Below, piece after piece: positions 1-64,000 of a DNA stretch of 64,000 bases. The notes below the pieces were generated by a model that saw only the letters and a program-made list of their open reading frames with translations, did not search any database and was not told the DNA's origin. The position numbers and the translations under genes are program-made. Origin of the DNA: Prasinococcaceae sp. CCMP 1430 (Eukaryota > Prasinodermophyta > Palmophyllophyceae > Prasinococcales > Prasinococcaceae); assembly GCA_013416795.1 (NCBI GenBank), contig RQSC01000027.1:790251-854250 (forward strand), read 5' to 3'. Every line of letters begins with the position of its first letter. Within the stretch, counting starts at the first letter, position 1.

Positions 1-158
1 GGGGAACGTTGACGCTTGGGGCAGGCGGTTGTGGGCGCCACACGCCGCGCGCGCGCCGCACGCGCGCGCGCGGACCCGCGGTGCGGGCCGGGGGCGCAAG
101 CACGGCCGCGCACGTGCGAGGGCGCTACCGTGCAGACACGGGCACGCAGCTGTGCAGG

Positions 159-195
159 CGCGCAGGGCGCGCAGGGCGCGCAGGGCGCGCAGGGC
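159..195. repeat. 9-bp GC tandem repeat
   Basis: About four copies of GCGCAGGGC stand in tandem upstream of the first gene. No gene is supported in positions 1-313. The remainder is GC-rich with CG dinucleotide runs and presumably holds the promoter of the next gene. Confidence 0.6.
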
Positions 196-313
196 TTGAG
201 GCACAAGTGGGTGCGTGGCAGGCGTCGCAACGAGCTGAGCGCCCCGTTCCGCCTACGAACAAGTGCCGGCCGTGAGCAAGGCGTGAGGTGAACGGTGCCA
301 CGTTGCCGAGCGC

Positions 314-1183
314 ATGGCAATGAGCAAAGCGGGCACCAAGCGACGCGGCGCGGTGCGGTCGACGTGCCACTCGTGCGGCCAGTCAGGGTTGCGCGGCCGT
401 GTGGTCGTCGAGTGCGAGGTGTGCGCCACACCGTACCACACGCACGACTGCAGCAACCGCTTCTCGGCCTCCCTCGCGAAGGTGGACGCCACTGCCACCC
501 CGAGCGCAAAAGAGCTGCGGTTGGCGAGCTCACTGCGTCGGCAGCGTACCTTGGCCCAGCAGGCCTTGCATTTGGATGCACGGGCTGGCGGTGGCGAAGG
601 CACCAGCGGCGCCCGCGCCTCGACAGGGGCGGTTGACACAAATGGGCCCTCCCCGAGCGGCAGTGGGACGGAAGGCGAGCGGAGGGACTCAGGGCACGTT
701 ACTGGGCCTTCGAATCCTAAGAAGCGCCGCCGCGTTCACCGGGAGGCAGGGTTGTGCCCCATCTGTGCTGAGGCATGCCCGTGCAACGGCGGGCCCATCC
801 CTTGCCACGTGAGCAAGATGCGCTCGCGGAACAGCACTTTCGGCCCGAAGAAGAAGGGCGTCGACCCCGACGATGCGGCGAGCGCGGTGACCAGCGCATG
901 CTCTCATCACAAAGCACCTGATCTGGCCGACGATGCCTTTGCCGCCGAGTCACACCGCACAACGACAGGCTTCACCAACTCTCCTCGCGCGCGAGTGGAG
1001 CTGAGGCGCGAGAAAGGCGGGCAGTCACTTGCTGCTGATCCTCCGCACAGCCGCGTCGATGCGACAGGACGACCGCTCGCGCAGGCTTGGGTTGACGGCG
1101 CAGACTTCGTGACCCTCAACATTCCCTTGGAGTGCGCTCTCCTCGACATCCCCGACGCCCTCTATTGGGTGGGTGCGGCGTAG
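314..1183 (+). CDS. Cys-rich zinc-binding protein, possibly 4CXXC_R1 (CDCA7)-like
   Basis: A 289-residue protein starting at ATG 314. It begins with a basic stretch, then a CHSC...CEVC...HxHDC cluster at residues 18-47, a long low-complexity linker, and a second cluster at about 147-165 (CPIC, then CPC, then CH). The order CxxC, CxxC, HxxxC, CPxC, CxC resembles the zf-4CXXC_R1 finger of CDCA7-type chromatin proteins, but the middle is stretched by a linker, so the match is only suggestive. A PKKRRR stretch at about 135 could be a nuclear localisation signal. The C-terminal third has no recognisable domain. An unseen intron is possible, since the last residues run into ordinary intergenic sequence. 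The coding frame is more certain than the family. Confidence 0.5.
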   Translation: MAMSKAGTKRRGAVRSTCHSCGQSGLRGRVVVECEVCATPYHTHDCSNRFSASLAKVDATATPSAKELRLASSLRRQRTLAQQALHLDARAGGGEGTSGARASTGAVDTNGPSPSGSGTEGERRDSGHVTGPSNPKKRRRVHREAGLCPICAEACPCNGGPIPCHVSKMRSRNSTFGPKKKGVDPDDAASAVTSACSHHKAPDLADDAFAAESHRTTTGFTNSPRARVELRREKGGQSLAADPPHSRVDATGRPLAQAWVDGADFVTLNIPLECALLDIPDALYWVGAA

Positions 1184-1493
1184 CAGGCTTAGCCAACGAC
1201 CTTCGAGGCCTTGCCGTCGGCACACATGCTGACTATGCCGGCGCCGATGGGCTCGTCAACGAGGTCGCCGCTGCTGTCGGCGCCATCCTCGTGGTGCCCG
1301 CGCTCTCCCCTTAGCAGGCCATAGATAGCAGGCCGTGGCACGGGCAGCTTTGTACATTCTTCGTACAGTAGTCACTAGGCTACAGTAGACTAGTCTTGTC
1401 ACATCATAAGCCAGGGCTGTTTCGGGTCACGTCACAATAATGAGGTGATCCGGACCCGGACTAAGACATCATTTGTGCACATGATCAGGTGAA
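1184..1493. promoter_or_regulatory. Intergenic: 3' end of Cys-rich gene and promoter of YaaA-like gene
   Basis: No gene. Positions 1351-1410 form an AT-rich island with repeated TACA/TGTA words (GTACATTC, GTACAGTAG, CTACAGTAG). Similar islands follow most genes here and probably act in 3' end formation. The sequence just before 1494 should hold the YaaA promoter, but no TATA box is obvious. Confidence 0.4.
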
Positions 1494-2630
1494 ATGGCAT
1501 TGTCAAGAAGGACTGAAAGCCAGAAACGCGCTCTGCGCGTTCGGCCGGGGGTAGAGGTGCCGGCCACTGCGTGGGCGGCAGGCGCGGCGCCACCTGTCGT
1601 GATGATGCTCCTGCTGCTGTCGCCGGCGAAGACGATCAACCTTGGCGCGAGTGTCGCGGGCGCGCCGCGGCTGGGCGCGCCGCGCTTCCTCTCGCCCGCT
1701 GCGGGCGCCCCCGCCGCGCCCGTACTCAGCGCCGCACGGGCTCTCGGCGAGGAGCAGCTGAAGTCGCTAATGGGCATCTCCGCGCCGCTCGCCAAGCTCA
1801 ATCGCGAGCGGTACGTCGGCTGGGACGACCTTGAGGAGATTCCCGCGGCCGCGGCGTTCGACGGGCCCGCTTTCAAGAAGCTCGCGGCCGGCGAGATGGA
1901 TGCCGCGCAGCTCAAGTCGTGCCAGGCCCGCGTCCGTATCTTGTCGGGTCTCTACGGGCTGCTCAAACCACTCGACGCCGTGCGACCCTACCGGCTCGAG
2001 ATGGGCACGAAGCTTGCCATCGGGGATTCTCCCAACCTCCAGGCGTATTGGCGGCCTCACATAGCGCTGGCGCTCAACGAGGAGCTCGCCGCCGCAGGAA
2101 AGAAGAAGAACGCTCCAGGCAAGATACTCGTCAATGCCGCCAGCCAGGAGTACTTCGCCGCGGTCGACGCGGAGGCGCTCGACCCGGACGTGACGCTACT
2201 CACAGTAGAGTTTCCGGGGCCTGCAGTGTACGCGAAGCAGGCACGGGGCGCGATCTGCAAGTATGCCACTGTGAATGAGTGCGAGACGGCCGAGGACCTC
2301 AAGGGATTCACCGGCGAGGAGGGCGAGTGGACATTTGCGGGCGAGGTGCGTGTCTCTGCGCCATCCACGCCTTTGCACCCCTGCCTTTTGCGAGCGTGGC
2401 GTGGAGTCCGTGCCTGCAGCCGTGTCCCCCAAGCGCGTCTGACACCTTCCCCCCCTTTTGTCCCCTCCCCGCCGTGCATTCATACGTGCGCCCATGTGCC
2501 GCCGCGCATGTGGTAGCGTGAGGCGCCGCTCGCCAAAAAAAGCGACCGCACGCAGCTCGTGTACACCTTCAAGCGCGGCTCCGCCGAGCCTGCCAAGGCC
2601 GCCGCAAAGGGCGGCAAGCGCAAGCGTTAG
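1494..2630 (+). CDS. YaaA/DUF328 (UPF0246) family protein
   Basis: Two exons, 1494-2345 and 2523-2630, with a 177-bp phase-0 intron (donor GTGCGT, acceptor GTGAG). The joined protein has 319 residues. It carries the family opening LLLLSPAKTI, then a GLYGLLKPLDAVRPYRLEMG block near residue 160, an LVNAASQEYF block, and a basic C-terminal tail ending GGKRKR. Bacterial YaaA is about 258 residues, binds DNA and lowers free iron during peroxide stress; the biochemical role in eukaryotes is not established. ATG 1494 gives a 36-residue Arg/Ala-rich extension before the conserved start at ATG 1602/1605, which could be an organelle presequence. The family is mainly bacterial, so a plastid or bacterial origin is likely (inference). 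Confidence 0.9.
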
Positions 2631-2767
2631 TACTGCGATGCTCAGGATGGTCGTGCGCCCGCTAGCGGCGGACGTGTTGTGCCATCGTACATTGCTATGT
2701 TACAGGACGTTCGCTCTGGAGCGGCATCAGTCTCGCGCGCACACGCGCGCGCAGGGCCACGTCCATT

Positions 2768-4288
2768 TCAATCTGCAGCGAGCGCCTTGACTCGTCGCAG
2801 CAGCGCCGCCGGTGCGGCGGCATTCGGCGAGCGCGTGGGGCTCGTGCCCGCCTGCAGCGCCTGCACCGAGCGCAAGAGGTTGCGCCACTTGTCCTTGAGG
2901 TCGACCGCGGTGCGCGACGCCTCGCCCTCGGGGCTGGTGAACATATGCTTGCGGATCTCCGCCCACTTGCTCACGCCGTACCTCTCAACGCCCTCGACGA
3001 GTGCGGTCGTCTCCTCAAGCGTCCACGGCCGGTGGTGCTTGCGCACTCCACTCGCACGCTCGTCGGCACCGTCGTTGTCGGATGCCGACACGCCGCCCCC
3101 GGCCGGGTTGCGCGGGCTCACCGAGCGGCTACGAGTGGCCGTACGCTTGGGCGACGGGTCGTCATCAGCTGCGGCGGCCGTGGTACCGCCGGGCGTGCTG
3201 CGGTTTCGCTTCGAGGCTGGCGCTGCGCCGGCGTACTTCGGATTGGGACGACGGGCGCGCCGGCCGCTACCGAGTGCCGACGATGGAGGCGCGCCCTCGT
3301 CTTCCTCAGCACCCTGCCCGCCGTCGTCCTCGCCGGCCCTCGCGCCATTCCCTTGTGTCGCGGGTGTGTGCTTGCCCCCCGCCCCGCCACTCCGCCTGCC
3401 CGCGCTCTGGGCATTGCCGAACGGGTGCGCCTTGTCGTCGGCCGCCTCTGGCGTCATCGGGTTCGAGTCCGGAGTCTGCAGGCCCTCGAGATTCTTGATG
3501 CGCTTGGCGAGCCACTGGCGGTTGTTTGAAGTGGTCTCGCGGTTGAAGCGCTCCTTGAAAGCCACGCGCAGGTCCTTGAGCGATAACTTGTCGATCTCAT
3601 CCTCCGGCATGTCAGCGATCGCGTCCGCGTTTGGCGTCCGACCTCTCGCGTCGCGTTTGCCCCCGTCTGACGCGCCGGTGCTTATGTATGCGAGCCCCAG
3701 CCCGCCCGCGCCGCGCGATGTGCCGGCGACAGGGGCGGAGCGCACAGAGATGAGCGGCACAACGGTGGGCTGCGGCGGCTCTGCCTCCCTCTTGGACATG
3801 CTCACCATGCGTGCCGTGTTGAAACCTTTGATCGCAGCGAGAGCCCCCGGCTGGGCGAGCAGCGCTTCGTCCAGGCCAGACCCGCCGCCTGCCAACGAAA
3901 ACGTCTTGTTGAAATATTGGGAGTTCGCCGTCTTTTTCCGTTTTCCCGTGCCCAGCCCGACGCCCGACGTGTCCGGCTGGTCGATCTTGCTGTCCGGGAT
4001 GTCAGCGGGCGGCAGCATGTCGGGCACATCCATGACACTTGGCTGGCGCTGCAACGCGGGCGGCGCCGAGGAGGCCGCCGGGCGGCGCGCGAGCCGCGCC
4101 TCCTGGCGCGCGAGCTCGGCGGCCGCGCGACGCAGCGCCTCGGCCTCCCCCTCGAGCGCACGCCGCTCAGCGAGCAGCGCCGCTACCGACCCCCCGGCGC
4201 CCTTGCCCGTCCCCTTCCCGGCGTCCGCGCGCTTGCCGGCGGGCGCTGCGCCGACGTCGTACGCAAACATGCGCGCTGGTGCGGCCAT
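2768..4288 (-). CDS. Myb/SANT telobox-type DNA-binding protein
   Basis: One exon of 506 residues from ATG 4288; an in-frame upstream ATG at 4489 would add an unlikely Ala/Arg-rich leader. Near the C terminus there is a single Myb repeat: RPWTLEETTALVEGVERYG, then KWAEI, then LKDKWRNLL, with a LKDKWRN third helix. That LKDKWR(N) helix is the signature of telobox Myb proteins (plant TRB/TRFL, animal TRF1/2). Residues about 250-295 carry a second motif (LSLKDLR...FNRETTSNN..WLAKRI) also seen in plant nuclear proteins. The rest is basic and low-complexity. It probably acts in the nucleus on TTAGGG-like sites in telomeres or promoters. It converges on the YaaA gene across 137 bp. Confidence 0.75.
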   Translation of the reverse strand: MAAPARMFAYDVGAAPAGKRADAGKGTGKGAGGSVAALLAERRALEGEAEALRRAAAELARQEARLARRPAASSAPPALQRQPSVMDVPDMLPPADIPDSKIDQPDTSGVGLGTGKRKKTANSQYFNKTFSLAGGGSGLDEALLAQPGALAAIKGFNTARMVSMSKREAEPPQPTVVPLISVRSAPVAGTSRGAGGLGLAYISTGASDGGKRDARGRTPNADAIADMPEDEIDKLSLKDLRVAFKERFNRETTSNNRQWLAKRIKNLEGLQTPDSNPMTPEAADDKAHPFGNAQSAGRRSGGAGGKHTPATQGNGARAGEDDGGQGAEEDEGAPPSSALGSGRRARRPNPKYAGAAPASKRNRSTPGGTTAAAADDDPSPKRTATRSRSVSPRNPAGGGVSASDNDGADERASGVRKHHRPWTLEETTALVEGVERYGVSKWAEIRKHMFTSPEGEASRTAVDLKDKWRNLLRSVQALQAGTSPTRSPNAAAPAALLRRVKALAAD

Positions 4289-4740
4289 CGCGCCCTCCGG
4301 AAAAGTGTGTGTGGTGCGCGGGTGGGGCGGGCGAGGGGAGTCGCCCGCGTTGCTCCGGTCCTCCCCGGGGGCAGCCGCGAGGCTTGCGCCTCCCGCGCGC
4401 CGCGTGGCGCTGGCCCCCTGTCGAGCGCCAGCGGCGCAGGCGCCGCCACGCCGCGCCGCAGCCCTAAAAAAAAACGCGCGCATTTTCACAGCGGGATTCC
4501 GAACTCGCTCCTGTGCACGTCAATCGGCCATCAAAACGCATCGGCGCGTGCGGACACATCACGTCGCACTGGGGGAACACCGGGAACGCGCTCTGCAGGG
4601 GTGGCGTGGCCGGTCTGCAGCTGGAAGTGCCATCCGTGGCTGCGGGGGTGGCGTGCTTGGAGCGCGGTGACCCAGTGCGCCTCGTTCGTTACCAGTGAGC
4701 GCATGCGCGCGCGCGCGTGCGCTGTGCACGAGTAGGGGGC
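4289..4740. promoter_or_regulatory. Myb promoter and PBP 3' flank
   Basis: No gene. AT-richer words lie at 4468-4545 in otherwise GC-rich DNA. CATCAAAACGCA at 4529-4540 recurs in the kinesin promoter. A T-run complementary to AAAAAAAA at 4467 lies just upstream of the Myb start. Confidence 0.4.
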
Positions 4741-7588
4741 TCATCCGGCGCCGGCGCCGACGACGCCTCCCTGGGGCGTCGTAGCAACACCCCTCGCGCG
4801 CACGCCCGACTCTTGCAGCGCTTCCGTGATGTCGCCCTCCGGAGAGATGCCCTCGGCCTCGGCAGTCACACTGTCTGCGCGTTTCCTTGCGCTCATCCGT
4901 TTTTGGAAACTTTTGCTCTTGCGACTGCCACTGCCACCGCGCGGGCTGCTCCCAGTTCTCGCGGCCCGGTCCTCGCCATTGGACGCCGAGGCAGAGCGCT
5001 CTGCGTTTGCGCCAACCGCGTGCGCGCGCTCAGTGGCTCGCCGAACCGCTTCCGCGCGGCGTGCGCGGAGCACGCGCTCCTCCGCGCGCGCCTGGGCGCT
5101 CGCTGAGCGGCTGTCTGCCCTCGTGTTTTTGACGCCGCTGTTGCGTTCGACGCCATTCGTGGCGCTTGCGCTCGCGCGGTGTGCGTGTGCGGCGCCGGTG
5201 CTCCCCACGTCTGTGGCGGTGCCTGCGCTGCCTGCGCTCTTCCCGTGCTGGTCATGCTCCACTTGCATCCCACTCTCAGCCTTCTCCCCGCCGCGCTCGC
5301 TGCCGCCCATAACCCAGGATGCGAAGGCTGCCGCGCCTGACGCTGCCCCAAGCGCTGCGGACGATGCGCTGCTGACGAGGACGTTTTCGCCGGCTCTTCG
5401 CTCGTGCGCACGCGACTGCAAGTCTTCCACGAATGTTCGCCGCCGCTGCCACCGCTGCCGCTCTCGGTCCGACTCAATCACGGCCCGACCGGGCTCCATC
5501 TTTTGCCTCCTGTCGTTGATGACAAAGAGCGGCACAACCGGCAGCTGCGCGTGCGCAAAGCGCATGATCTCCCCCCACAGCGGCGCAGCCACCTTGCTTG
5601 CGGTGGCGTCTTTGCCCATCGGGGCGAAGTCGTCGCGCCCGGCCCACACCACAAGGCTCATTTGGGGTGTGTAGCCCGCGAACCACACGTCGCGCGAGTC
5701 ATCACTCGTCCCCGTCTTGCCTGCCGCCTGGCGGCCAAAGGCGCCCGCGCGGCCCGTGCCGCGCGAGAGCGCGCCTGACAGGCCAAGGTTGAGGCGGCCA
5801 GCCGCTTCGGGCGCACAAACGCTCGTGGTACCGCCGACGTGCTGGAAGACGGCTTCTCCATTGGAGTCCTCAATGCGTTCCACGAAGTACTGCTCCGCTC
5901 GCCGCCCGTTGGCAGCAATGGTGTTGTAGGCGTCGCAGAGCTCGAGCGGGGTGACGGAGCAGCCGCCCAGGCCGAGCGACAGATTGGTCTCGAGCGGGGA
6001 TTCGATGCCCAGCGCGTGCGCCATTTCCACCACCGCCTCTGCTCCCACTTCCTCTAGAAGCTTGACCGCGGGGATGTTGTACGAGCGCACCAGCGCCTCT
6101 TCGAGCGTAACCGTGCCGTGGTACACATCATTATAATTTTGAGGTCGGTAGAGCTCCTCGGTGTCTTCCAGCTCCCACTGTCAGGGGCGCACAGGCGTGC
6201 ATGAGGGCGCACGGGGCCACGCGAGTGCGCCTGGTGTCAGCATGTCGCAATTGGAGGGCGCTGAGGCCGATGGGTGCTTGCACTGACCGCGAGCGCACGC
6301 GTACCTCAGTCTCGTCGTCGACAATGCGCCGCGTGAGGCTATCACCCGCCGCAAGCGCCGCTAGGTATACGAAGGGCTTGAAAGCGCTGCCCGGCGAGCG
6401 GCTCGCCTGCACAGCGCGGTTGAATTGCGAGCGAGCGTAGTCGCGCCCGCCGACCATGACGCGCACCGCGCCGGAGCCAGGCACGCAGCCGACGGCTGCA
6501 GCCTCGGCACCCGCCTTGCCGGCCGCACCCAGCATGTCGTCGGAGCGCAGCAACGACTCCGTGAATTCTTGCGTCTCGATGTCCAGAGTGGTGTGCACGG
6601 CCCACCCGCTCTCCAGCACCGCAATTGCGCCGTAACGGTCGTAGAGCTGGCGCAGCACTTCGTCGACGAAATGCGGCGCGCGATAGGGCCCGGAGCCAGT
6701 GGCAGCAATGGGCAGGCGCACAGGCTCCGAAGAGGCACGCTCGCGCTGAGACTCATCAATGTAGCCGGCGTCGCGCATGCGGCGCAATACCCTGTCCCGC
6801 GCGCGCGCAGTCGCCTCCGGCGCGCGGTAAGGGCTGAGCGCCTCAGGCGCCGGCAGCATGGCGGCGAGCACGGCGGCCTCTTCAAGCTCGAGCTTCGATG
6901 GCGGCTTCTGGAAGTAGGTCGATGCCGCCGCCTCCACGCCGTACGCGCCATGCCCCCAGTACGCGCGATTTATGTACAGCTCGAGGATGGTTTGCTTGTC
7001 CAGCGCGAGGTCCAGCCCGATCGCGAGCGCCATCTCAGCGGCCTTGCGCGAGAGCTTGCGCTCTGAGCTCAGGAAGAGATTCTTTGCGAGCTGCTGCGTG
7101 ATCGTGGAGCCGCCCGTCGCGCCGTCCAGCCCTCCGCCGAAGACAGCCTGTGACACCGAACGCGCCAGTGCGGTTGGCTCGACACCGCAGTGCGAGAAAA
7201 AGTTTTTGTCCTCGGACGCGACGATTGCCTGCCAGAGCTCGGGCGCCACCGTGGCCAGCCTCGCAGGCGACGCCTGATAGCGGTCACTCAGCTTGGCGAG
7301 CACGCGGCCCTTGCAATCGTATATGGTCGTCGGGCCCACGCTCTTGCCGCCCGCCGCCACGCTGCTGCGGCCGCCTGCAAAACGCGCGAGGCGATCGAGG
7401 AAGTCCGGTGGTACGCCCGACGCCACGAAGGTCATTAGGAAGCCCAGCGCCGCGCCGGCGGCCGCTGCCCTGGGATGGCTGGAAACGAACGCCGCGAAGG
7501 ACGCCGCGGCGCTCCCTGCGCGCGCGCTAACCTCGTTGATGAGCCGCTCAGCGGCTTCGCCGCCACCCCCCGCGCTGCGAGGCATCAT
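4741..7588 (-). CDS. Class A penicillin-binding protein (bifunctional transglycosylase/transpeptidase)
   Basis: Two exons, 7588-6305 and 6177-4741, with a 127-bp phase-0 intron (donor GTACGC, acceptor CTGACAG), giving 906 residues from ATG 7588. A membrane anchor lies at about 41-59. The GT51 glycosyltransferase domain follows, with catalytic Glu126 in ASEDKNFFSH and then GGSTITQQLAKN and an LELYIN.AYWG block. The transpeptidase domain has SAFK (Ser about 401), SYN (about 460) and KTG (about 582), so all active-site motifs are intact. After about residue 640 comes a 260-residue Ser/Arg/Ala-rich tail not typical of bacterial PBPs. The family polymerises and cross-links peptidoglycan. Spliceosomal introns and eukaryotic neighbours argue against contamination. 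Likely site is the plastid envelope (inference). An upstream in-frame leader to 7804 lacks ATG. Confidence 0.92.
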
Positions 7589-8190
7589 GCGCGCATGTAC
7601 CGCGCAAGCCGCTGCCCCCCGCTGCCGCTGCCGCTGCCGCTGCCGCTCCGCTGCTGCGAGCGGCGCACCCGCAAGCTCCGGCGCGCCAGAGCAGCGTAGG
7701 CACGTCAACCTCCCCAACGCCCGTCGCCACGCCTCGGCCGCGGAGCGCGCCCCCCCGCGCGCTGGCGCTGGGGAACGCGCCGATTCCCGCCACCGCGCGG
7801 CCAATTTCGCGGTGCGCGGCGCGCCGAGCCCGCGCGCTCAGATCTCAGATCAGACCCTACATCCATACCCATATTCCATAACCCGAAGCCACCGACCGCC
7901 CGGACGACGACGACGACGAACGCACACGGCCACTGAAGCCCAAATGCCACACAAGCAACAAACAAACGGCAGAAGGGCGGAGTGCGCAGCCTCCTCGTTC
8001 GGATGTTTTTCCGGGCAGCGCTGCCGCGTCGAAGCGCCGCTCGAGGTGGAGGGGTGTGGCACCTCCTGGATGATTCGCCCGCATTCGGCGGCCCACCGGC
8101 CTCACGACGAGACTGCCGGGCTGGGCAGAAGCTTCTTCCTCGATCAAGACTCGGTCGGTCGGGGTGTGAAGTTCATTCACTGTGTGAAGT
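7589..8190. promoter_or_regulatory. Bidirectional promoter between PBP and ABC transporter
   Basis: The two genes are divergent, with about 600 bp between their starts. A GCTGCC hexanucleotide run lies at about 7618-7650, and an AGATCTCAGATCAGACC segment plus AT-richer words (CATATTCCATAACC) at 7838-7885. A CGA trinucleotide run occupies about 7903-7920. No coding region is supported. Confidence 0.4.
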
Positions 8191-10425
8191 GTGGACTGTG
8201 TGTTGTGGAGCGTTATCCTCATCCGCAGTGCGTGCCTGCGCGCCACACGCGCGCGGGCGGGGCTGCCGGGGGGGGGAGGGGGGCTGCCTGCTGCGGACGG
8301 CGTGCGGCGCGCGCGGGCGGCGGCGCGGGTGAAGGTCGCGCGCGGCGGACAGGCCGATGAGGATGACCCGGGCTACGCCGAGGTCTCGATGGAGGCGCTA
8401 CTCAAGGAGGCGCCCACGGCCCTGCCGCGCGAGCTCCCCGGCGGGGTCCCGCCGCCCAGCGCGACGCTCACACAGATGCTGCCGTACCTCTTCCGCCTCG
8501 TCGGGCAGGACAGGCGGCTGTGGCTGCGCTTCGGGGTGGCCATCGCCACCGTGTTCCTGGCCAAGGCGTGCAACATTGCCTCGCCCATCCTCTTCAAGGA
8601 GGCCGTGGACGCGCTAACCGTGGGCGAGGCCGCGGGCGCGGGGGCGGGGGGCGTGCTGGGCTTAGGCGCGGGCGTGGGCGCCGCGCTGGGATTGGGGGCG
8701 GCAGGCGCGGGAGTGGGCTTGGCGGTCTGGGCGCTCATGCTGAGCGGCGCGCTCAAGAGCGTCGGCACGATCGCCAACGAGCTGCGCTCGGTGCTCTTCA
8801 CGCCCGTCGCGCAGGCGGCGGGCAGGCGCGTGTCGTTGCGTGCCTTTGAGCACGTGCTCACGCTCGACGCTGCCTACCACCTCGACCGCTCGACGGGCGC
8901 ACTGAGCCGCATCCTCGACCGCGGCGCGCGCGCCACCTCTACCATCTTCCGCGCGGTGCTCTTTACGTTCGTGCCCACCATGGTCGAGTTCGCGCTCGTG
9001 TGCTGGCTGCTCGCCAAGGCGGTCTCGTGGCAGCTCTCCTTGGCGGTAATCGTCACCTTCGCGCTGTACATCAGCTGGACAGTGGCGCTCACGCAGCGCT
9101 CCGTGGCCGTGCGCAAGGAAGTCAACCGCCTGGACAACCTCGTGAGTGGCAAGAGCGTCGACGCCCTGCTCAACGTTGACACCGTCACCACTTTCACCAA
9201 CGAAGAAATCGAGTCGCGCGCATTCAACCTGCTGCAGACCAAGTACCAGGACGCGACGGTCAGGGCAGAGTACGTGCAGGCGACGCTGAACGGTGGGCAG
9301 GGGCTCATCGTGTGCATGGGCCTCGCGACCGTGCTCTCGCTGGCGGCGATGAAGTGCGCCGCGGGCCAAGCCACGCCCGGCGACGTTGTGCTCGTCAACG
9401 GCCTGGTGCTGCAGCTGTGGGCGCCCCTGAGCTTTCTTGGCTGGTTCTACAGGAACCTTCGGCAGGCTATGGTGGACATGGAGAACCTGTTCGCGCTGCT
9501 GCGCGAGCGACCGACGCTCCGCTCGGGCACGCGCGCGCTGCCGGACGCCACCGCTGGCGGCGCGAGTGTGGAGCTTCGCGGTGTGAAGTTCCACTATCGC
9601 GAGAACATCCCAGTGCTGCGCGGCGTCGACCTTGTCGCCAAGCCCGGTGAGAGCGTTGCGGTTGTCGGGCCAAGCGGCAGCGGGAAGTCAACTATCACCA
9701 AGCTGCTGCTGCGCCAGTACGACGCCACGGAGGGGCAGGTGCTGGTGGACGGCATTGATGTGGTGGACGTGTCGCCGTCCGCGCTGCGCGAGGCGGTCGG
9801 GGTGGTGCCGCAGGACTCGGTGCTTTTCAACGCCACCCTGCGCTACAACGTGCAGTACGGCGATCCGCACGCGCCGCCCGATGCTGTGCACGCAGCGGCC
9901 GACGCCGCCAGCCTGACGCCGCTCATCGATTCGCTACCGGAGGGCTTCGACACCACCGTTGGCGAGCGCGGCCTCAAGCTCAGCGGTGGCGAGAAGCAGC
10001 GCGTGGCCATCGCGCGCGCCATACTGCGCCAGCCGCGGCTGCTGCTGTGCGACGAGGCGACGGCGGCGCTCGACACAGCCACCGAGGCCGCTGTGAGCGC
10101 TAGCTTGCGCCGCGCGAGCGAGGGCCGCACGGTGCTGCTGGTGGCCCACCGCTTGTCGACGGTCATGCACTGCGACCGCATCTACGTGCTCGAGAAGGGC
10201 AGCGTGGTCGAATCTGGCACGCACGAGGAGCTGCTCGCGCTGCCCGGCGGCACGTACCGAGCCATGTGGAGCCTGCAGGCGGAGGGCCTGCGTGACCTCG
10301 ACGAGGACGAGGAGGCACAGATGCTGCGCGCGCTGAAGGAGGGGAACTTCGCGAACGGCGACGCCTCGAGCGCCGTGGCGTCTGCCGCCGCTCCCGCCGG
10401 CGCCGGCGTCTCCACGGGGGAGTGA
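8191..10425 (+). CDS. ABCB half-transporter, Atm1/ABCB7-like
   Basis: A single exon of 744 residues. The N terminus (1-60) is Arg/Ala-rich and almost free of acidic residues, as in a mitochondrial presequence. A six-helix ABC membrane domain follows (about 100-430); the block with VLVNGLVLQL, LSFLGWFYRNLRQ and DMENLF matches the Atm1/ABCB7/ABCB6 group. The ATPase domain has Walker A GPSGSGKST (about 494), signature LSGGEKQRVAIARA (about 593), Walker B LLLCDEATAALD and the H-loop VAHRLST. Atm1-type exporters move a glutathione-linked sulfur or iron-sulfur precursor out of mitochondria and are needed for cytosolic Fe-S protein assembly. ABCB6/HMT1-type heavy-metal or porphyrin transport is an alternative. 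The start at ATG 8191 is the first in frame; later starts would shorten the presequence. Confidence 0.9.
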   Translation: MDCVLWSVILIRSACLRATRARAGLPGGGGGLPAADGVRRARAAARVKVARGGQADEDDPGYAEVSMEALLKEAPTALPRELPGGVPPPSATLTQMLPYLFRLVGQDRRLWLRFGVAIATVFLAKACNIASPILFKEAVDALTVGEAAGAGAGGVLGLGAGVGAALGLGAAGAGVGLAVWALMLSGALKSVGTIANELRSVLFTPVAQAAGRRVSLRAFEHVLTLDAAYHLDRSTGALSRILDRGARATSTIFRAVLFTFVPTMVEFALVCWLLAKAVSWQLSLAVIVTFALYISWTVALTQRSVAVRKEVNRLDNLVSGKSVDALLNVDTVTTFTNEEIESRAFNLLQTKYQDATVRAEYVQATLNGGQGLIVCMGLATVLSLAAMKCAAGQATPGDVVLVNGLVLQLWAPLSFLGWFYRNLRQAMVDMENLFALLRERPTLRSGTRALPDATAGGASVELRGVKFHYRENIPVLRGVDLVAKPGESVAVVGPSGSGKSTITKLLLRQYDATEGQVLVDGIDVVDVSPSALREAVGVVPQDSVLFNATLRYNVQYGDPHAPPDAVHAAADAASLTPLIDSLPEGFDTTVGERGLKLSGGEKQRVAIARAILRQPRLLLCDEATAALDTATEAAVSASLRRASEGRTVLLVAHRLSTVMHCDRIYVLEKGSVVESGTHEELLALPGGTYRAMWSLQAEGLRDLDEDEEAQMLRALKEGNFANGDASSAVASAAAPAGAGVSTGE

Positions 10426-10538
10426 GAGCTTCTGAGTGCCATACATTGTACAGTACAGTAAGGCTATCATACATTTTGGCAGCACGCGCAGCAGCCTTGC
10501 GTAGTGGGGTGCACCGATCCGCACCGTCGCCGCCTTCC

Positions 10539-10790
10539 TCAACGCCGAGGCGGCATCAGCACCGCGCCGGGTCCGAGCCCCTCAGCGGGCAGCGGGTCGG
10601 CGAACTCTGGCGCGCTCGTGTCTGGCGCGATGTCGTACTCGTAGAGCGATGCCGGCGGCGGCGGTGGCGCACTCGAGTGCGCCGCGTCCTCCCCTCGCGG
10701 CGGGCCCCCTCGGGCGTCTGCCCTGCCCGCGGATGGGAGCGCAGCGCCACCCGGGCCCGCCGTGCCCACACCCGCTCCGGCGCCCCGCAT
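10539..10790 (-). CDS. Possible small minus-strand ORF
   Basis: An open frame of 83 residues from ATG 10790, Gly/Ala/Pro-rich at first. The last 36 residues are less simple (SLYEYDIAPDTSAPEFADP, then a PPRR end). It would converge on the ABC transporter with about 110 bp between. No family is recognised and upstream exons cannot be located. It could be a last exon or chance reading through GC-rich DNA. Confidence 0.15.
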   Translation of the reverse strand: MRGAGAGVGTAGPGGAALPSAGRADARGGPPRGEDAAHSSAPPPPPASLYEYDIAPDTSAPEFADPLPAEGLGPGAVLMPPRR

Positions 10791-11029
10791 CGGCACCCGC
10801 GCTGCGGTTTCACTGGGACCTCACGGACGGAGGGTGGTTGCGAGCCGCGGCGCGCAGGGCGCGGGCGAGCGAGCGCCACGGTGCCACCGAGCGCGCCCTC
10901 TGTGTGCGGCGCGTCTGCGCACCCGCACTCGAAAACTCCCGCGCTCTGACGATCCCGCCCGCTCGCTGGCCCGCCCGCACGCCCGCGCGACCCGCCGCCG
11001 CGGCCGCCGCTGCCCCGCGGCCGGAGCCT

Positions 11030-11090
11030 CGTCCTCTTCCTCCTCCTCCTCCTTCCCCTCTTCCTTCCCCTCTTCCTCCTCCGCCGTCGC
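11030..11090. repeat. Pyrimidine (CT) tract
   Basis: A near-pure run of TCC/TTCC words upstream of actin. Such tracts are common in promoters of GC-rich algae and produce Glu/Arg/Gly shadow reading frames on the other strand. Confidence 0.6.
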
Positions 11091-11824
11091 GCGCGCTGTG
11101 GCGCACCCCACACACCCGCGGGTTGGACACAGCGCGCGCGCGCCCCCGCTTAGCGCCCGCGCCCGCGCCGCCTGCTGCGCTCGCGGCACCCCGCACCTTG
11201 CTGCACCCCGTCTGACTTTAAACCCTAACCCCAACAAACATGTTTGGGTTGTGGGCTCGGCGCCCTCGCTCGAGTCCCGTCCTCTGCAGGCCGGCCCGGC
11301 GGTCTCTCGCCTCCCTCAGCTTTAGATCGCGCCGCATTCGAGCGCGCGCGCGCGCGCGGCCGCGCCGCAGCGGCGGAATTCGAATTTGGCTGCTGTCCAA
11401 TTCGACGGTCCCTTTGTGTGCCTGATGAGACTCCCTCCCTTTCCGATCGATTGTGTTGTTCGTGTCTGTGCCAACGAGAAAAAGCTTCGGGCAGTCTACA
11501 GTGCATCGATCGAGGCTTCGCCTGCCTTCTTTTTTTTTTTTGCCGGTCGAGCGCGCGCGGCGGATTTCGCCTTTTGCGAAATCGATGGGTTTTCCATCGG
11601 CGCGCGTTCGCTTCGCGGCGGGGGCGGGGGGATTTCGTTCCGCAGAGTTCCCCGGGGCGCCGGGATTTTGGCGCCGATCGGGCGCCGCGCGCCGGGGCGC
11701 GGAAGCGCGCGCGCAACCAGCATGAGATTGCGTATCGCCCAGGACGGCGCAGCTGACGTGGGGCCCCACTCGGCGCGCACCGCACGGCACGGCACGCACG
11801 CGACCGCGACCCGCGCGCGCCACC

Positions 11825-13905
11825 ATGGAGGGCGATGGCGAGGTGTCGGCGCTCGTGTGCGACAACGGCTCAGGCATGGTGAAGGGTGCGTCGCGCGCCT
11901 GACGCGCGGCGGAGGGGGAGGAGGAGGCGCGCGGCGACCCCCGCCTCGACCCCCACCCCTCGCCTCCCTGCAGTGCTCGAATATTTCGGGCTCGTCGCGG
12001 AGGGGGGGGAAAAGCCGAACAGCTTGGCGCGCCAGCGCACGCGCGCGCGCAGCGTGAGCGTGCCCCCTTCCGCTCCCAAGGACAGCTGCCGCCCCCGCGC
12101 CTTGGGCCGCCGTGACTTATGGGTGCAGAGCCGTGGGCACGCGTATGCCGCGCGCGCGACCACGACGCGCGCTGCGTGGGGCGCGCGCCCCTCGCTGCGC
12201 GCGATGGGGAGGTCGCCCCGCGCAGCGTCGAACTTTTTTTGTTTCCTTTTTCACGCCGGGCTGTGCCGCGGCGCGCTGTCGCCTTCGCCGCGATGCTGAC
12301 TGCGTTCCCCGTTCCCGTCCGCGCCCCCGCGATGCTCTCGATCCTCGCAGCCGGCTTCGCTGGCGATGACGCGCCCCGCGCGGTTTTCCCCTCCATCGTC
12401 GGCCGCCCCCGCCACACTGGCGTGATGGTGCGTCGCGTCGTATTGCGCCTCGCCATGTGCGTGCGCGCGCGTCCCGTCCTGCTGCGTGTGCCCTTTTTTG
12501 AATTCGAAGCGCACAGCCACGCCGCGCCCGGGCCTCGACGGGAGCGATTGGCCTGGTGCGGACCCCTCAAGCGTGGCGGCCAGAGCCGTGGTCTATGCCG
12601 CCGTGGTTGCCGGCAAGCCGTGTGAGGCCGCTTGGCCATGCGGCCGATGCGGCGATGCGCGGCCGTGCGCGGCGGTGCGCTGGCGACGGTTGGCGCTCGA
12701 GCTCGTGCCGATGGGCACTCGCAGTGCTCGCGCGCCCGCTGAGCCTGTCCTTGCGGGCGCGGCGTTTTAGTCGCTCCCGCAGATCGAGCGGGCCAGCATT
12801 GCTTTGAGCAGTGCGCGGCCTTACGCCCGCGATGTTGCCGCGCGTCACTGACGCGCGTGCTGCCACACTTATTCCTCGCTCCGTCGTGTTTTGTGCTGCG
12901 CGCCCACAGGTCGGCATGGGCCAGAAGGACTCGTACGTCGGCGATGAGGCCATGTCCAAGCGCGGTATCCTCTCGCTCAAGTACCCGATCGAGCACGGCA
13001 TCGTGACCAACTGGGACGACATGGAGAAGATCTGGCACCACACCTTCTACAACGAGCTGCGCGTGGCCCCCGAGGAGCATCCCGTGCTGCTCACTGAGGC
13101 CCCGCTTAACCCCATGGCCAACCGTGAGAAGATGACCCAGATCATGTTCGAGACCTTCAACGTCCCGGCCATGTACGTCGCCATCCAGGCCGTGCTGTCG
13201 CTGTACGCCTCGGGTCGCACTACTGGTATTGTGCTCGACTCGGGCGACGGTGTGACCCATACTGTGCCCATCTATGAGGGCTACGCGCTGCCGCACGCCA
13301 TCCTGCGCATCGACCTCGCGGGCCGTGACCTCACCGACGAGCTCATGAAGATCCTCCTTGAGCGCGGCTACTCGTTCACTACCACCGCCGAGCGTGAGAT
13401 TGTGCGCGACATCAAGGAGAAGCTCGCGTACGTGGCGCTCGACTACGATCAGGAGATGAGCTCCGCGGCGTCGTCGAGCTCGATTGAGAAGAGCTACGAG
13501 ATGCCCGACGGCCAGGTCATCGTCATCGGCAACGAGCGCTTCCGCTGCCCCGAGGTGCTCTTCAACCCCGCTATGGTCGGCATGGAGTCTGCAGGCATCC
13601 ACGAGACCACTTACAACTCGATCACGAGGTGCGACGTCGACATCCGCAAGGACCTGTACGGCAACATCGTGCTGTCGGGCGGCTCCACCATGTTCCCGGG
13701 CATCGCTGACCGCATGAACAAGGAGATCAGCGAGCTGGCGCCCTCGTCCATGAAGATCAAGGTCGTGGCCCCGCCCGAGCGCAAGTACTCCGTGTGGATC
13801 GGCGGCTCCATTCTCGCTTCGCTCTCCACCTTCCAGCAGATGTGGATCGCCAAGTCCGACTACGAGGAGTCCGGCCCGGGCATCGTGCACCGCAAGTGCT
13901 TCTGA
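11825..13905 (+). CDS. Actin
   Basis: Three exons: 11825-11885, 12351-12427 and 12910-13905, joined to 377 residues. Exon 1 encodes the acidic N terminus [20 protein letters not shown]; exon 2 the [20 protein letters not shown] region; exon 3 runs from [14 protein letters not shown] to the universal end IVHRKCF. Both introns (465 and 482 bp) start GTGCGT; phases are 1 and 0. The nucleotide- and cation-binding segments ([20 protein letters not shown]) are intact, so this is conventional actin rather than an actin-related protein. It polymerises into cytoplasmic filaments. Its introns are the longest in the window. Confidence 0.98.
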
Positions 13906-14115
13906 GCAATTGGCTTAGAAGGCACTTGTAGCAGCGCGGCACGGGGCTTGTAACAGCAGCACACTGCAGAGAATGAGCGGGAAATCTGTACTACTACGTA
14001 CGTAAAATGTGGACGCACTGAGCACCGGTACGCATCGCTCACTACGGGCACATCGCTCGATGTGCCTCGCCACCGCCACGCCCGTCACCTGCTTCGCAGC
14101 CCGTCCCCGCTCGGC

Positions 14116-14154
<39 letters not shown>

Positions 14155-14956
14155 TCCTTGTCCTCGACGCCCTCGTTGCCGCCGTCGCTCTCACGCAGTG
14201 CCCTCGTGCGCGTTGAAGGGGGCTTCAGCTCCCCCATCGCCTCCCCACACCCACACGCAACGAGGAGCAGCTGCCGCTAGCCGACCGTTCACGAGTGCAT
14301 CGTTTCCGCGGAATTCACCCTTGCCTCAGCCCCTTTGATATCAAAACACTCGCTGAAAAGAACAGCGGATTGAATTTCGAACACGGTCGCGCCCCCTGAA
14401 AACGCGATTTCGATCGGAGCCGTTGGGCGCCATCGGAGCGCCCATCAAAAACGCACGCGCCGCAATCAAAACGCACGCGATTCGCGCGAGGGTGGGGGGC
14501 AGTCGAAAATCGGCCGTTGCGGGCGATCCCCATCAAAACGCATTCGCCCCCCCCCATGCGCGCGCGCGCGCACCGCGGCGGGGGCCGCGAAAGCGGCGGG
14601 GCGCGAAACGACGCCGTCCGGCAGGCCCCGGAACAATTCCGTTTTCTGCCGGGGAAGCGAGGTGTGTCCCCACGCAACGACGGGTGGCGCCTGGGCCATT
14701 TCGCGCGCCACGGCCGCGGTTTCGCGCGGTGTCACGCGGTTTGGCACGCGCGGAACTCAGCGGGTTGGTTCAAACACGCGGCTGCTGGTGGCGCCGGGAG
14801 TGAGGCGGAAAGGGGGAGGGGGGGCAGGGACCGGGGGAGTGCCACAGTGCGCGCTGCGCAGGCCTGCCTCGGCGGTCGGGTCAGCGGGTAGCTGGTGAAG
14901 GAGGCGCGCGCACCGCGCGTCGGACGGCGGCTGCTCCTCCATCGCGCGGGCGCGCG
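13906..14956. promoter_or_regulatory. Actin 3' flank and kinesin promoter
   Basis: An AT-rich 3' island with TACTACTACGTACGTAAAATG lies at about 13990-14010. A 36-base pure C tract follows at 14117-14152. From 14335 to 14560 there is AT-richer DNA with three copies of an (A/C)ATCAAAA(A)CGCA element (14453, 14464, 14531), TTTCGAAC and ATTTCGATCGG words. No coding region is supported. Confidence 0.45.
14117..14152. repeat. Poly-C tract (36 C)
   Basis: An uninterrupted run of C between actin and kinesin. On the other strand it is a G run able to form a quadruplex. The true length may differ because such runs are hard to assemble. Confidence 0.9.
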
Positions 14957-17900
14957 ATGGAGGAGCCCGCGCCGTCGCCCGCGCCGGCGGCGACGCCGAA
15001 GTCGCGAGAGCAGCTGCTGCGTGAGTGGCAGGAGGCCAAGCGCACCGCGACGGGATCCAAGGAGAACGGCGGCGTGGCGAGCCGCACGCGGCACGCTGGC
15101 AAGAGCGAGGTACGCGAAGCCCATTCCGCGCGCTGCCGCCACGGACGCGGCCGCGGCGCGGCACGGCGCGATGAGAGCCCGCCTTTTGCGCGGTGCATAG
15201 CTGTGCGCCATCTTCCCCATGCTCGCGACGATAGGACAAAAATCGCGGGACGCTGCGCATGCGGTGCGCTGACGCCAGCGGCTCCTTTGTGCTCTACTCG
15301 TCCCCTCCCCCTACCCCATACGCCTTCAACCCCACCCCTCAAACCTGCGGCACACGCATGCGCATGCGCAGGACGAGGCCAATGGCACGCCGTCCTCGGG
15401 CACGGCGCCGCTCAGTGCCCGCGACATGAACACCGGGTCGGGTGCCGCCAACGGGGCTAAGAAGCAGGGGCTCAATGCACTGCGCTCCAAGGTGGACCTG
15501 CTCAAGCGGCAAAGCGTCGCCAACGAGAACCTGCGCCGCGAGTCCCTCGCAATTGGCGGCCCCGGTGGGCACCGTGGTCTGCTGCCGCTGGACGAGCTCG
15601 AGGCGATCAACAATGAGGCGGCCGGTGCGCCGTGTGGGGACGGACGCACCGTTCGCGCGGCCGCCGACAAGCACTTCTACGATCCAGCCTTTGCAAAGGA
15701 CGTGAAGACGGCGCTGTTTGCAAAGGTGAAGGCGAGCAAGAAGGAGCCTGAGCGCCAGAAAGAGGAGCTCGTGCAGATGGTCCACATGCTCCGCGCGACG
15801 CTGCGCGGATCGCAGGAGCGCATGGACAGGATGGTGAAAGAGCTCGTGGATGCTGAGAAGGGCTTCGCCGCAGCCTTCAGGAATGAAGCAGACAATGCGG
15901 AGAAGAGCCTCAAGGGCCAGTGGGAGGCCAAGATGGAAGAGGTGAACCAGCGCATGGCGCGTCTACAGGAGGCAGAGGCGGCGCTCACGTCCAAGGAGGA
16001 GAACCTCGAGAACGAGCGCCAGCATGTCGCCCAGGAGGAGCGCGGCCGCGCGGTGGAGAGTGCGCAGCAGCGTATTGAGCGCGATCGCGCCGAGCTCAAG
16101 GAGCTCAAGCGCACCCTCGATGAGCGCGAGCGCGAGCTTCGCGTCGCTGCAGAAGAGGTCGAATCCGAGGAGTCCGACCTCCGCCAGGGCATGGCGCGCG
16201 TTGCCGCCGAGGCTGAAGCCGAGCGCGAGCGCGCCAACGGCCTGCAGGATGACCTCGACAAGCTTCAGGCGAGCAGCGAGGCCGCCGCGGCCGCTGCAGA
16301 GCAGAAGATGGCCGAGATGCGCACTGAGATGGCCGACGCACTTGCGGCAGCCGAGGCGCGTCTGTCCGAGTCGCTCACTGCCCAGGCTATGGAGCTCGCC
16401 GGCAAGGCGGAGGAGGAGCTGGCTACCACCGTCGAGGCAGTCCGCGAGGAGGCCGCCCGCGAGCAGACCAAAGCGCTCGAGGAGCTCAAGGAGTCCCTCG
16501 AGAAGGCCGCATCTGAGGCTGCTGAGTCCGCAGCCGAGGCGAAGGAGGAGGCGCTCGAAGCCCTGCGTGCGGAGCTCAGCTCGCAACACGAGGCGGCTAC
16601 GATGGAGCAGTCCATGGACATGCGCTCTCAGCACGAGGCTGCTATGGAGTCGCTGCGCAGCGAGCTCCAGGCTGCGTCCGCCAAGCAGCTTGAGGCGGAG
16701 CTCGCGAGCGCCGCTGCCGAACACGCCGAGGCAGTCGCCGCCGTCAAGGCCGAGCACGAGACCGCCATGCAGGAGCTGACCGCGAAGGCCGACGCCGAGC
16801 TGCGCGAGTCGCTCATGAATGCGAGCTCGAGCAACGAGGCCGCTGCGAAGGAGCTCGAGTGCCGCATCCGGAGCGAGTGCAAGACTGACAAGGAGGCGGC
16901 CATTGCCGCGCTTCGCGAGGAGCTCAGCGATGAACGCGTCGCCGCTCTTGAGGAGGCTGACGCCGAGGCCAAGGACGTCATGCAGTCTGCGCTGGAGAAG
17001 GCTGCCCTGGAAGCCGAGGAGGAGCGCGAAGCAGCGCTCGAAGAGGCCAAGGAGGAGGCCCAGGCTGCCATGGAGGCTGCGCTGGAGGAGGCTGCCGCCG
17101 AGGCCGCCACTGAGCGCGCATCTGCGCTCAGCCAGGCCGCCGCTGAGGCCGCTGAGGCCATGGAGGCGGCTCTCAAGGCCGCTGCTGACAAGGCGCAGTC
17201 CGATCTTGAGGCGGCCCTGGAGAGTCAGGCTGAGACCAACGCGACGGATCTCAGTGCTGCTAAGGCGGCACTTGCGGCCGGCATGACGCTGGAGAAGGGC
17301 GAGGCGCTTGCGTCCCTAGAGGCTGAGATGCAGCAGGCCCTCGAGGTCGCGGAGGCCGAAAAGACTGCTGCCCTGCAGGAGGCGCGCGACACGGCTGCCG
17401 CAGAGCTTGAGGCTGCCCTCAGCTCACAGGCTGACGAGAAGGGCACGGACAAGGCTGATGCGCTGGCTGCTCTGACTGAGGCAAAGGACGCAGAGAAGGT
17501 TGACGCACTCGCCACCCTTGCGCAGGAGAAGGACGCCGCGAAGGCTGACGCGCTCGCCGCCCTCACTGAGGAGAAGGACGCGGAGAAGGCCGAGGCGCTT
17601 GCTGCCCTCACCGAGGAAAAGGACAGCAGCGCCGCCGAGGCACTCGCTCAGGCTGCCGCCTCGCTTGAAGAGGCGCTCGCGAAGGCCGCAGCCGACAAGG
17701 CTGAGGCGCTCGACGAGGTTCGCGAAGAAGCTGCCAACAGGATCACAGAGCTCTCTGCCGCCGGCGAAGCAGGCCTCTCGGAGGCCCTCGCGAGTGCCTC
17801 ACAGGCCAAGGCCGATGCGCTCGCCGCCCTCGCCGAGCAGAAGGATGCGGAGAAGGCCGAGGCGCTTGCCAAGGCGGCGGTGGAGCTCGAAGGGGCCATG

Positions 17901-20801
17901 GCTGATGAGGCCGAGAAGATGGCAGAGGCCCTAGCGGCCGCTGCCGCGGAGCAGAAGACAAAGCTTGAGGAAGCCGCCCTGGAGAAGAGCGAAGCCCTCG
18001 AAACGGCCCAGGTCGAATTGACGAAGGCACTGGACGACCAGCGCCGCACCATGCAGGCTGAGCAGGCCAAGGCGCTTGCCGACGCAGAGGTGGAAGCTGC
18101 GCGTGAGAAGACCGAGGCGATCGCAGAGCTGAAGCAGCATCTGATGAACGCCAACACCGAGTCGGCAGCAGCTCTGGCGAGCGCCGCCGAGGCCACGCGC
18201 GATGCCGCGCTTCAGGAGCTGCGTGCAACCCTCGAAAACAACCACGCTTCGCAGATGGACACCGCGCTCGCCGAGGCAGCGAGCAAGGCTGCCGAGGAGC
18301 TCGCGGCGGTAAACGAGACTCATGCAGGCGTCGTGTCTGACTTCGAGGCCAAGATCGAGCAGCTCCACACCGAATCCGCGGAGGCGGCCGCCGCTGCCGC
18401 TGAGGTGCGCAAGTCGCTCGAGACCACCGTTGCGGAGCTCGAGGGGCGCGTTGAATCGCTCGGCAAGTCAGGCGACGAGGTGGCCAGCGAGGCCGCAACC
18501 CTTAAGGCCGAGCTTGCTGTCAAGATGGCCGAGCTCGACAGGGAGATCGAGGCGCGTGCCGAAGACAAGGCTGCGGCCGAGAAGGCTGCCGAGGAGGCCG
18601 CTGCGGAAACGGCGTCGCTCGAGGGCAAGGTGGCTGCCCTGAGCAAGGACGGCGCCTCGGCCCAGCAGGCCGCTGAGGCCGAAATCGCCAGCCTCAAGGA
18701 GCAGATCGCGACGAAGACAGAGGAGCTCGCGGCTGAGACGGAGTCGCGCGCTGCCGAGAAGGAGGCTGCCATCAAGGCTGCTGAGGAGGCCTCGGCCGCC
18801 CAGGCTGACCTCGAGGCAAAGGTCGCTGCGCTCAGCGCCGACGGTGAGTCGGCGCAGAAGGCCGCTGAGGAGAAGGTTGCTGCTCTCAACGCGGAGATCG
18901 AGACAGCTCGCGCGGACACTGCTGCCGCGGCGGCGGCGGCGGGCACGGCGGCTGAGGAGGCTGCCGCCGAGCACCAGCGCCTGCAGGACGAGCTCGCGTC
19001 CAGCCGCGACGCGGCGAGCGCACTCAAGGAGGAGCTCGAGGGCAAGGTCTCCAAGCTGGAGGCGCAGCTTTCGGACGAGAGCATCAAGCTCGCCGAGGCC
19101 GAGGCCGCGCGCGAGGCTGCCGTCGAGGAGGCCAGCAAGTCGAATGCCGACCTTATTGAGCGCAACGCCCAGCTGACGGCAAAGGTCGACGAGGCGGAGG
19201 GCCGCGTCGAGGGCATCATTGCTACCCTCAACAGCGAGAAGGACGAGTCGGAGCGCCTGCGCCAGGAGTGCGCTGGCCACCTCGCCACCATCAGGGCAAA
19301 GGAGACTCAGATCGACGAGAAGAAGGCCGAGATGGAGCAGCTGAAGAGCGAGTGCGCCGCCGAGGTTGCCGCGATGAAGGAATCGCTAGGCAAGACGGAC
19401 GAGGAGCGCAACGAGCTGCTGCAGAAGGCCGCGCGCGAGAAGGATGCCCTGCGCAGGGAGATTGCAAGGCTCGAGGTGGTGGTCCAGCGGATCGACGAGG
19501 TCGAAGATCAGCTACTCGAGGCGGAGGCTGAGCGCCGGAAGCTGCATAACGCAATCCAGGAGCTGCGGGGCAACGTGCGCGTGTTCGCCCGTGTACGCCC
19601 GCTAGCCGCGAGCGAGGGCGAGAGCTGCGTGGATCCCTCGCACGATGGGCTTGGGCTGTGCGTGACGGCGCCCAACAAGAAGGGTGGCGACGCGCAGGAT
19701 TACCATTTCTCGTTCGACCGCGTCTTCGGCTTCGAGGCGAAGCAGGAGGACGTGTTCGACGAGGTGTCCGGGCTGGTGCAGAGCGCACTCGACGGGTACA
19801 AGGTGTGCCTGTTTGCATACGGACAGACGGGCTCGGGTAAGACGCACACGATGCTGGGTCAGGCGGGCGAGCTGCGCGGCATCATCCCGCGCACTGTTGA
19901 GAAGGTACTCAACGAGGCCGAGAGGAAGTCGCAGAAGGGCTGGAACTTTGAGATGGAGGCCTCGTACGTCGAAATCTACAACGAGAAGATCCGCGACCTG
20001 CTTGACGCTGGCAGCACGCATTCGGACACGCACACCGTCTCGCACAACCCGGCTGGTGGGTGCCCGGAGGTGACGGGTGTGGTGCGCGAACCCGTGCCGA
20101 CCGCGGACGCCGCCGCCGCCCTGGTGCGCCGCGCAGCCGCCGCGCGCTCGGTGGAGGCCACACGCATGAATGCGACGTCGAGTCGCTCCCACACGCTGTT
20201 CATGCTGTACATTACAGGCGAGCACGAGGCCGCGGGCACACGCCTCGCGGGCTGCCTGGTGCTCGTTGACCTGGCGGGTTCCGAGCGCGTGGCCCGCTCT
20301 GGCGCAGAGGGTGCGCGTCTCAAGGAGGCGTGCGCGATCAACAAGTCGCTCAGTTCGCTGGGCGACGTCTTCACCGCCATCTCCAATGGCCAGAAGCACG
20401 TTCCCTTCCGCAACAGCAAGCTTACCCACCTGCTGCAGCCCTGCCTCAGCGGCGATGGAAAGACGCTTATGTTCGTCAACCTCAACCCCCACACGGCGAG
20501 CGCTGAGGAGACGCTCTGCTCCATGCGATTTGCGAGCCACGTCAACACTGTGGAGCTCGCCAAGAACGGCAGCCGCGCCAAGCGCAACGTGGTCAGCATC
20601 AACAAGGAGGACGACGGTGCTGCGGGTCCGCGGCCCACACCCGGGATCGCGCGCACCGGCTCGCGCCTCAACGCAGCCTCGCGCGGCCGACCCAGCACAG
20701 CGCCCGCGAACGGCGCGCGCAACACCAGCCCGGGCAAGCGGACGCGCACGGGCGGGCTGCCCGCACCCACGCCGCGGGACTCCAAGCGCGGCCGCATGTA
20801 A
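14957..20801 (+). CDS. Kinesin-14 (C-terminal motor) with giant coiled-coil
   Basis: Two exons, 14957-15109 and 15372-20801, with a 262-bp phase-0 intron (donor GTACGC, acceptor GCGCAG); 1,860 residues. An N-terminal basic segment (1-120) leads into about 1,300 residues of Ala/Glu/Lys-rich coiled coil containing internal repeats. The motor lies at the C terminus (about 1446-1782), preceded by the neck ELRGNVRVFARVRPL typical of kinesin-14. It has P-loop GQTGSGKT (about 1534), switch I NATSSRSHT, switch II DLAGSERV and the HVPFRNSKLT block. A short basic tail ends the protein. Kinesin-14s move toward microtubule minus ends and organise spindles or transport cargo. The rod is much longer than in most members (600-1,200 residues total). 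Confidence 0.95.
17454..17633. repeat. Four 45-bp (15-residue) repeats in kinesin rod
   Basis: Four successive 15-residue units of the form ADALAALTEEKDAEK, with substitutions between units. Further divergent repeats of about 64 residues lie at about 18,540-18,910. The period keeps the heptad-like helix in register and suggests recent expansion. Confidence 0.75.
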
Positions 20802-21229
20802 GTGGCTCGCTGGCGCACTCCGCGCGCCGCCTGCCGTGCGTCAGCGATAGCGGCGGCACAGTGCCGCCAGTAACACTGGGTAACATACATACACTTGTAT
20901 GACACAGCATGCGCCCCTTCGAGCTCGCGCAGTCCTGCCTACCCCGCTGGCGAGTCCGCCACCCAATCTTGCGTGTGTACACTCCCACCCAAGCGACCTT
21001 TCACTGCCCTCCGGCGAGCAGAAGCTTGGCCTCGTCCAACAGCTGCTGCAGCGATGCCTCGGCGGCATCGAGCGCGTTGAGCGCATCCTCTGGCTCGGCG
21101 TCGAGTGACGCGCCGGCGCGCGTCGTGGCATCCAGCTCGCGCGTGCGCCTGGAAAATACCAGCGACAGCTCCTGCAGGCGCGCACCCTGAGTGATCGCGA
21201 GCGTACGCGTGGTGTAGGCGGCATCACTG

Positions 21230-22649
21230 TCAGGTACGCGTGTCATGAATAGCCTGTCGCTCCAGGACGCTCACCCACACCTGTAGGAGCGCAGATGCAC
21301 GCCAGGGCCGCACCTTCTCCTCGCCAAACTCCTCGAGCGCCGCCCACGGCAGGTAGAAGGCAGCCTATTTCAGCTCGCGCCGAGTCAGGCGGCGCGGTTA
21401 GTCCTGTCAGCGCTGCGCGTGCATTTCGGTAAGCAAGCGCGATGGCTTCGGGGGGCGGAGAGGACCAAGCGCGCGCGGGCGAAGGCAGCAGATGCAAAAC
21501 ATCGATCTGAAATGTACCGCGATGATTCCGGTTGGCGACGCCTGGGATCACGTACCTGCACGACGTCATCACACGGGGCGATGACGAGCGAGTCAGCGAG
21601 GCGCGCGAGGTCCGAGTAAGGCGCGTCGCCCTCCGCGACGGCGGCCATGCCGTTTCGTAGGATGTTGTCGTACGCAGGCAGCGCGGCCTCGAGGGCGGCC
21701 ACGTAGGCGCGCACCGTCAGGGCTGGCCTCACGGGCGATGCGCGCATGTCACGCGCAAGCACGGCGCGCGCGTCGTCACCCTCGCCGGCGACGGCAGCGT
21801 GGGCGCCCAGCGCACCAGCAAGCGACGCAAGCGGCGCCAATACGGCCGCTCGGCGAGAGTGGCCGCCAGACGTGCGCGCGCGCGCCTGAGCGGGGCGCGG
21901 TTCCGACGCGACGACGACGCACGGCCCCAAGGACACTGCGAGCATCGCCGGACCATCGAGGAGCGCCGCGGCATCGCTGCCTTCGGCGGCGGCGCCCTCG
22001 ACGCGCACGCGCGCCGTCGGTGCGAGGCGCGCGACCCCAGATACGAGCGGCACGAGCAGGTCGTACACGCAAAGGTTGCCTGCGGAGCCGCTGAGCGACG
22101 GAAGCGGCAGCGATAGCGTGCTCGCTGCGGATGCGTCGGGCACGTCATCCGAAGCGGTGCCCTCGCTGGGCAGCAGCACCTCTGGCACGCGCACACTCGG
22201 CCTGGCCTCGCCCTCGAGCGTGAAGACGATGTCATCGTCGCCGTTGCGCGCGAGATCGATGTCGGCGAGCACGGTGTCCGCATGGCCGAACACATCGCGC
22301 CCCGCAGCGACAGCGCCAGCGCTCGTAACGAGCAGCGGCCGAGGCCACGCGCCGAGCGTCAGCGAGCGCGGCGCAAGTGCCAGGCCTGCCATCAGCGCGC
22401 ACTCCTTGTACGGCCCCAGCGGTGAGTCGTCCCATGCCGCCACGAAAATGCCGCCCAGTGTCCAGCCGAAGAGGCTCAGGCGAACGAGCGAGTCGGGCGA
22501 GCGTGCCGCGGCCGCCTCGGCTCGGCAAAGGTGCAGCTGGTACCAGCACCGCGCGCGCAGGTTGTACGGCGCCGGAGGCGGCGCCGGCCGCTCCGCCGCC
22601 GCCGCCGNCCCAAACACACGCCGCCGCCCGCGGGAGCGCCGGCGCGCAT
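21230..22649 (-). CDS. Acetoacetate-decarboxylase-fold protein, NXD1 (NEOXANTHIN-DEFICIENT 1)-like
   Basis: Exon 1, about 22649-21556, then a 191-bp intron (donor GTACGT, acceptor CTGAAATAG) and exon 2 from 21364 to a stop at 21230. The block YQLHL.RAE, then RLSLFGWTLGGIFVAAWDDS, then PYKE, matches my memory of plant NXD1 and acetoacetate-decarboxylase-fold relatives. Plant NXD1 is needed for neoxanthin accumulation; its chemistry is unknown. The annotation is imperfect. An N at 22607 sits where the ATG 22649 frame and the downstream frame differ, so one or more bases are missing there. Past 21230 a coding-like stretch in another frame continues to 21001 (coiled-coil, ending LLLAGGQ), so the real C terminus may be longer. 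It diverges from THOC3 with 166 bp between starts. Confidence 0.6.
21365..21390 (-). repeat. Shared intron 3' end, copy A
   Basis: Read on the minus strand, the end of the NXD1-like intron is GACTCGGCGCGAGCTGAAATAG followed by exon. Almost the same sequence ends the intron of the IQANK1-like gene 3.3 kb away. Confidence 0.7.
22607..22607. other. Ambiguous base (N) at a frame break
   Basis: The N lies in a GCC run. The open frame upstream (ATG 22649) and the frame that encodes the recognisable domain downstream are offset by one base, so the N stands for a wrong number of bases. Confidence 0.8.
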
Positions 22650-22815
22650 CACCCGGTGGGAGGCTTTGCCCTCGCTGCCAGTGGTGCGCCGCGCGCGCGC
22701 CCGCTGGCGCGCGCACCCGTGCGCACTCGGCCGGGCGGGCCGGTGGTTTCGCGGGCAGGCGGGCGGGAGGGCCTGTTGAGGGAATAGGGGGGCGGGGGGG
22801 AGGCCAGCAGCCGCG

Positions 22816-24307
22816 ATGAGCGGTAGTGGCGGGTGGGGTGGCGCCCCATGGGGGGCGCTGTACACCCACGAGCTGGTGGGTCACACCAAGAAGGTGCACG
22901 TCGCCAAGTTCTCTTGCGATGGGCGGCGCATCGCTTCGGGCGGGATGTGCGTAGGCGTGCCGATGGCATACGCGCGGCTGCGCGCCCATGCAGTGGCGCG
23001 TGCGTGTGCATCAGCGCGCTTGCGCCCACGCACGCGCGTGCGTGCTCGTGCGCGTCGCGCGCGCGCGATTGCTGACGGGCGCGGCTGCGGTGTGCCTTAC
23101 ACGCGGCGGCTTCGGCGCGGTCTGCAGGGACGCGAGCGTGCGTGTGTGGGGCGCTCGCCATGGCGCCGAGCGCTCGACGCGGCCCACGCGTGAGACGGTG
23201 CTGTCGGGGCACACGCGCACCGTCGATATGCTCGCGTGGCACCCCACCGACGGATCGGTGCTCGCGAGCACCACCACTGATAAGACGGTGCGAGTATGGG
23301 ACGCCGGCACACGCAAGTGCACCGCCACTATCAAGCTCGAGGGGTGCGCAGGGCCGCTCAACGTTGCGTGGGCGCCAGGGGGCGGGGAGCTATGCGTGGG
23401 CACCATGGCCGATGAACTTATCTTCATCGATGCGCATGAAAAGAAAGTCACGCGCAAGGTCGAATTCGGCGACAAGTATCAGGTCAACGAGTTCACGTGG
23501 TCGCGCGACGGCAAGTTGATGTACCTGACCACCGACGAGGGGGTGGAGGTGCTTCACTACCCCAGCCTTGAGCGCGCGCACACGCTGCGCGGCCACACGG
23601 GCACGTGCTACTGCCTCGCGCTTGATCGTGCGGGTACGCGGCTGGCGGTAGGCAGCGCGGACGCGCTGGTGTCCGTATGGGACCTCGACGAGTATGTGTG
23701 CGTGGCGACATACGCGGGCGCGACATCCCAAGTGCGCAGCGTCAGCTTCAGCGCCGACGGGGCCCACGTAGCGGCGGGGTCGGAGGATCACAGCATCGCC
23801 GTATTCGATGCTGCAACAGGAGAGAGCGCATACGTGCTGGCGACGGGCGCAGGCGTCAATTGCGTGTCGTTCAGCCCCGCGGACAGGCTGATGGCCATCG
23901 CGCTCGAGGCTGAATCTGCGGCTGTGAGGGTGTATGGCCACGCGGAGGCGCAGCCGCCGCCGCCGAAAGCCAGGCAGTCGCAGGCACCGCAGGCTCATGC
24001 ATCGAATGCCCCGCATGCCTCGCACGCCCCGCAGCATGCGCAGCCGCGCGCCCATCAGCACGCGCATGCGCCACAGCACGCGCCGCGCGCGCATGGGCAA
24101 CCGATCCTGGATGCGCGCGCTATGCCCTTCACCCCAAACCCGTCGCTGCCCGCGCCGGGGCACAACATACACATGCCCCCGCAGATGCAACAGGGGCCGC
24201 CTGGGCGGCTGCTCGTCGGCCAAGGCCCCCCGCCCAACATGCCGCCACCGCAGCAGTGGCAGCGCGGCAGGCCGCCCATGCCCGGGGGGATCCCGGGGCG
24301 GTACTGA
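22816..24307 (+). CDS. THOC3: THO complex subunit 3 (THOC3/TEX1), WD40 protein
   Basis: Two exons, 22816-22946 and 23128-24307, with a 181-bp phase-2 intron (donor GTGCGT, acceptor CTGCAG); 436 residues. Seven WD40 repeats are visible, starting ELVGHTKKVH and including SGHTRTVDMLAWHP, TDKTVRVWDAGTRKC, VNEFTWSRDG and GSADALVSVWDLDE; this last block is the family hallmark. THOC3 belongs to the nuclear THO/TREX complex, which couples transcription to mRNA export. After the propeller comes a 110-residue His/Gln/Pro/Ala-rich tail missing from human THOC3 (351 residues). The start at 22816 leaves a short N terminus before the first blade. Confidence 0.92.
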
Positions 24308-24469
24308 GTGCTAGGCGCGCAGGAAGGTACCGAGTCGGGGCGCGCACGGCGCGCACGGCGGGTGGATAACATAACATGCATGAGCGTATCTTGTCGTGTA
24401 CGGGCACCGCTGAGTCGCGCGCAATCGCACGCGCTTCGGTCACGCGTGGGTGAGAGCACCTGCCCACCG

Positions 24470-26458
24470 TCACCCGCTGACGGCCACTCGAACCGGCATC
24501 AACGCCGACATCAGTTTCTTGTTTGGTCTCCTCTGTCGTGTGATGATGATGAGCATGAACTTCTCCACGCGCGCATCGATGAAGTTGATAGCCTTGTACT
24601 CGTCCCCATCTGCAGTTCTCACCAGCGACAGGTACGCCTCCTTCTCGAGCAGGGTTTTGTCGAGCACGCGCCCGAGCAGGCCCGGCTCGACCCTGTCGAA
24701 AGCCGCGTGCATCTCGTCCCACCTATTTCAGCTCGCACCGAGTCGGCAGCACGTCAGCGCCGCGCATGTGCCCGCGCGTCGGCAGGAGATTGGTGGGTAG
24801 GGGAGAGGCTGTTGGCGTTTTGGGGCGGGCGGGGGAGCGGGCAACGAGGCACGCGCTGCGTACATATCCACGTCGAGGGAGTCGAGAACGAAGGGCTTGC
24901 CGTAACGGATGGCGCCCAGAAGGCCGCGACGCAGTTTGTTGGGCTCCAACGCGCTCGGATTGCAAAGCTGAACGAAATTAGAGTCCGCGTATGTAAGGAA
25001 GACGCTGGACTGGCCAGAGGGGTCTACCAACAACGGCCAGCGCCCGCCCGCTGCCTCCTTGAGTCGCCTGGCGCCCTCACCTTCGCGGAAGAGCAGGTCA
25101 TTCAACCCCCCGATGTCACAGCGCAAGCATGAGTCGTCCTCCGCAGCGTCGAGCTCGTCAGCGTGAGCATCGGCCTCGCCACGGTTGCGCGCGCGCTCGG
25201 AAGAGAGCGCCGCGACCGCCTCGCGCGAGGCCTCGGCCGTCTCCGTGGCACGCAGGACGCAGGCCTCCACCCGCGCCTCTGCGTCGTGAATGGCCTGTAG
25301 GGTAAGCTCAATGGTGTCGGCGCGCTTGGTGCCCTCAGTAACCATCAGATCGTGCTCCTCTATGAGGCGCGCGAGCTCCGCGCGCGCTCCTCGGAGCTCG
25401 CGTTGCGATATGTCTGCCGCGCGCTCAGCGCCATCGGCAGCACTTTCAAGGGCCGACTCGGCGGCCTGTGCCTGCTCCGTCCGCAAGGCAGCCGCCTCCT
25501 TGGCCCTCTCCGCCCTCTCAGTAATCAGTCTCTCGGTCTCCTTGGGGTCAAAGTCCGCTAGGGCCGACTTGATTTCGTCTGTGGCTGCCACGCCGATGGG
25601 CAGCTCACCCTCGTCATTTGATAGCTGGGGATCAGCGCCTGCCGACAGCAGCAAGCGCACGCACGCCAACTTGGCCATGAAGCATGCACGCCACAAAGGT
25701 GTTCTGCCATACTGCCCCTTGCGGTTAGGGTCTGCGCCGAGCTCGAGCAACCTCGCAAGAGCGCCCTCGGCGCCGCCTGCTGCTGCCTCGCTTAGCGCCG
25801 TGTTACCGCTGGCGTCCTCGGCCTCCACCTCAACCAGCTTGCGGCCGGTCGCTGCGCATGTGGTCGCCAGCGCCTGCTCAAGCTCGTCGACTTCATCATC
25901 GTAGGCGGCCTCAAGCAGCTGCATTCTCGCGGCTGCCTCGGCCTTGCGACGTGCGCGCTCTTCGGCATCGCGTTTGCGGCGCTTGGCCTCTTGCTTGCGC
26001 TCGTATTCCACCTGCGCGAGCCATGCCTTGTGTCTCAGCTCCTCCATCTCCTCCTCCATCGCGGCCTGCTTGGCGCGCATGCTGCCTAGCATTAATCGCG
26101 CAAGCTTGCCGCGTACCATTGCCTGAATCTGGGTGGCCGCGGCAGCCTCCTTGGCCTCGCGCGCTAGTCGCTCCTTTTTGGCTACAGACGCCTCCTTGAC
26201 GCCCTTATTTTGCGCCCGCGCGCCCGCGGGCCTCTTGGCACCCTTGAGGCCTCCCGCCACAGGCTTCTTCTTTGCGCTTGCGGCTGCACCACCTGCCTTG
26301 GGGGACGTGCCGGTCGCCCCCCCCGTGCCCGGCGCGCCTGGCTTCTTCTTGATGACAGTCGCGCACGCTGGTGGGCCGAGCACTTTCTTCTTCTTCTTTG
26401 GCGCAGCCGGGGCGCCCGGCGCCTTGGCGCCCGTCTTGGCGCCCGGCGCCTTCTTCAT
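24470..26458 (-). CDS. IQ motif and ankyrin-repeat protein, IQANK1-like
   Basis: Two exons, 26458-24864 and 24722-24470, with a 141-bp phase-2 intron (donor GTACGC, acceptor CTGAAATAG); 615 residues. Lys/Ala/Pro-rich N terminus (1-100), an IQ motif with TQIQAMVRGKLARLM near 110, a charged helix, two ankyrin repeats (about 205-290: GNTALSEAAAGG and YGRTPLWRACFMAK), a coiled coil (300-420), and a conserved C-terminal module. The last carries LLVDPSGQSSVFLTYAD and LDSLDVDMWDEM, the latter restored by splicing. This order matches animal IQANK1. The IQ motif predicts calmodulin binding. A ciliary role is possible but is inference. Acceptor and joined frame agree, so the gene model is firm. Confidence 0.85.
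24723..24746 (-). repeat. Shared intron 3' end, copy B
   Basis: On the minus strand this intron ends CGACTCGGTGCGAGCTGAAATAG, differing at few positions from the end of the NXD1-like intron at 21365-21390. Confidence 0.7.
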
Positions 26459-27147
26459 GGCGCACGTCTGGGAGGCGCCGCGCCGCGCCGGCCGGCCTGC
26501 GTGCCGCGCCCCGCCTCGCCGGCTCGCGCCATGGCGCGGCGCGATGTGCCACCCTTTGCCGCGGGCCGCGCGGGGGCAAGACTGGTCATGCCCTCGCCTG
26601 ACGCCCCCTTCCCCCCACTGCCGTGGATTGCAGGATTGGGGTGGGCTGGGGGTAGCGCGCCCGTTGCAGGCGGGGGAACGCGCCGGCAGCCCGTGGAATT
26701 CCGCATGCGTCCGCCTTTTTGACCGGGGTCATATCGTGCTTTACTCGCCAAAGACCGGGTCTGTGCATCGGAACCACAGCGACCAAACCGGTTCGACCGC
26801 GAGGCGGACCAGGGCGGCGGGGCGTGCGCGGCGCGCCCAGCCGCCGGCTCAGCGGCGGCTGGCGGCGCACGCGAACAGCGGCGCGCCGTTGGCACGCGCG
26901 CGCGCCGTGGGCGCGCGGACGCCTGCCGCGCTCTGGGTCCTGCAGGGAGGTCCTGACCTGCCCCCTGGGAGCGAACGAGCGAGCGAGCGAGCGAGCGCGG
27001 GGACGGAGGGTGGAAAGGGGGCGGGCGAGCAGCCGAGGGCAGCCGGCTGCGGCGGAGCCAGGCGCCGGCGCGGGCGCCGGCGCTTGCTCGACGGGGGGGC
27101 TGGGCGCCTTGTCGGCCCGCAGCGGCGCGGCCAGGCGCTGAGCCGGC
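26459..27147. promoter_or_regulatory. Bidirectional promoter of IQANK1-like and NOL10 genes
   Basis: Divergent starts 689 bp apart. The stretch is very GC-rich except for 26715-26800 (GACCGGGGTCATATCGTGC and neighbouring words). A GCGA tetranucleotide run lies at about 26971-26998. No coding region is supported. Confidence 0.4.
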
Positions 27148-28752
27148 ATGGCAACGGCCGTGGAGATCAACGGCGTTAAGGTGTACAACCTTAGTGGCCG
27201 CGGCGGCGGCGCAGCCACTCCTAAATGGACTGAGAACGCCGCAGCTGCGGTCAAGAAGAAGGAAAGCGGCGGCGGTCCTGACGATGACTCGCTGGAGCTC
27301 CTGCAGGGGCTGGAGTTCACGACGGCGTGCACGCGCGTCAAGACCTCGCCGGACGGCGAATTCCTCCTTGCGAGCGGCGTCCATCCGCCTGCCATCAAGG
27401 CCTTTGAGTTCCGCAACCTTTCACAGAAATTTGAGCGGCGCGTTGACGCGGAGATCGTCGACTTCCAGGTGCTCACCGCGGACTATTCCAAACTCGCGCT
27501 GCTGTGCGCCGACCGTGCGGTGCGACTCCACGCGCGCTTCGGCTCTTACCACTCGGTACGCACGCCCCGCCAAGGTCGCACGCTCGCCTACCACGCGCCC
27601 ACCGCAGAGCTGCTCGTGGGGGGGTCCGCAGCCGAAGTGTATCGCATCAATCTCTCACAGGGGCGCCTCATGCCCAGCTTGCCCTGCCGCTCGCCGGCAG
27701 TGAACGTGCTCGGCGTGTCGCCCACCACGAGTCTGCTGGCGGCCGGTGGCGAGGACGGCGCGCTTGAGCTTTTCGATACGCGCGCGCGCGCGGCCGTGGG
27801 GCGCGTGGAGGTTTGTGCGCCGCGCGAGGGTGGGAGCGGCGGGCGTGCGGCTCGGCACGCATTACTGTACGGCGAGGACAAGTCAGGGCAGGTGACCTCG
27901 CTGCGCTTTAGCGAGCGCGACCCGCTGCTGGTGGCTGCCGGCACATCCGAAGGCCTGGTCAAACTCTACGACCTGCGCAGCTCACGCCCGCTGCTCGAGA
28001 AGGACCACCGCAACGGCGAGCCCATCGTGGACATCAAGTTCCACGCCGCTGCGGGCGTGTCTGACGCGGCGGGCGCCGGCGGCGAGGCGGTGCTATCGGC
28101 GGACAAGCACTGCGTGAAGGTGTGGGCAGCCTCGACGGGTGAGCCTCTGGTGAGTATTCAACCGCAGCCCGAGGCGGGCGAGATCAACGACGTGTGCGTC
28201 ATACCTCGCAGCGGGCTCATATTCTGCGCTATGGATGCACCGAGGCTGCTCACCTATTTCGTTCCTGCGCTGGGGCCCGCGCCGCGATGGGGGTCCTTCC
28301 TTGAGAATGTCACGGAGGAGATGGAAGAGCAGACGGCAGACACGGTTTACGTGGACTTCAAGTTCGTAAGCCGCGAGGAGCTGCCGCGGCTTGGCCTGGA
28401 GCACCTGGTCGGCACCAACCTGCTGAGGCCTTACATGCATGGCTTCTTCGTCAACCACCGGCTGTACGAGAAGGCGCGGCGGCTGTCCAAGCCATTCGAG
28501 TATGAGGAGTACCGACTGGAGCGCGTGCGTGACAAGGTGGAGGCCGCGCGCACACAGCGTATCACTGTACGCAAGCGCGTCCCTAAGGTCAACCGCGCAC
28601 TCGCGGAGAAACTACAGGCGGGCGGCGCGGACAAGGGCGGGAAGGGCAAGGGCGGCAAGAAGGGCGTCGACGGCGCGGCAATCCTCGCAGACTCGCGCTT
28701 CGCGGCGCTCTTCAACGATGCGCGTTTCGCCGTGCAGGACAACGAGCGGTAG
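27148..28752 (+). CDS. NOL10: Nucleolar protein 10 / Enp2 family
   Basis: A single exon of 534 residues. The N terminus MATAVEINGVKVYNLSGRGG is close to the family start. WD40-like blades follow (for example DYSKLALLCADRAVRLHARFG and LLAAGGEDGALELFDTR). The distal signature is LGLEHLVGTNLLRPYMHGFF, YEKARRLSKPFEYEEYR and KVNRALAEKL, ending DSRFAALFNDARFAVQ. NOL10/Enp2 joins the small-subunit processome in the nucleolus and works in 18S rRNA maturation at the A0-A2 sites. Human NOL10 has about 690 residues; this protein stops just after the DSRF block, so it lacks the charged C-terminal tail. A Gly/Lys-rich insert precedes the end. It converges on the next gene, leaving only 33 bp. Confidence 0.93.
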   Translation: MATAVEINGVKVYNLSGRGGGAATPKWTENAAAAVKKKESGGGPDDDSLELLQGLEFTTACTRVKTSPDGEFLLASGVHPPAIKAFEFRNLSQKFERRVDAEIVDFQVLTADYSKLALLCADRAVRLHARFGSYHSVRTPRQGRTLAYHAPTAELLVGGSAAEVYRINLSQGRLMPSLPCRSPAVNVLGVSPTTSLLAAGGEDGALELFDTRARAAVGRVEVCAPREGGSGGRAARHALLYGEDKSGQVTSLRFSERDPLLVAAGTSEGLVKLYDLRSSRPLLEKDHRNGEPIVDIKFHAAAGVSDAAGAGGEAVLSADKHCVKVWAASTGEPLVSIQPQPEAGEINDVCVIPRSGLIFCAMDAPRLLTYFVPALGPAPRWGSFLENVTEEMEEQTADTVYVDFKFVSREELPRLGLEHLVGTNLLRPYMHGFFVNHRLYEKARRLSKPFEYEEYRLERVRDKVEAARTQRITVRKRVPKVNRALAEKLQAGGADKGGKGKGGKKGVDGAAILADSRFAALFNDARFAVQDNER

Positions 28753-28785
28753 CACGCGGGGCGGTAATATTGGGTGTAATACATG
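28753..28785. terminator. 33-bp shared 3' spacer of convergent genes
   Basis: The spacer between two convergent stop codons includes GGTAATATTGGGTGTAATACATG. It must serve both 3' ends, or the transcripts overlap. TGTAA is the algal-type polyadenylation word on the plus strand. Confidence 0.45.
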
Positions 28786-30957
28786 TCAGCGTTCACGCGG
28801 TGGCTCATCGGCGCGCCTCGCGCCCACGCCGCTCGGCAGCCTGTCACAAGCAAGCTCGAGCAGCGCCGCCTTCTGCCGCTCCATGGCCTGGAGCATCCCG
28901 ACAAGCTCCCGCTCCGCATCCACCGCACGCATGCGCGAGGCCTCGGCCTGCGCGCGCGCGGCGTCACACTCGGCTGTCGCGGCCTCCTCGGCCGCTGCTG
29001 CGCGCGCCTCGGCAGCCGTCTCGGCGGCCTCGGCGCGTGTGCGCGCGTCGTCCGCCGCCCGCACTGCTGCTGCGCGTTCTGCTGCGGCCTCCTCCGCAGA
29101 CGTGAGCGCAGCATCGCGCTCAGCAGTCAGGCGCGACTGGTTGTCCTTGAACACATCGGTGAGACGAGAGATCTCTCCCTCGACGTACGCGAGCGCCTCA
29201 TCGCGTCTCGCGAGTTGGTCAGAGAGCTCGTCGGCGCGTGCCTCGGCCGCGGCGGCGGCGGAATCACGTTCTCGCAGCTGCTCGCGCAGAGCTGCCGAGC
29301 TTTCGTCTGCACGCGCAAGCTCCGCCTTGAGCGAGCGACCTCGCTCAACCTCCGCGCGCAGTCGACGTTCAGCGGCCGAGGCGTCCTCGCGTGCGCGCTC
29401 GCGCGCGCTCGCGAGCTCTCGCGCGCCCTCGGCGAGCTTGGCCTGCGAAGCCTCCAGGGCGGCACCGTTCGACTCGAATATGGCATCGCGCGCTCGCGAC
29501 TCATCGCTCGCACGCTGTACTGCTAACGCGTGCTCTGCCTCGACGCTCGCCAGTCGCGCAGCAAGCGTCTCGCAATCTTCGCGCGCTGCGCGTAGAGCGT
29601 CCGCTGCCGCCGTCGCGTCGGCAGCAGCTCGCGCCCGTGCGGCAGCGAGGTCTTCGTGTGCCGCCAGGCAGTGCGCCTTCCATTGCCCGCCAGCCTCGCG
29701 CGCAGCGTCTGCTTCAGCGCGGGCCGCCAGCGCGTGCGCAGCAGACTCTTTCACTTTCGTGCGCAGCGCGCCAACGGTGCGCTCAAGTGCCGCTGCCGCC
29801 TCGCGCTCCGCGGTCGCGCGTGCGATCGCCTCCTGTTGCGCGCGTACGATCTTCGAGAGCCCCGCAATGGTCTCCTCTCGGCGCGTCTTGTCCGTCTCGG
29901 CCGCTTTGAGGGCCGCGCGAAGCAGACGCGCCTGCGAGCTCAGCTCGCGCAGCGCTGCACCTGTGGCTTCCTCCGACTGGTGCTGCGGCTCGCCGCCACC
30001 GTCGGAGCCATCGCGCTCACCGCCCTCCCCACCGTAGTTCCCCTCGCCTCCCGAGGTTTCGCGGCCGCCGTCGCTTTTGCTTCCACCATCTTGGAAGGAA
30101 CAAGAAGCATCGCAGGACTGGACGCTCTTGTTCTCCGGAGCACTGGTCCGCACCTCGGAAGTTGCTCGCGGTGGGAGCCCTGGACGGTCGCGCGCGTCGC
30201 TGCCAGCGCTCTGAGCGGCCGCTGCCTGCAGCAACGCTCGCGCCTCAGCCGCGGCGGCGGTGGCCGCCGCGGCGGCCGCAGCCGCAACTGCCGCCTTGGA
30301 GGCTTCCTCTCCGCGTCGTCGCTCCGCATGCACTGCGGCAGCGACGCGTGCAGCCACCTCGGCGTCGGCACGGGCTCGGTCGCTCGCCGGCACTCGTACT
30401 GGCACCGGCGCTGGGGACGACAGTGGTGCCGACGCACGCGGTGGGGCGGCTGGCGACACGTGCACCACGGGCGTCTCGTCGGCAGCGCGATCGGCAGCAA
30501 CTATCTCAGGCATTGCTTTGCTCTCTCCTTCGTCGTCGTGGTCGTCGGAGTCGCGGGGAGCGATCTCTACCGGCAGTGCGGCCTGATGCTTTGGGGGTGC
30601 AGAGGCATCCTCCGTGTCCCGGGACGTCCCACCCGCGTGCGTTGCGGCGCTTGCGCCCGTGTGCGTTCGCATCGACGCGCCCACAGCTCGCGGCCGGGCG
30701 AGCGCGGCAGCAACCGCGGCAGTATCGCGCTCGGCTTGCAGCGCCATGACCTCCGCCTGGCAGTCGCTGAGGAACTCCTCCAGCTTTCCGCGCATCTCCT
30801 CCACCTCGCGCTCGGGCGCCGCCCCGCCCCCACGCTCCGCAGCCATTGACGTCCTGTCTGGCGACGTCTGCACCGCGCGGTCGAGCGCCACCTCGGATTC
30901 ACGCGGCAACGGCCGCCGCCTTGGACGCGGTCGCACTACCGCCCCTGCCGCCTCCAT
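28786..30957 (-). CDS. Long coiled-coil protein, unrecognised
   Basis: A single exon of 723 residues from ATG 30957. The first 45 residues are basic (RPRPRRRPLPRESE). An acidic, Pro/Ser-rich segment (100-220) follows, with another low-complexity stretch near 270-330. The C-terminal half is a near-continuous Ala/Glu/Arg-rich coiled coil. No motor, kinase or zinc motif is seen. Such proteins are often cytoskeletal, centrosomal or flagellar, but nothing here proves that. Reverse-strand reading frames over the gene are shadows of the Ala/Arg codon bias. Confidence 0.7.
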   Translation of the reverse strand: MEAAGAVVRPRPRRRPLPRESEVALDRAVQTSPDRTSMAAERGGGAAPEREVEEMRGKLEEFLSDCQAEVMALQAERDTAAVAAALARPRAVGASMRTHTGASAATHAGGTSRDTEDASAPPKHQAALPVEIAPRDSDDHDDEGESKAMPEIVAADRAADETPVVHVSPAAPPRASAPLSSPAPVPVRVPASDRARADAEVAARVAAAVHAERRRGEEASKAAVAAAAAAAATAAAAEARALLQAAAAQSAGSDARDRPGLPPRATSEVRTSAPENKSVQSCDASCSFQDGGSKSDGGRETSGGEGNYGGEGGERDGSDGGGEPQHQSEEATGAALRELSSQARLLRAALKAAETDKTRREETIAGLSKIVRAQQEAIARATAEREAAAALERTVGALRTKVKESAAHALAARAEADAAREAGGQWKAHCLAAHEDLAAARARAAADATAAADALRAAREDCETLAARLASVEAEHALAVQRASDESRARDAIFESNGAALEASQAKLAEGARELASARERAREDASAAERRLRAEVERGRSLKAELARADESSAALREQLRERDSAAAAAEARADELSDQLARRDEALAYVEGEISRLTDVFKDNQSRLTAERDAALTSAEEAAAERAAAVRAADDARTRAEAAETAAEARAAAAEEAATAECDAARAQAEASRMRAVDAERELVGMLQAMERQKAALLELACDRLPSGVGARRADEPPRER

Positions 30958-31360
30958 CGCTCTCCCGGTGCGGCGTCCCGCACACGCGCTGTGGCGCCCT
31001 CACCCTCTGCGGCGAGTTCGTTCCCCGACGCGCGCGCGCGCACGCGCGGCACCGTTTTCAAATCGGGCCTCGCCGACCCCAGTCAAGCCAAACAAAATCC
31101 GGTCTCTGCCTTTCACCCGGGCTCTTCCAACGGGCAATCGGGGGGGGCTGAACGAACGCCATCAAACGGGATGCGCCGCACTTCGGAACGGGCGAATTTT
31201 TTGATTTTGATCGTGACTTTGGTCGGCGCCGCGGGGGTTCCCCATGGGGACCATGTCATGCACGTGTGTGGGCCAGCGGTGTGGGCGTGCATGTGGGCTG
31301 GCGCACGCACCTGACGCCACACCGCGCCTGCGCCGCGGTGGCTGGGGGGGGAGGGGCGCA
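30958..31360. promoter_or_regulatory. Bidirectional promoter, coiled-coil and armadillo-like genes
   Basis: Divergent genes. AT-rich words cluster at 31060-31215: CAAACAAAATCC, CATCAAACGGGATGCG (31160-31175), and GAATTTTTTGATTTTGATCG (31193-31212). No coding region is supported, although the downstream frame stays open back to ATG 31244. Confidence 0.4.
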
Positions 31361-33373
31361 ATGTGCGCCAGTGGCGGCGTGCTGCGCCTGCGCGTGTCGC
31401 GCTGGCGCGGCGGCAGCGGGCACGCCAGCGCCAGCGCGAACGACGGCCGCTGCGTGCGCTGCGTCGTCGAACGCGGCGGCGATGTTGCCGCGCTGCGGGT
31501 CGCGCTCGCTGCGCAGTGGGCCGACACATTTGGCCTCGCGGGCGTCGCCGTGCGCGTCGTACGCGACGCCGCCGGCTTCGCGCTGCCACCGCGCGCGGCC
31601 GTCGCCGAGCTGCTCGCCGATGGAGATGCAGTCTCCGTCGAGGCTGATGAGGAGGAGGACGTGGCGCCCCGAGCAGTGGACGCCGCAGTGGAGACCACGA
31701 CCGACGACGCCGTGCATGCTCTTCTGCCCCTCGACAGCTCGCGTAGCGGCGCGCCGCTCGGGGAGCTTGCGCGCGCGTACGAGCGCGAACAGGTCGTGCT
31801 TGCAGCGCACGCGGCGCGCGTGGCTGCGGCATCGCCTGCGGCCGCGGTGCAGGAGCTGCTCGACGGTGGCGCAGGCGCCAGCGGCGCCAGCGGCGCCAGC
31901 GGGGCTCTGCGCATGCTGCTCTCGCTGGCCACAGCACCGCGCGCCGCCGCGCGTGCGGGCGCTTCGCGCGCGCTGCTGCACGTACTGGAGCAAATCGACG
32001 CCCGGGAGGTGGACGTGCTCGCGCGAGCCAGCGAGGCGCTCGCCCTCGCCGTCGTGAGGGATGCCTCCGCTACTGGAGGCACGAACGATGAGACGGTGGA
32101 CGCGTGCGCGGCCGCGATAGAGGCACTCGCGTGTGCAGCTGAGGCTGCCCCCAGCACGGTAGTCGACGCTGGCGGCGCGCGTGCGCTCGCCCACGCATTG
32201 CGAACCGCGCGCACGCATGCGGGTGCGCCGCGCGCGCGCGCGTGCGTTCGCGCCTGCACGAGGCTCACCCGTGCGATCGCCGCGGGTGAGGGCGGCACCG
32301 CCGCCATGGCCGAAGCGGGCACCGCCGAAGCCATGCTGGCGCATCTTCCGGCACCACACGCGCGCGGCGAGGAGAGTGCGGACGACGCGCCAGTGTCGGA
32401 CGTCGGCGCAGACGAGGAACTGCGCGTGGATGTCGTGCGCGCGCTGACCCTCGTGTGTGGCGGCGGAGGCGCTGCCGCGGCATGGCGGCCGCCGCCCGTG
32501 GCCAACGTGGGGGGGGCGCTTGCAACGTCTGAGGGCGGCGGCAGCGCGGGTGTCGTTAATGCGGCGGGTGCGGCGGGCGCTGAGGGGCTGCGAGCGCTCG
32601 CGCGTGCTCCCGACGCCGCGCTTCACCGCGTGGCCGCGCGCGGCGCGCAAGCGCTCGTCGTGGAGGTTGCCGCTGAGAGGGCAGATCTCGAGCGAGTCGG
32701 TGGGACTGGACCCGAGCGCGACTCCCCCGAGGCGTCCTTTGTTGCGTCGGGTGGCCTTGAGCTGCTTTGGGCGCTGGCGCAGTCGCCAGCGGCCGACGTG
32801 CGCGCGCACGCCGCTGCGTCCACCGAGCGCCTCGTCGCCTCGGCGAGCTTCACGGGGCGGCGCCGGGCCGCGCTCGGTGCGGGGCTGCCCACGCTGCTGA
32901 GGTGGCTGGCTCCAATCGACGAGGACGAGGGCGGCGAAATGACTCAGCAGGACAGAGACTGGCACGAGTCAGCGCGCGCATCCGCGGCGGGTGCGCTGGT
33001 CCCGCTGTTGGCCGTGGAAGACACGCGCACTGAGGCGCTCGCGCGGCGGGCGTCGTCGGCCGCCGCAGATGCAGCTGCGCGTCGCGGTCACGACGGCACG
33101 CTCGTCTCGCTGCTCGCGCTGGGCGCGTGCAACATGCCCGCGCTTGCGCACTCGCAGGCGTCGCCCCAGGCGCGCCAGCGCACGCGCCGCGCGTGCGCCA
33201 AGGCGCTCGCGTCCCTCGCCGCGCACCGTAGCGTGCGGCCGGTCCTCGCCGCCTGTGCGCGCGTGACTCGCATGGTGGAGGCGACCGCACGCGAGCCCCC
33301 GGCTGACCGTCTCGAGGCTCTCTACTGGACGCAGCTCGGCGATGCGCTCCGCCAGTTCAGGCCCAGTTGGTAG
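31361..33373 (+). CDS. Helical-repeat (armadillo-like) protein with coilin-like N terminus
   Basis: A single exon of 670 residues from ATG 31361; an alternative ATG at 31244 adds 39 residues. The N terminus begins VLRLRVSRW and after about 60 residues reads GFALPPRAAVAELLADGDAVSVE. This resembles the ubiquitin-like N-terminal fold of coilin (GxxLPPxE, then VLRDND). From about 140 to the end the protein is Ala-rich alpha-helical repeats (for example ALRMLLSLATAP, GASRALLHVLEQI, VVDAGGARALAHALRTA), like armadillo/HEAT solenoids. I do not know a named family with this pair of domains. Exact repeat borders cannot be set by eye. It may scaffold proteins or RNA in the nucleus (inference). Confidence 0.65.
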   Translation: MCASGGVLRLRVSRWRGGSGHASASANDGRCVRCVVERGGDVAALRVALAAQWADTFGLAGVAVRVVRDAAGFALPPRAAVAELLADGDAVSVEADEEEDVAPRAVDAAVETTTDDAVHALLPLDSSRSGAPLGELARAYEREQVVLAAHAARVAAASPAAAVQELLDGGAGASGASGASGALRMLLSLATAPRAAARAGASRALLHVLEQIDAREVDVLARASEALALAVVRDASATGGTNDETVDACAAAIEALACAAEAAPSTVVDAGGARALAHALRTARTHAGAPRARACVRACTRLTRAIAAGEGGTAAMAEAGTAEAMLAHLPAPHARGEESADDAPVSDVGADEELRVDVVRALTLVCGGGGAAAAWRPPPVANVGGALATSEGGGSAGVVNAAGAAGAEGLRALARAPDAALHRVAARGAQALVVEVAAERADLERVGGTGPERDSPEASFVASGGLELLWALAQSPAADVRAHAAASTERLVASASFTGRRRAALGAGLPTLLRWLAPIDEDEGGEMTQQDRDWHESARASAAGALVPLLAVEDTRTEALARRASSAAADAAARRGHDGTLVSLLALGACNMPALAHSQASPQARQRTRRACAKALASLAAHRSVRPVLAACARVTRMVEATAREPPADRLEALYWTQLGDALRQFRPSW

Positions 33374-34206
33374 GCGCGGCGACGCCCTCGCAGCCGCCCA
33401 TCGCGCTGCGTCTGTACACGATCATTCTTTCTCCTGTACGTCGTGCAGCAGTTTTTGTCTATAGCATGGCGAGTGGGCCCGCCGGGCTGGCCGGGCTGGC
33501 CGAGCGCGCGTGTGCGCGGGCGCACCGTCGAGCAAATGCACACCAGAGCGTCTGCACGTCCGCGTGGCGCCTGCGCGGCTTCGGGCAGTGGAGCGGCGTC
33601 CCCCCACGACCCCGGCCATCGAGGCGCGAAGACGGCGCCCAAACGTTCCCCAAGGCCTGGAGTGAACTAGGGTTAACAACTCAATGGTATCAATTCAAAG
33701 TGATGCGCGTCGGCTGGGCGCTGAGGGTTCGGGTATGAATATGAACCCTTATTCGGATGGAGCGAGGGGCGAAGGGGCGCGCTTCCTGAGGCGGCGCATT
33801 GACAGGGCGCGGCGCGTTCGCGGCGCGGCGCTGCGCGGGGCGCTGCCGGTGCCCCTTCGCGCTCAGGGAACGCGCGGTGCGCGTTCCCCGACGCCGTCCG
33901 CGCGCTGGCGGGCGCCACCTGATGGACGCTGCCATGCGCGTCTCGGCGCCTCCAACGCGCGGTCTCCACTTTGGAGATGGCGTTCCGGACGGTCCGGCGC
34001 CCGCGCCCATTTGGCGCCCGCACTGGGGGCGTCCGCGACGGCGCGGCAGCCACGACGCCGGGCGCGGCGTGGCGCGGCGCGGCCGGGCGGGACGGGACAG
34101 GGGATACGGGGCGGGGTGGCGCCACAGCGTGCGCGTGGACCTGCGACCTCAATACCGATCATCAGCGGAGGTGGCTGCGCCCTCCGCGTAGGGAACGCAG
34201 GCGTCC
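33374..34206. promoter_or_regulatory. 3' flank and NCKX promoter with GGGTT elements
   Basis: The 3' side has an AT-rich stretch at 33419-33470 (ATCATTCTTTCTCCTGTACG, then GTTTTTGTCTATAGC). CTAGGGTTAAC lies at 33668-33678. A perfect 7-bp inverted repeat AGGGTTC (33724-33730) / GAACCCT (33743-33749) sits 12 bp apart. The remainder is GC-rich without a supported gene. Confidence 0.4.
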
Positions 34207-36921
34207 GTGGTGCGCGGCCAAAGCCCAAGTGGCGTGGGCTCAATAGGAGCTTCGCAAGTAGGGGCAGAGGCCCAAACGCCCATGCCGGGCATGGCGCGGC
34301 AGCTGCGGAGCGTCCCTGAGGAGGGCGAGCTGCTGCCGGTGGTCGAAGTGGGCGCTATGGCGCGGCTGCGATCGCAGCGGCGCGCGGGTTTTGAGCTCAG
34401 TGGACGCGGACGCGCGGCCTTCGCGCGCGGCTACCGCCGGCGCAAGCCGCTCGTCGCCTTCGGCCTTGTGGCGATTCTGTGCGCGGCGATAGGTGCCACG
34501 CTCATGGGCAGGTTCGCACCCGGCTCGCAGGCTGTATTCGAGGCCAAGGCGGCCTCCGCGCGGCGTGCGCTCAGCGAGTGGCTGCACGGGCAGGCAGCTG
34601 CTGAGTCATTGCAGGAGGCGCTGGGTGCCGACTCAGGCGTGCCGTGGGCGCGCGCTCTCCTCAACGAGGCCCCAGAGGTCGAGGAAGGCGAGCAGGGTCA
34701 CGAAGCAGCGTGCAATGCGGTGCCACGGTGGCTCAGGGAGTGGGGCTGGTTCTTCGTCATCTTCGGAGTGCTGTACCTCTTCCTCGGGCTGGCCATCATC
34801 TGCGACGACTTCTTTGTGGCCTCGCTGGTGCGTGCGAATTGCTGCGCGCTGCCTTCGCGCTGTCGCGGCGCGACGCTGCAGCTGGTAGCCCCCCTCTGAT
34901 ACTGTCCCGCCCCGCCTCGCAACACGCCCCGGCGACCGCGTGCCCCGGGCCGCCCGAATCTCGTGCAGGAGGCCATCTCCGAAAAGCTGGAGCTGTCCGA
35001 GGATGTCGCTGGTGCGACGTTTATGGCGGCGGGATCATCAGCGCCCGAGCTGTTCTCATCGTCTATGTCGCTCGTGAGCTCGGCGGGCAACGAGATTGGC
35101 GTGGGCACCATCGTCGGCAGTGCGGTCTTCAACGTGCTCATGATTATCGGCGCGACGGCGTACATGTCAGGGCGCACTATGGCGCTGGATTGGAAGCCAC
35201 TCGTGCGTGATTGCTTCTTCTACACGCTGGCCATCATCGGGACCATCCTCGTCTTCATGGATGGTGTGGTGCATTGGTACGAAGGCTTGGGCTTCGTTAC
35301 ATGCTACGCCTTCTACATTGCCTTCATGTGGAAGAACGAGAAGATCATGCGATGGGTGGACGACCGCGTGCAGAAGAGTGACGGGAAAGTGGCACCAAAA
35401 GAGCGCAAGCAGGGGCGGCGCCAGTCTGTTTTCATTCGCGAGAGGGAGCGGATGGACACCGTCGTTGATGGGCAGGCCGTCATTGATGGGCAGGCTGAAA
35501 CAGAACGGATCGAGGATGGCGGGGCCGACGCACCGACGGCCAAAGTGGAGACCATCGACGGCAACTCCGGCGCACTCAGCGCGTGTCCACCTGAGGAGGC
35601 GTCACGCACTGCGTTGAGTGAGCAGACTGATGCCGATGGTGCAGCCAACGTGTGTGTGGCTAAGAATCCAGAGCACAGGGTGGTCCGCAACACATTTGGC
35701 AATTTAGTGCCGATAGTGTCTGTGAGCAACGATGCCGTCCACCTCGATGGCTCCAACGCCGAATCTTTCGCCACCGCCATCATGGCGACAATCATGATCA
35801 AACGCTTCCAGCGCAAGTGCGTGCGCTCGATGCGCTCGCGCCTGCTGGCCGCTGCGCGTCGATGCGAAAACGGCTCGGCCAGGAACTCGCTTGCCTGTGC
35901 AAACGAGAGCCAGGGAGAGGGTCCCGACAAGGCCGGCAGGACGGAGCGCAAGGGGTCGCTGAGCGCCCTTCGAAAGCGCAACCAGTCTGTGATAGTGTTT
36001 CAGGAGGCAGACGGTTCTCAAACGGTGCACATGGGATCGCTGAAGCTGGCCGAAGAGCACGCCGCGCGCCAGGCAGCGGAGAAGGCAGAGGCCAGCGCAA
36101 AGGGCGATGGCGGAGTCAGGAGCACACGGTTGGCGGCAGGCGTGCCGGTGGACAAGGACGCCGCAGTGAACGGTGGTCACGACGGCGACGATGTCGAGGC
36201 GGGGAAGATGCCCTCGAGTGCGCTGGCAGGGGCAAAGCCGATAGAAAACGTCGGCGCTGCGGATGACGATGATGACGAGCTCAACCCGTTCGAGTGGCCC
36301 GCAGACGGCGGGTTCCTCGATAAGGCGCTGTGGGCGCCCTCGCTGCCATGGTATGTGCTCTTCACGTACACCGTGCCAAACTGCGCGACGGAGAAGTGGG
36401 AAAAGTTCTACTTGGTGAGCTTCGTCGGCTCGATCGTGTGGATTGGCGCCATTTCTTACTTCATGGTCGAGTGGGCGCACACGTTTGGCTGCATCGTAGG
36501 TGCGCCCACGGTGGTGATGGGCACGACCGTCCTCGCCGCAGGCACGTCCGTGCCCGACGCGCTCAGCTCGATCGTGGTCGCCAGGCAGGGTTTAGGCGAT
36601 ATGGCGGTTGCGAACGCAATCGGGTCGAATGTGTTCGACATCTGGCTTGGCCTCGGCGTACCGTGGGCCATTCTGCTGCCAATCAAGTACGGCGGCAGGA
36701 TCTGCGTGCGCACGGAGGATCTCACGGTGAATATCTTGATCCTCTTCGGCGTGCTATTTTCGTACATAACGTGCATCGTCTCTTCGGGCTTCAAGCTCAC
36801 GCGGACTGTTGGCCTCGTTCTCATGATCTCATACGTCATATATGCCCTGCACAACATCGTTCTTGTGTGGGTTCTGGACGTGTACGGCTGGGCCGATGCA
36901 CCGGCCTGTACGTTGGCATGA
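34207..36921 (+). CDS. Potassium-dependent Na+/Ca2+ exchanger (NCKX/SLC24)
   Basis: Two exons, 34207-34827 and 34969-36921, with a 141-bp phase-0 intron (donor GTGCGT, acceptor GTGCAG); 857 residues from ATG 34207, or 832 from ATG 34282. A hydrophobic helix near 80-100 may be a signal anchor. The first alpha repeat has ATFMAAGSSAPELFSS and VGSAVFNVLMIIG. After a large, poorly conserved cytosolic loop (about 340-640), the second alpha repeat reads LAAGTSVPDALSS, VARQGLGDMAVANAIGSNVFD and WLGLGVPW. The SAPE and SVPD acid residues that bind Ca2+ are both present, and the second repeat is the NCKX form rather than NCX or CAX. It exports Ca2+ together with K+ in exchange for Na+ across plasma or internal membranes. 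The loop is longer than in animal NCKX. Confidence 0.94.
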
Positions 36922-37181
36922 CTCACTCGCCGTGCCGCTCGCGCACGTCGTGTACCGACTCACAACGCTTCATTTAGTCGCCACTCCATCTACAAAAACT
37001 AGCCTCCCGCTCCCACCGCCTGCGCTCCAAGCGACAAATTTGAAAGAGTGCGCGAGGACAAAAAGTCTCGACATCACACGTGCACACGCGTGACGAGCGC
37101 TGCGCCGCCGCTGCTATCCACACGCGCTCGTTAGCGGCGGGCCAGAGCTGCGCCACCGCTGTTGGGTGCGCGATTGCCAGG
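36922..37181. other. Convergent spacer
   Basis: Between the NCKX stop and the stop of the minus-strand gene there are 260 bp. A mildly AT-rich part at 36980-37075 (TACAAAAACTAGCC, GACAAATTTG) fits two 3' ends. No gene is seen. Confidence 0.4.
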
Positions 37182-38663
37182 TCAGGTCGCTGGCCGATCT
37201 TCTCCAAGGGGCTGCCCAATCGATGCCAGCCCCGTGCGCAGACGCGCGTTCGACGCGCGCAACGCGTCACGCAGGCGCGTCAAGTCGCGCAGCCGCCTCT
37301 CTGAGGCCGCCTCGGCACCGGCCGCCTCGATGGCGCCAGTGCTAGCGTCGTCCGTCTCGTTCACCGGCGCTGCGTGTTGCAGCAGGAGCGGTACCCTCCC
37401 CACTCCGAAGGCTGGCTCGTTGCCGACGGCCACGCTGAGCTGTTGCAGTCGCCTGCCGATGGCACCCTGCGACCTGTCCAGGCGCTCGTGGTCACTGCGC
37501 AGTGTCGCTGCAAGCCTCGCGGCCGTGGCCGAGTGACCCGCAGTGCCAAGCGCCACCTGATCTGCCGCCTCAAGTTGAGCGTCCAGTCCATCCACGCAGC
37601 CGCTAAGCGATAGCGCATTTGTGTGCCGACTCACCGTGCCTCCGTTGCAGCGACCAGGGTTTCTGTGGCCGCCGTCACCAGCGGAGAACGTAGCGCCGGC
37701 TCCCGGGTGCGTCACAGCCGTCAGTGGAGCCGACGCCCGGCGCTGCCTTCTTTGGCGAGCATGGCCATCGCTCGTGATGGTGGCGAGCTCGCCGCGGCCC
37801 ACGCCGTAGGTGTTTGTGCGATGCCTGCCAGCAGCACTGCCAGCGCTGCCACGCCTCGCGTATCCACCAGGAAGAGAGCCGCGGGTGCCGGCAAGTTCGT
37901 CGCGCTCCGCCGCGGCGGTGATGCGCTTCGGTTCTCTCACACGCGCCGCGCGCCGCCCGCGATCGCCGCGTCGGGACTGCTGCACCGCGGGGAGGTGGAC
38001 AGAACTCTCAGCCCACTCTCCAGGCATGCGCGGCCCACGCGCCGGAGACGCCTCGCGCACTCGTGCCACCGCTACCGGTGGAGGTGCGACCGGGAGAGGA
38101 GTCCGCGGCGACGGACCCCCATCAGTTTTCGCTCCGCTCTCGCGTTCCCAGTTTGCACTCGCGAGACCGTCATCACTGCCATCGCCTTCCCAGCCGTCGG
38201 CTTTGCGGCGAAAGCCTTCGCCCCCACCCCGTGCGCCCCTGCGGCCGCCCGGAGCACTGCCATGGTCATCATACCTGCAGTGGTGGGTCGCGTAGTCCGA
38301 CAAAGCCACAACCCTATCAGGGCGGCGCTGGCGGTGGTCATCGCAGCGACCGCTGCATCCTGGATCACGAGCGCCCGTCTCCTCTACGTTCGCGTCCGCA
38401 CGAAATTCAGAGGACCGCAACGATGTCCGCATCGTCGGCGCGCCGGTGCTCGCGCCCTCCTCGCCCCCACCGGGCGACGGTGGCAGCATCCCGGGCGTTG
38501 GGTCGGTGCCCTCGCCGCGACCCAAGAAACGGTGAATTGCAGCGAGGAGCACGAGGCTGCGCGAGGAAGGTTCCGCCGGCTCAGGCGTCGTCGCGACTGT
38601 CGTCCCCTCGGACGCGCCCGACGTGGCGGCGACCCCGGGATCGTGCGCCTCTCCCCCCACCAT
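37182..38663 (-). CDS. Unrecognised protein with C-terminal coiled coil
   Basis: One open frame of 493 residues from ATG 38663; the frame stays open upstream to 39056 but that part looks like promoter. Residues 1-330 are low-complexity, rich in Gly/Arg/Ser/Pro, and may hide an intron. The last 150 residues are better: heptad-like helices (CVDGLDAQLEAADQVAL, HERLDRSQGAIGRRLQQL) and a second helix at RRLRDLTRLRDAL. I do not recognise the family. The C-terminal helices suggest a small coiled-coil subunit of a larger complex. The N-terminal model is uncertain. Confidence 0.4.
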   Translation of the reverse strand: MVGGEAHDPGVAATSGASEGTTVATTPEPAEPSSRSLVLLAAIHRFLGRGEGTDPTPGMLPPSPGGGEEGASTGAPTMRTSLRSSEFRADANVEETGARDPGCSGRCDDHRQRRPDRVVALSDYATHHCRYDDHGSAPGGRRGARGGGEGFRRKADGWEGDGSDDGLASANWERESGAKTDGGPSPRTPLPVAPPPVAVARVREASPARGPRMPGEWAESSVHLPAVQQSRRGDRGRRAARVREPKRITAAAERDELAGTRGSLPGGYARRGSAGSAAGRHRTNTYGVGRGELATITSDGHARQRRQRRASAPLTAVTHPGAGATFSAGDGGHRNPGRCNGGTVSRHTNALSLSGCVDGLDAQLEAADQVALGTAGHSATAARLAATLRSDHERLDRSQGAIGRRLQQLSVAVGNEPAFGVGRVPLLLQHAAPVNETDDASTGAIEAAGAEAASERRLRDLTRLRDALRASNARLRTGLASIGQPLGEDRPAT

Positions 38664-39251
38664 GTCAATCGGCACACCAGCTCGGCGCCGCACCTGCCAC
38701 GCGCTGCTCTTCGGCGCGCTCACCTGCGACCCAAGCAAGGTATGGCGGCGTAGCAACAGATGCACCGCAGTGACAACGCCCGGGGGCGCTTGCGCCCCCC
38801 CGCGGCCACGGCCGCGCGAAAGGGTGCCTCGACGTCCAACCACCCTACGCGGGGGCGGAAGGAGGAGGGGCGGGGGCCTCTTGCCGCGCGCTGTGACGCA
38901 GTTTGGCAGCACTCGGAATACGAGCGCGCTGTTCACCAGGTCATTGCGGGATGTTGTTTGCGCGCTGGTGAGAAAAGCGTCCTTGCGGAGACGAACTCGA
39001 ATCCACGGCGATGTTTTGAATGCCATAAAAGCATCGCGATACTGCAATGGATACACACAATTAAGGAACCCAGCAGAATCCCTACGCCGAGCGCGGAGAG
39101 CGGGGCTCGGGCGAGCGCCACAGCGCTGGGCGCGCGCGCTGGCGCCGGGGCGCTGTGCGCCGGCGCGGGCGCCCTAGGGCGTGCGGAGAGCTCCGCGCGG
39201 GAGATCACATCTCGGGGCCCGCCCGCGACAGCCGTGCCCCCGCTGGCGGGC
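38664..39251. promoter_or_regulatory. Bidirectional promoter of 37182-38663 gene and DUF72 gene
   Basis: An AT-rich core at 39000-39085 with GTTTTGAATGCCATAAAAGC (39013-39032; TATA-like CATAAAAG) and ACACACAATTAAGG. It lies about 170-250 bp before the DUF72 start. The remainder is GC-rich and holds no supported gene. Confidence 0.45.
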
Positions 39252-40589
39252 ATGGGAGGCGCGGACGGCGGCGGTGGCGGCGGCGGCGGCCGGCAGGCGG
39301 ACGTGCGCATCGGGTGCAGCGGCTTCGCGTACCCGCATTGGCGCAAGGGGGCGTTCTACCCTGCGGGTGCGCTGTGTGCCGCCAAGGACGAGCTGCGATG
39401 GTACGCGGGCCGTCTGTGCACCGTCGAAGTGAATGCGACCTTCTACGCGATGCCCAAGACCGAAAACTTCGAGAAGTGAGTGTCGTTGCGCACGCGTACT
39501 CTGATGCGGCCGAGCAGACTCGCTGCGGGCCCGCTGCTCTGACACGCTATGCTCCCGCACGTGCGCAGGTGGGCCGCACAGGTGCGGTCTTCGGGCAACG
39601 GACGCTTCGAGTTCGCCGTGAAAGCGCCCAAGGCGATCACGCACGAGGCGCGGCTCGGTGGCGAGGCGGCCATCGGGGGCGCGTGCGAGCTGCTGCGGCG
39701 CCTGTCTGCGCTTGGCGGCTACAGCGGGCCGGTGCTTTTTCAAACTCCACCGAGCCTGGCGCGCGACGATTCTCGGCTGCGGGGGCTGCTCGAGGCGTGC
39801 GCGCCGTTCGGGGCGCGCCTCGCCTTCGAGTTCCGGTGCCGCAGCTGGGATTCGCCCGAGGTCGACGCCATCCTCGCAGCGGCCGGGGCTGCGAGGGTCG
39901 AGGTCGTCTACCCTTTCGACAAGACCGACCCGCCCGAGGTGCGTCACCAGCGGCAAACCACGCGCATGCTGCGGCGGTCGGCGCTCCCAGGCGCGGCGCT
40001 CACGTACATCCGGATGGGCCACAGCGCCGCAGCGGAGTCGCGGGGGGAAGTCTCCGAGTTCGGCAACGAGCAGCTGCGGCTCTTGGCCAACGAGCTCGCG
40101 GTCAGGCGGCGACAGGAGGGTGCGCCACCGATCTATGTCTACTTTATGAACGATTTGGAGGCGCGCGCGCCTCACAACGCGCGCTCGCTGTGCGTCGCAC
40201 TCGCCACGGCGAGCGGCGGCGCCCCTCCCGTGCGCGGCTTCGCGCCGCTAGCAATGACGGCAGGTGGCGCAGGACGCGGAGGTGGCGTCGCCGCGCTCTT
40301 TGCGGCAGCGACGAAGAAGCAGCAAACGCGGCAGAAGGACTGCGCGCGCGGGGCGAATGGCAGCAGTCCGAGCGCATCAGCCTCGCAAGCCGCGGCAGGC
40401 ACCAGTCCGAGCGCACAGGGACAGCCACACCCACAGGAGCCAACGCCCGCGAGCCTACCGGGCGCAGCGCCATCGCCGTCGGCTGCTACGCCCAGCCCTG
40501 GATCGCAGCCGCACCCCTCACGCTCCTCGCCACCGGGCAAGCGACGAGCCACCATCGACTCCTTCTTCGCCAAACGGCCGCGCATATGA
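39252..40589 (+). CDS. DUF72 (YecE-like) protein with C-terminal PCNA-box-like peptide
   Basis: Two exons, 39252-39475 and 39569-40589, with a 93-bp phase-2 intron (donor GTGAGT, acceptor GCGCAG); 414 residues. The TIM-barrel DUF72 signature is complete: IGCSGFAYPHWRKGAFYP, VEVNATFYAMP, FAVKAPKAITHE, FEFRCRSW, and YIRMGH. A distal YVYFMNDLEARAPHNA block follows. The enzymatic function of DUF72 is unknown. After about 305, a Ser/Pro/Ala/Gln-rich linker leads to a basic end, RRATIDSFFAKRPRI, which fits a PCNA-interacting (PIP-box) peptide, with the usual Gln replaced. Bacterial members end after the barrel (about 270 residues). The tail suggests a nuclear role in DNA metabolism (inference). Confidence 0.88.
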
Positions 40590-40731
40590 CGCGGGCTTTC
40601 CCTTCTGTAAAAAGTTTCGTAAAGTAGTATATCGTACGCGCCTGCGCACGCCCGGGTCAACTCGGTCGAACGCGGCGCGCGCTTCGCCCAGCTTCCTCCC
40701 TCTTGGCCGCGCGGCCTGGCCAGCCAGCGGC

Positions 40732-41563
40732 TCACTTGAGCACGCGCCACGTGAACGCGCACAGCATGCAGTCCTTGGAGCCCTCGTCGCCCGGAAGCGC
40801 GGCGTACGGCTCCGAGTGGCCGGCGTCCTCCCAGGTGCCGTCGTCCACAAGCTGCTTGTGGATGGCGGGGTAGTCCGAAGCCTCGTACAGGTCGAGCTTG
40901 AGCGTGTAGCACACAATGCCACCGACCTTGACCATGCGCGCGACCTCGATGAGGCCCGACGCCGGCGCATGGCCCGGGGTGAACACGCCCGAGGACACGG
41001 CGCCGTCGTACACGTTCGACTCGCAGTCGAGCTTCTCGCCGAGGGTGCCCTTGAACAGCTTGCCGTAGACGTCCTTCTTGGCGGCCTCATCGAGCATGCC
41101 CTGCGAGTTGTCCATGCCATCGATGTTGCTGTAGCCAGCCATCTCCTTGCAGTACTTGCCGAGGAGGCCCGTGCCGCAGCCCACGTCGAGAATCTTGCAG
41201 GAGGTGTCCGGGAGGAGCTTCTTCGCCACGAGGTGCTTCACCAGGCCGATGGGCGCCTGGTACTTGTCCGGGTCCATGGTCGAGTCATACACCTTGGCCC
41301 ACTCGTTGTAGATCTTCTCGCTCTCCTGCGGGCGCGCGCGCGCACGCGCGTCAGCGCGCCGGCGCGGCCGCGTGCCCGAGCGCCGNGCTCATGGCGGCGC
41401 ACTTCCGGATCGCGCGCAGCTCCTCGACCCCGACCGTCTCCAGGAACGGCGCCAGCGCCTCGCGGTCGAACGCCGGGGTCGCAGCATCGCTGTCGCTCTC
41501 CTCGCCGTCTGTCTCGCCCCCCAGCACCACCTCCTCGTACATCGTCGTCGCGCCCGACAGCAT
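40732..41563 (-). CDS. METTL27-like SAM-dependent methyltransferase
   Basis: Last exon 41325-40732 (acceptor CCCGCAG) encodes the whole methyltransferase core: ESEKIYNEWAKVYDST, then motif I ILDVGCGTGLLGKYC, DNSQGMLDEA, a YDGAVSSGVFTPGH motif and MVKVGGIVCYTLK. This matches the METTL27 (Williams-Beuren region) group; the substrate is unknown. The first exon probably runs from ATG 41563 to about 41387 (MLSGATTMYEEVV, then EALAPFLETVGVEELRAI). The donor cannot be placed because an N lies at 41386 in that splice region. The frame also stays open upstream of 41563, so an earlier start is possible. It converges on the DUF72 gene across 142 bp with a TAAAAAGTTTCGTAAAG 3' island. Confidence 0.8.
41386..41386. 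other. Ambiguous base (N) at a probable splice donor
   Basis: The N falls in GC-rich DNA exactly where exon 1 of the methyltransferase gene should end. The donor dinucleotide and the phase cannot be read from this assembly. Confidence 0.7.
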
Positions 41564-42609
41564 GGCAGCCTCGCTGGCGATGCCGCTCGGTCCCTCCTCC
41601 CGCGCCTGCCTGCGCCAGTCCCTGGCGTAGTTGAGCACCAGGAAGCGCCGCGGATCCCGCGCGTTTCGCGCCGCGCGCTTTTCCGAGCGTTCCGGGCGGT
41701 TTGTGGGGCCGAGGTTCACCCGCGCGCTGCGCGCGGTGCGCGCGCGCGCCGAACCCACCCTTCGCGCGCGCAAAGGGCCACCGACACAGCCCAACGACGC
41801 ACGGCGTGTGATGATTGAGCAACACACCAACCTGCAGCATGCCATGCCAATGTACCTTTGCGTGGAATTTGGACGAACGCGCGGGAAACCGCCGCGAAAT
41901 ATATGCGTTCCGGAAAGTCGGTGAGAGTGGGGGCGGGGTGCGCGGCGTCGTCCCCGCTGCCTCGTGCCACGTTTCATGTGAGACCCTCGGTCGAAGGCTC
42001 TCTTCTCAACCCAAACATATTGGGGTTTATGTGACCCCGGTAGGGTTATTCAGACTTGAGTATGTGCAAAATCGTGGTATCGCGGGATTTGCGCGGGCGC
42101 CCCCGCCCGCCGGGGGGTTGAGCGGCGGGCGAGCGGGCGATTTCGAGCGGCTCGTGCGCGCGCTGCGCGCGCCCCCCCTTCCCCCCTCCCCCCACCCTGC
42201 AGGCTGAAGGCGACCGCCTCCTCCGTCTCTCCCTGCCTCCTGCGTCACTCTGATGGACCCTCGCGCGGCGAATTCGCATCGAATTGCGATCCGCGAAATA
42301 CATCGACGTCAAAAGTAAAGAATTTTTCGGGCCACGAACGAAGAACCTGCGGCAGGCAAATGACGAGGGTGGCCCGGATCGCGCGCCGCGGCCGCGAGTG
42401 CGCGCCAGCGAACGACGTGGCGGCGCGCCGCGCGAGCCCCCCACCGGCCACGATCCGCAACGAGCGGCTGTGCACAGGGGAAACGATCCGAAACATGCAT
42501 GAACGTTATTGGATGGCATGCGCACCGGCAACGCGCGATGAAGCCGGCGTGCGAGGCGCGTTGTGCGGCGGGAAAATGGGAGGGAGTCGCCCCCTCTCTT
42601 GTCCTTCAG
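41564..42609. promoter_or_regulatory. Methyltransferase promoter and unassigned DNA
   Basis: No complete gene. At 42008-42050 there is an imperfect palindrome (AACCCAAACAT / ATTGGGGTTT) followed by GTAGGGTTATTC. A second AT-rich patch at 42260-42330 (GAATTCGCATCGAATTGCG, AAAAGTAAAGAATTTTTCGG) does not abut a supported start, so a small gene or the promoter of another transcript may be hidden here. I saw no convincing coding frame. Confidence 0.35.
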
Positions 42610-42846
42610 TCAGAAGAGCACCTCGACCGCCTGCTTGCAGTAGATGCACATCGAGTACAGCGTCAGCCCGACGGCGACGGTCATCATGCCGGCGCCCGCG
42701 GTGATGGCGAGCTCGGTGGGCGCCTGCGCGAGCCCGCTCGCCCCCGCGCCCGAGCACCGCGCGAGCAGCAGCGAGATGAGCGCGCCCATCTGCGCCGCGG
42801 TTTTGAGCTTGCCCCACGAGTTGACGTTCACGGCGCTCCGGGCTGC
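42610..42846 (-). pseudogene. PgsA-like CDP-alcohol phosphatidyltransferase C-terminal fragment
   Basis: About 78 residues ending at a stop at 42610. It starts AARSAVNVNSWGKLKTAAQM and continues with two hydrophobic helices (MGALISLLLARC, MMTVAVGLTLYSMCIYC). The block VNxxGKLKTAAQM is the hallmark of the C-terminal part of phosphatidylglycerophosphate synthase (PgsA), after the catalytic CDP-OH motif. A CCGCAG acceptor-like sequence precedes it, so it reads like a last exon. No catalytic exon (DGxxAR...GxxxD) is visible upstream on the minus strand; that space holds the divergent WLM gene. It may be a fragment left by rearrangement, or an exon whose partners lie inside or beyond the WLM gene. 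Confidence 0.5.
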
Positions 42847-42943
42847 GGGGCCGCGGCGAGCGCAGGAGCGCGTGCGCCGCGCGCGGTCAGCACGCCGTCG
42901 AGCGCGGCGTGGCGCGGTGCGGTGCGGCGCCGCGCGCCGGGCG

Positions 42944-44464
42944 ATGGCGTCCTCCGGGCGGTTCTACTGCTGGGAGGTCACCGCGCTGCAGCGCCACGCC
43001 GACCGGGCGGAGGCGCTCGCCGAGCTCACGCGCGCCGCGCGGCAGGTAGAGCCCATCATGAAGAAGCGCGGCTGGAGCGTGCGCAAGCTGTCCGAGTTTC
43101 TGCCCAGGTCGGACGGTCTGCTCGGGCTCAACATCAACCGGGGTGCTCACGTGCGTATGGCTGCTGCCGCACGCTAGGGCGCTGGGCACTGCCTGCACCC
43201 CCTCCCGCGAGCACTGCTGCGTCTGGGGCCGCTGTGGGTCCGCCGCTTGGCTGTTGACTGACATCGCCGCGCCGGCATGTCGCCCCCGCTCGCTTGCTCG
43301 CCCGCTCGCAGATCAAGGTCCGCCTGCGCAAGAGCGCCAACGGTGGCTTCTACCACTATGAGCACATCCTGGGCACCCTGCTGCACGAGCTGTGCCACAA
43401 CCGCCACGGCGCGCACTCGGTCGACTTCTACAAGCTCCTCGATGAAATAACAGCAGAGTGCGAGCAGCTGATGGCGCAGAAGATCACCGGCGACGGCAAG
43501 GGTGGACAGATCGGCGGCGCATTCGGCGGGCGCTCCTCGGGCGCTCTTGGAGGCACGCGCTCCGGGAAAGCTCCCTCCCGAGCTGACGCGGCGAGGGCAG
43601 CCGAGGCGCGCGCGCGGGCGCAGAAGATAATGACCAAGGGCGGGCAAAAGCTTGGCAGCGCGGGTGCGGGTGGCAGAAGCGCCGCCGGGCCGTCGGAGAC
43701 CAAGCCCGCCGATGCGCGAGCGGCAGCCGCCGCCGCCGCGCAGAAACGCTGCAGCGACAACGCCTGGTGTCCTGCGGAGAGGTGCGCGCGCCTGCTGCAC
43801 GCCGTGTGTCGCGAGTAGGTGCTGGGCAGAGCTGTGCGCGCGCGCAATGCCCGAGTCCGCTCAAAAGCGCTGACACGGGCGTGCGCGTCACAGACCCACA
43901 GCAGAAATCATCTCCCTCGTCGATGACGACGACGACGAGAGCAGCGGCAATGCGGCCCGAGTGCGCACCAGGGTCGGCCCACAAAGTGGCACCGCCAGCC
44001 TTGGCCGTGCCGCTGGCGCTAGCAGCGGCAGCAGAGGCAGAGGTGGTGCTAGTAGGGGTGGAAGTGGCCCTGGCAGCAGCGCGCAAGGAGTGATTGTCAT
44101 TGACGATGACGCCTCCGACGATGAGCGGGTCGCCCCTGGTGTCGACGGCGCCGGCGATGCGGTCAGCACGGACGGCTTCGGCGGTGGAGCTGGTCCGAGT
44201 GCGAACACCGCGCGTGGGCCAGCCAGCCGCGGGGCCGATGTGGTAGTCATAGGCGACAGCCCATCGCCCAAGGCAGCTGGTGGTCTCGGCACGCTCGGCA
44301 AGCGCGGCCGCAATGCAAGCGGCAGGCGGGCGAGCCACTGGGCATGCCGTGCCTGCACGCTCGCGAATGCGCCTTCGCAGTCGCACTGCACGGTGTGCGG
44401 CGCGTGGCGCTACTCCAACGTCTTGCCGACCCCGGCCGCAGACGCGAACCGCAACGGCCTCTAG
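42944..44464 (+). CDS. WLM-domain metalloprotease (Wss1/SPRTN-like) with SIMs and RanBP2 zinc finger
   Basis: Three exons: 42944-43150, 43312-43781 and 43894-44464; introns of 161 bp (phase 0) and 112 bp (phase 2); 415 residues. The WLM domain has IMKKRGWSVRKLSEFLP and the zinc site HELCHNRHGAH (HExxHxxxxxH), intact. A short CSDNAWCP motif closes it. Two or three SUMO-interacting motifs follow, IISLVDDDDDE at the exon 3 start, VIVIDDDASDDE and DVVVIGDS. The C terminus has a RanBP2-type finger, WACRACTLANAPSQSHCTVCGAWR split by spacing CxxC...CxxC. Wss1-type proteases cleave proteins cross-linked to DNA, guided by SUMO. The domain order fits plant and fungal homologues. The joined frames support both splice choices. 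Confidence 0.9.
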
Positions 44465-44615
44465 CTAGTCTGACTTGTATCATGTAAACTCTGTACACAG
44501 TGTACTACACACACACACACGTATTTAATGAGCAGGGATGCCACCTCCGATTATTGTTTTTGCACGCAGCGGCGACGCGCGCGTGATGGAGCCAGCAGCG
44601 CTAAGCCGACTGCAT
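44465..44615. terminator. Convergent 3' spacer with AT island and CA repeat
   Basis: Words TTGTATCATGTAAACTCTG and GTGTACTAC precede a short (CA)n run (about 44507-44520) and GTATTTAATG. It probably holds the 3' ends of both WLM and sulfotransferase genes. Confidence 0.45.
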
Positions 44616-46593
44616 CTACAACTCCCAGCCGAACTTCTCACGGAGCGGCATGCCCAAGAGCTGCTCGGTTGCAACCACGTACGGCTCGCACACTTTGCGC
44701 ACCTTGGCTCGCGCCGCCGCGTCTAGTAGGTCGGGTCCGTCTGGCGCGTGTGCGTTTCTGTGCATGCCGAGCGCCTCCGCCGTGTAGTTGTGTGGCATGA
44801 TGCCGATATGGGCCTCCACTCGTCGCTGAGAGGCGGAGCGACGCGCGAGCGGACCGCTGTCAGAGTCGTGTGGGCACGAACGCGAGCAATGCGGGCTGCT
44901 GTTGTGGCCTGCCGGCGTGCGCAGACAGAGGGGTAGTGCCCTTGAGAAAATTCACGCCCGCGAGAGGGGAGCAAGCTTGCGAGCGAGCGCAGCGGGCATG
45001 CGCCAGCACAGCACGACAACTCACCATCACCTCAAGCGGTTCGTCGCTGAGGGCATTGGTAAGCTCCACGTGCAGCGCCTCGCGCGGGAAATGCTCGAGC
45101 CAGTCGGCAATCCCGTACGGGAGGTCCTTGCACAGCGCGTACAGCGGCATGTTTGGGTCATCCAGAGCATCGTTGAATGCGCGCGTGAAAGCCTCGCCAT
45201 CCAATCCCTTCCCCTGTGCCCACCGGCTCTTGATCCATTCCGCGGGATCCCGCAGGAGCATGAGCAGCTTTGCACCCGGCGCGACCGCCGCCAGCCGCGT
45301 GGCGGTGCCGCGAAAGCGCCAATACGACGGCGTCTTCTCGCCCGACACCAACACGCCACCTGCCTCGCGCAAGCCGCGCTGGAAGAGAGTGGCGTACCCG
45401 ACGCGTGCCGCGGACACAACAGAGGCAGGCATCGCCCCGGGGTCGACCGCTCCTCCGGATCGCCCACCCTCCCCATTCCCCGCGCCCTCGTCAGGCCCGA
45501 CGAGCGGCCAGGCCAGCGAGAGGTACCAGGTTTCCCTCCATGGCTTGTGCAGACCCACAACGTTGGGTGCCACCTGCGGATGCGCCGCGAGGCGATCCAT
45601 CAGCGTCGTGCTGCCGCCGTGGCCCACGCCGATGTACACGAAGCGCGGCAAACAGAACGAACCCAGCGCGCGGGGCGACTGCGACGCCGACTGAATCCCC
45701 CTCAAGCCGCGCGTGACATTGGGCGCGCGCCCCGCGACGGGCGTGTGCACGTTGCCGCTGAGCGCCCGCCCCCGCAAACCCGCTCGGCGTGCCAACGAGG
45801 CACCTGCACGCGCCCTCCCCGCGGCCTCCCTCGGCCCCGCCATGCCTCTCTGTCTGAGCAGCTCCTCTGCGCGCTCTTGTTCTGCGGCATTTAGGCAGTC
45901 AGGCTGGTGCAAGTAGGGAGCGGGGATGGCCGCGGCGCGCGGCGCCAGGACAGGCGAATGCGCGTGGCCCAGCCTGTAGGCTCTCGGCACGCGCGCCCCT
46001 GTGCTCGCGCCGGCCTCGCGCAGCGGCGTGCCCGCAGTCGTGCACCGCTGGGTCTTCATCGTGCGCGCGTCGGCGCACATTGCATCATTCAGCCGCGGCT
46101 CGTCGGGCAGCGCGTCGAGCGGCGCCACGCGCGCCACCGCCGCCGCCGCCACCAGCGCAAGCGCCAGCGCCAGCGCGAGTGCCAGCGCCAATGCGCTCGC
46201 CCCCGATCCAGCGCCGCGCGCCGCGCGCACACATGGGCGCCGACGCGCGCGCCAAGCGGCGCCGCCCGCCTGCGCTGTGGCCCCTCGATGCCCCACTTCC
46301 CACCCCACCCCAACGCCCGCTCCCCACGTCCTCCTCCCCCGCACCCCACGCGCATCGGCTGCACCCCCTGGCCTGCTCCGCACCACCCTGCGCACCTGGC
46401 GTGACGCACTGGGTTCAGGTTTGAGTTTGGGGTTGCGGTTTGGAAAAAGGGTATAGATGCGAGCGAACGATCGAGTGCGCGAATTGGGCGCCAGACGCGA
46501 GTGGTTGGCGGCGCGCGGCGGCGCGCCACACGCGCGCGCGCGGCGCGGCGGCCAGGAGTGCGCCGGGCGCGCCTCCTTCTGTCCCCCTCCCAT
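44616..46593 (-). CDS. Type II membrane sulfotransferase
   Basis: Exon 1, about 46593-45025, and exon 2, 44825-44616; a 199-bp phase-0 intron (donor GTGAGT, acceptor CTCAG). The sulfotransferase core has the PAPS 5'-phosphate loop YIGVGHGGSTTLMDRLAAHP and the 3'-phosphate motif LLRDPAEWIKSRW, with EKTPSYW between. Exon 2 restores VEAHIGIMPHNY and the end LREKFGWEL. Near residues 125-150 an Ala-Leu repeat forms the only hydrophobic segment, predicted to be the Golgi signal anchor. Such enzymes transfer sulfate from PAPS to carbohydrate or protein in the Golgi lumen. The start is doubtful: ATG 46593 is the only upstream in-frame ATG and gives a long basic leader; an unseen 5' exon is possible. 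Confidence 0.8.
46153..46195. repeat. AGCGCC hexanucleotide run
   Basis: Near-perfect GCGCCA-type hexamers. On the minus strand they encode the alternating Ala-Leu stretch of the sulfotransferase membrane anchor. Confidence 0.7.
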
Positions 46594-46868
46594 CTCCCAC
46601 CCAACGACCTCGCCCCTTGCAACGGGTTGCTCTCCTCGCAGGGACGCGCGTCTCGCTCGCGCAGCGACCGAGAGGCCTCGCGCTTCCTCGTGGATGCTCG
46701 CGGCGGCGGTGGCGCGCGCGGCGGCGGCGGCGGCGAGGGCGCGCGGGCGCGCGCGCAGGCGCGCGGCAGCAGCGGCAGCTGCAGCGGCCGCGGAGGCCGT
46801 TGACGGCGTTGGCAGCCAAGGGGGTGGCGGCGGCGGGCCCTAGCAGGAAGCCGTGCGCGGGTCTCGGC

Positions 46869-47810
46869 ATGGACGCCTCGCAGAAGTACCTATTCGACAC
46901 GCTCGGCTACGTCGTCGTGCGTGGCGCGCTGAGCGCCGACGAGGTTGCCGCGGCCAATGCAGCGATCGACCGGCGGCGGGAGAGCGAGCTGCACGAGCGC
47001 GCGCGCACGCCGTCGCTCAGGCTCTCCGGCGGGTCTAAGAGCTTGGAAGGCGACGGCAAGACGGGCCGCGTGGACTGTGGCACTGTGCTCAGCTGGCCTT
47101 CGCCTGACGGCGACGTCTTCCGCCGCCTGCTGGCTCACCCCTCGCTCGTGCCATATGTCAACGACCTGTGCTGCCCGGGCTATCGCCTCGACCACTCGCC
47201 GCTGCTAATCGTGCAGCAGAAGGGAGCGGAAGGCTTCGAGCTGCACGGTGGCAACCTCGGGGCCACGGGCGAGTGGAACTACCAGACTGCGTACGTGTAC
47301 CAGGGCGAGCGCTGCCACAACTTCCTGCTCAATATGAGCATCGCGCTCACCGACAACGACGGCTCCAGCGGTGGCTTCGCGGTGTTGCCCGGCAGCCATA
47401 AGAGCAACCTGGCTCCGCCCGGCGGACTACGCGCCTGCGAGCCCGAGTACATGAGCATGCTGCAGCGCCCGGCGCTCAAGGCGGGTGACGCCATCCTCTT
47501 CTCTGAGGGTACGCTGCACGGCACGCTGCCGTGGACGGGCGAGGACGAGCGCCGTGCCGTCTTCTTCCGCTTCACAATGCCCACGCATGCGTACGCCCGG
47601 GGATACACCGAGGGCTGGCCAGAAGACGTGCTGGACAAGGTCACTGACGAGCAACGCGTGGTGCTCGAACCGCCATACGCAGTGCGCCTGAACCGCAACA
47701 CGCTGCGCGCGCCGACGGATGGCGGGGACGTGGAGCGCGTCGTTGCGCAGCCGCGCGATCCCAAGAAGGTCGAGTTCGACGAGACTGTCTTCAAACGCGC
47801 CTACTTTTAG
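46869..47810 (+). CDS. Phytanoyl-CoA dioxygenase-like (PhyH) Fe(II)/2OG oxygenase
   Basis: A single-exon protein of 313 residues from ATG 46869 (MDASQKYLFDTLGYVVVRG, the usual family start); an upstream in-frame ATG at 46440 would add 143 Arg-rich residues that overlap the divergent gene. The double-stranded beta helix has proximal His in ELHGGNL, then LNMSIALTDNDGSSGGFAVLPGSHKSN, distal His in GTLHGTLPW and the 2OG-binding Arg in RRAVFFRF. The usual HxD becomes HGG: the carboxylate ligand is absent, as in the LHGG subgroup of PhyH-like proteins and in nonheme-iron halogenases. The substrate is unknown. It converges on the next gene with a 42-bp spacer. Confidence 0.85.
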   Translation: MDASQKYLFDTLGYVVVRGALSADEVAAANAAIDRRRESELHERARTPSLRLSGGSKSLEGDGKTGRVDCGTVLSWPSPDGDVFRRLLAHPSLVPYVNDLCCPGYRLDHSPLLIVQQKGAEGFELHGGNLGATGEWNYQTAYVYQGERCHNFLLNMSIALTDNDGSSGGFAVLPGSHKSNLAPPGGLRACEPEYMSMLQRPALKAGDAILFSEGTLHGTLPWTGEDERRAVFFRFTMPTHAYARGYTEGWPEDVLDKVTDEQRVVLEPPYAVRLNRNTLRAPTDGGDVERVVAQPRDPKKVEFDETVFKRAYF

Positions 47811-47852
47811 GAGCCACCAGGGAATTGTAATTACCGCCGCTGAGCACGCACG
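47811..47852. terminator. 42-bp convergent spacer
   Basis: GAATTGTAATTACC (about 47821-47834) is an AT-rich near-palindrome containing TGTAA. It is the only space for the 3' ends of the PhyH-like and EF-SAM genes. Confidence 0.45.
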
Positions 47853-50051
47853 TCAGGTGGTTTTGTCCCGCCTTTTCACCCTTGCCTTGAGCTTGTTGTC
47901 GGTGGCGTCGAGGCGCGCCTGCTCGTCGAGTGGCAGCTCACTGAAGCACAGCTCGCACAGGCACTTGGACATGAGCCCACACTCACCGAAAGCACCGTGC
48001 GGCGAGTACCGCGTGTGTTTGATACAAAAGACGCCCTGGCAATCCCTGCAGTAGTGTCGCGTCATGCTACTCAGTCTGCGCGGCCGCAGGGACATGAGGA
48101 AGGGGCATGGGCGTCAGCACAGCACCGTGCGTTAGGCGATGCGCGTGCGCGTGCGCATCAAGGTATGCGGGTCTATCATTCGCGCGACGTACGAGAACCT
48201 CTTGAACTCCTTGTCGCAGCTGGGTGCGTGGCAGTGCGAGCGCACAGCGCTCGGTGCAGACGGCGCTCTGCCGACTCCTCTGCTGCTGCCCCCAGAAGCC
48301 GCAAGCGACACACGCCTCCGCTGCCGGCTTGCGTCGAGCGCCTTCGCGGCTGCGCGACGCCAGCGGCCGCCGGCGCTACCGTCAGTGCTGTTGTTGGCGC
48401 CCGCAGGAAAGGAGGGTGCGCGCGCGGTGCCATTAGCGATGCCGTTTGGCGTCGGTGCAGTCGCCTCCTCTGCTGCTGCTCCTGCGCGCGTACTCACTGG
48501 CCCTGCGGGCGGTCGCGTGAGTGTGGCGGTGCGTGCTCCAGCCAGCTCGCCCACCTCACCGGAGCTCTCACCATCGCCTCGCTCGCCATCACGAACGGAG
48601 TCACCCTCATCGCCTTCGCTGCTGCCGCCCATTCCGCCTGCTCTTGCGCTACCATTAGCGCGCCGCGCCACCCAGCGCAGCCCTACTGCGGCAGCGATGG
48701 CCACCAAGTTCAGGGCCAACGAGCGCAGCAGGGACGCGACCCACGCAAGGATGCCGCCGCCTCTGTGCCGAGGCATTTCTTGGACCCCCCCCTCGGAACC
48801 AACGCACGCCCCCGCGCCGTCGCAGCACTGGACTACAGCCCATTTGCCACCGCTGTGGAAGTTCCACGCCCGCACGCGGAATTCGCAAGCGGGCGCGCCG
48901 CTACCAGCCGCGTGGAAACGCGCGAGCGCATCGGGGTACGGGCCTGCGCCACCATTCCGGTCCTCAGCTGGCGGCACGTAGTGAATCACCTCGGAGACCG
49001 GCGTGGCTTCCGCGACGGCGGCGTGCACCCACTCGGAACCGCCCCATCGACCGCCGCTTGCACTCTGCACCTCGTAGCCATGCGTGGGCGGGTCGCCAAG
49101 CTCTTCGGGAGGTGCCCATCGCACGCTAGCCACACTGCCAGCGGCCACGCTACTACCCAGCACCTGCGCGCCATGCGTATGGCACGAGCACGACGGCGTG
49201 CCCACCACGCCAGGCCCCGTGCCTATGTCGAGCAATTTCCACTTCAGCGCGCGCAGGATCTTCTGCCTGTGAAGCGTTGAAGTCACACCGAGCTCCTCGG
49301 AGAGGATGTCCGGCGCGTTTACGATGGTAGCAAACTCGAGCGCTGTGACAGCGGCGGCAATGAAGGCTGGTGCGTACTGGGGCAGCTGCAGACCGTGCGC
49401 CACCCAGTCGGCCACGCCTTCGACCGTGAGTAGCGCGCGCAACGAGCCGCCTGCGCGCACGTGCGAGTCGAGCTCATCCACGGACACGGTCTCGTCTGCG
49501 TCGGCCGACGAGTCCAGCGCAACGAGCAGTGCGCTCGCGCCGCGCTCGATTTCGCCTGCTTCGTCAAACTGAGTGCCACCCACCTCCCCTCGCAGATAGT
49601 TCTTGGCCTCATCGTGCTCGATCTGGCCGTCCCCGTCTTCGTCGAGCGCCACGAAGAATTCGGCGATATCCGAGCGCGAGCCGCGCGGGACGGCCTGGGG
49701 CGGCGCCAAGTCCCCATCCCCCGGCGCTGCGTCGCGGGCGCCCGCGCCGAGCACAACCTCGGAGGCCGCAGCCAAGGCTGCCGCGGTCGCCAAGGCCGCA
49801 GCCGCCGCCGCGCGCGCACACGCCGCCGCTGGCCGCCTCCGGTCGTGCGCATCGCGCACGCCCGGCGGCGCCTCTGGCGCCGGCGCGCGCGTGCACGCGC
49901 CAGGTGCCACCGTCCGCCAGAGTATCTGCACAGGTGTCAGGTGTGTCACACACGCACGCGGACCGCGGACGCCACCAAAAAAAAAAACAGCTTTGACGAG
50001 CGTTCGCTTTCCGCTGTTCCCCGAACGCCCGCTTTTCGGTGCCTTTTCCAT
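47853..50051 (-). CDS. STIM-like membrane protein: EF-hands, SAM, FN3, membrane helix, FYVE-like zinc finger
   Basis: Exon 1, about 50051-48193, and exon 2, 48066-47853; a 126-bp phase-2 intron (donor GTACGT, acceptor TGAGTAG); about 690 residues. Ala-rich hydrophobic stretch near 90-112 (signal or anchor). EF-hand DEDGDGQIEHDE at about 136; a second, degenerate EF at 180-195. A SAM domain at about 209-273 holds LPQYAPAF and HRQKILRAL, both like animal STIM1. Fibronectin III-like region at 290-420. Membrane helix ILAWVASLLRSLALNLVAI at 431-460. The basic cytosolic tail ends in a finger built by splicing: CHAPSCDKEFKRFS joined to MTRHYCRDCQGVFC, then CLCELC, like a divergent FYVE finger. EF-SAM in a lumen and a lipid-binding tail outside suggest a Ca2+ sensor. 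The start is uncertain: an A-run at 49978-49988 interrupts the early frame. Confidence 0.8.
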
Positions 50052-50428
50052 CGAAAATATTCGTCGAGAGAAAAAGTCGACATCGCACATCAAATCGAGG
50101 GCGGCGGGGGGCACATCAGGGCGGAGGGGCCGTTGACCGATGGCGTGAAGTGGTGCACACTGCACTCGGAGCGTGGTCGCATTTGAACTCGGGCGGCGCG
50201 GCGCGCGCCACAGCGGTGTCGCACCGCGAGGGCGGCCCAGGCGCGAGCCCGCCCCCCCCCCCCCCCCNNCCCCCCCCCCCCCCCCCCCCCCCCCCCGCGT
50301 TCCCAAGCGGGACGCGCGAGCTCTGAGGGTGGGGCCAGGTTGCGTGGGCTGGCGCGGGAACTTGGCGCGGCGCGGCGCGGCGCGGCGCACGACGGGGCGG
50401 GGTGCACGCGCGTGCGCGGGGAGCAGCC
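50052..50428. promoter_or_regulatory. Bidirectional promoter with gapped poly-C tract
   Basis: Divergent starts. AT-rich GAAAATATTCGTCGAG and ACATCAAATCGAGG lie at 50053-50100. A C tract of about 45 bases occupies 50252-50296 and is broken by NN at 50268-50269 (an assembly gap). GCGCG pentamer repeats lie near 50366-50390. No gene is supported. Confidence 0.4.
50252..50296. repeat. Poly-C tract with NN gap
   Basis: C runs on both sides of two N. The second such tract of the window; the real length is unknown. Confidence 0.9.
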
Positions 50429-51460
50429 ATGGGCTTCTTCAAGAAGAAGCGTGCGCCCATCACTAACGCGGCGGGCGTCGCTGCGGCCGCTGAGAAGCAG
50501 GCGGTCGACGTGAGGCTCACAAAGAAGAAATACAAGCTCGAAGATGAAGGGTGGAAGTGCGTGTGCGCGCGTCATGGCTCAGCGCTGGCGTCCGCTGTCC
50601 GCGGCCACTTCGCCGCGTCCACACGTCCGCACGTGCGCAGGCACCCGCACACGCGCGGTTGCACTTTGCCCTGACCCACGTGCGTCGTGCACCAACGCGC
50701 TCGCACGCGCGTGTGTGTTGGGTCCTATCTCACACTCTGATGTGGTCAGGTCGGAGGGCGGTACAAGCGCAGACGAGGAAGGGGCAAGCGGCTCAGGTGC
50801 AGGGCTACGCGAAGCGCAGCGCGAGCTGGCGTCCGCACGCGCCTGCATCGGTGAGCTCGAGAGCGCCGTCACAGCGCTGCAGGTGCGTCGTTGCTGCTCC
50901 GTCGTGTGACGCATGCAGAGCGCGCCGCTTGGACCTTGCTGCCACGGCAGCATTGCGCCGACGCCTGCACTGCTGTGTTTTGGTCCCTTCACAACGCTGT
51001 CGCACGTCAGGGTAGCCGCGTGCGCTGACATGGGCCGTGACACCGCCGTCCTCATGCCGCGAGCGAGCGCAGGCAGCGCTTGGCGAGGCGCGCGCGCGCG
51101 CGACCGCCGAGGGCGAAAAGTACAACCTCATCGAGTTCAAGTACCAGCTCCTGGTTGACATGTGGACAATGAGGGTGCTCGACAACGGTGCGGATCCGGG
51201 CTCGCTTGGCGAATGCTCGACTTGACGCAGTCGGGATTGCAACAGCTGACCCAACCCATTCACGCCTCCCGAAACGAACCCAAACACACTCACACACACT
51301 CGTTCCCTTCATCCCTCTGCCCCCAATCTCCACGCAACACACGCACACCGGCGGCGCCGCGCGCGCGTGATCTGCGTCCATAGATGCTGCGACCGCGCAA
51401 GAGGAGGCGGCAGCGCTGCAGGCCGAGCAGCAGGCCCCTGCACCCGTCGAGGCGGCGTAG
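50429..51460 (+). CDS. Small four-exon coiled-coil protein, unrecognised
   Basis: Four exons give 150 residues: 50429-50556, 50750-50882, 51073-51187 and 51384-51460. Introns are 193, 190 and 196 bp, strikingly similar in length, with donors GTGCGT, GTGCGT and GTGCGG. It starts MGFFKKKRAP, with Gly2 and a basic patch, which could be myristoylated. Then comes YKLEDEGW, a Ser/Gly linker, a coiled coil (QRELASARACIGELESAV) and a conserved-looking block EKYNLIEFKYQLLVDMWTMR. It ends in a Gln/Ala/Glu-rich tail. Phases (2, 0, 1) fit all junctions. An alternative acceptor 9 bp upstream of exon 3 is in frame too. I do not know the family. Confidence 0.7.
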
Positions 51461-51528
51461 AGCGCTCTGACATGCATTGTAGATTTACATGACAGAGATT
51501 CCGGCCAACGCGCCCGCACGTAAAGGCG

Positions 51529-54500
51529 CTACACGGCGGCAGGCAGCACATCCTTCGCGACCTTCACATTCATCCCCGCCGCCATGACGCGCGTAAGGTC
51601 AGCTCCGTGCTCGCTTATCGTGAGCATCCACGAGAGCATGAGCACGACTGGCGCGGGAAGCGCTGCGCGTAGCGCAGCCCCGCCACCGGCCTCGCGCTCG
51701 AGCTCGTCCCGGAGGACGACAATCTCACGACCAATTTGCGGGTCCACCGTCGCTGGGTCAAAGCTTAGGATGGCATGGCGCACCGACTGTTTTCGTGAGG
51801 TCCGCGCCGGTACATCGAGGTAGCGCGGGCAGCGCGCGTCAGCGCAATCCGAGATGTGGTAGCACACTAGCAGGTTGCGCCCGGCACCGCGCGCGCCCAC
51901 TCCCTGAGCGCTCGCTATGCTCGCTCAGACGACGTACCTGCTTGCGCAGCATTAAGCGAATCGAGTGCCAGTCACTGGTGCCGCGCCTCGCATCCGTCCA
52001 TTTGAGGTACCCAAGCATGGCCAGCATGCACTGCAGAATGCGGCTGACTGAGGGCGCCACCTCGTTGTAACTCGTCACCTCAGCAACAAACTTGCGCGAA
52101 GCCTGCCCCTCCCAGAAGCGTTGGGCAGTCCGGCAGACCTCTACTCCTCGCGCGAGCTCCGCGCTCACCGGAATGGGCGCTTCCTTGGGGCGCGCGTGCC
52201 GCGAGCGCCACCATGCTATCTTGCTGATGGCTGCAAATGCCCCCCATCGCTTCGTTGAGTTCATCCTCTCCGGCGAAACTATGTTTTGATTGCTGGGCTT
52301 CGTGACCCTCTCCGGCTCAGGCGAAACTGTGTTGTGATTGCTGGGCTTGTCCTGCTCACCGTCGCTCGACCGCGAGCGCCGCAGCAGAAAGATCGCGACA
52401 GCCAACACTGCGACACCTCCGGCTCCTCCAGCAATGGCTGCGATGGGCAAGCCGCCACCACTGTCGCTGTCGTCATCGCTGTCTACAAGCGCTGGGGGTA
52501 CAAGCGCGGGGGGAGGTGCGGCCGCGTAGCAGCCCGCGTCCTTGCCCGAGGCCGTGGCGCTGCGCTCGTACAGCTCATCGATGCTCGAGACGGGTGAGAA
52601 GTAGATAAGCTCCTCGGCGTCGCACGTGCACTCACCCGCGAGGCACTGGGCACCGTCGCCACGGCAAACGGGCACGCAGGGTGCTTCCTCGGGCTCCGAG
52701 ATGCGCACGTCGGTCACCTCGAGCACCTGTGCGTCCGCCATCAGCGTCACGCCTGCCGTCACCCTCTGCTCGAGCAGAACAGCCAGCGCTTCGAGGCCAT
52801 TCCCCGCCACTGCTGGTTGTGGAGTGCCAGCCGTCGGAATCTCCGGCGCGCCGGCTTCCCGCACGGGCGCGGGCGGCGGTGGTACGTTGCCGTCGTCAGT
52901 TCTCTCGGGAAGGACGGCGAAATCCACTTGCACGCCGCCTGCCGTCTGCGCGAGCGAGCGCCGCTGGCCGACTCGCCTCGCGGGGACAGCAATCACATCA
53001 ATAACGCGAATGCGATCAAAGCTAATGCCGAGCGTGAAGGCGAGGTTTGAGACGAACTCGTCGGTGCCGCCGGCGTCGTAGAAGTCTTCCACGCTCAGTG
53101 CCATCGTGAGGCTCGCCTGGACAGCGTCAATGATGGTCACGGTCACGTCATCGTCAGCTCCGATCACGACCACCAAACGCCTTGACGGATTATCCCAGTG
53201 ATGAGCACCCGAAACGTCCAAGGCGGTCGGCACCGCTGATGACGGCGACACGAGCTGGCCTCCCACGCGCACCTCGTGCAGCTCGGGGGAGGTGTATGCG
53301 ATTCTCACTGCTACGCGTAGGCCGTCCATGGCCACATGCGCGCCGCCGTACCTGAGCCGCAGCTTCCGCGGTGGCGTGCCCGCGAACGTCAGGTTCCACG
53401 TGCGGCGCGCCTCAACCAGCACAGGGAAGCGGCTCAAGCGCAAGAGAGATGTATATCCCTGGTCCCAGCGGTGGTCCATGAAGCTGTTGAGCACGGTCGC
53501 CGCCGGAAAAGGCAGGCCATCGGCGGCCGACTCGGCCTCAAGGCGTACGGGGTGCAGCCTGCGGGTGAACCTGTCAGCGTCTAGGCTCTCAAAGCTGAGC
53601 ATCCCAAAGTCCGTGCCCGTGCATGCGTAGCCATTCCAGTGCGTCACGAAGGCGCAACGCGAATCGCTGTTGAGCAGCTGCGCCGCGTGGGGCAGTACCT
53701 GCACCCCCCAAGCAGCGCCGCCCGCGGCGGACGCCGCGCCGCCAAGTGATGCAAGTGCAGCGCCGAGAACGCCGTCGGAGCCCGCCTCCTCGACGAGCGT
53801 GTTGAGCAGGCCCGTGCAGTCCATGTCGACGCAGTCATCAACTGTCAGCCACCCTGGGTCCGGCGAGACGAAGTAAGCGAGCGCCTCGGGCGCCACGCGC
53901 TGCGTAGTCACGGACTCGGCAAATTTCGTTGGCGTGGTGACATCGGGCGACTGGGGGTTGAGTGAAATCGCGGCGTGGCCTTCGAGATTCCCGCATCCGG
54001 AGGCCGTGTTCCAATCGGCCAGCAGCGTGCGCTTGACCGTTAGCTGGCCCGCGAAGGCAGCGTCCGCCATGATGCCGTGGTAGTCTTGGTAAGTCGGCTG
54101 TCTTGGAAAGGGCATGGGACTACCCGTCGCCCACATGCCTGGCACGATGCCGCGGCGTGGCCCGCAGCCCAACGACCCACACGCTCGCGCGCCGCCGTCA
54201 AATCCACAGCCACCCGCGCCACCGGGCGAGGCGCCGATGACGACCGCGTCCTGCACGAGCACTTCCCCCGCGTCGTCGCCCAGCGCGTCCGCGGGCACAG
54301 GCACGATCGCCACGCCGATCAGATTATCGGCCAACCAGGTCTTCTCAACGATCACCCGCTCAGCGGCCTCGCGGAAGGCAAGGGCTGTCTCCCAGGTGCG
54401 ATGCACGGCAACACCCGAGAGACGCGCGCAGCCCTGCTCGCCTGACGACGGCCTCCGCATGGCTAGCCATCCCTCCCGCATTGAGTGTGCGACATTTGCC

Positions 54501-57500
54501 TCGAAGACTTCGTATGCGGGCGCGATCGAATCACCACAGGGCAGCGCCTCGCCCACGAAGCCGTGGTGCGCACTGCCGGCAGCCACGTTGCCGTGCACGG
54601 TCAAGCCCTCGCACGGCCTTGTTGGGCGCCAGCCGAGCACGTCCCAGGCGCACAGTGCAAAGTTCGCGAGCGCCTCAAACTTGGCCCAATCGAGCTGGTC
54701 ACTCTGCTGGTAGGCGCCGAGGGCGAGGTTGTGCCTCAGGGATACGTGATCACTCTGGAGCAGCTCGATGTTGGATCCACGCGAGTTGTACACGACGCAA
54801 TGGTCCACTGTCACGCGATCGGTGGACTGGACGCGCAAGGCAGAGTTATGCGAGTTCCACACGGCGACGCGTGTGAATGACGACGTCGTGTTGGACGAGT
54901 CAGCGTTCGCGACGAGGATCGCTGTGCGTCCACTCTTATGCTGCCCTCCGTGGCGCAGTTCTGCATCAGACATGCGCAGCGAACCCCGCAGCACGACCAT
55001 TCGCCCCTCCCCGCAGGCACCGACTTCGACAGCGTCAACGCTCACGCGCTGGTCGCCCACGTCCGTGCGGCAGGCCTGCACGCTCGTTACGAGCACGTGG
55101 GCTCCGAATTGGGCGAGAGCGTCGCCCGCCCCCGCCGGCGCGGGCGCGCCCTCGATGACCACGTTGTGCGACAGCAGCCCGACCTCAGCCCTGACGTCGA
55201 CCTCCCGGGCGCCGTAAAGCTCCGCAGTCTTCGCGCCGAAGTGCTGATGCGTGAGCGGCGAGGTCAAGCTCAGCTCTGCACTGCCCGCGGCATCAGCAAG
55301 GAGCTCGGCAACCTCCGCCTCGTCCTGTGAATGGCCGCTCGACGCCAACACAACGCGCGCGCCGGCTGGCCAGTCCACGCCCTCGGCGAGCGTGACAGCA
55401 TCAGCGCCGGCCGATGCAGTCGCACCCAGCCGCGTCCAGGAAGCTGTGCGCGGAAGGCCTTTGATGATGGCCTTGCCCACGACAACGAGCGCGCGGGATC
55501 CAGCGTCTATATACTCGCCGTCCGCATCCTCGCCCAGCTCGAGGTAGACACCGTCGGGCGTGCCCGTCAATCGGATGAGCGCTTGGCCGCAGTATGGCGC
55601 CGATGGATCGCCGATCGACAGCTCGCCGAACACAACCACTGACGCAGCCTCGAGGGCGATGGCCGCCGTGTTGTCGGAGCCCAGTGCGGCAACGCCCGTG
55701 CAGGCAGCCGCCCCCACGCCGGGGTCACACCAACGCAAGCTGCCGTATATGCGGACTAGACCAAGACTGGGCGTGGGCACGTCCAGCACAAGCTGCCACG
55801 CAGGGGGCACGTCGACGTCCTCACCCGCCCTCGGGAGCACACCGCCGGGCCACATGCTCGCGTTGCTCCAGAGGCGCTCGAAAGGCTCGCGCTCCACGGC
55901 AGGCGGCAGCTCGGGCGGTGGGCAGCCATCGCGCGGGCACTCCGCCCCCACCAGATGCAGGCGCTGGGACTCATACGCGCCCTCGCGCTCGGTGCCCGCG
56001 AAGCGAACCGTCAGCGTTTGCGTAGCCGCATCGTAGAACGACGCGCCGGTGGCGGCACCCGCTCCGGGCATCGCGGCCAGCGAGACGGCGGCCTCCTCGC
56101 CAGTCGAGAGGTCGTGCACCTCAAAGTGGTCGCGGTAGGTCGTATGGTTGAACACCAGGTCTAGATGCTCACCTTCGCGGAGGCCAGTCACCTCCACGTC
56201 GAGCTCTTCCCAGTCGCCCGCGCCGCGACCGAGCTGCACGCGCCACGTGCGGCCAGCAAGCACGGCGATCGCCCAACCGTGTGCGGGATCATGCCATTTG
56301 TGGTTCCTGTAGGTGACCGCGCTCCTTCCACCCTGCTCGGATGCGGACTGGACCTCGGACACGAGCAAGTCGTCGTTGTAGAAGACGCTGAACGGCTGCT
56401 GTCCGTACACGGCGACACGTACTGGGCGCTCTTTGGGAGCGCACAAGACGCTGACGCCGTCGGCCTGCTCGGCGCACGGGCCGACGAGGTGCGGCCAGCG
56501 GGCGGCCAGGTGTGCGCCCGCTGTGCCGGTCACGCTGCCGTCGACGTCGCGCAGCACGCCTTTGTGGGGGATGTTCCATCGCACGAGGTTGGCGAGGCTG
56601 GCGTCGTGGAGCGTGATTGCCTCCAGATGGCCGGTTTTGGCGTCGTTGTCCTTGGTGTTTGGGAAGTCGCAATGGTTGCACGTGGCGAACGCCGCCCCCT
56701 CGCGGTCGAAGCCGACAAGATCGGTCGACGCCAAAGTGAAGTTTTCACTTTGGGGCATCCACACGCCCACGGGGCCCGTCCCCCCGTTGGCCTCCGCCGC
56801 CGCGCTCCACTGACCAGAGGGCCCGAGCGCCTCGATTGCTGCGGGGGACATGCCGATCACGAGCGCGCCCTCGATGCGCGCCGAGCCCAAATTCGTGCGG
56901 CTCTCGAGGACTTCGAAGCCCGCCCGGCCGTTGTCGGCCACGCGGAAGTTCTCGAAGCGCAGATCGCCCGCCATCCCGACGCTCACGCCCGAGCGGGCGC
57001 ATTTGAATGCCGTGAAGTCCTCGAAGGTCGTTGGAAGGAGCTTTGAATGGGGCACCGAGCCCCACGAGCAACCGTTGGGGTCCTCCGTAGACACCACAGG
57101 CACATATCGATTGAAGATGCGAAGCCCGTAGCGCCCGTTCGAGTGGGCGACGTTGCCCCGGAAGGCTCCCAGCGGCAGGCCGGGAGGACACACGTCGGGC
57201 GTGGAGCTGGGTCCGGTGGGGTGGAATTGCAGGTCGAACCAGAAGCCGTATCGCGCGGAGCCTGCCGCGGCATTATTCACAAACGTGTTGGAGGGGTTGG
57301 TGATCCAGAAAGAAGCGGGGGTCGTGTCCGTGTCGAGCAGGCTGCTACTGGGCCGCGTGCTGACCGCGAGGTTGCCCTCGATACGGTTCTGGGACTCAAT
57401 GCCGTCCTCAATGAAGTACGTGTGACCCAGCGTCTCGAAGGCGACGTTGCCGCTCAGCTCGAGGTGCTTGACGCCGTGCACTGTGACCGCGCGGTTGAAT

Positions 57501-60500
57501 GTGTGGTGGATCGCGCAGTTGCGAATGTACGAGCGCGACACGCTTCCAATCATGTGGAAATGCAGCGGGTAACGGCCTGCAGGTGCGCGCGGCGCGCGTC
57601 AGGGCCCGGGACGGGGCGCGGCGGTGCGGGCGCACGCGCAGCCTCGCGAGGACGCACCGAGATTGAAAGCCTGCCCCACATTCGCGAGCTCGACGTTGGA
57701 GAAGCGGCCGACCGCGCTGTTGTCTCCATGGCTATGAAGCATGATGTGCGCGCCCCACTGCGTCTCCGCAGACCCCTCGTCACCACGAACTTTCACAGAG
57801 CGGCTCAGAATGCCCACCTCGGCGCGCATCTCGATCGTCTTGCCCCCGTGCGTGTAGGATACGCTCAGATGCGTGTGAGTCAGAGGCGAGGAGAGGATGA
57901 GCGTCCTGCCGCCGTGTGCGACCGCAGCAATCGTCACCTGCTCAGCGTGGTCCATCTCGAAGTCCGTTGAGGCGACCACGATGACGTCGCCGGCGCGCCA
58001 GCCTGACGTGGCGTCCAGCAGCAGCAGAGTGTTGCTGCCCGCGCGCGCCGTCTCCGCAAGGCAAGTCCACGCGGGCGACTTGGGCGCGCCGTGCATGTCC
58101 AGCACGCCGCGGCGCACGGCGATGTTTTTCGCGCCGTAGAGCGGCAGCTCCGGTGTCACCAGCGGCTCGCCGTGAAGCGTTATGACCGCATTGTGTTCAA
58201 AGGGACGCTCGAGAGTACCCACGCGCATCTCGCCCCCGCGCAAGAGCAAGTAGGACGCGTCCAGGGATACGTCGCTCTCGTCCGAGAAGATGAGCCGTCC
58301 CTCGACGACGACAAGAAAGAGCTGTGGCGTGTGAATGTCGAGCAAGATCGACTGGCCCGGTGGGATAACCACACTGTCGCCATCCAGGGGCACCGCCCTC
58401 GAGATGCCCCACGAGCGCTCGTCTGACCACCTGTCAATGTACAGAAACTCAGCCGCAGGGTCAATCACCGCGTCACCACGGCCATCCGAGGCAGACACAA
58501 CAATCGATGGCTCGACGAAGTCCGGCCGCGGCCCTGTGACGCACGTAATCGCTGTCGCCGAGGCAGACAGCACCGCGCATTCGATGCCGTCGATGCTGAC
58601 CGCGTACGTTGCCGCAGCGTCGAAATTGCCCGACAGCGTGAGCGTGTCGCCCCCCAGCGTGGAGCCGACCGAGGGCGCGACGGCGGTCACCGCCGCGCTG
58701 AGGGACGAGGAGTACGTATAGGCATCCTCCAGAAGCGCCGAAGCGCCCTCCTGCAGGGCGGGGATCCCGACGCCCTCCTGCGCGCCTGGCTCGGCGGTGA
58801 CGCGCACGCGCACGTCGCAGGGCTTGTCAGCAGGCCTTGTCGAACCCTGCACGCCATACAGTTCGATCTCGGCGAGGACGAGCGAGGTCCGCGCATCGTC
58901 GAAGCTGCGCACTTGGACGAATCGGGACGGCATGTCCGGAACGACGTCGACATCGAAGGTATTCCAGCCATCGCTAAAGATCCTCTCTGACGTGCTCAAG
59001 TCCAGCAGCGTCACCCAGGTCGAACCGTCCGCCGAGCCTTCGAGCAACGTCCGCTCAAGCTGGCGGTCGGGCTTCGCCCACCAGAGCTCGGGCACCGCAG
59101 CGAAGATACTCACGTGACTCAAGTACGCGGCGGCGTCCTGACCGAGGTCGAGGCCCACGTAGGGAAACGGGGTGCCTTGCCCGTCTGTGCCGGCGGCCCG
59201 GTCCCATCCGCTCCACGCGCCAAAGAAGGCGCTCGTAAGGTTTCCGTCGAAGGCATCGGCGGCCGAGGATCTCTCGCCCTCGCGCCACACGCCGTAGGAA
59301 GAGAAAGGCGCGCCGCCGCCGATGCGCCTGGCCTGCGCGCGTAGCTGCTCGGCGCTAGGGGCAACCTCGAGCGGTTGCATTGCGCCTGTCACACACTCAA
59401 TGCTGTCAGGGGCCACGGCGGTGGCGGCGCACGGCACACCACACATGTCCACCTGGATGCGCCTCGTCTCCGACCCGAAGCCCGCGCCTGCGATGCTCAT
59501 GACCGTTCCACCTCCCCGGCTCCCCGCGGATGGCGACACATCTCCTACGCTCGCATTGACCTCCAGTAGGGCAAAGCAGCCGAGCTCGCACACGGCAAAT
59601 CCTGTTGCTGTTTGGAGGGTGAGCTCGTGCGAGCCGGCCGGCACGGCAGACACGTCCACCAAGAGGTGTGTCTCATTCGCGGCGAGCAAGGTCAGCTGGG
59701 TGTCGCCGAAGCGAGCAGTAATGTTTGCTCCGCCGACGGGAAAGCCGCGTCCTCTGATCGTGACGCTGCCAGCGCCGGCAGCCCACCCTCTTGTGTACGC
59801 CGTCGCGTTGGTGCGGTATTCGATGCTCACCGTGCCGTTGGCCACCTGCCCGCCCGATTGCACCTCAAGCTCGTGCGACGCCTCCGCGCTCACCCCCGGT
59901 GCCGTGCACGTCAGCGCTGCCGGGCTGCGCACATCGACATCCGCGCACTCGGCGGTTCCGATGGTGACCGAGGTTGCGCCTCGAACGAAGCCAGCGCCGT
60001 AGACCTCGATGCGCGCACCGCCCAGCGAGAGCGTTGGCAACGTGGCGGAGCGCACGCGCGGCGGGACGTCGATCGTTGCGACTCCCTGCGCAATGCCGGC
60101 ACGTCCGGAGGGAGAATAGGCGTACACCTCGTGAATTCCTCCCCATAACGCCTCGGCAGTCATGGAGCACGTCACCTGGGGGCCGGATGCTCGGTCGATC
60201 TGGCACGGGACCATTGCCTCGAGCTCCACACGCGTCGGGGTTGGGCATGTGGCAGCCACGCCAGAGCAGCGCAGTGCGGCGGTGTCCTCGCTCACCGTGA
60301 CGATGATGTCCGAGGGCACTGACTCATTGAAAGTCACCTCGAGGGTGTGCAACCCGCCTTCAGCGGGGGAGTAGGAGGATGTGGCGTTGAGCATTGATAG
60401 GGTCTCGCTTTGCTTGTACGCAAAGCCGCAGTCGTCACCGGCTGTGGGCGGTACTGTGGACAGGTCGAGGCCCGCGCACGACGAGTGCGCGCCTCGCATG

Positions 60501-63500
60501 AAGACCACCACGGGCAGCTTCTGGTCTGGCGCCGCGCCGAGATACACCATAGCGGGTGACTTGGCAGCCTCCTCGTCTGGCGCTGTGCAGGTGACGCGCT
60601 CCGCCTCGGCCGTGAGCACCACACACGGTGCGCCTCCAACGGTGACGGTGACGGCTGACAACGATGCATCGCGAGCTTCGGCAGAGGGCGCGAGGCCTCT
60701 TCCACTGATTGTAAGGGTCTGCCCCCCCCCGCGCCCCCCGCTTGCGGGCGTGACGCCACTGACCTCAAAGGCGAAAGCAAATGCGACCTGGGAACCCACC
60801 GTCGCCAGGCCCACCCCGTCGACCCTGACGACAACGGGAGCGTCTTGTGCGACGTCGCCGCCGTTGAGCGCGCAGACCAGCCGAGCGGGCGACGCCTCGT
60901 AGACGACGCACTTCGATCCGCCGAGCTCTACGGCATTGTCTGCGACATTTGGGCTGAAGTTGCTGCCTGTGATGGTGACGATCGTCGCGCCCGCGGACGA
61001 GGCAACAGATGGAGCGATGGACTCGACCGACGGCGTGCTCGCGTCGTCGAGATACGTGAAGCTGTCGGGAAGGGTGAAAATCTCACCACCGATATGGAGC
61101 GTCACATCAGCCGTGCCCGCTCCGTTAGCCGACCCGGGCACCACCACGACAGCACTTCGCCCGTCTGTTTCGACGACAGTCGCAGCAACGCCTCCAACAA
61201 ACACGCCGATTGCGCTTGCATTCAGACCAAAACCTTGGCCGGCGATTGTGACAGCCAACCCACCTCGCGCGCCACCCTCGGAGGGCGTCACAGATGTGAC
61301 GCCGAGAGGCACCGCCAGGGTGGCGTCTACCCCATCAGCAGCCACGGCGGCGCCCAGCTCCGAGAGGATCACGTCAAAGCTGTGCAGGCCAGCGGGTGCG
61401 CTCGCGGGCACGACGCACGAAACTGAGCTTGGCGCGACGACTGACACGTTGGCGCAAGCGACGCCACCAACTGATGCAAGCACTTGGCCCCCATCCTCGA
61501 GCAGGGTCACCGTCGCATCCACCACTGCAATTGCGCCGGTGTTCTCGCTGGGTGCATGTGCTTTGAAGGCGGAGATGGACGGGGTGGCCTCCTGTTCGCC
61601 GCGATATGTGCAACCTCCGAAAGTGTCGAGAGAGGCGCACATGGCCAAGCTGCCGGCCGAGTGAATGCTCAACACCGGCTCGGTGACCGGCACTCGCAGC
61701 CAGTCGCTCGGCACCTGTGCGTAGAACATGCCACTTCCTGCCAACAACTGCACGGCGGACGCATTCGGCGGCCCACGAGCATCGCCGCCGACAAGTGTTG
61801 CATTCTCGACTTCAATAAGAGGTACCTCCTCGCGGTGGCCGCTGAGGACCACGCGCCAGCGTTGCGGCGAGCCGCCGTCGTTGCTGTAGGTGATCTTCTG
61901 CTCGTAAAAGACGTCGGCATGCGCGAGCGCAGCATCACCGCTCGCGCTCGCCAGCGCCTCGAGCGCCTCGACCATGGGCGCCCGAGCATCGCTCTCCGAT
62001 CCTCCCACGCGCAGCACGGTGGTCGCATTGCGCCATCGCAACTCGACCGTGCCACTCAGCGCATTCGTTGCCTGTGCGACGCGCTCCACCGTCTGTACGC
62101 ATGCGCCTCTGCAGCGCAGCCCCGCGGGCGCGAGGGTGAGGAGGTCTCGAGCCGCACCGAGCGGGGGAGGCTCCTCGAAGCGAACATCCCAACCTAGCGA
62201 GCCGTCCGATGTCGCCGACTGCGTGACCCGCACGCCCGCGGCGGCATTGGTAACGCCGGCCGCCGCGGCTTGAAGCGCCTCGGAGAGCTTGTCTCCGGGG
62301 TTCTCTGCGTGCGCCACCAGGGCAGTGGTTGCGAAGACTTCGCTGCCGTCGACCATTGTGAGACGCGCCGACAGGCGATAGGCGCCTCCTGTGGTGTTTC
62401 CCAGCAACACGCGCTGCGTCTCGAGCGAGTACGCAGCCTCAAATTCGATCGCCTGGACAGAGCGCGTGGCGAAGGCGTTGCCTTCGCCATTGTCGAGGCC
62501 ATCTGGCTCGAGCGGCGCGGGTGCGACGAGGCTTACGTCAAACCAGTCGCCACCACCTCCCTCCGAGCCATACACCTCGAGCAGGTACGGTACGCCCTCC
62601 TCCAGACGCACTGGCCGGGGCACGTCGCCCTTGCCGTCCTCGTACTGAAAGATGTTGGATGTCCAGCTCGAGATGAGGTAGAGCAGCTCGGGCTCGGTTG
62701 CGTTGCCTGGTCGCGTAAGCACCACGGCGCACCAGTCATCGCAGGCCGCGAGGAATGTGTGGTTGCCAGTCGCGCGTGGCACGAAGATGGAGCTAATGAC
62801 CTGCTCATAGGCCCCCCAGCGCGTATTGGCTTCGACCTCGAAGCCAGGTATGACCTCCTGAAAGGTTGGGGGCGAAGCACTCGGCCAAAGGGCCGTATCG
62901 AAACGACGCTCGTTCATGAGCAGGTTCCAGAAACTGCTGCTCGTTCCTCGCCGATAAACGGAACGCCGCGCGCCGCGGCCACCCTGCCCCCACAGTGAGG
63001 CAGCACCGCGGTACGCGTGCGCCTGCCACGCGGCACCGACATCCTCCGTGCTTGGCATGATGCACTCTGCGCTCGCGCCTGCGCCTCCCAGCGGCACGCA
63101 CGTGGACCGCGCCCCGCCCACATCCGCCTCGATCGGAGCGCGGAGCCCGCGTCCGACGACCCGCAGCCGATGTCCTCCCGCGAGCGACCCGTTGCTTCGT
63201 ACCAGCGCGTCCACCGCCGGCACGACCTGAACTTGGTGGGCACTCCCACCTTCGGCGCTGGCGGGCGCGTACGCCATCTCGCGAAAGCTGCCAGCATCCG
63301 GGTATGAGAAGGCCTCGTCGGCACGTGCGGCGCCTCCGCCCCGGTTCCCATTGCCTTCTAAGATTAATGAGGCGTTGTACAGGCCCGGGCGAATGTCTTC
63401 GCCGAGCAGGCAGCCCACGGCTTGCCACCGCGTGTGGAAGCTCAGATAGCGCCCCTGATGCCGCAACACGAAGGGTGCGTACGGCTCGTGGCCGCGGTGC

Positions 63501-64000
63501 TCCTCGCCGAGCGCGCGCTGCGCGTCCGCCAAGGCGTCCTCATCGGGCAGCGCGCAGGCGAATTCCCCCCCCAGCATAACTGAGCGCACACCCTCGGCGT
63601 TGCGCACATCGCCTTCGAGCACGACAGCCGTCCCAGCCGGGGCGACGCGTGGCCTCACGCGCCTGAGCGCGGGCGTCGCGTCCTCGCTATACGAGAAGGT
63701 TGTCGGAGCGGTGGCGCGCTTGCCTCGGCCCGCAGTGACCACAATAGGAAGCTCGCGGAGCAGCTCCTCCGACTCGCCGTGGAGCAGGGTCGCGGCCGGC
63801 GCCGGCGGGGTGTCCACGACGAGCAGCGTGTCGGTCGACAGGAACTCAACCACCGTAGCGCTCTGGCCGCCGACCGACACGAGCGCACCGCCGAAGGCAC
63901 CTCCCTCGGAAGAGAACCCGGCGCCACGGATCCAAAGGCGCGTGCCGCCCGCCAGAGAGCCTTGGATAGCCCCCTCACCCGAACCGGTTTCAGTCGCAGC
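51529..64000 (-). CDS. Fibrocystin-L (PKHD1L1)-like giant membrane protein, 5' end outside window
   Basis: Exons: 64000 (open edge)-57658, 57576-51938 and 51903-51529; introns of 81 bp (phase 1) and 34 bp (phase 0); 4,118 residues so far. Order of domains: several IPT/TIG repeats, a PA14 domain (about 62,520-62,940), more IPT/TIG, an F5/8-type C (discoidin) domain (about 58,850-59,300), G8 (about 58,190-58,430), a parallel beta-helix starting with GQAFNLGRYPLHFHM across the first intron, a second G8 (about 55,580-55,895), a second beta-helix, a membrane helix (about 52,375-52,450) and a cytosolic tail of about 270 residues. This is the plan of animal PKHD1L1 (about 4,240 residues), except for the discoidin domain. 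It is probably a surface or ciliary protein. The signal peptide lies beyond 64,000. Confidence 0.93.
52269..52348. repeat. Imperfect direct repeat in fibrocystin-L-like tail
   Basis: Two copies of a segment encoding KPSN(H/Q)N(T/I)VSPE in the cytosolic tail just after the membrane helix. At DNA level GATTGCTGGGCTT and GGCGAAACT are shared. It may be a duplicated phosphorylation or docking motif. Confidence 0.6.

Follow-up and report, generated by a model that had tools for sequence, protein, structure and literature searches.

According to our analysis, the window, the whole stretch of 64,000 nucleotides examined here, holds on its minus strand a gene whose product is best described as a candidate STIM-like luminal Ca2+ sensor with a divergent FYVE-type tail. 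We estimate at roughly 45% the probability that it operates as a single-pass store sensor, in which an EF-SAM-FN3 part would face the lumen while a basic tail and a FYVE-type finger would lie in the cytosol. This reading is supported by the conserved domain order, the STIM-like EF-SAM unit, the canonical first EF loop, the FYVE-type finger, and Orai in the same genome; counting against it are the lack of a SOAR match in the protein, the EF region, which alone does not favor STIM, the reverse search with STIM2, the net charge over 50 residues, and the sequons on the tail side. Since the alga bears Orai together with a single genomic copy of this EF-SAM membrane protein, the gene is a concrete candidate for the question posed by Orai without STIM, and it offers a natural comparison of a similar sensor head with a different output.

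Two minus-strand exons (50051..48193 and 48075..47853) join in frame, with the ATG at 50051, the donor at 48192, and the acceptor at 48076, to give 693 residues. The EF, SAM, and FN3-type regions and the membrane helix are encoded in the open frame 48132..50438 (minus strand), which also holds the initial Cys pair of the finger; the rest of the finger is encoded in the open frame 47853..48113 (minus strand). The span proposed in the preliminary description, 47853..50051, has ends that coincide with the ATG and the stop of the joined frame, and the order proposed there, with FN3, a membrane helix, and a spliced FYVE-like finger, holds according to hydropathy, the finger profile, and the chains of the relatives P0001 and P0002, with FN3 read as an FN3-type region. 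In full, the order is an Ala-rich signal-like segment, an EF pair, SAM, the FN3-type region, the membrane helix, the basic tail, and the divergent FYVE-type finger, with the following features.

48193..50051, minus strand: exon 1, from the open frame and the in-frame join; starts at ATG 50051, an alternative in-frame ATG at 50093 being possible
48076..48192, minus strand: intron, GTACGT...CCGCGCAG, phase 2, from the listed splice sites; the join agrees with P0001
47853..48075, minus strand: exon 2 including the TGA stop, from the open frame; aligns with the finger of P0001 and P0002
49746..49838, minus strand: putative Ala-rich hydrophobic signal-like segment, residues 72-102, mean hydropathy 1.82
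49608..49643, minus strand: EF loop 1, canonical, residues 137-148; EF-hand_6 match below the cut-off
49473..49508, minus strand: EF loop 2, degenerate, residues 182-193, from the sequence; aligns with EF2 of P0001 and P0002
49221..49436, minus strand: SAM domain, residues 206-277; SAM_2 at 2.3e-8, STIM2 and STIM1 ranking 1-2 of 31
48813..49223, minus strand: FN3-type region, residues 277-413
48678..48740, minus strand: membrane helix, residues 438-458; highest hydropathy (1.96), at the corresponding position in P0001 and P0002
48306..48371, minus strand: basic tail segment GGRWRRAAAKALDASRQRRRVS, residues 561-582, common to P0001
48193..48233, minus strand: FYVE-type finger, portion encoded by exon 1, starting with Cys607
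47943..48075, minus strand: FYVE-type finger, portion encoded by exon 2, ending with residue 664

The donor at 48198 was dropped in favor of 48192, which is the better site and yields SLSS as in P0001. The sites of this intron are similar to those of the Orai intron in the same genome, read as GTGCGT...CGCGCAG. We gave no weight to a CTAAC branch-point motif in the intron, since the motif is rarer in the window than in shuffled sequence (12 matches versus a shuffle mean of 29.7), and an Rfam search of the window returned no match. The exon join is supported by P0001, which starts inside EF1 and then carries EF2, SAM, FN3, helix, tail, and finger on one chain. It is extremely improbable that there are two separate genes, with the EF-SAM exon in one transcript and the finger exon in another: the gene call of P0003, which resembles a close strain, extends into the intron and stops within it, as such a division would have it, but P0001 carries both halves and aligns across the junction, and the Diacronema protein likewise terminates in such a finger. 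From the reading frames and these alignments, we regard the predicted EF-SAM/FYVE-type gene as confirmed, that is, as a real, single chain of two exons. A long C run with two unread bases (nn) at about 50250-50297, some 200 bases upstream of the gene start, is a possible weak spot of the assembly.

The preliminary description had proposed a search for the same domain order elsewhere, and we found it kept in P0001 and, with a doubled unit, in P0002, the Diacronema lutheri protein KFE25_008743. Both were retrieved with residues 122-480 as the query (2 of 7999 scored candidates). P0001 has 458 residues, 46% identity over 87% (3.2e-63), and 25 member sequences, and its source is merc (MERC, a marine metatranscriptome catalogue). 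According to an excerpt of a published paper, MERC was assembled by Plass (PMC10864179). P0002, with 985 residues and 30% identity over 64% (1.7e-30), is named a hypothetical protein at NCBI and Calmodulin in UniRef. It shares with the window protein EF-SAM-FN3, helix, tail, and terminal finger but differs in its order, FN3-EF-SAM-FN3-EF-SAM-FN3-helix-tail-finger, with EF-SAM-FN3 doubled and an extra first FN3, in its four EF loops, which all look canonical, and in the first finger pair, which is C-x2-C. When the genome to which the window belongs (24.5 Mb, 145 contigs) was searched with P0002, this gene was the sole match at E<=0.01. The GC content of the window is high, at about 68%, and together with the nearest named relative it would suggest a pavlovophyte haptophyte; an excerpt on the D. 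lutheri genome gives 43.5 Mb and 73% (PMC8379373). The protein search with the family alignment returned P0001 and P0003 (2 of 7995 scored) and missed P0002, although P0002 was in the query; such searches therefore miss relatives, and absence elsewhere does not follow from them. With the finger region of P0001 as the query, P0001 itself was the sole match among 252 candidates, and a pattern search of viral and prokaryote collections yielded 38 and 102 stretches, respectively, none of them confirmed. Among the open-access literature matches listed, none described this domain order or an algal STIM.

In STIM, an EF pair (one canonical, one degenerate) and SAM precede a single membrane helix, and the tail is basic. 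The window protein shares these elements with STIM1 and STIM2 of animals and choanoflagellates: a canonical EF-hand is followed by a degenerate (hidden) one and then by SAM, and a single membrane helix, placed by hydropathy alone, comes after SAM, with FN3 intervening, unlike in STIM. Over EF plus SAM, STIM is also the best PDB match. The STIM-like EF-SAM unit noted in the preliminary description was recovered by the family EF-SAM profile, in which the top three of 211 PDB sequences at E<=1 were STIM2, STIM1, and C. elegans STIM (2.7e-10 to 3.6e-9), and by profile-profile comparison, with a probability of 98.5 over 120 columns. With SAM alone, STIM2 and STIM1 rank first and second of 31, while EF alone does not favor STIM; since, moreover, the highest SAM-only score (27.3 bits) and the highest EF-only score (25.1 bits) together exceed the 44 bits of STIM, the top rank of STIM may partly reflect any fusion of EF and SAM. 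The reverse search with the STIM2 segment goes against the likeness, as it places a SAM protein on contig C60 ahead of this gene (19.4 versus 15.2 bits).

The window protein further differs from STIM1 and STIM2 in its FYVE-type finger and in giving no match to SOAR (PF16533), for which Pfam searches were negative in exon 1 (E<=1) and in P0001 and P0002 (E<=0.1); the sole SOAR match in the whole genome is below the cut-off and lies on another contig (C57). The predicted likeness to STIM is borne out for the sensor head and not for the output half. We do not class the protein as a STIM, since no SOAR match was found, and it plausibly works like the luminal half of STIM. Of the "independent or ancestral" design suggested in the preliminary description, either version may hold, EF-SAM having been inherited or assembled twice: the ranking of the whole unit could partly be that of any EF-SAM fusion, and the reverse STIM2 search favors another SAM protein.

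Foldseek with a first, low-confidence structure model gave 521 matches at E<=10 and 0 at E<=0.001, and STIM is absent among the 50 VIA structural matches listed, which fall mainly on FN3. Many of those listed are surface receptors, in which FN3 is common, and these matches would suit a receptor of the surface or secretory route, with EF-SAM-FN3 outside, Ca2+ only stiffening it, SAM and FN3 binding ligands or neighbors, and the finger linking cytosolic or endosomal partners. The three FN3 and the doubled EF-SAM of the Diacronema protein fit such a long ectodomain, and FYVE domains are typical of endosomes. We think that this arrangement is somewhat unlikely, given the STIM-like pairing of EF and SAM, in which the first loop is canonical and the second degenerate, and an ectodomain that has no sequon in the window protein. 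In favor of a store sensor, an EF-hand facing outward in seawater would be saturated, so that sensing by EF-hands would make sense only in a store.

A luminal orientation of EF-SAM-FN3 is suggested by the net charge, which is higher in the 15 residues after the helix than in the 15 before it in all three proteins, by the acidic ectodomain of the window protein (-23, against +11 for the tail), and by Cys within the FN3-type part, common to the window protein and P0001. Extended to 50 residues, the charge rule does not hold for the window protein (2 ahead of the helix, -3 behind it), and its N-glycosylation sequons are on the tail side only. These sequons, and the weakly hydrophobic helix of P0001 (1.33), would instead fit a Ca2+-regulated membrane scaffold with EF-SAM in the cytosol and either the tail outside or a merely peripheral helix; most SAM domains and EF-hand pairs are found in the cytosol, and the genome encodes an EF/IQ/SAM protein that looks cytosolic. 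We consider such a scaffold quite unlikely in view of the signal-like N-terminal stretch, the charge just after the helix, the acidity of the ectodomain, and the Cys in its FN3 part, to which may be added that the zinc finger would sit in an oxidizing space.

The FYVE-type finger claimed in the preliminary description is supported as a divergent FYVE. A profile of the three fingers matched six PDB sequences at E<=1, each of the six being a FYVE domain or a chain containing one, with Vps27 first (0.0013). In Pfam, FYVE stays below the cut-off for all three (16.5-17.7 bits versus 27.8), alongside other sub-cut-off families. The AN1, TFIIB-ribbon, and C2H2 readings were rejected, as these sub-cut-off matches shift with the choice of splice site and the profile search yields FYVE only. 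Each of the three fingers has R-H-x-C-R-x-C plus a Cys four residues further; this core and the following Cys are shared with the FYVE of Vps27, WDFY3, EEA1, and Hrs. The eight zinc ligands, which form four pairs about the CRxC motif, are present in a variant form with C-x4-C and Cys-x2-His pairs. C-x4-C, the first pair in the window protein and P0001, separates them from these four FYVE domains, whereas CIKH is no departure from FYVE, since the third pair of Vps27 also has His (FCQEH). The PI3P signature of FYVE domains is WxxD, R(R/K)HHCR, and RVC. In the finger of the window protein, WxxD is absent, with no W just upstream of the first Cys, the basic motif is eroded to TRHYCR, and CLC replaces RVC; from the known roles of these motifs, the binding of PI3P put forward in the preliminary description is not supported and should not be assumed. 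The blocks of the finger have a pLDDT of 31-61 in a second, likewise low-confidence structure model, and for this reason we make no statement on its fold. Where STIM has a C-terminal polybasic membrane anchor, the window protein ends in KARVKRRDKTT and P0001 in LLRPPQSAS, the inner basic segment being common to both. Protrudin (ZFYVE27) is an ER membrane protein that also ends in a FYVE-like finger; the ER membrane location is protrudin's, and unlike the window protein it is without EF-SAM or FN3 and has more membrane segments. Among single open frames of the genome, no FYVE match exceeds the cut-off, and the one below it lies in a frame that is not finger-like by eye; this is odd for a eukaryote, and domains split by introns would escape a single-frame search.

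The Orai-like channel that the preliminary description proposed to look for is present on contig C60, in two exons with 85.3 and 52.3 bits (cut-off, 25). Exon 1 aligns (1.9e-5) to a solved Orai, which we take to be that of Drosophila, and retains the filter Glu; exon 2 has no PDB match at E<=0.1. For the IP3 receptor, PF01365 gave no genome match, its controls being silent too, and PF08709 gave one match of 20 bits, below the cut-off of 23. According to excerpts of published work, Orai is reported without STIM from diatoms, green algae, and early plants, in which some other store sensor or gating is expected (PMC11085791; PMC8318260), Orai has expanded in Emiliania and STIM is placed near the animal base (PMC7016017), and Orai is among the channels likely in the last common eukaryote ancestor (PMC7935092). 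The excerpt of a further study has neither Orai nor STIM in the pathogenic protozoa it examined (PMC3194816).

If the window protein is a store sensor, its EF-SAM-FN3 part would be luminal, the ER being the likeliest Ca2+ store, and its basic tail and finger would be cytosolic. By analogy with STIM, the canonical EF-hand would hold the EF-SAM unit folded at high luminal Ca2+, and when Ca2+ falls the unit would open, the SAM domains self-associate, and the tails cluster. Through the basic segment and the finger, clustered tails may bind a target membrane or protein with higher avidity and so bring the store to a contact site. This site could be at the plasma membrane, the expected place of Orai; Orai as the target is speculative. 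That the protein fills the place of the missing Orai store sensor in these presumed haptophytes, with a STIM-type luminal EF-SAM switch and a FYVE-type tail replacing the SOAR coiled coil, is a long shot. Were it true, the EF-SAM switch would predate animals or have arisen twice.

SAM_2 has six matches in the genome, the other five lying in frames that, read by eye, are coiled-coil-like, a kinase, Tudor-like, a small SAM protein with a membrane segment, and an EF/IQ protein. The best genome match of EF-hand_STIM1 (contig C98) was rejected as an EF protein with no SAM visible in the frame. A strong SAM (1.4e-12) is encoded by the frame C60:90638-94258, roughly 7 kb away from the frames of the Orai exons (101442-102634); within the genome, the STIM2 segment matches this frame best, if weakly. 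C73:5251-5991 is a small frame resembling a signal peptide, SAM, and a membrane helix, perhaps a second luminal SAM. In the window itself, 51842-57598 (minus strand) is an open frame of 1919 residues with CEMIP beta-helix (7.3e-57), G8, and right-handed beta-helix matches and, by eye, a membrane-helix-like stretch near its end. The frame 44863-46839 (minus strand) has a Sulfotransfer_3 match below the cut-off (22.6 versus 27 bits). A phytanoyl-CoA dioxygenase-like gene (PhyH, 2.6e-15) at 46869-47810 (plus strand) is convergent with the finger exon, their stops being about 40 bases apart.
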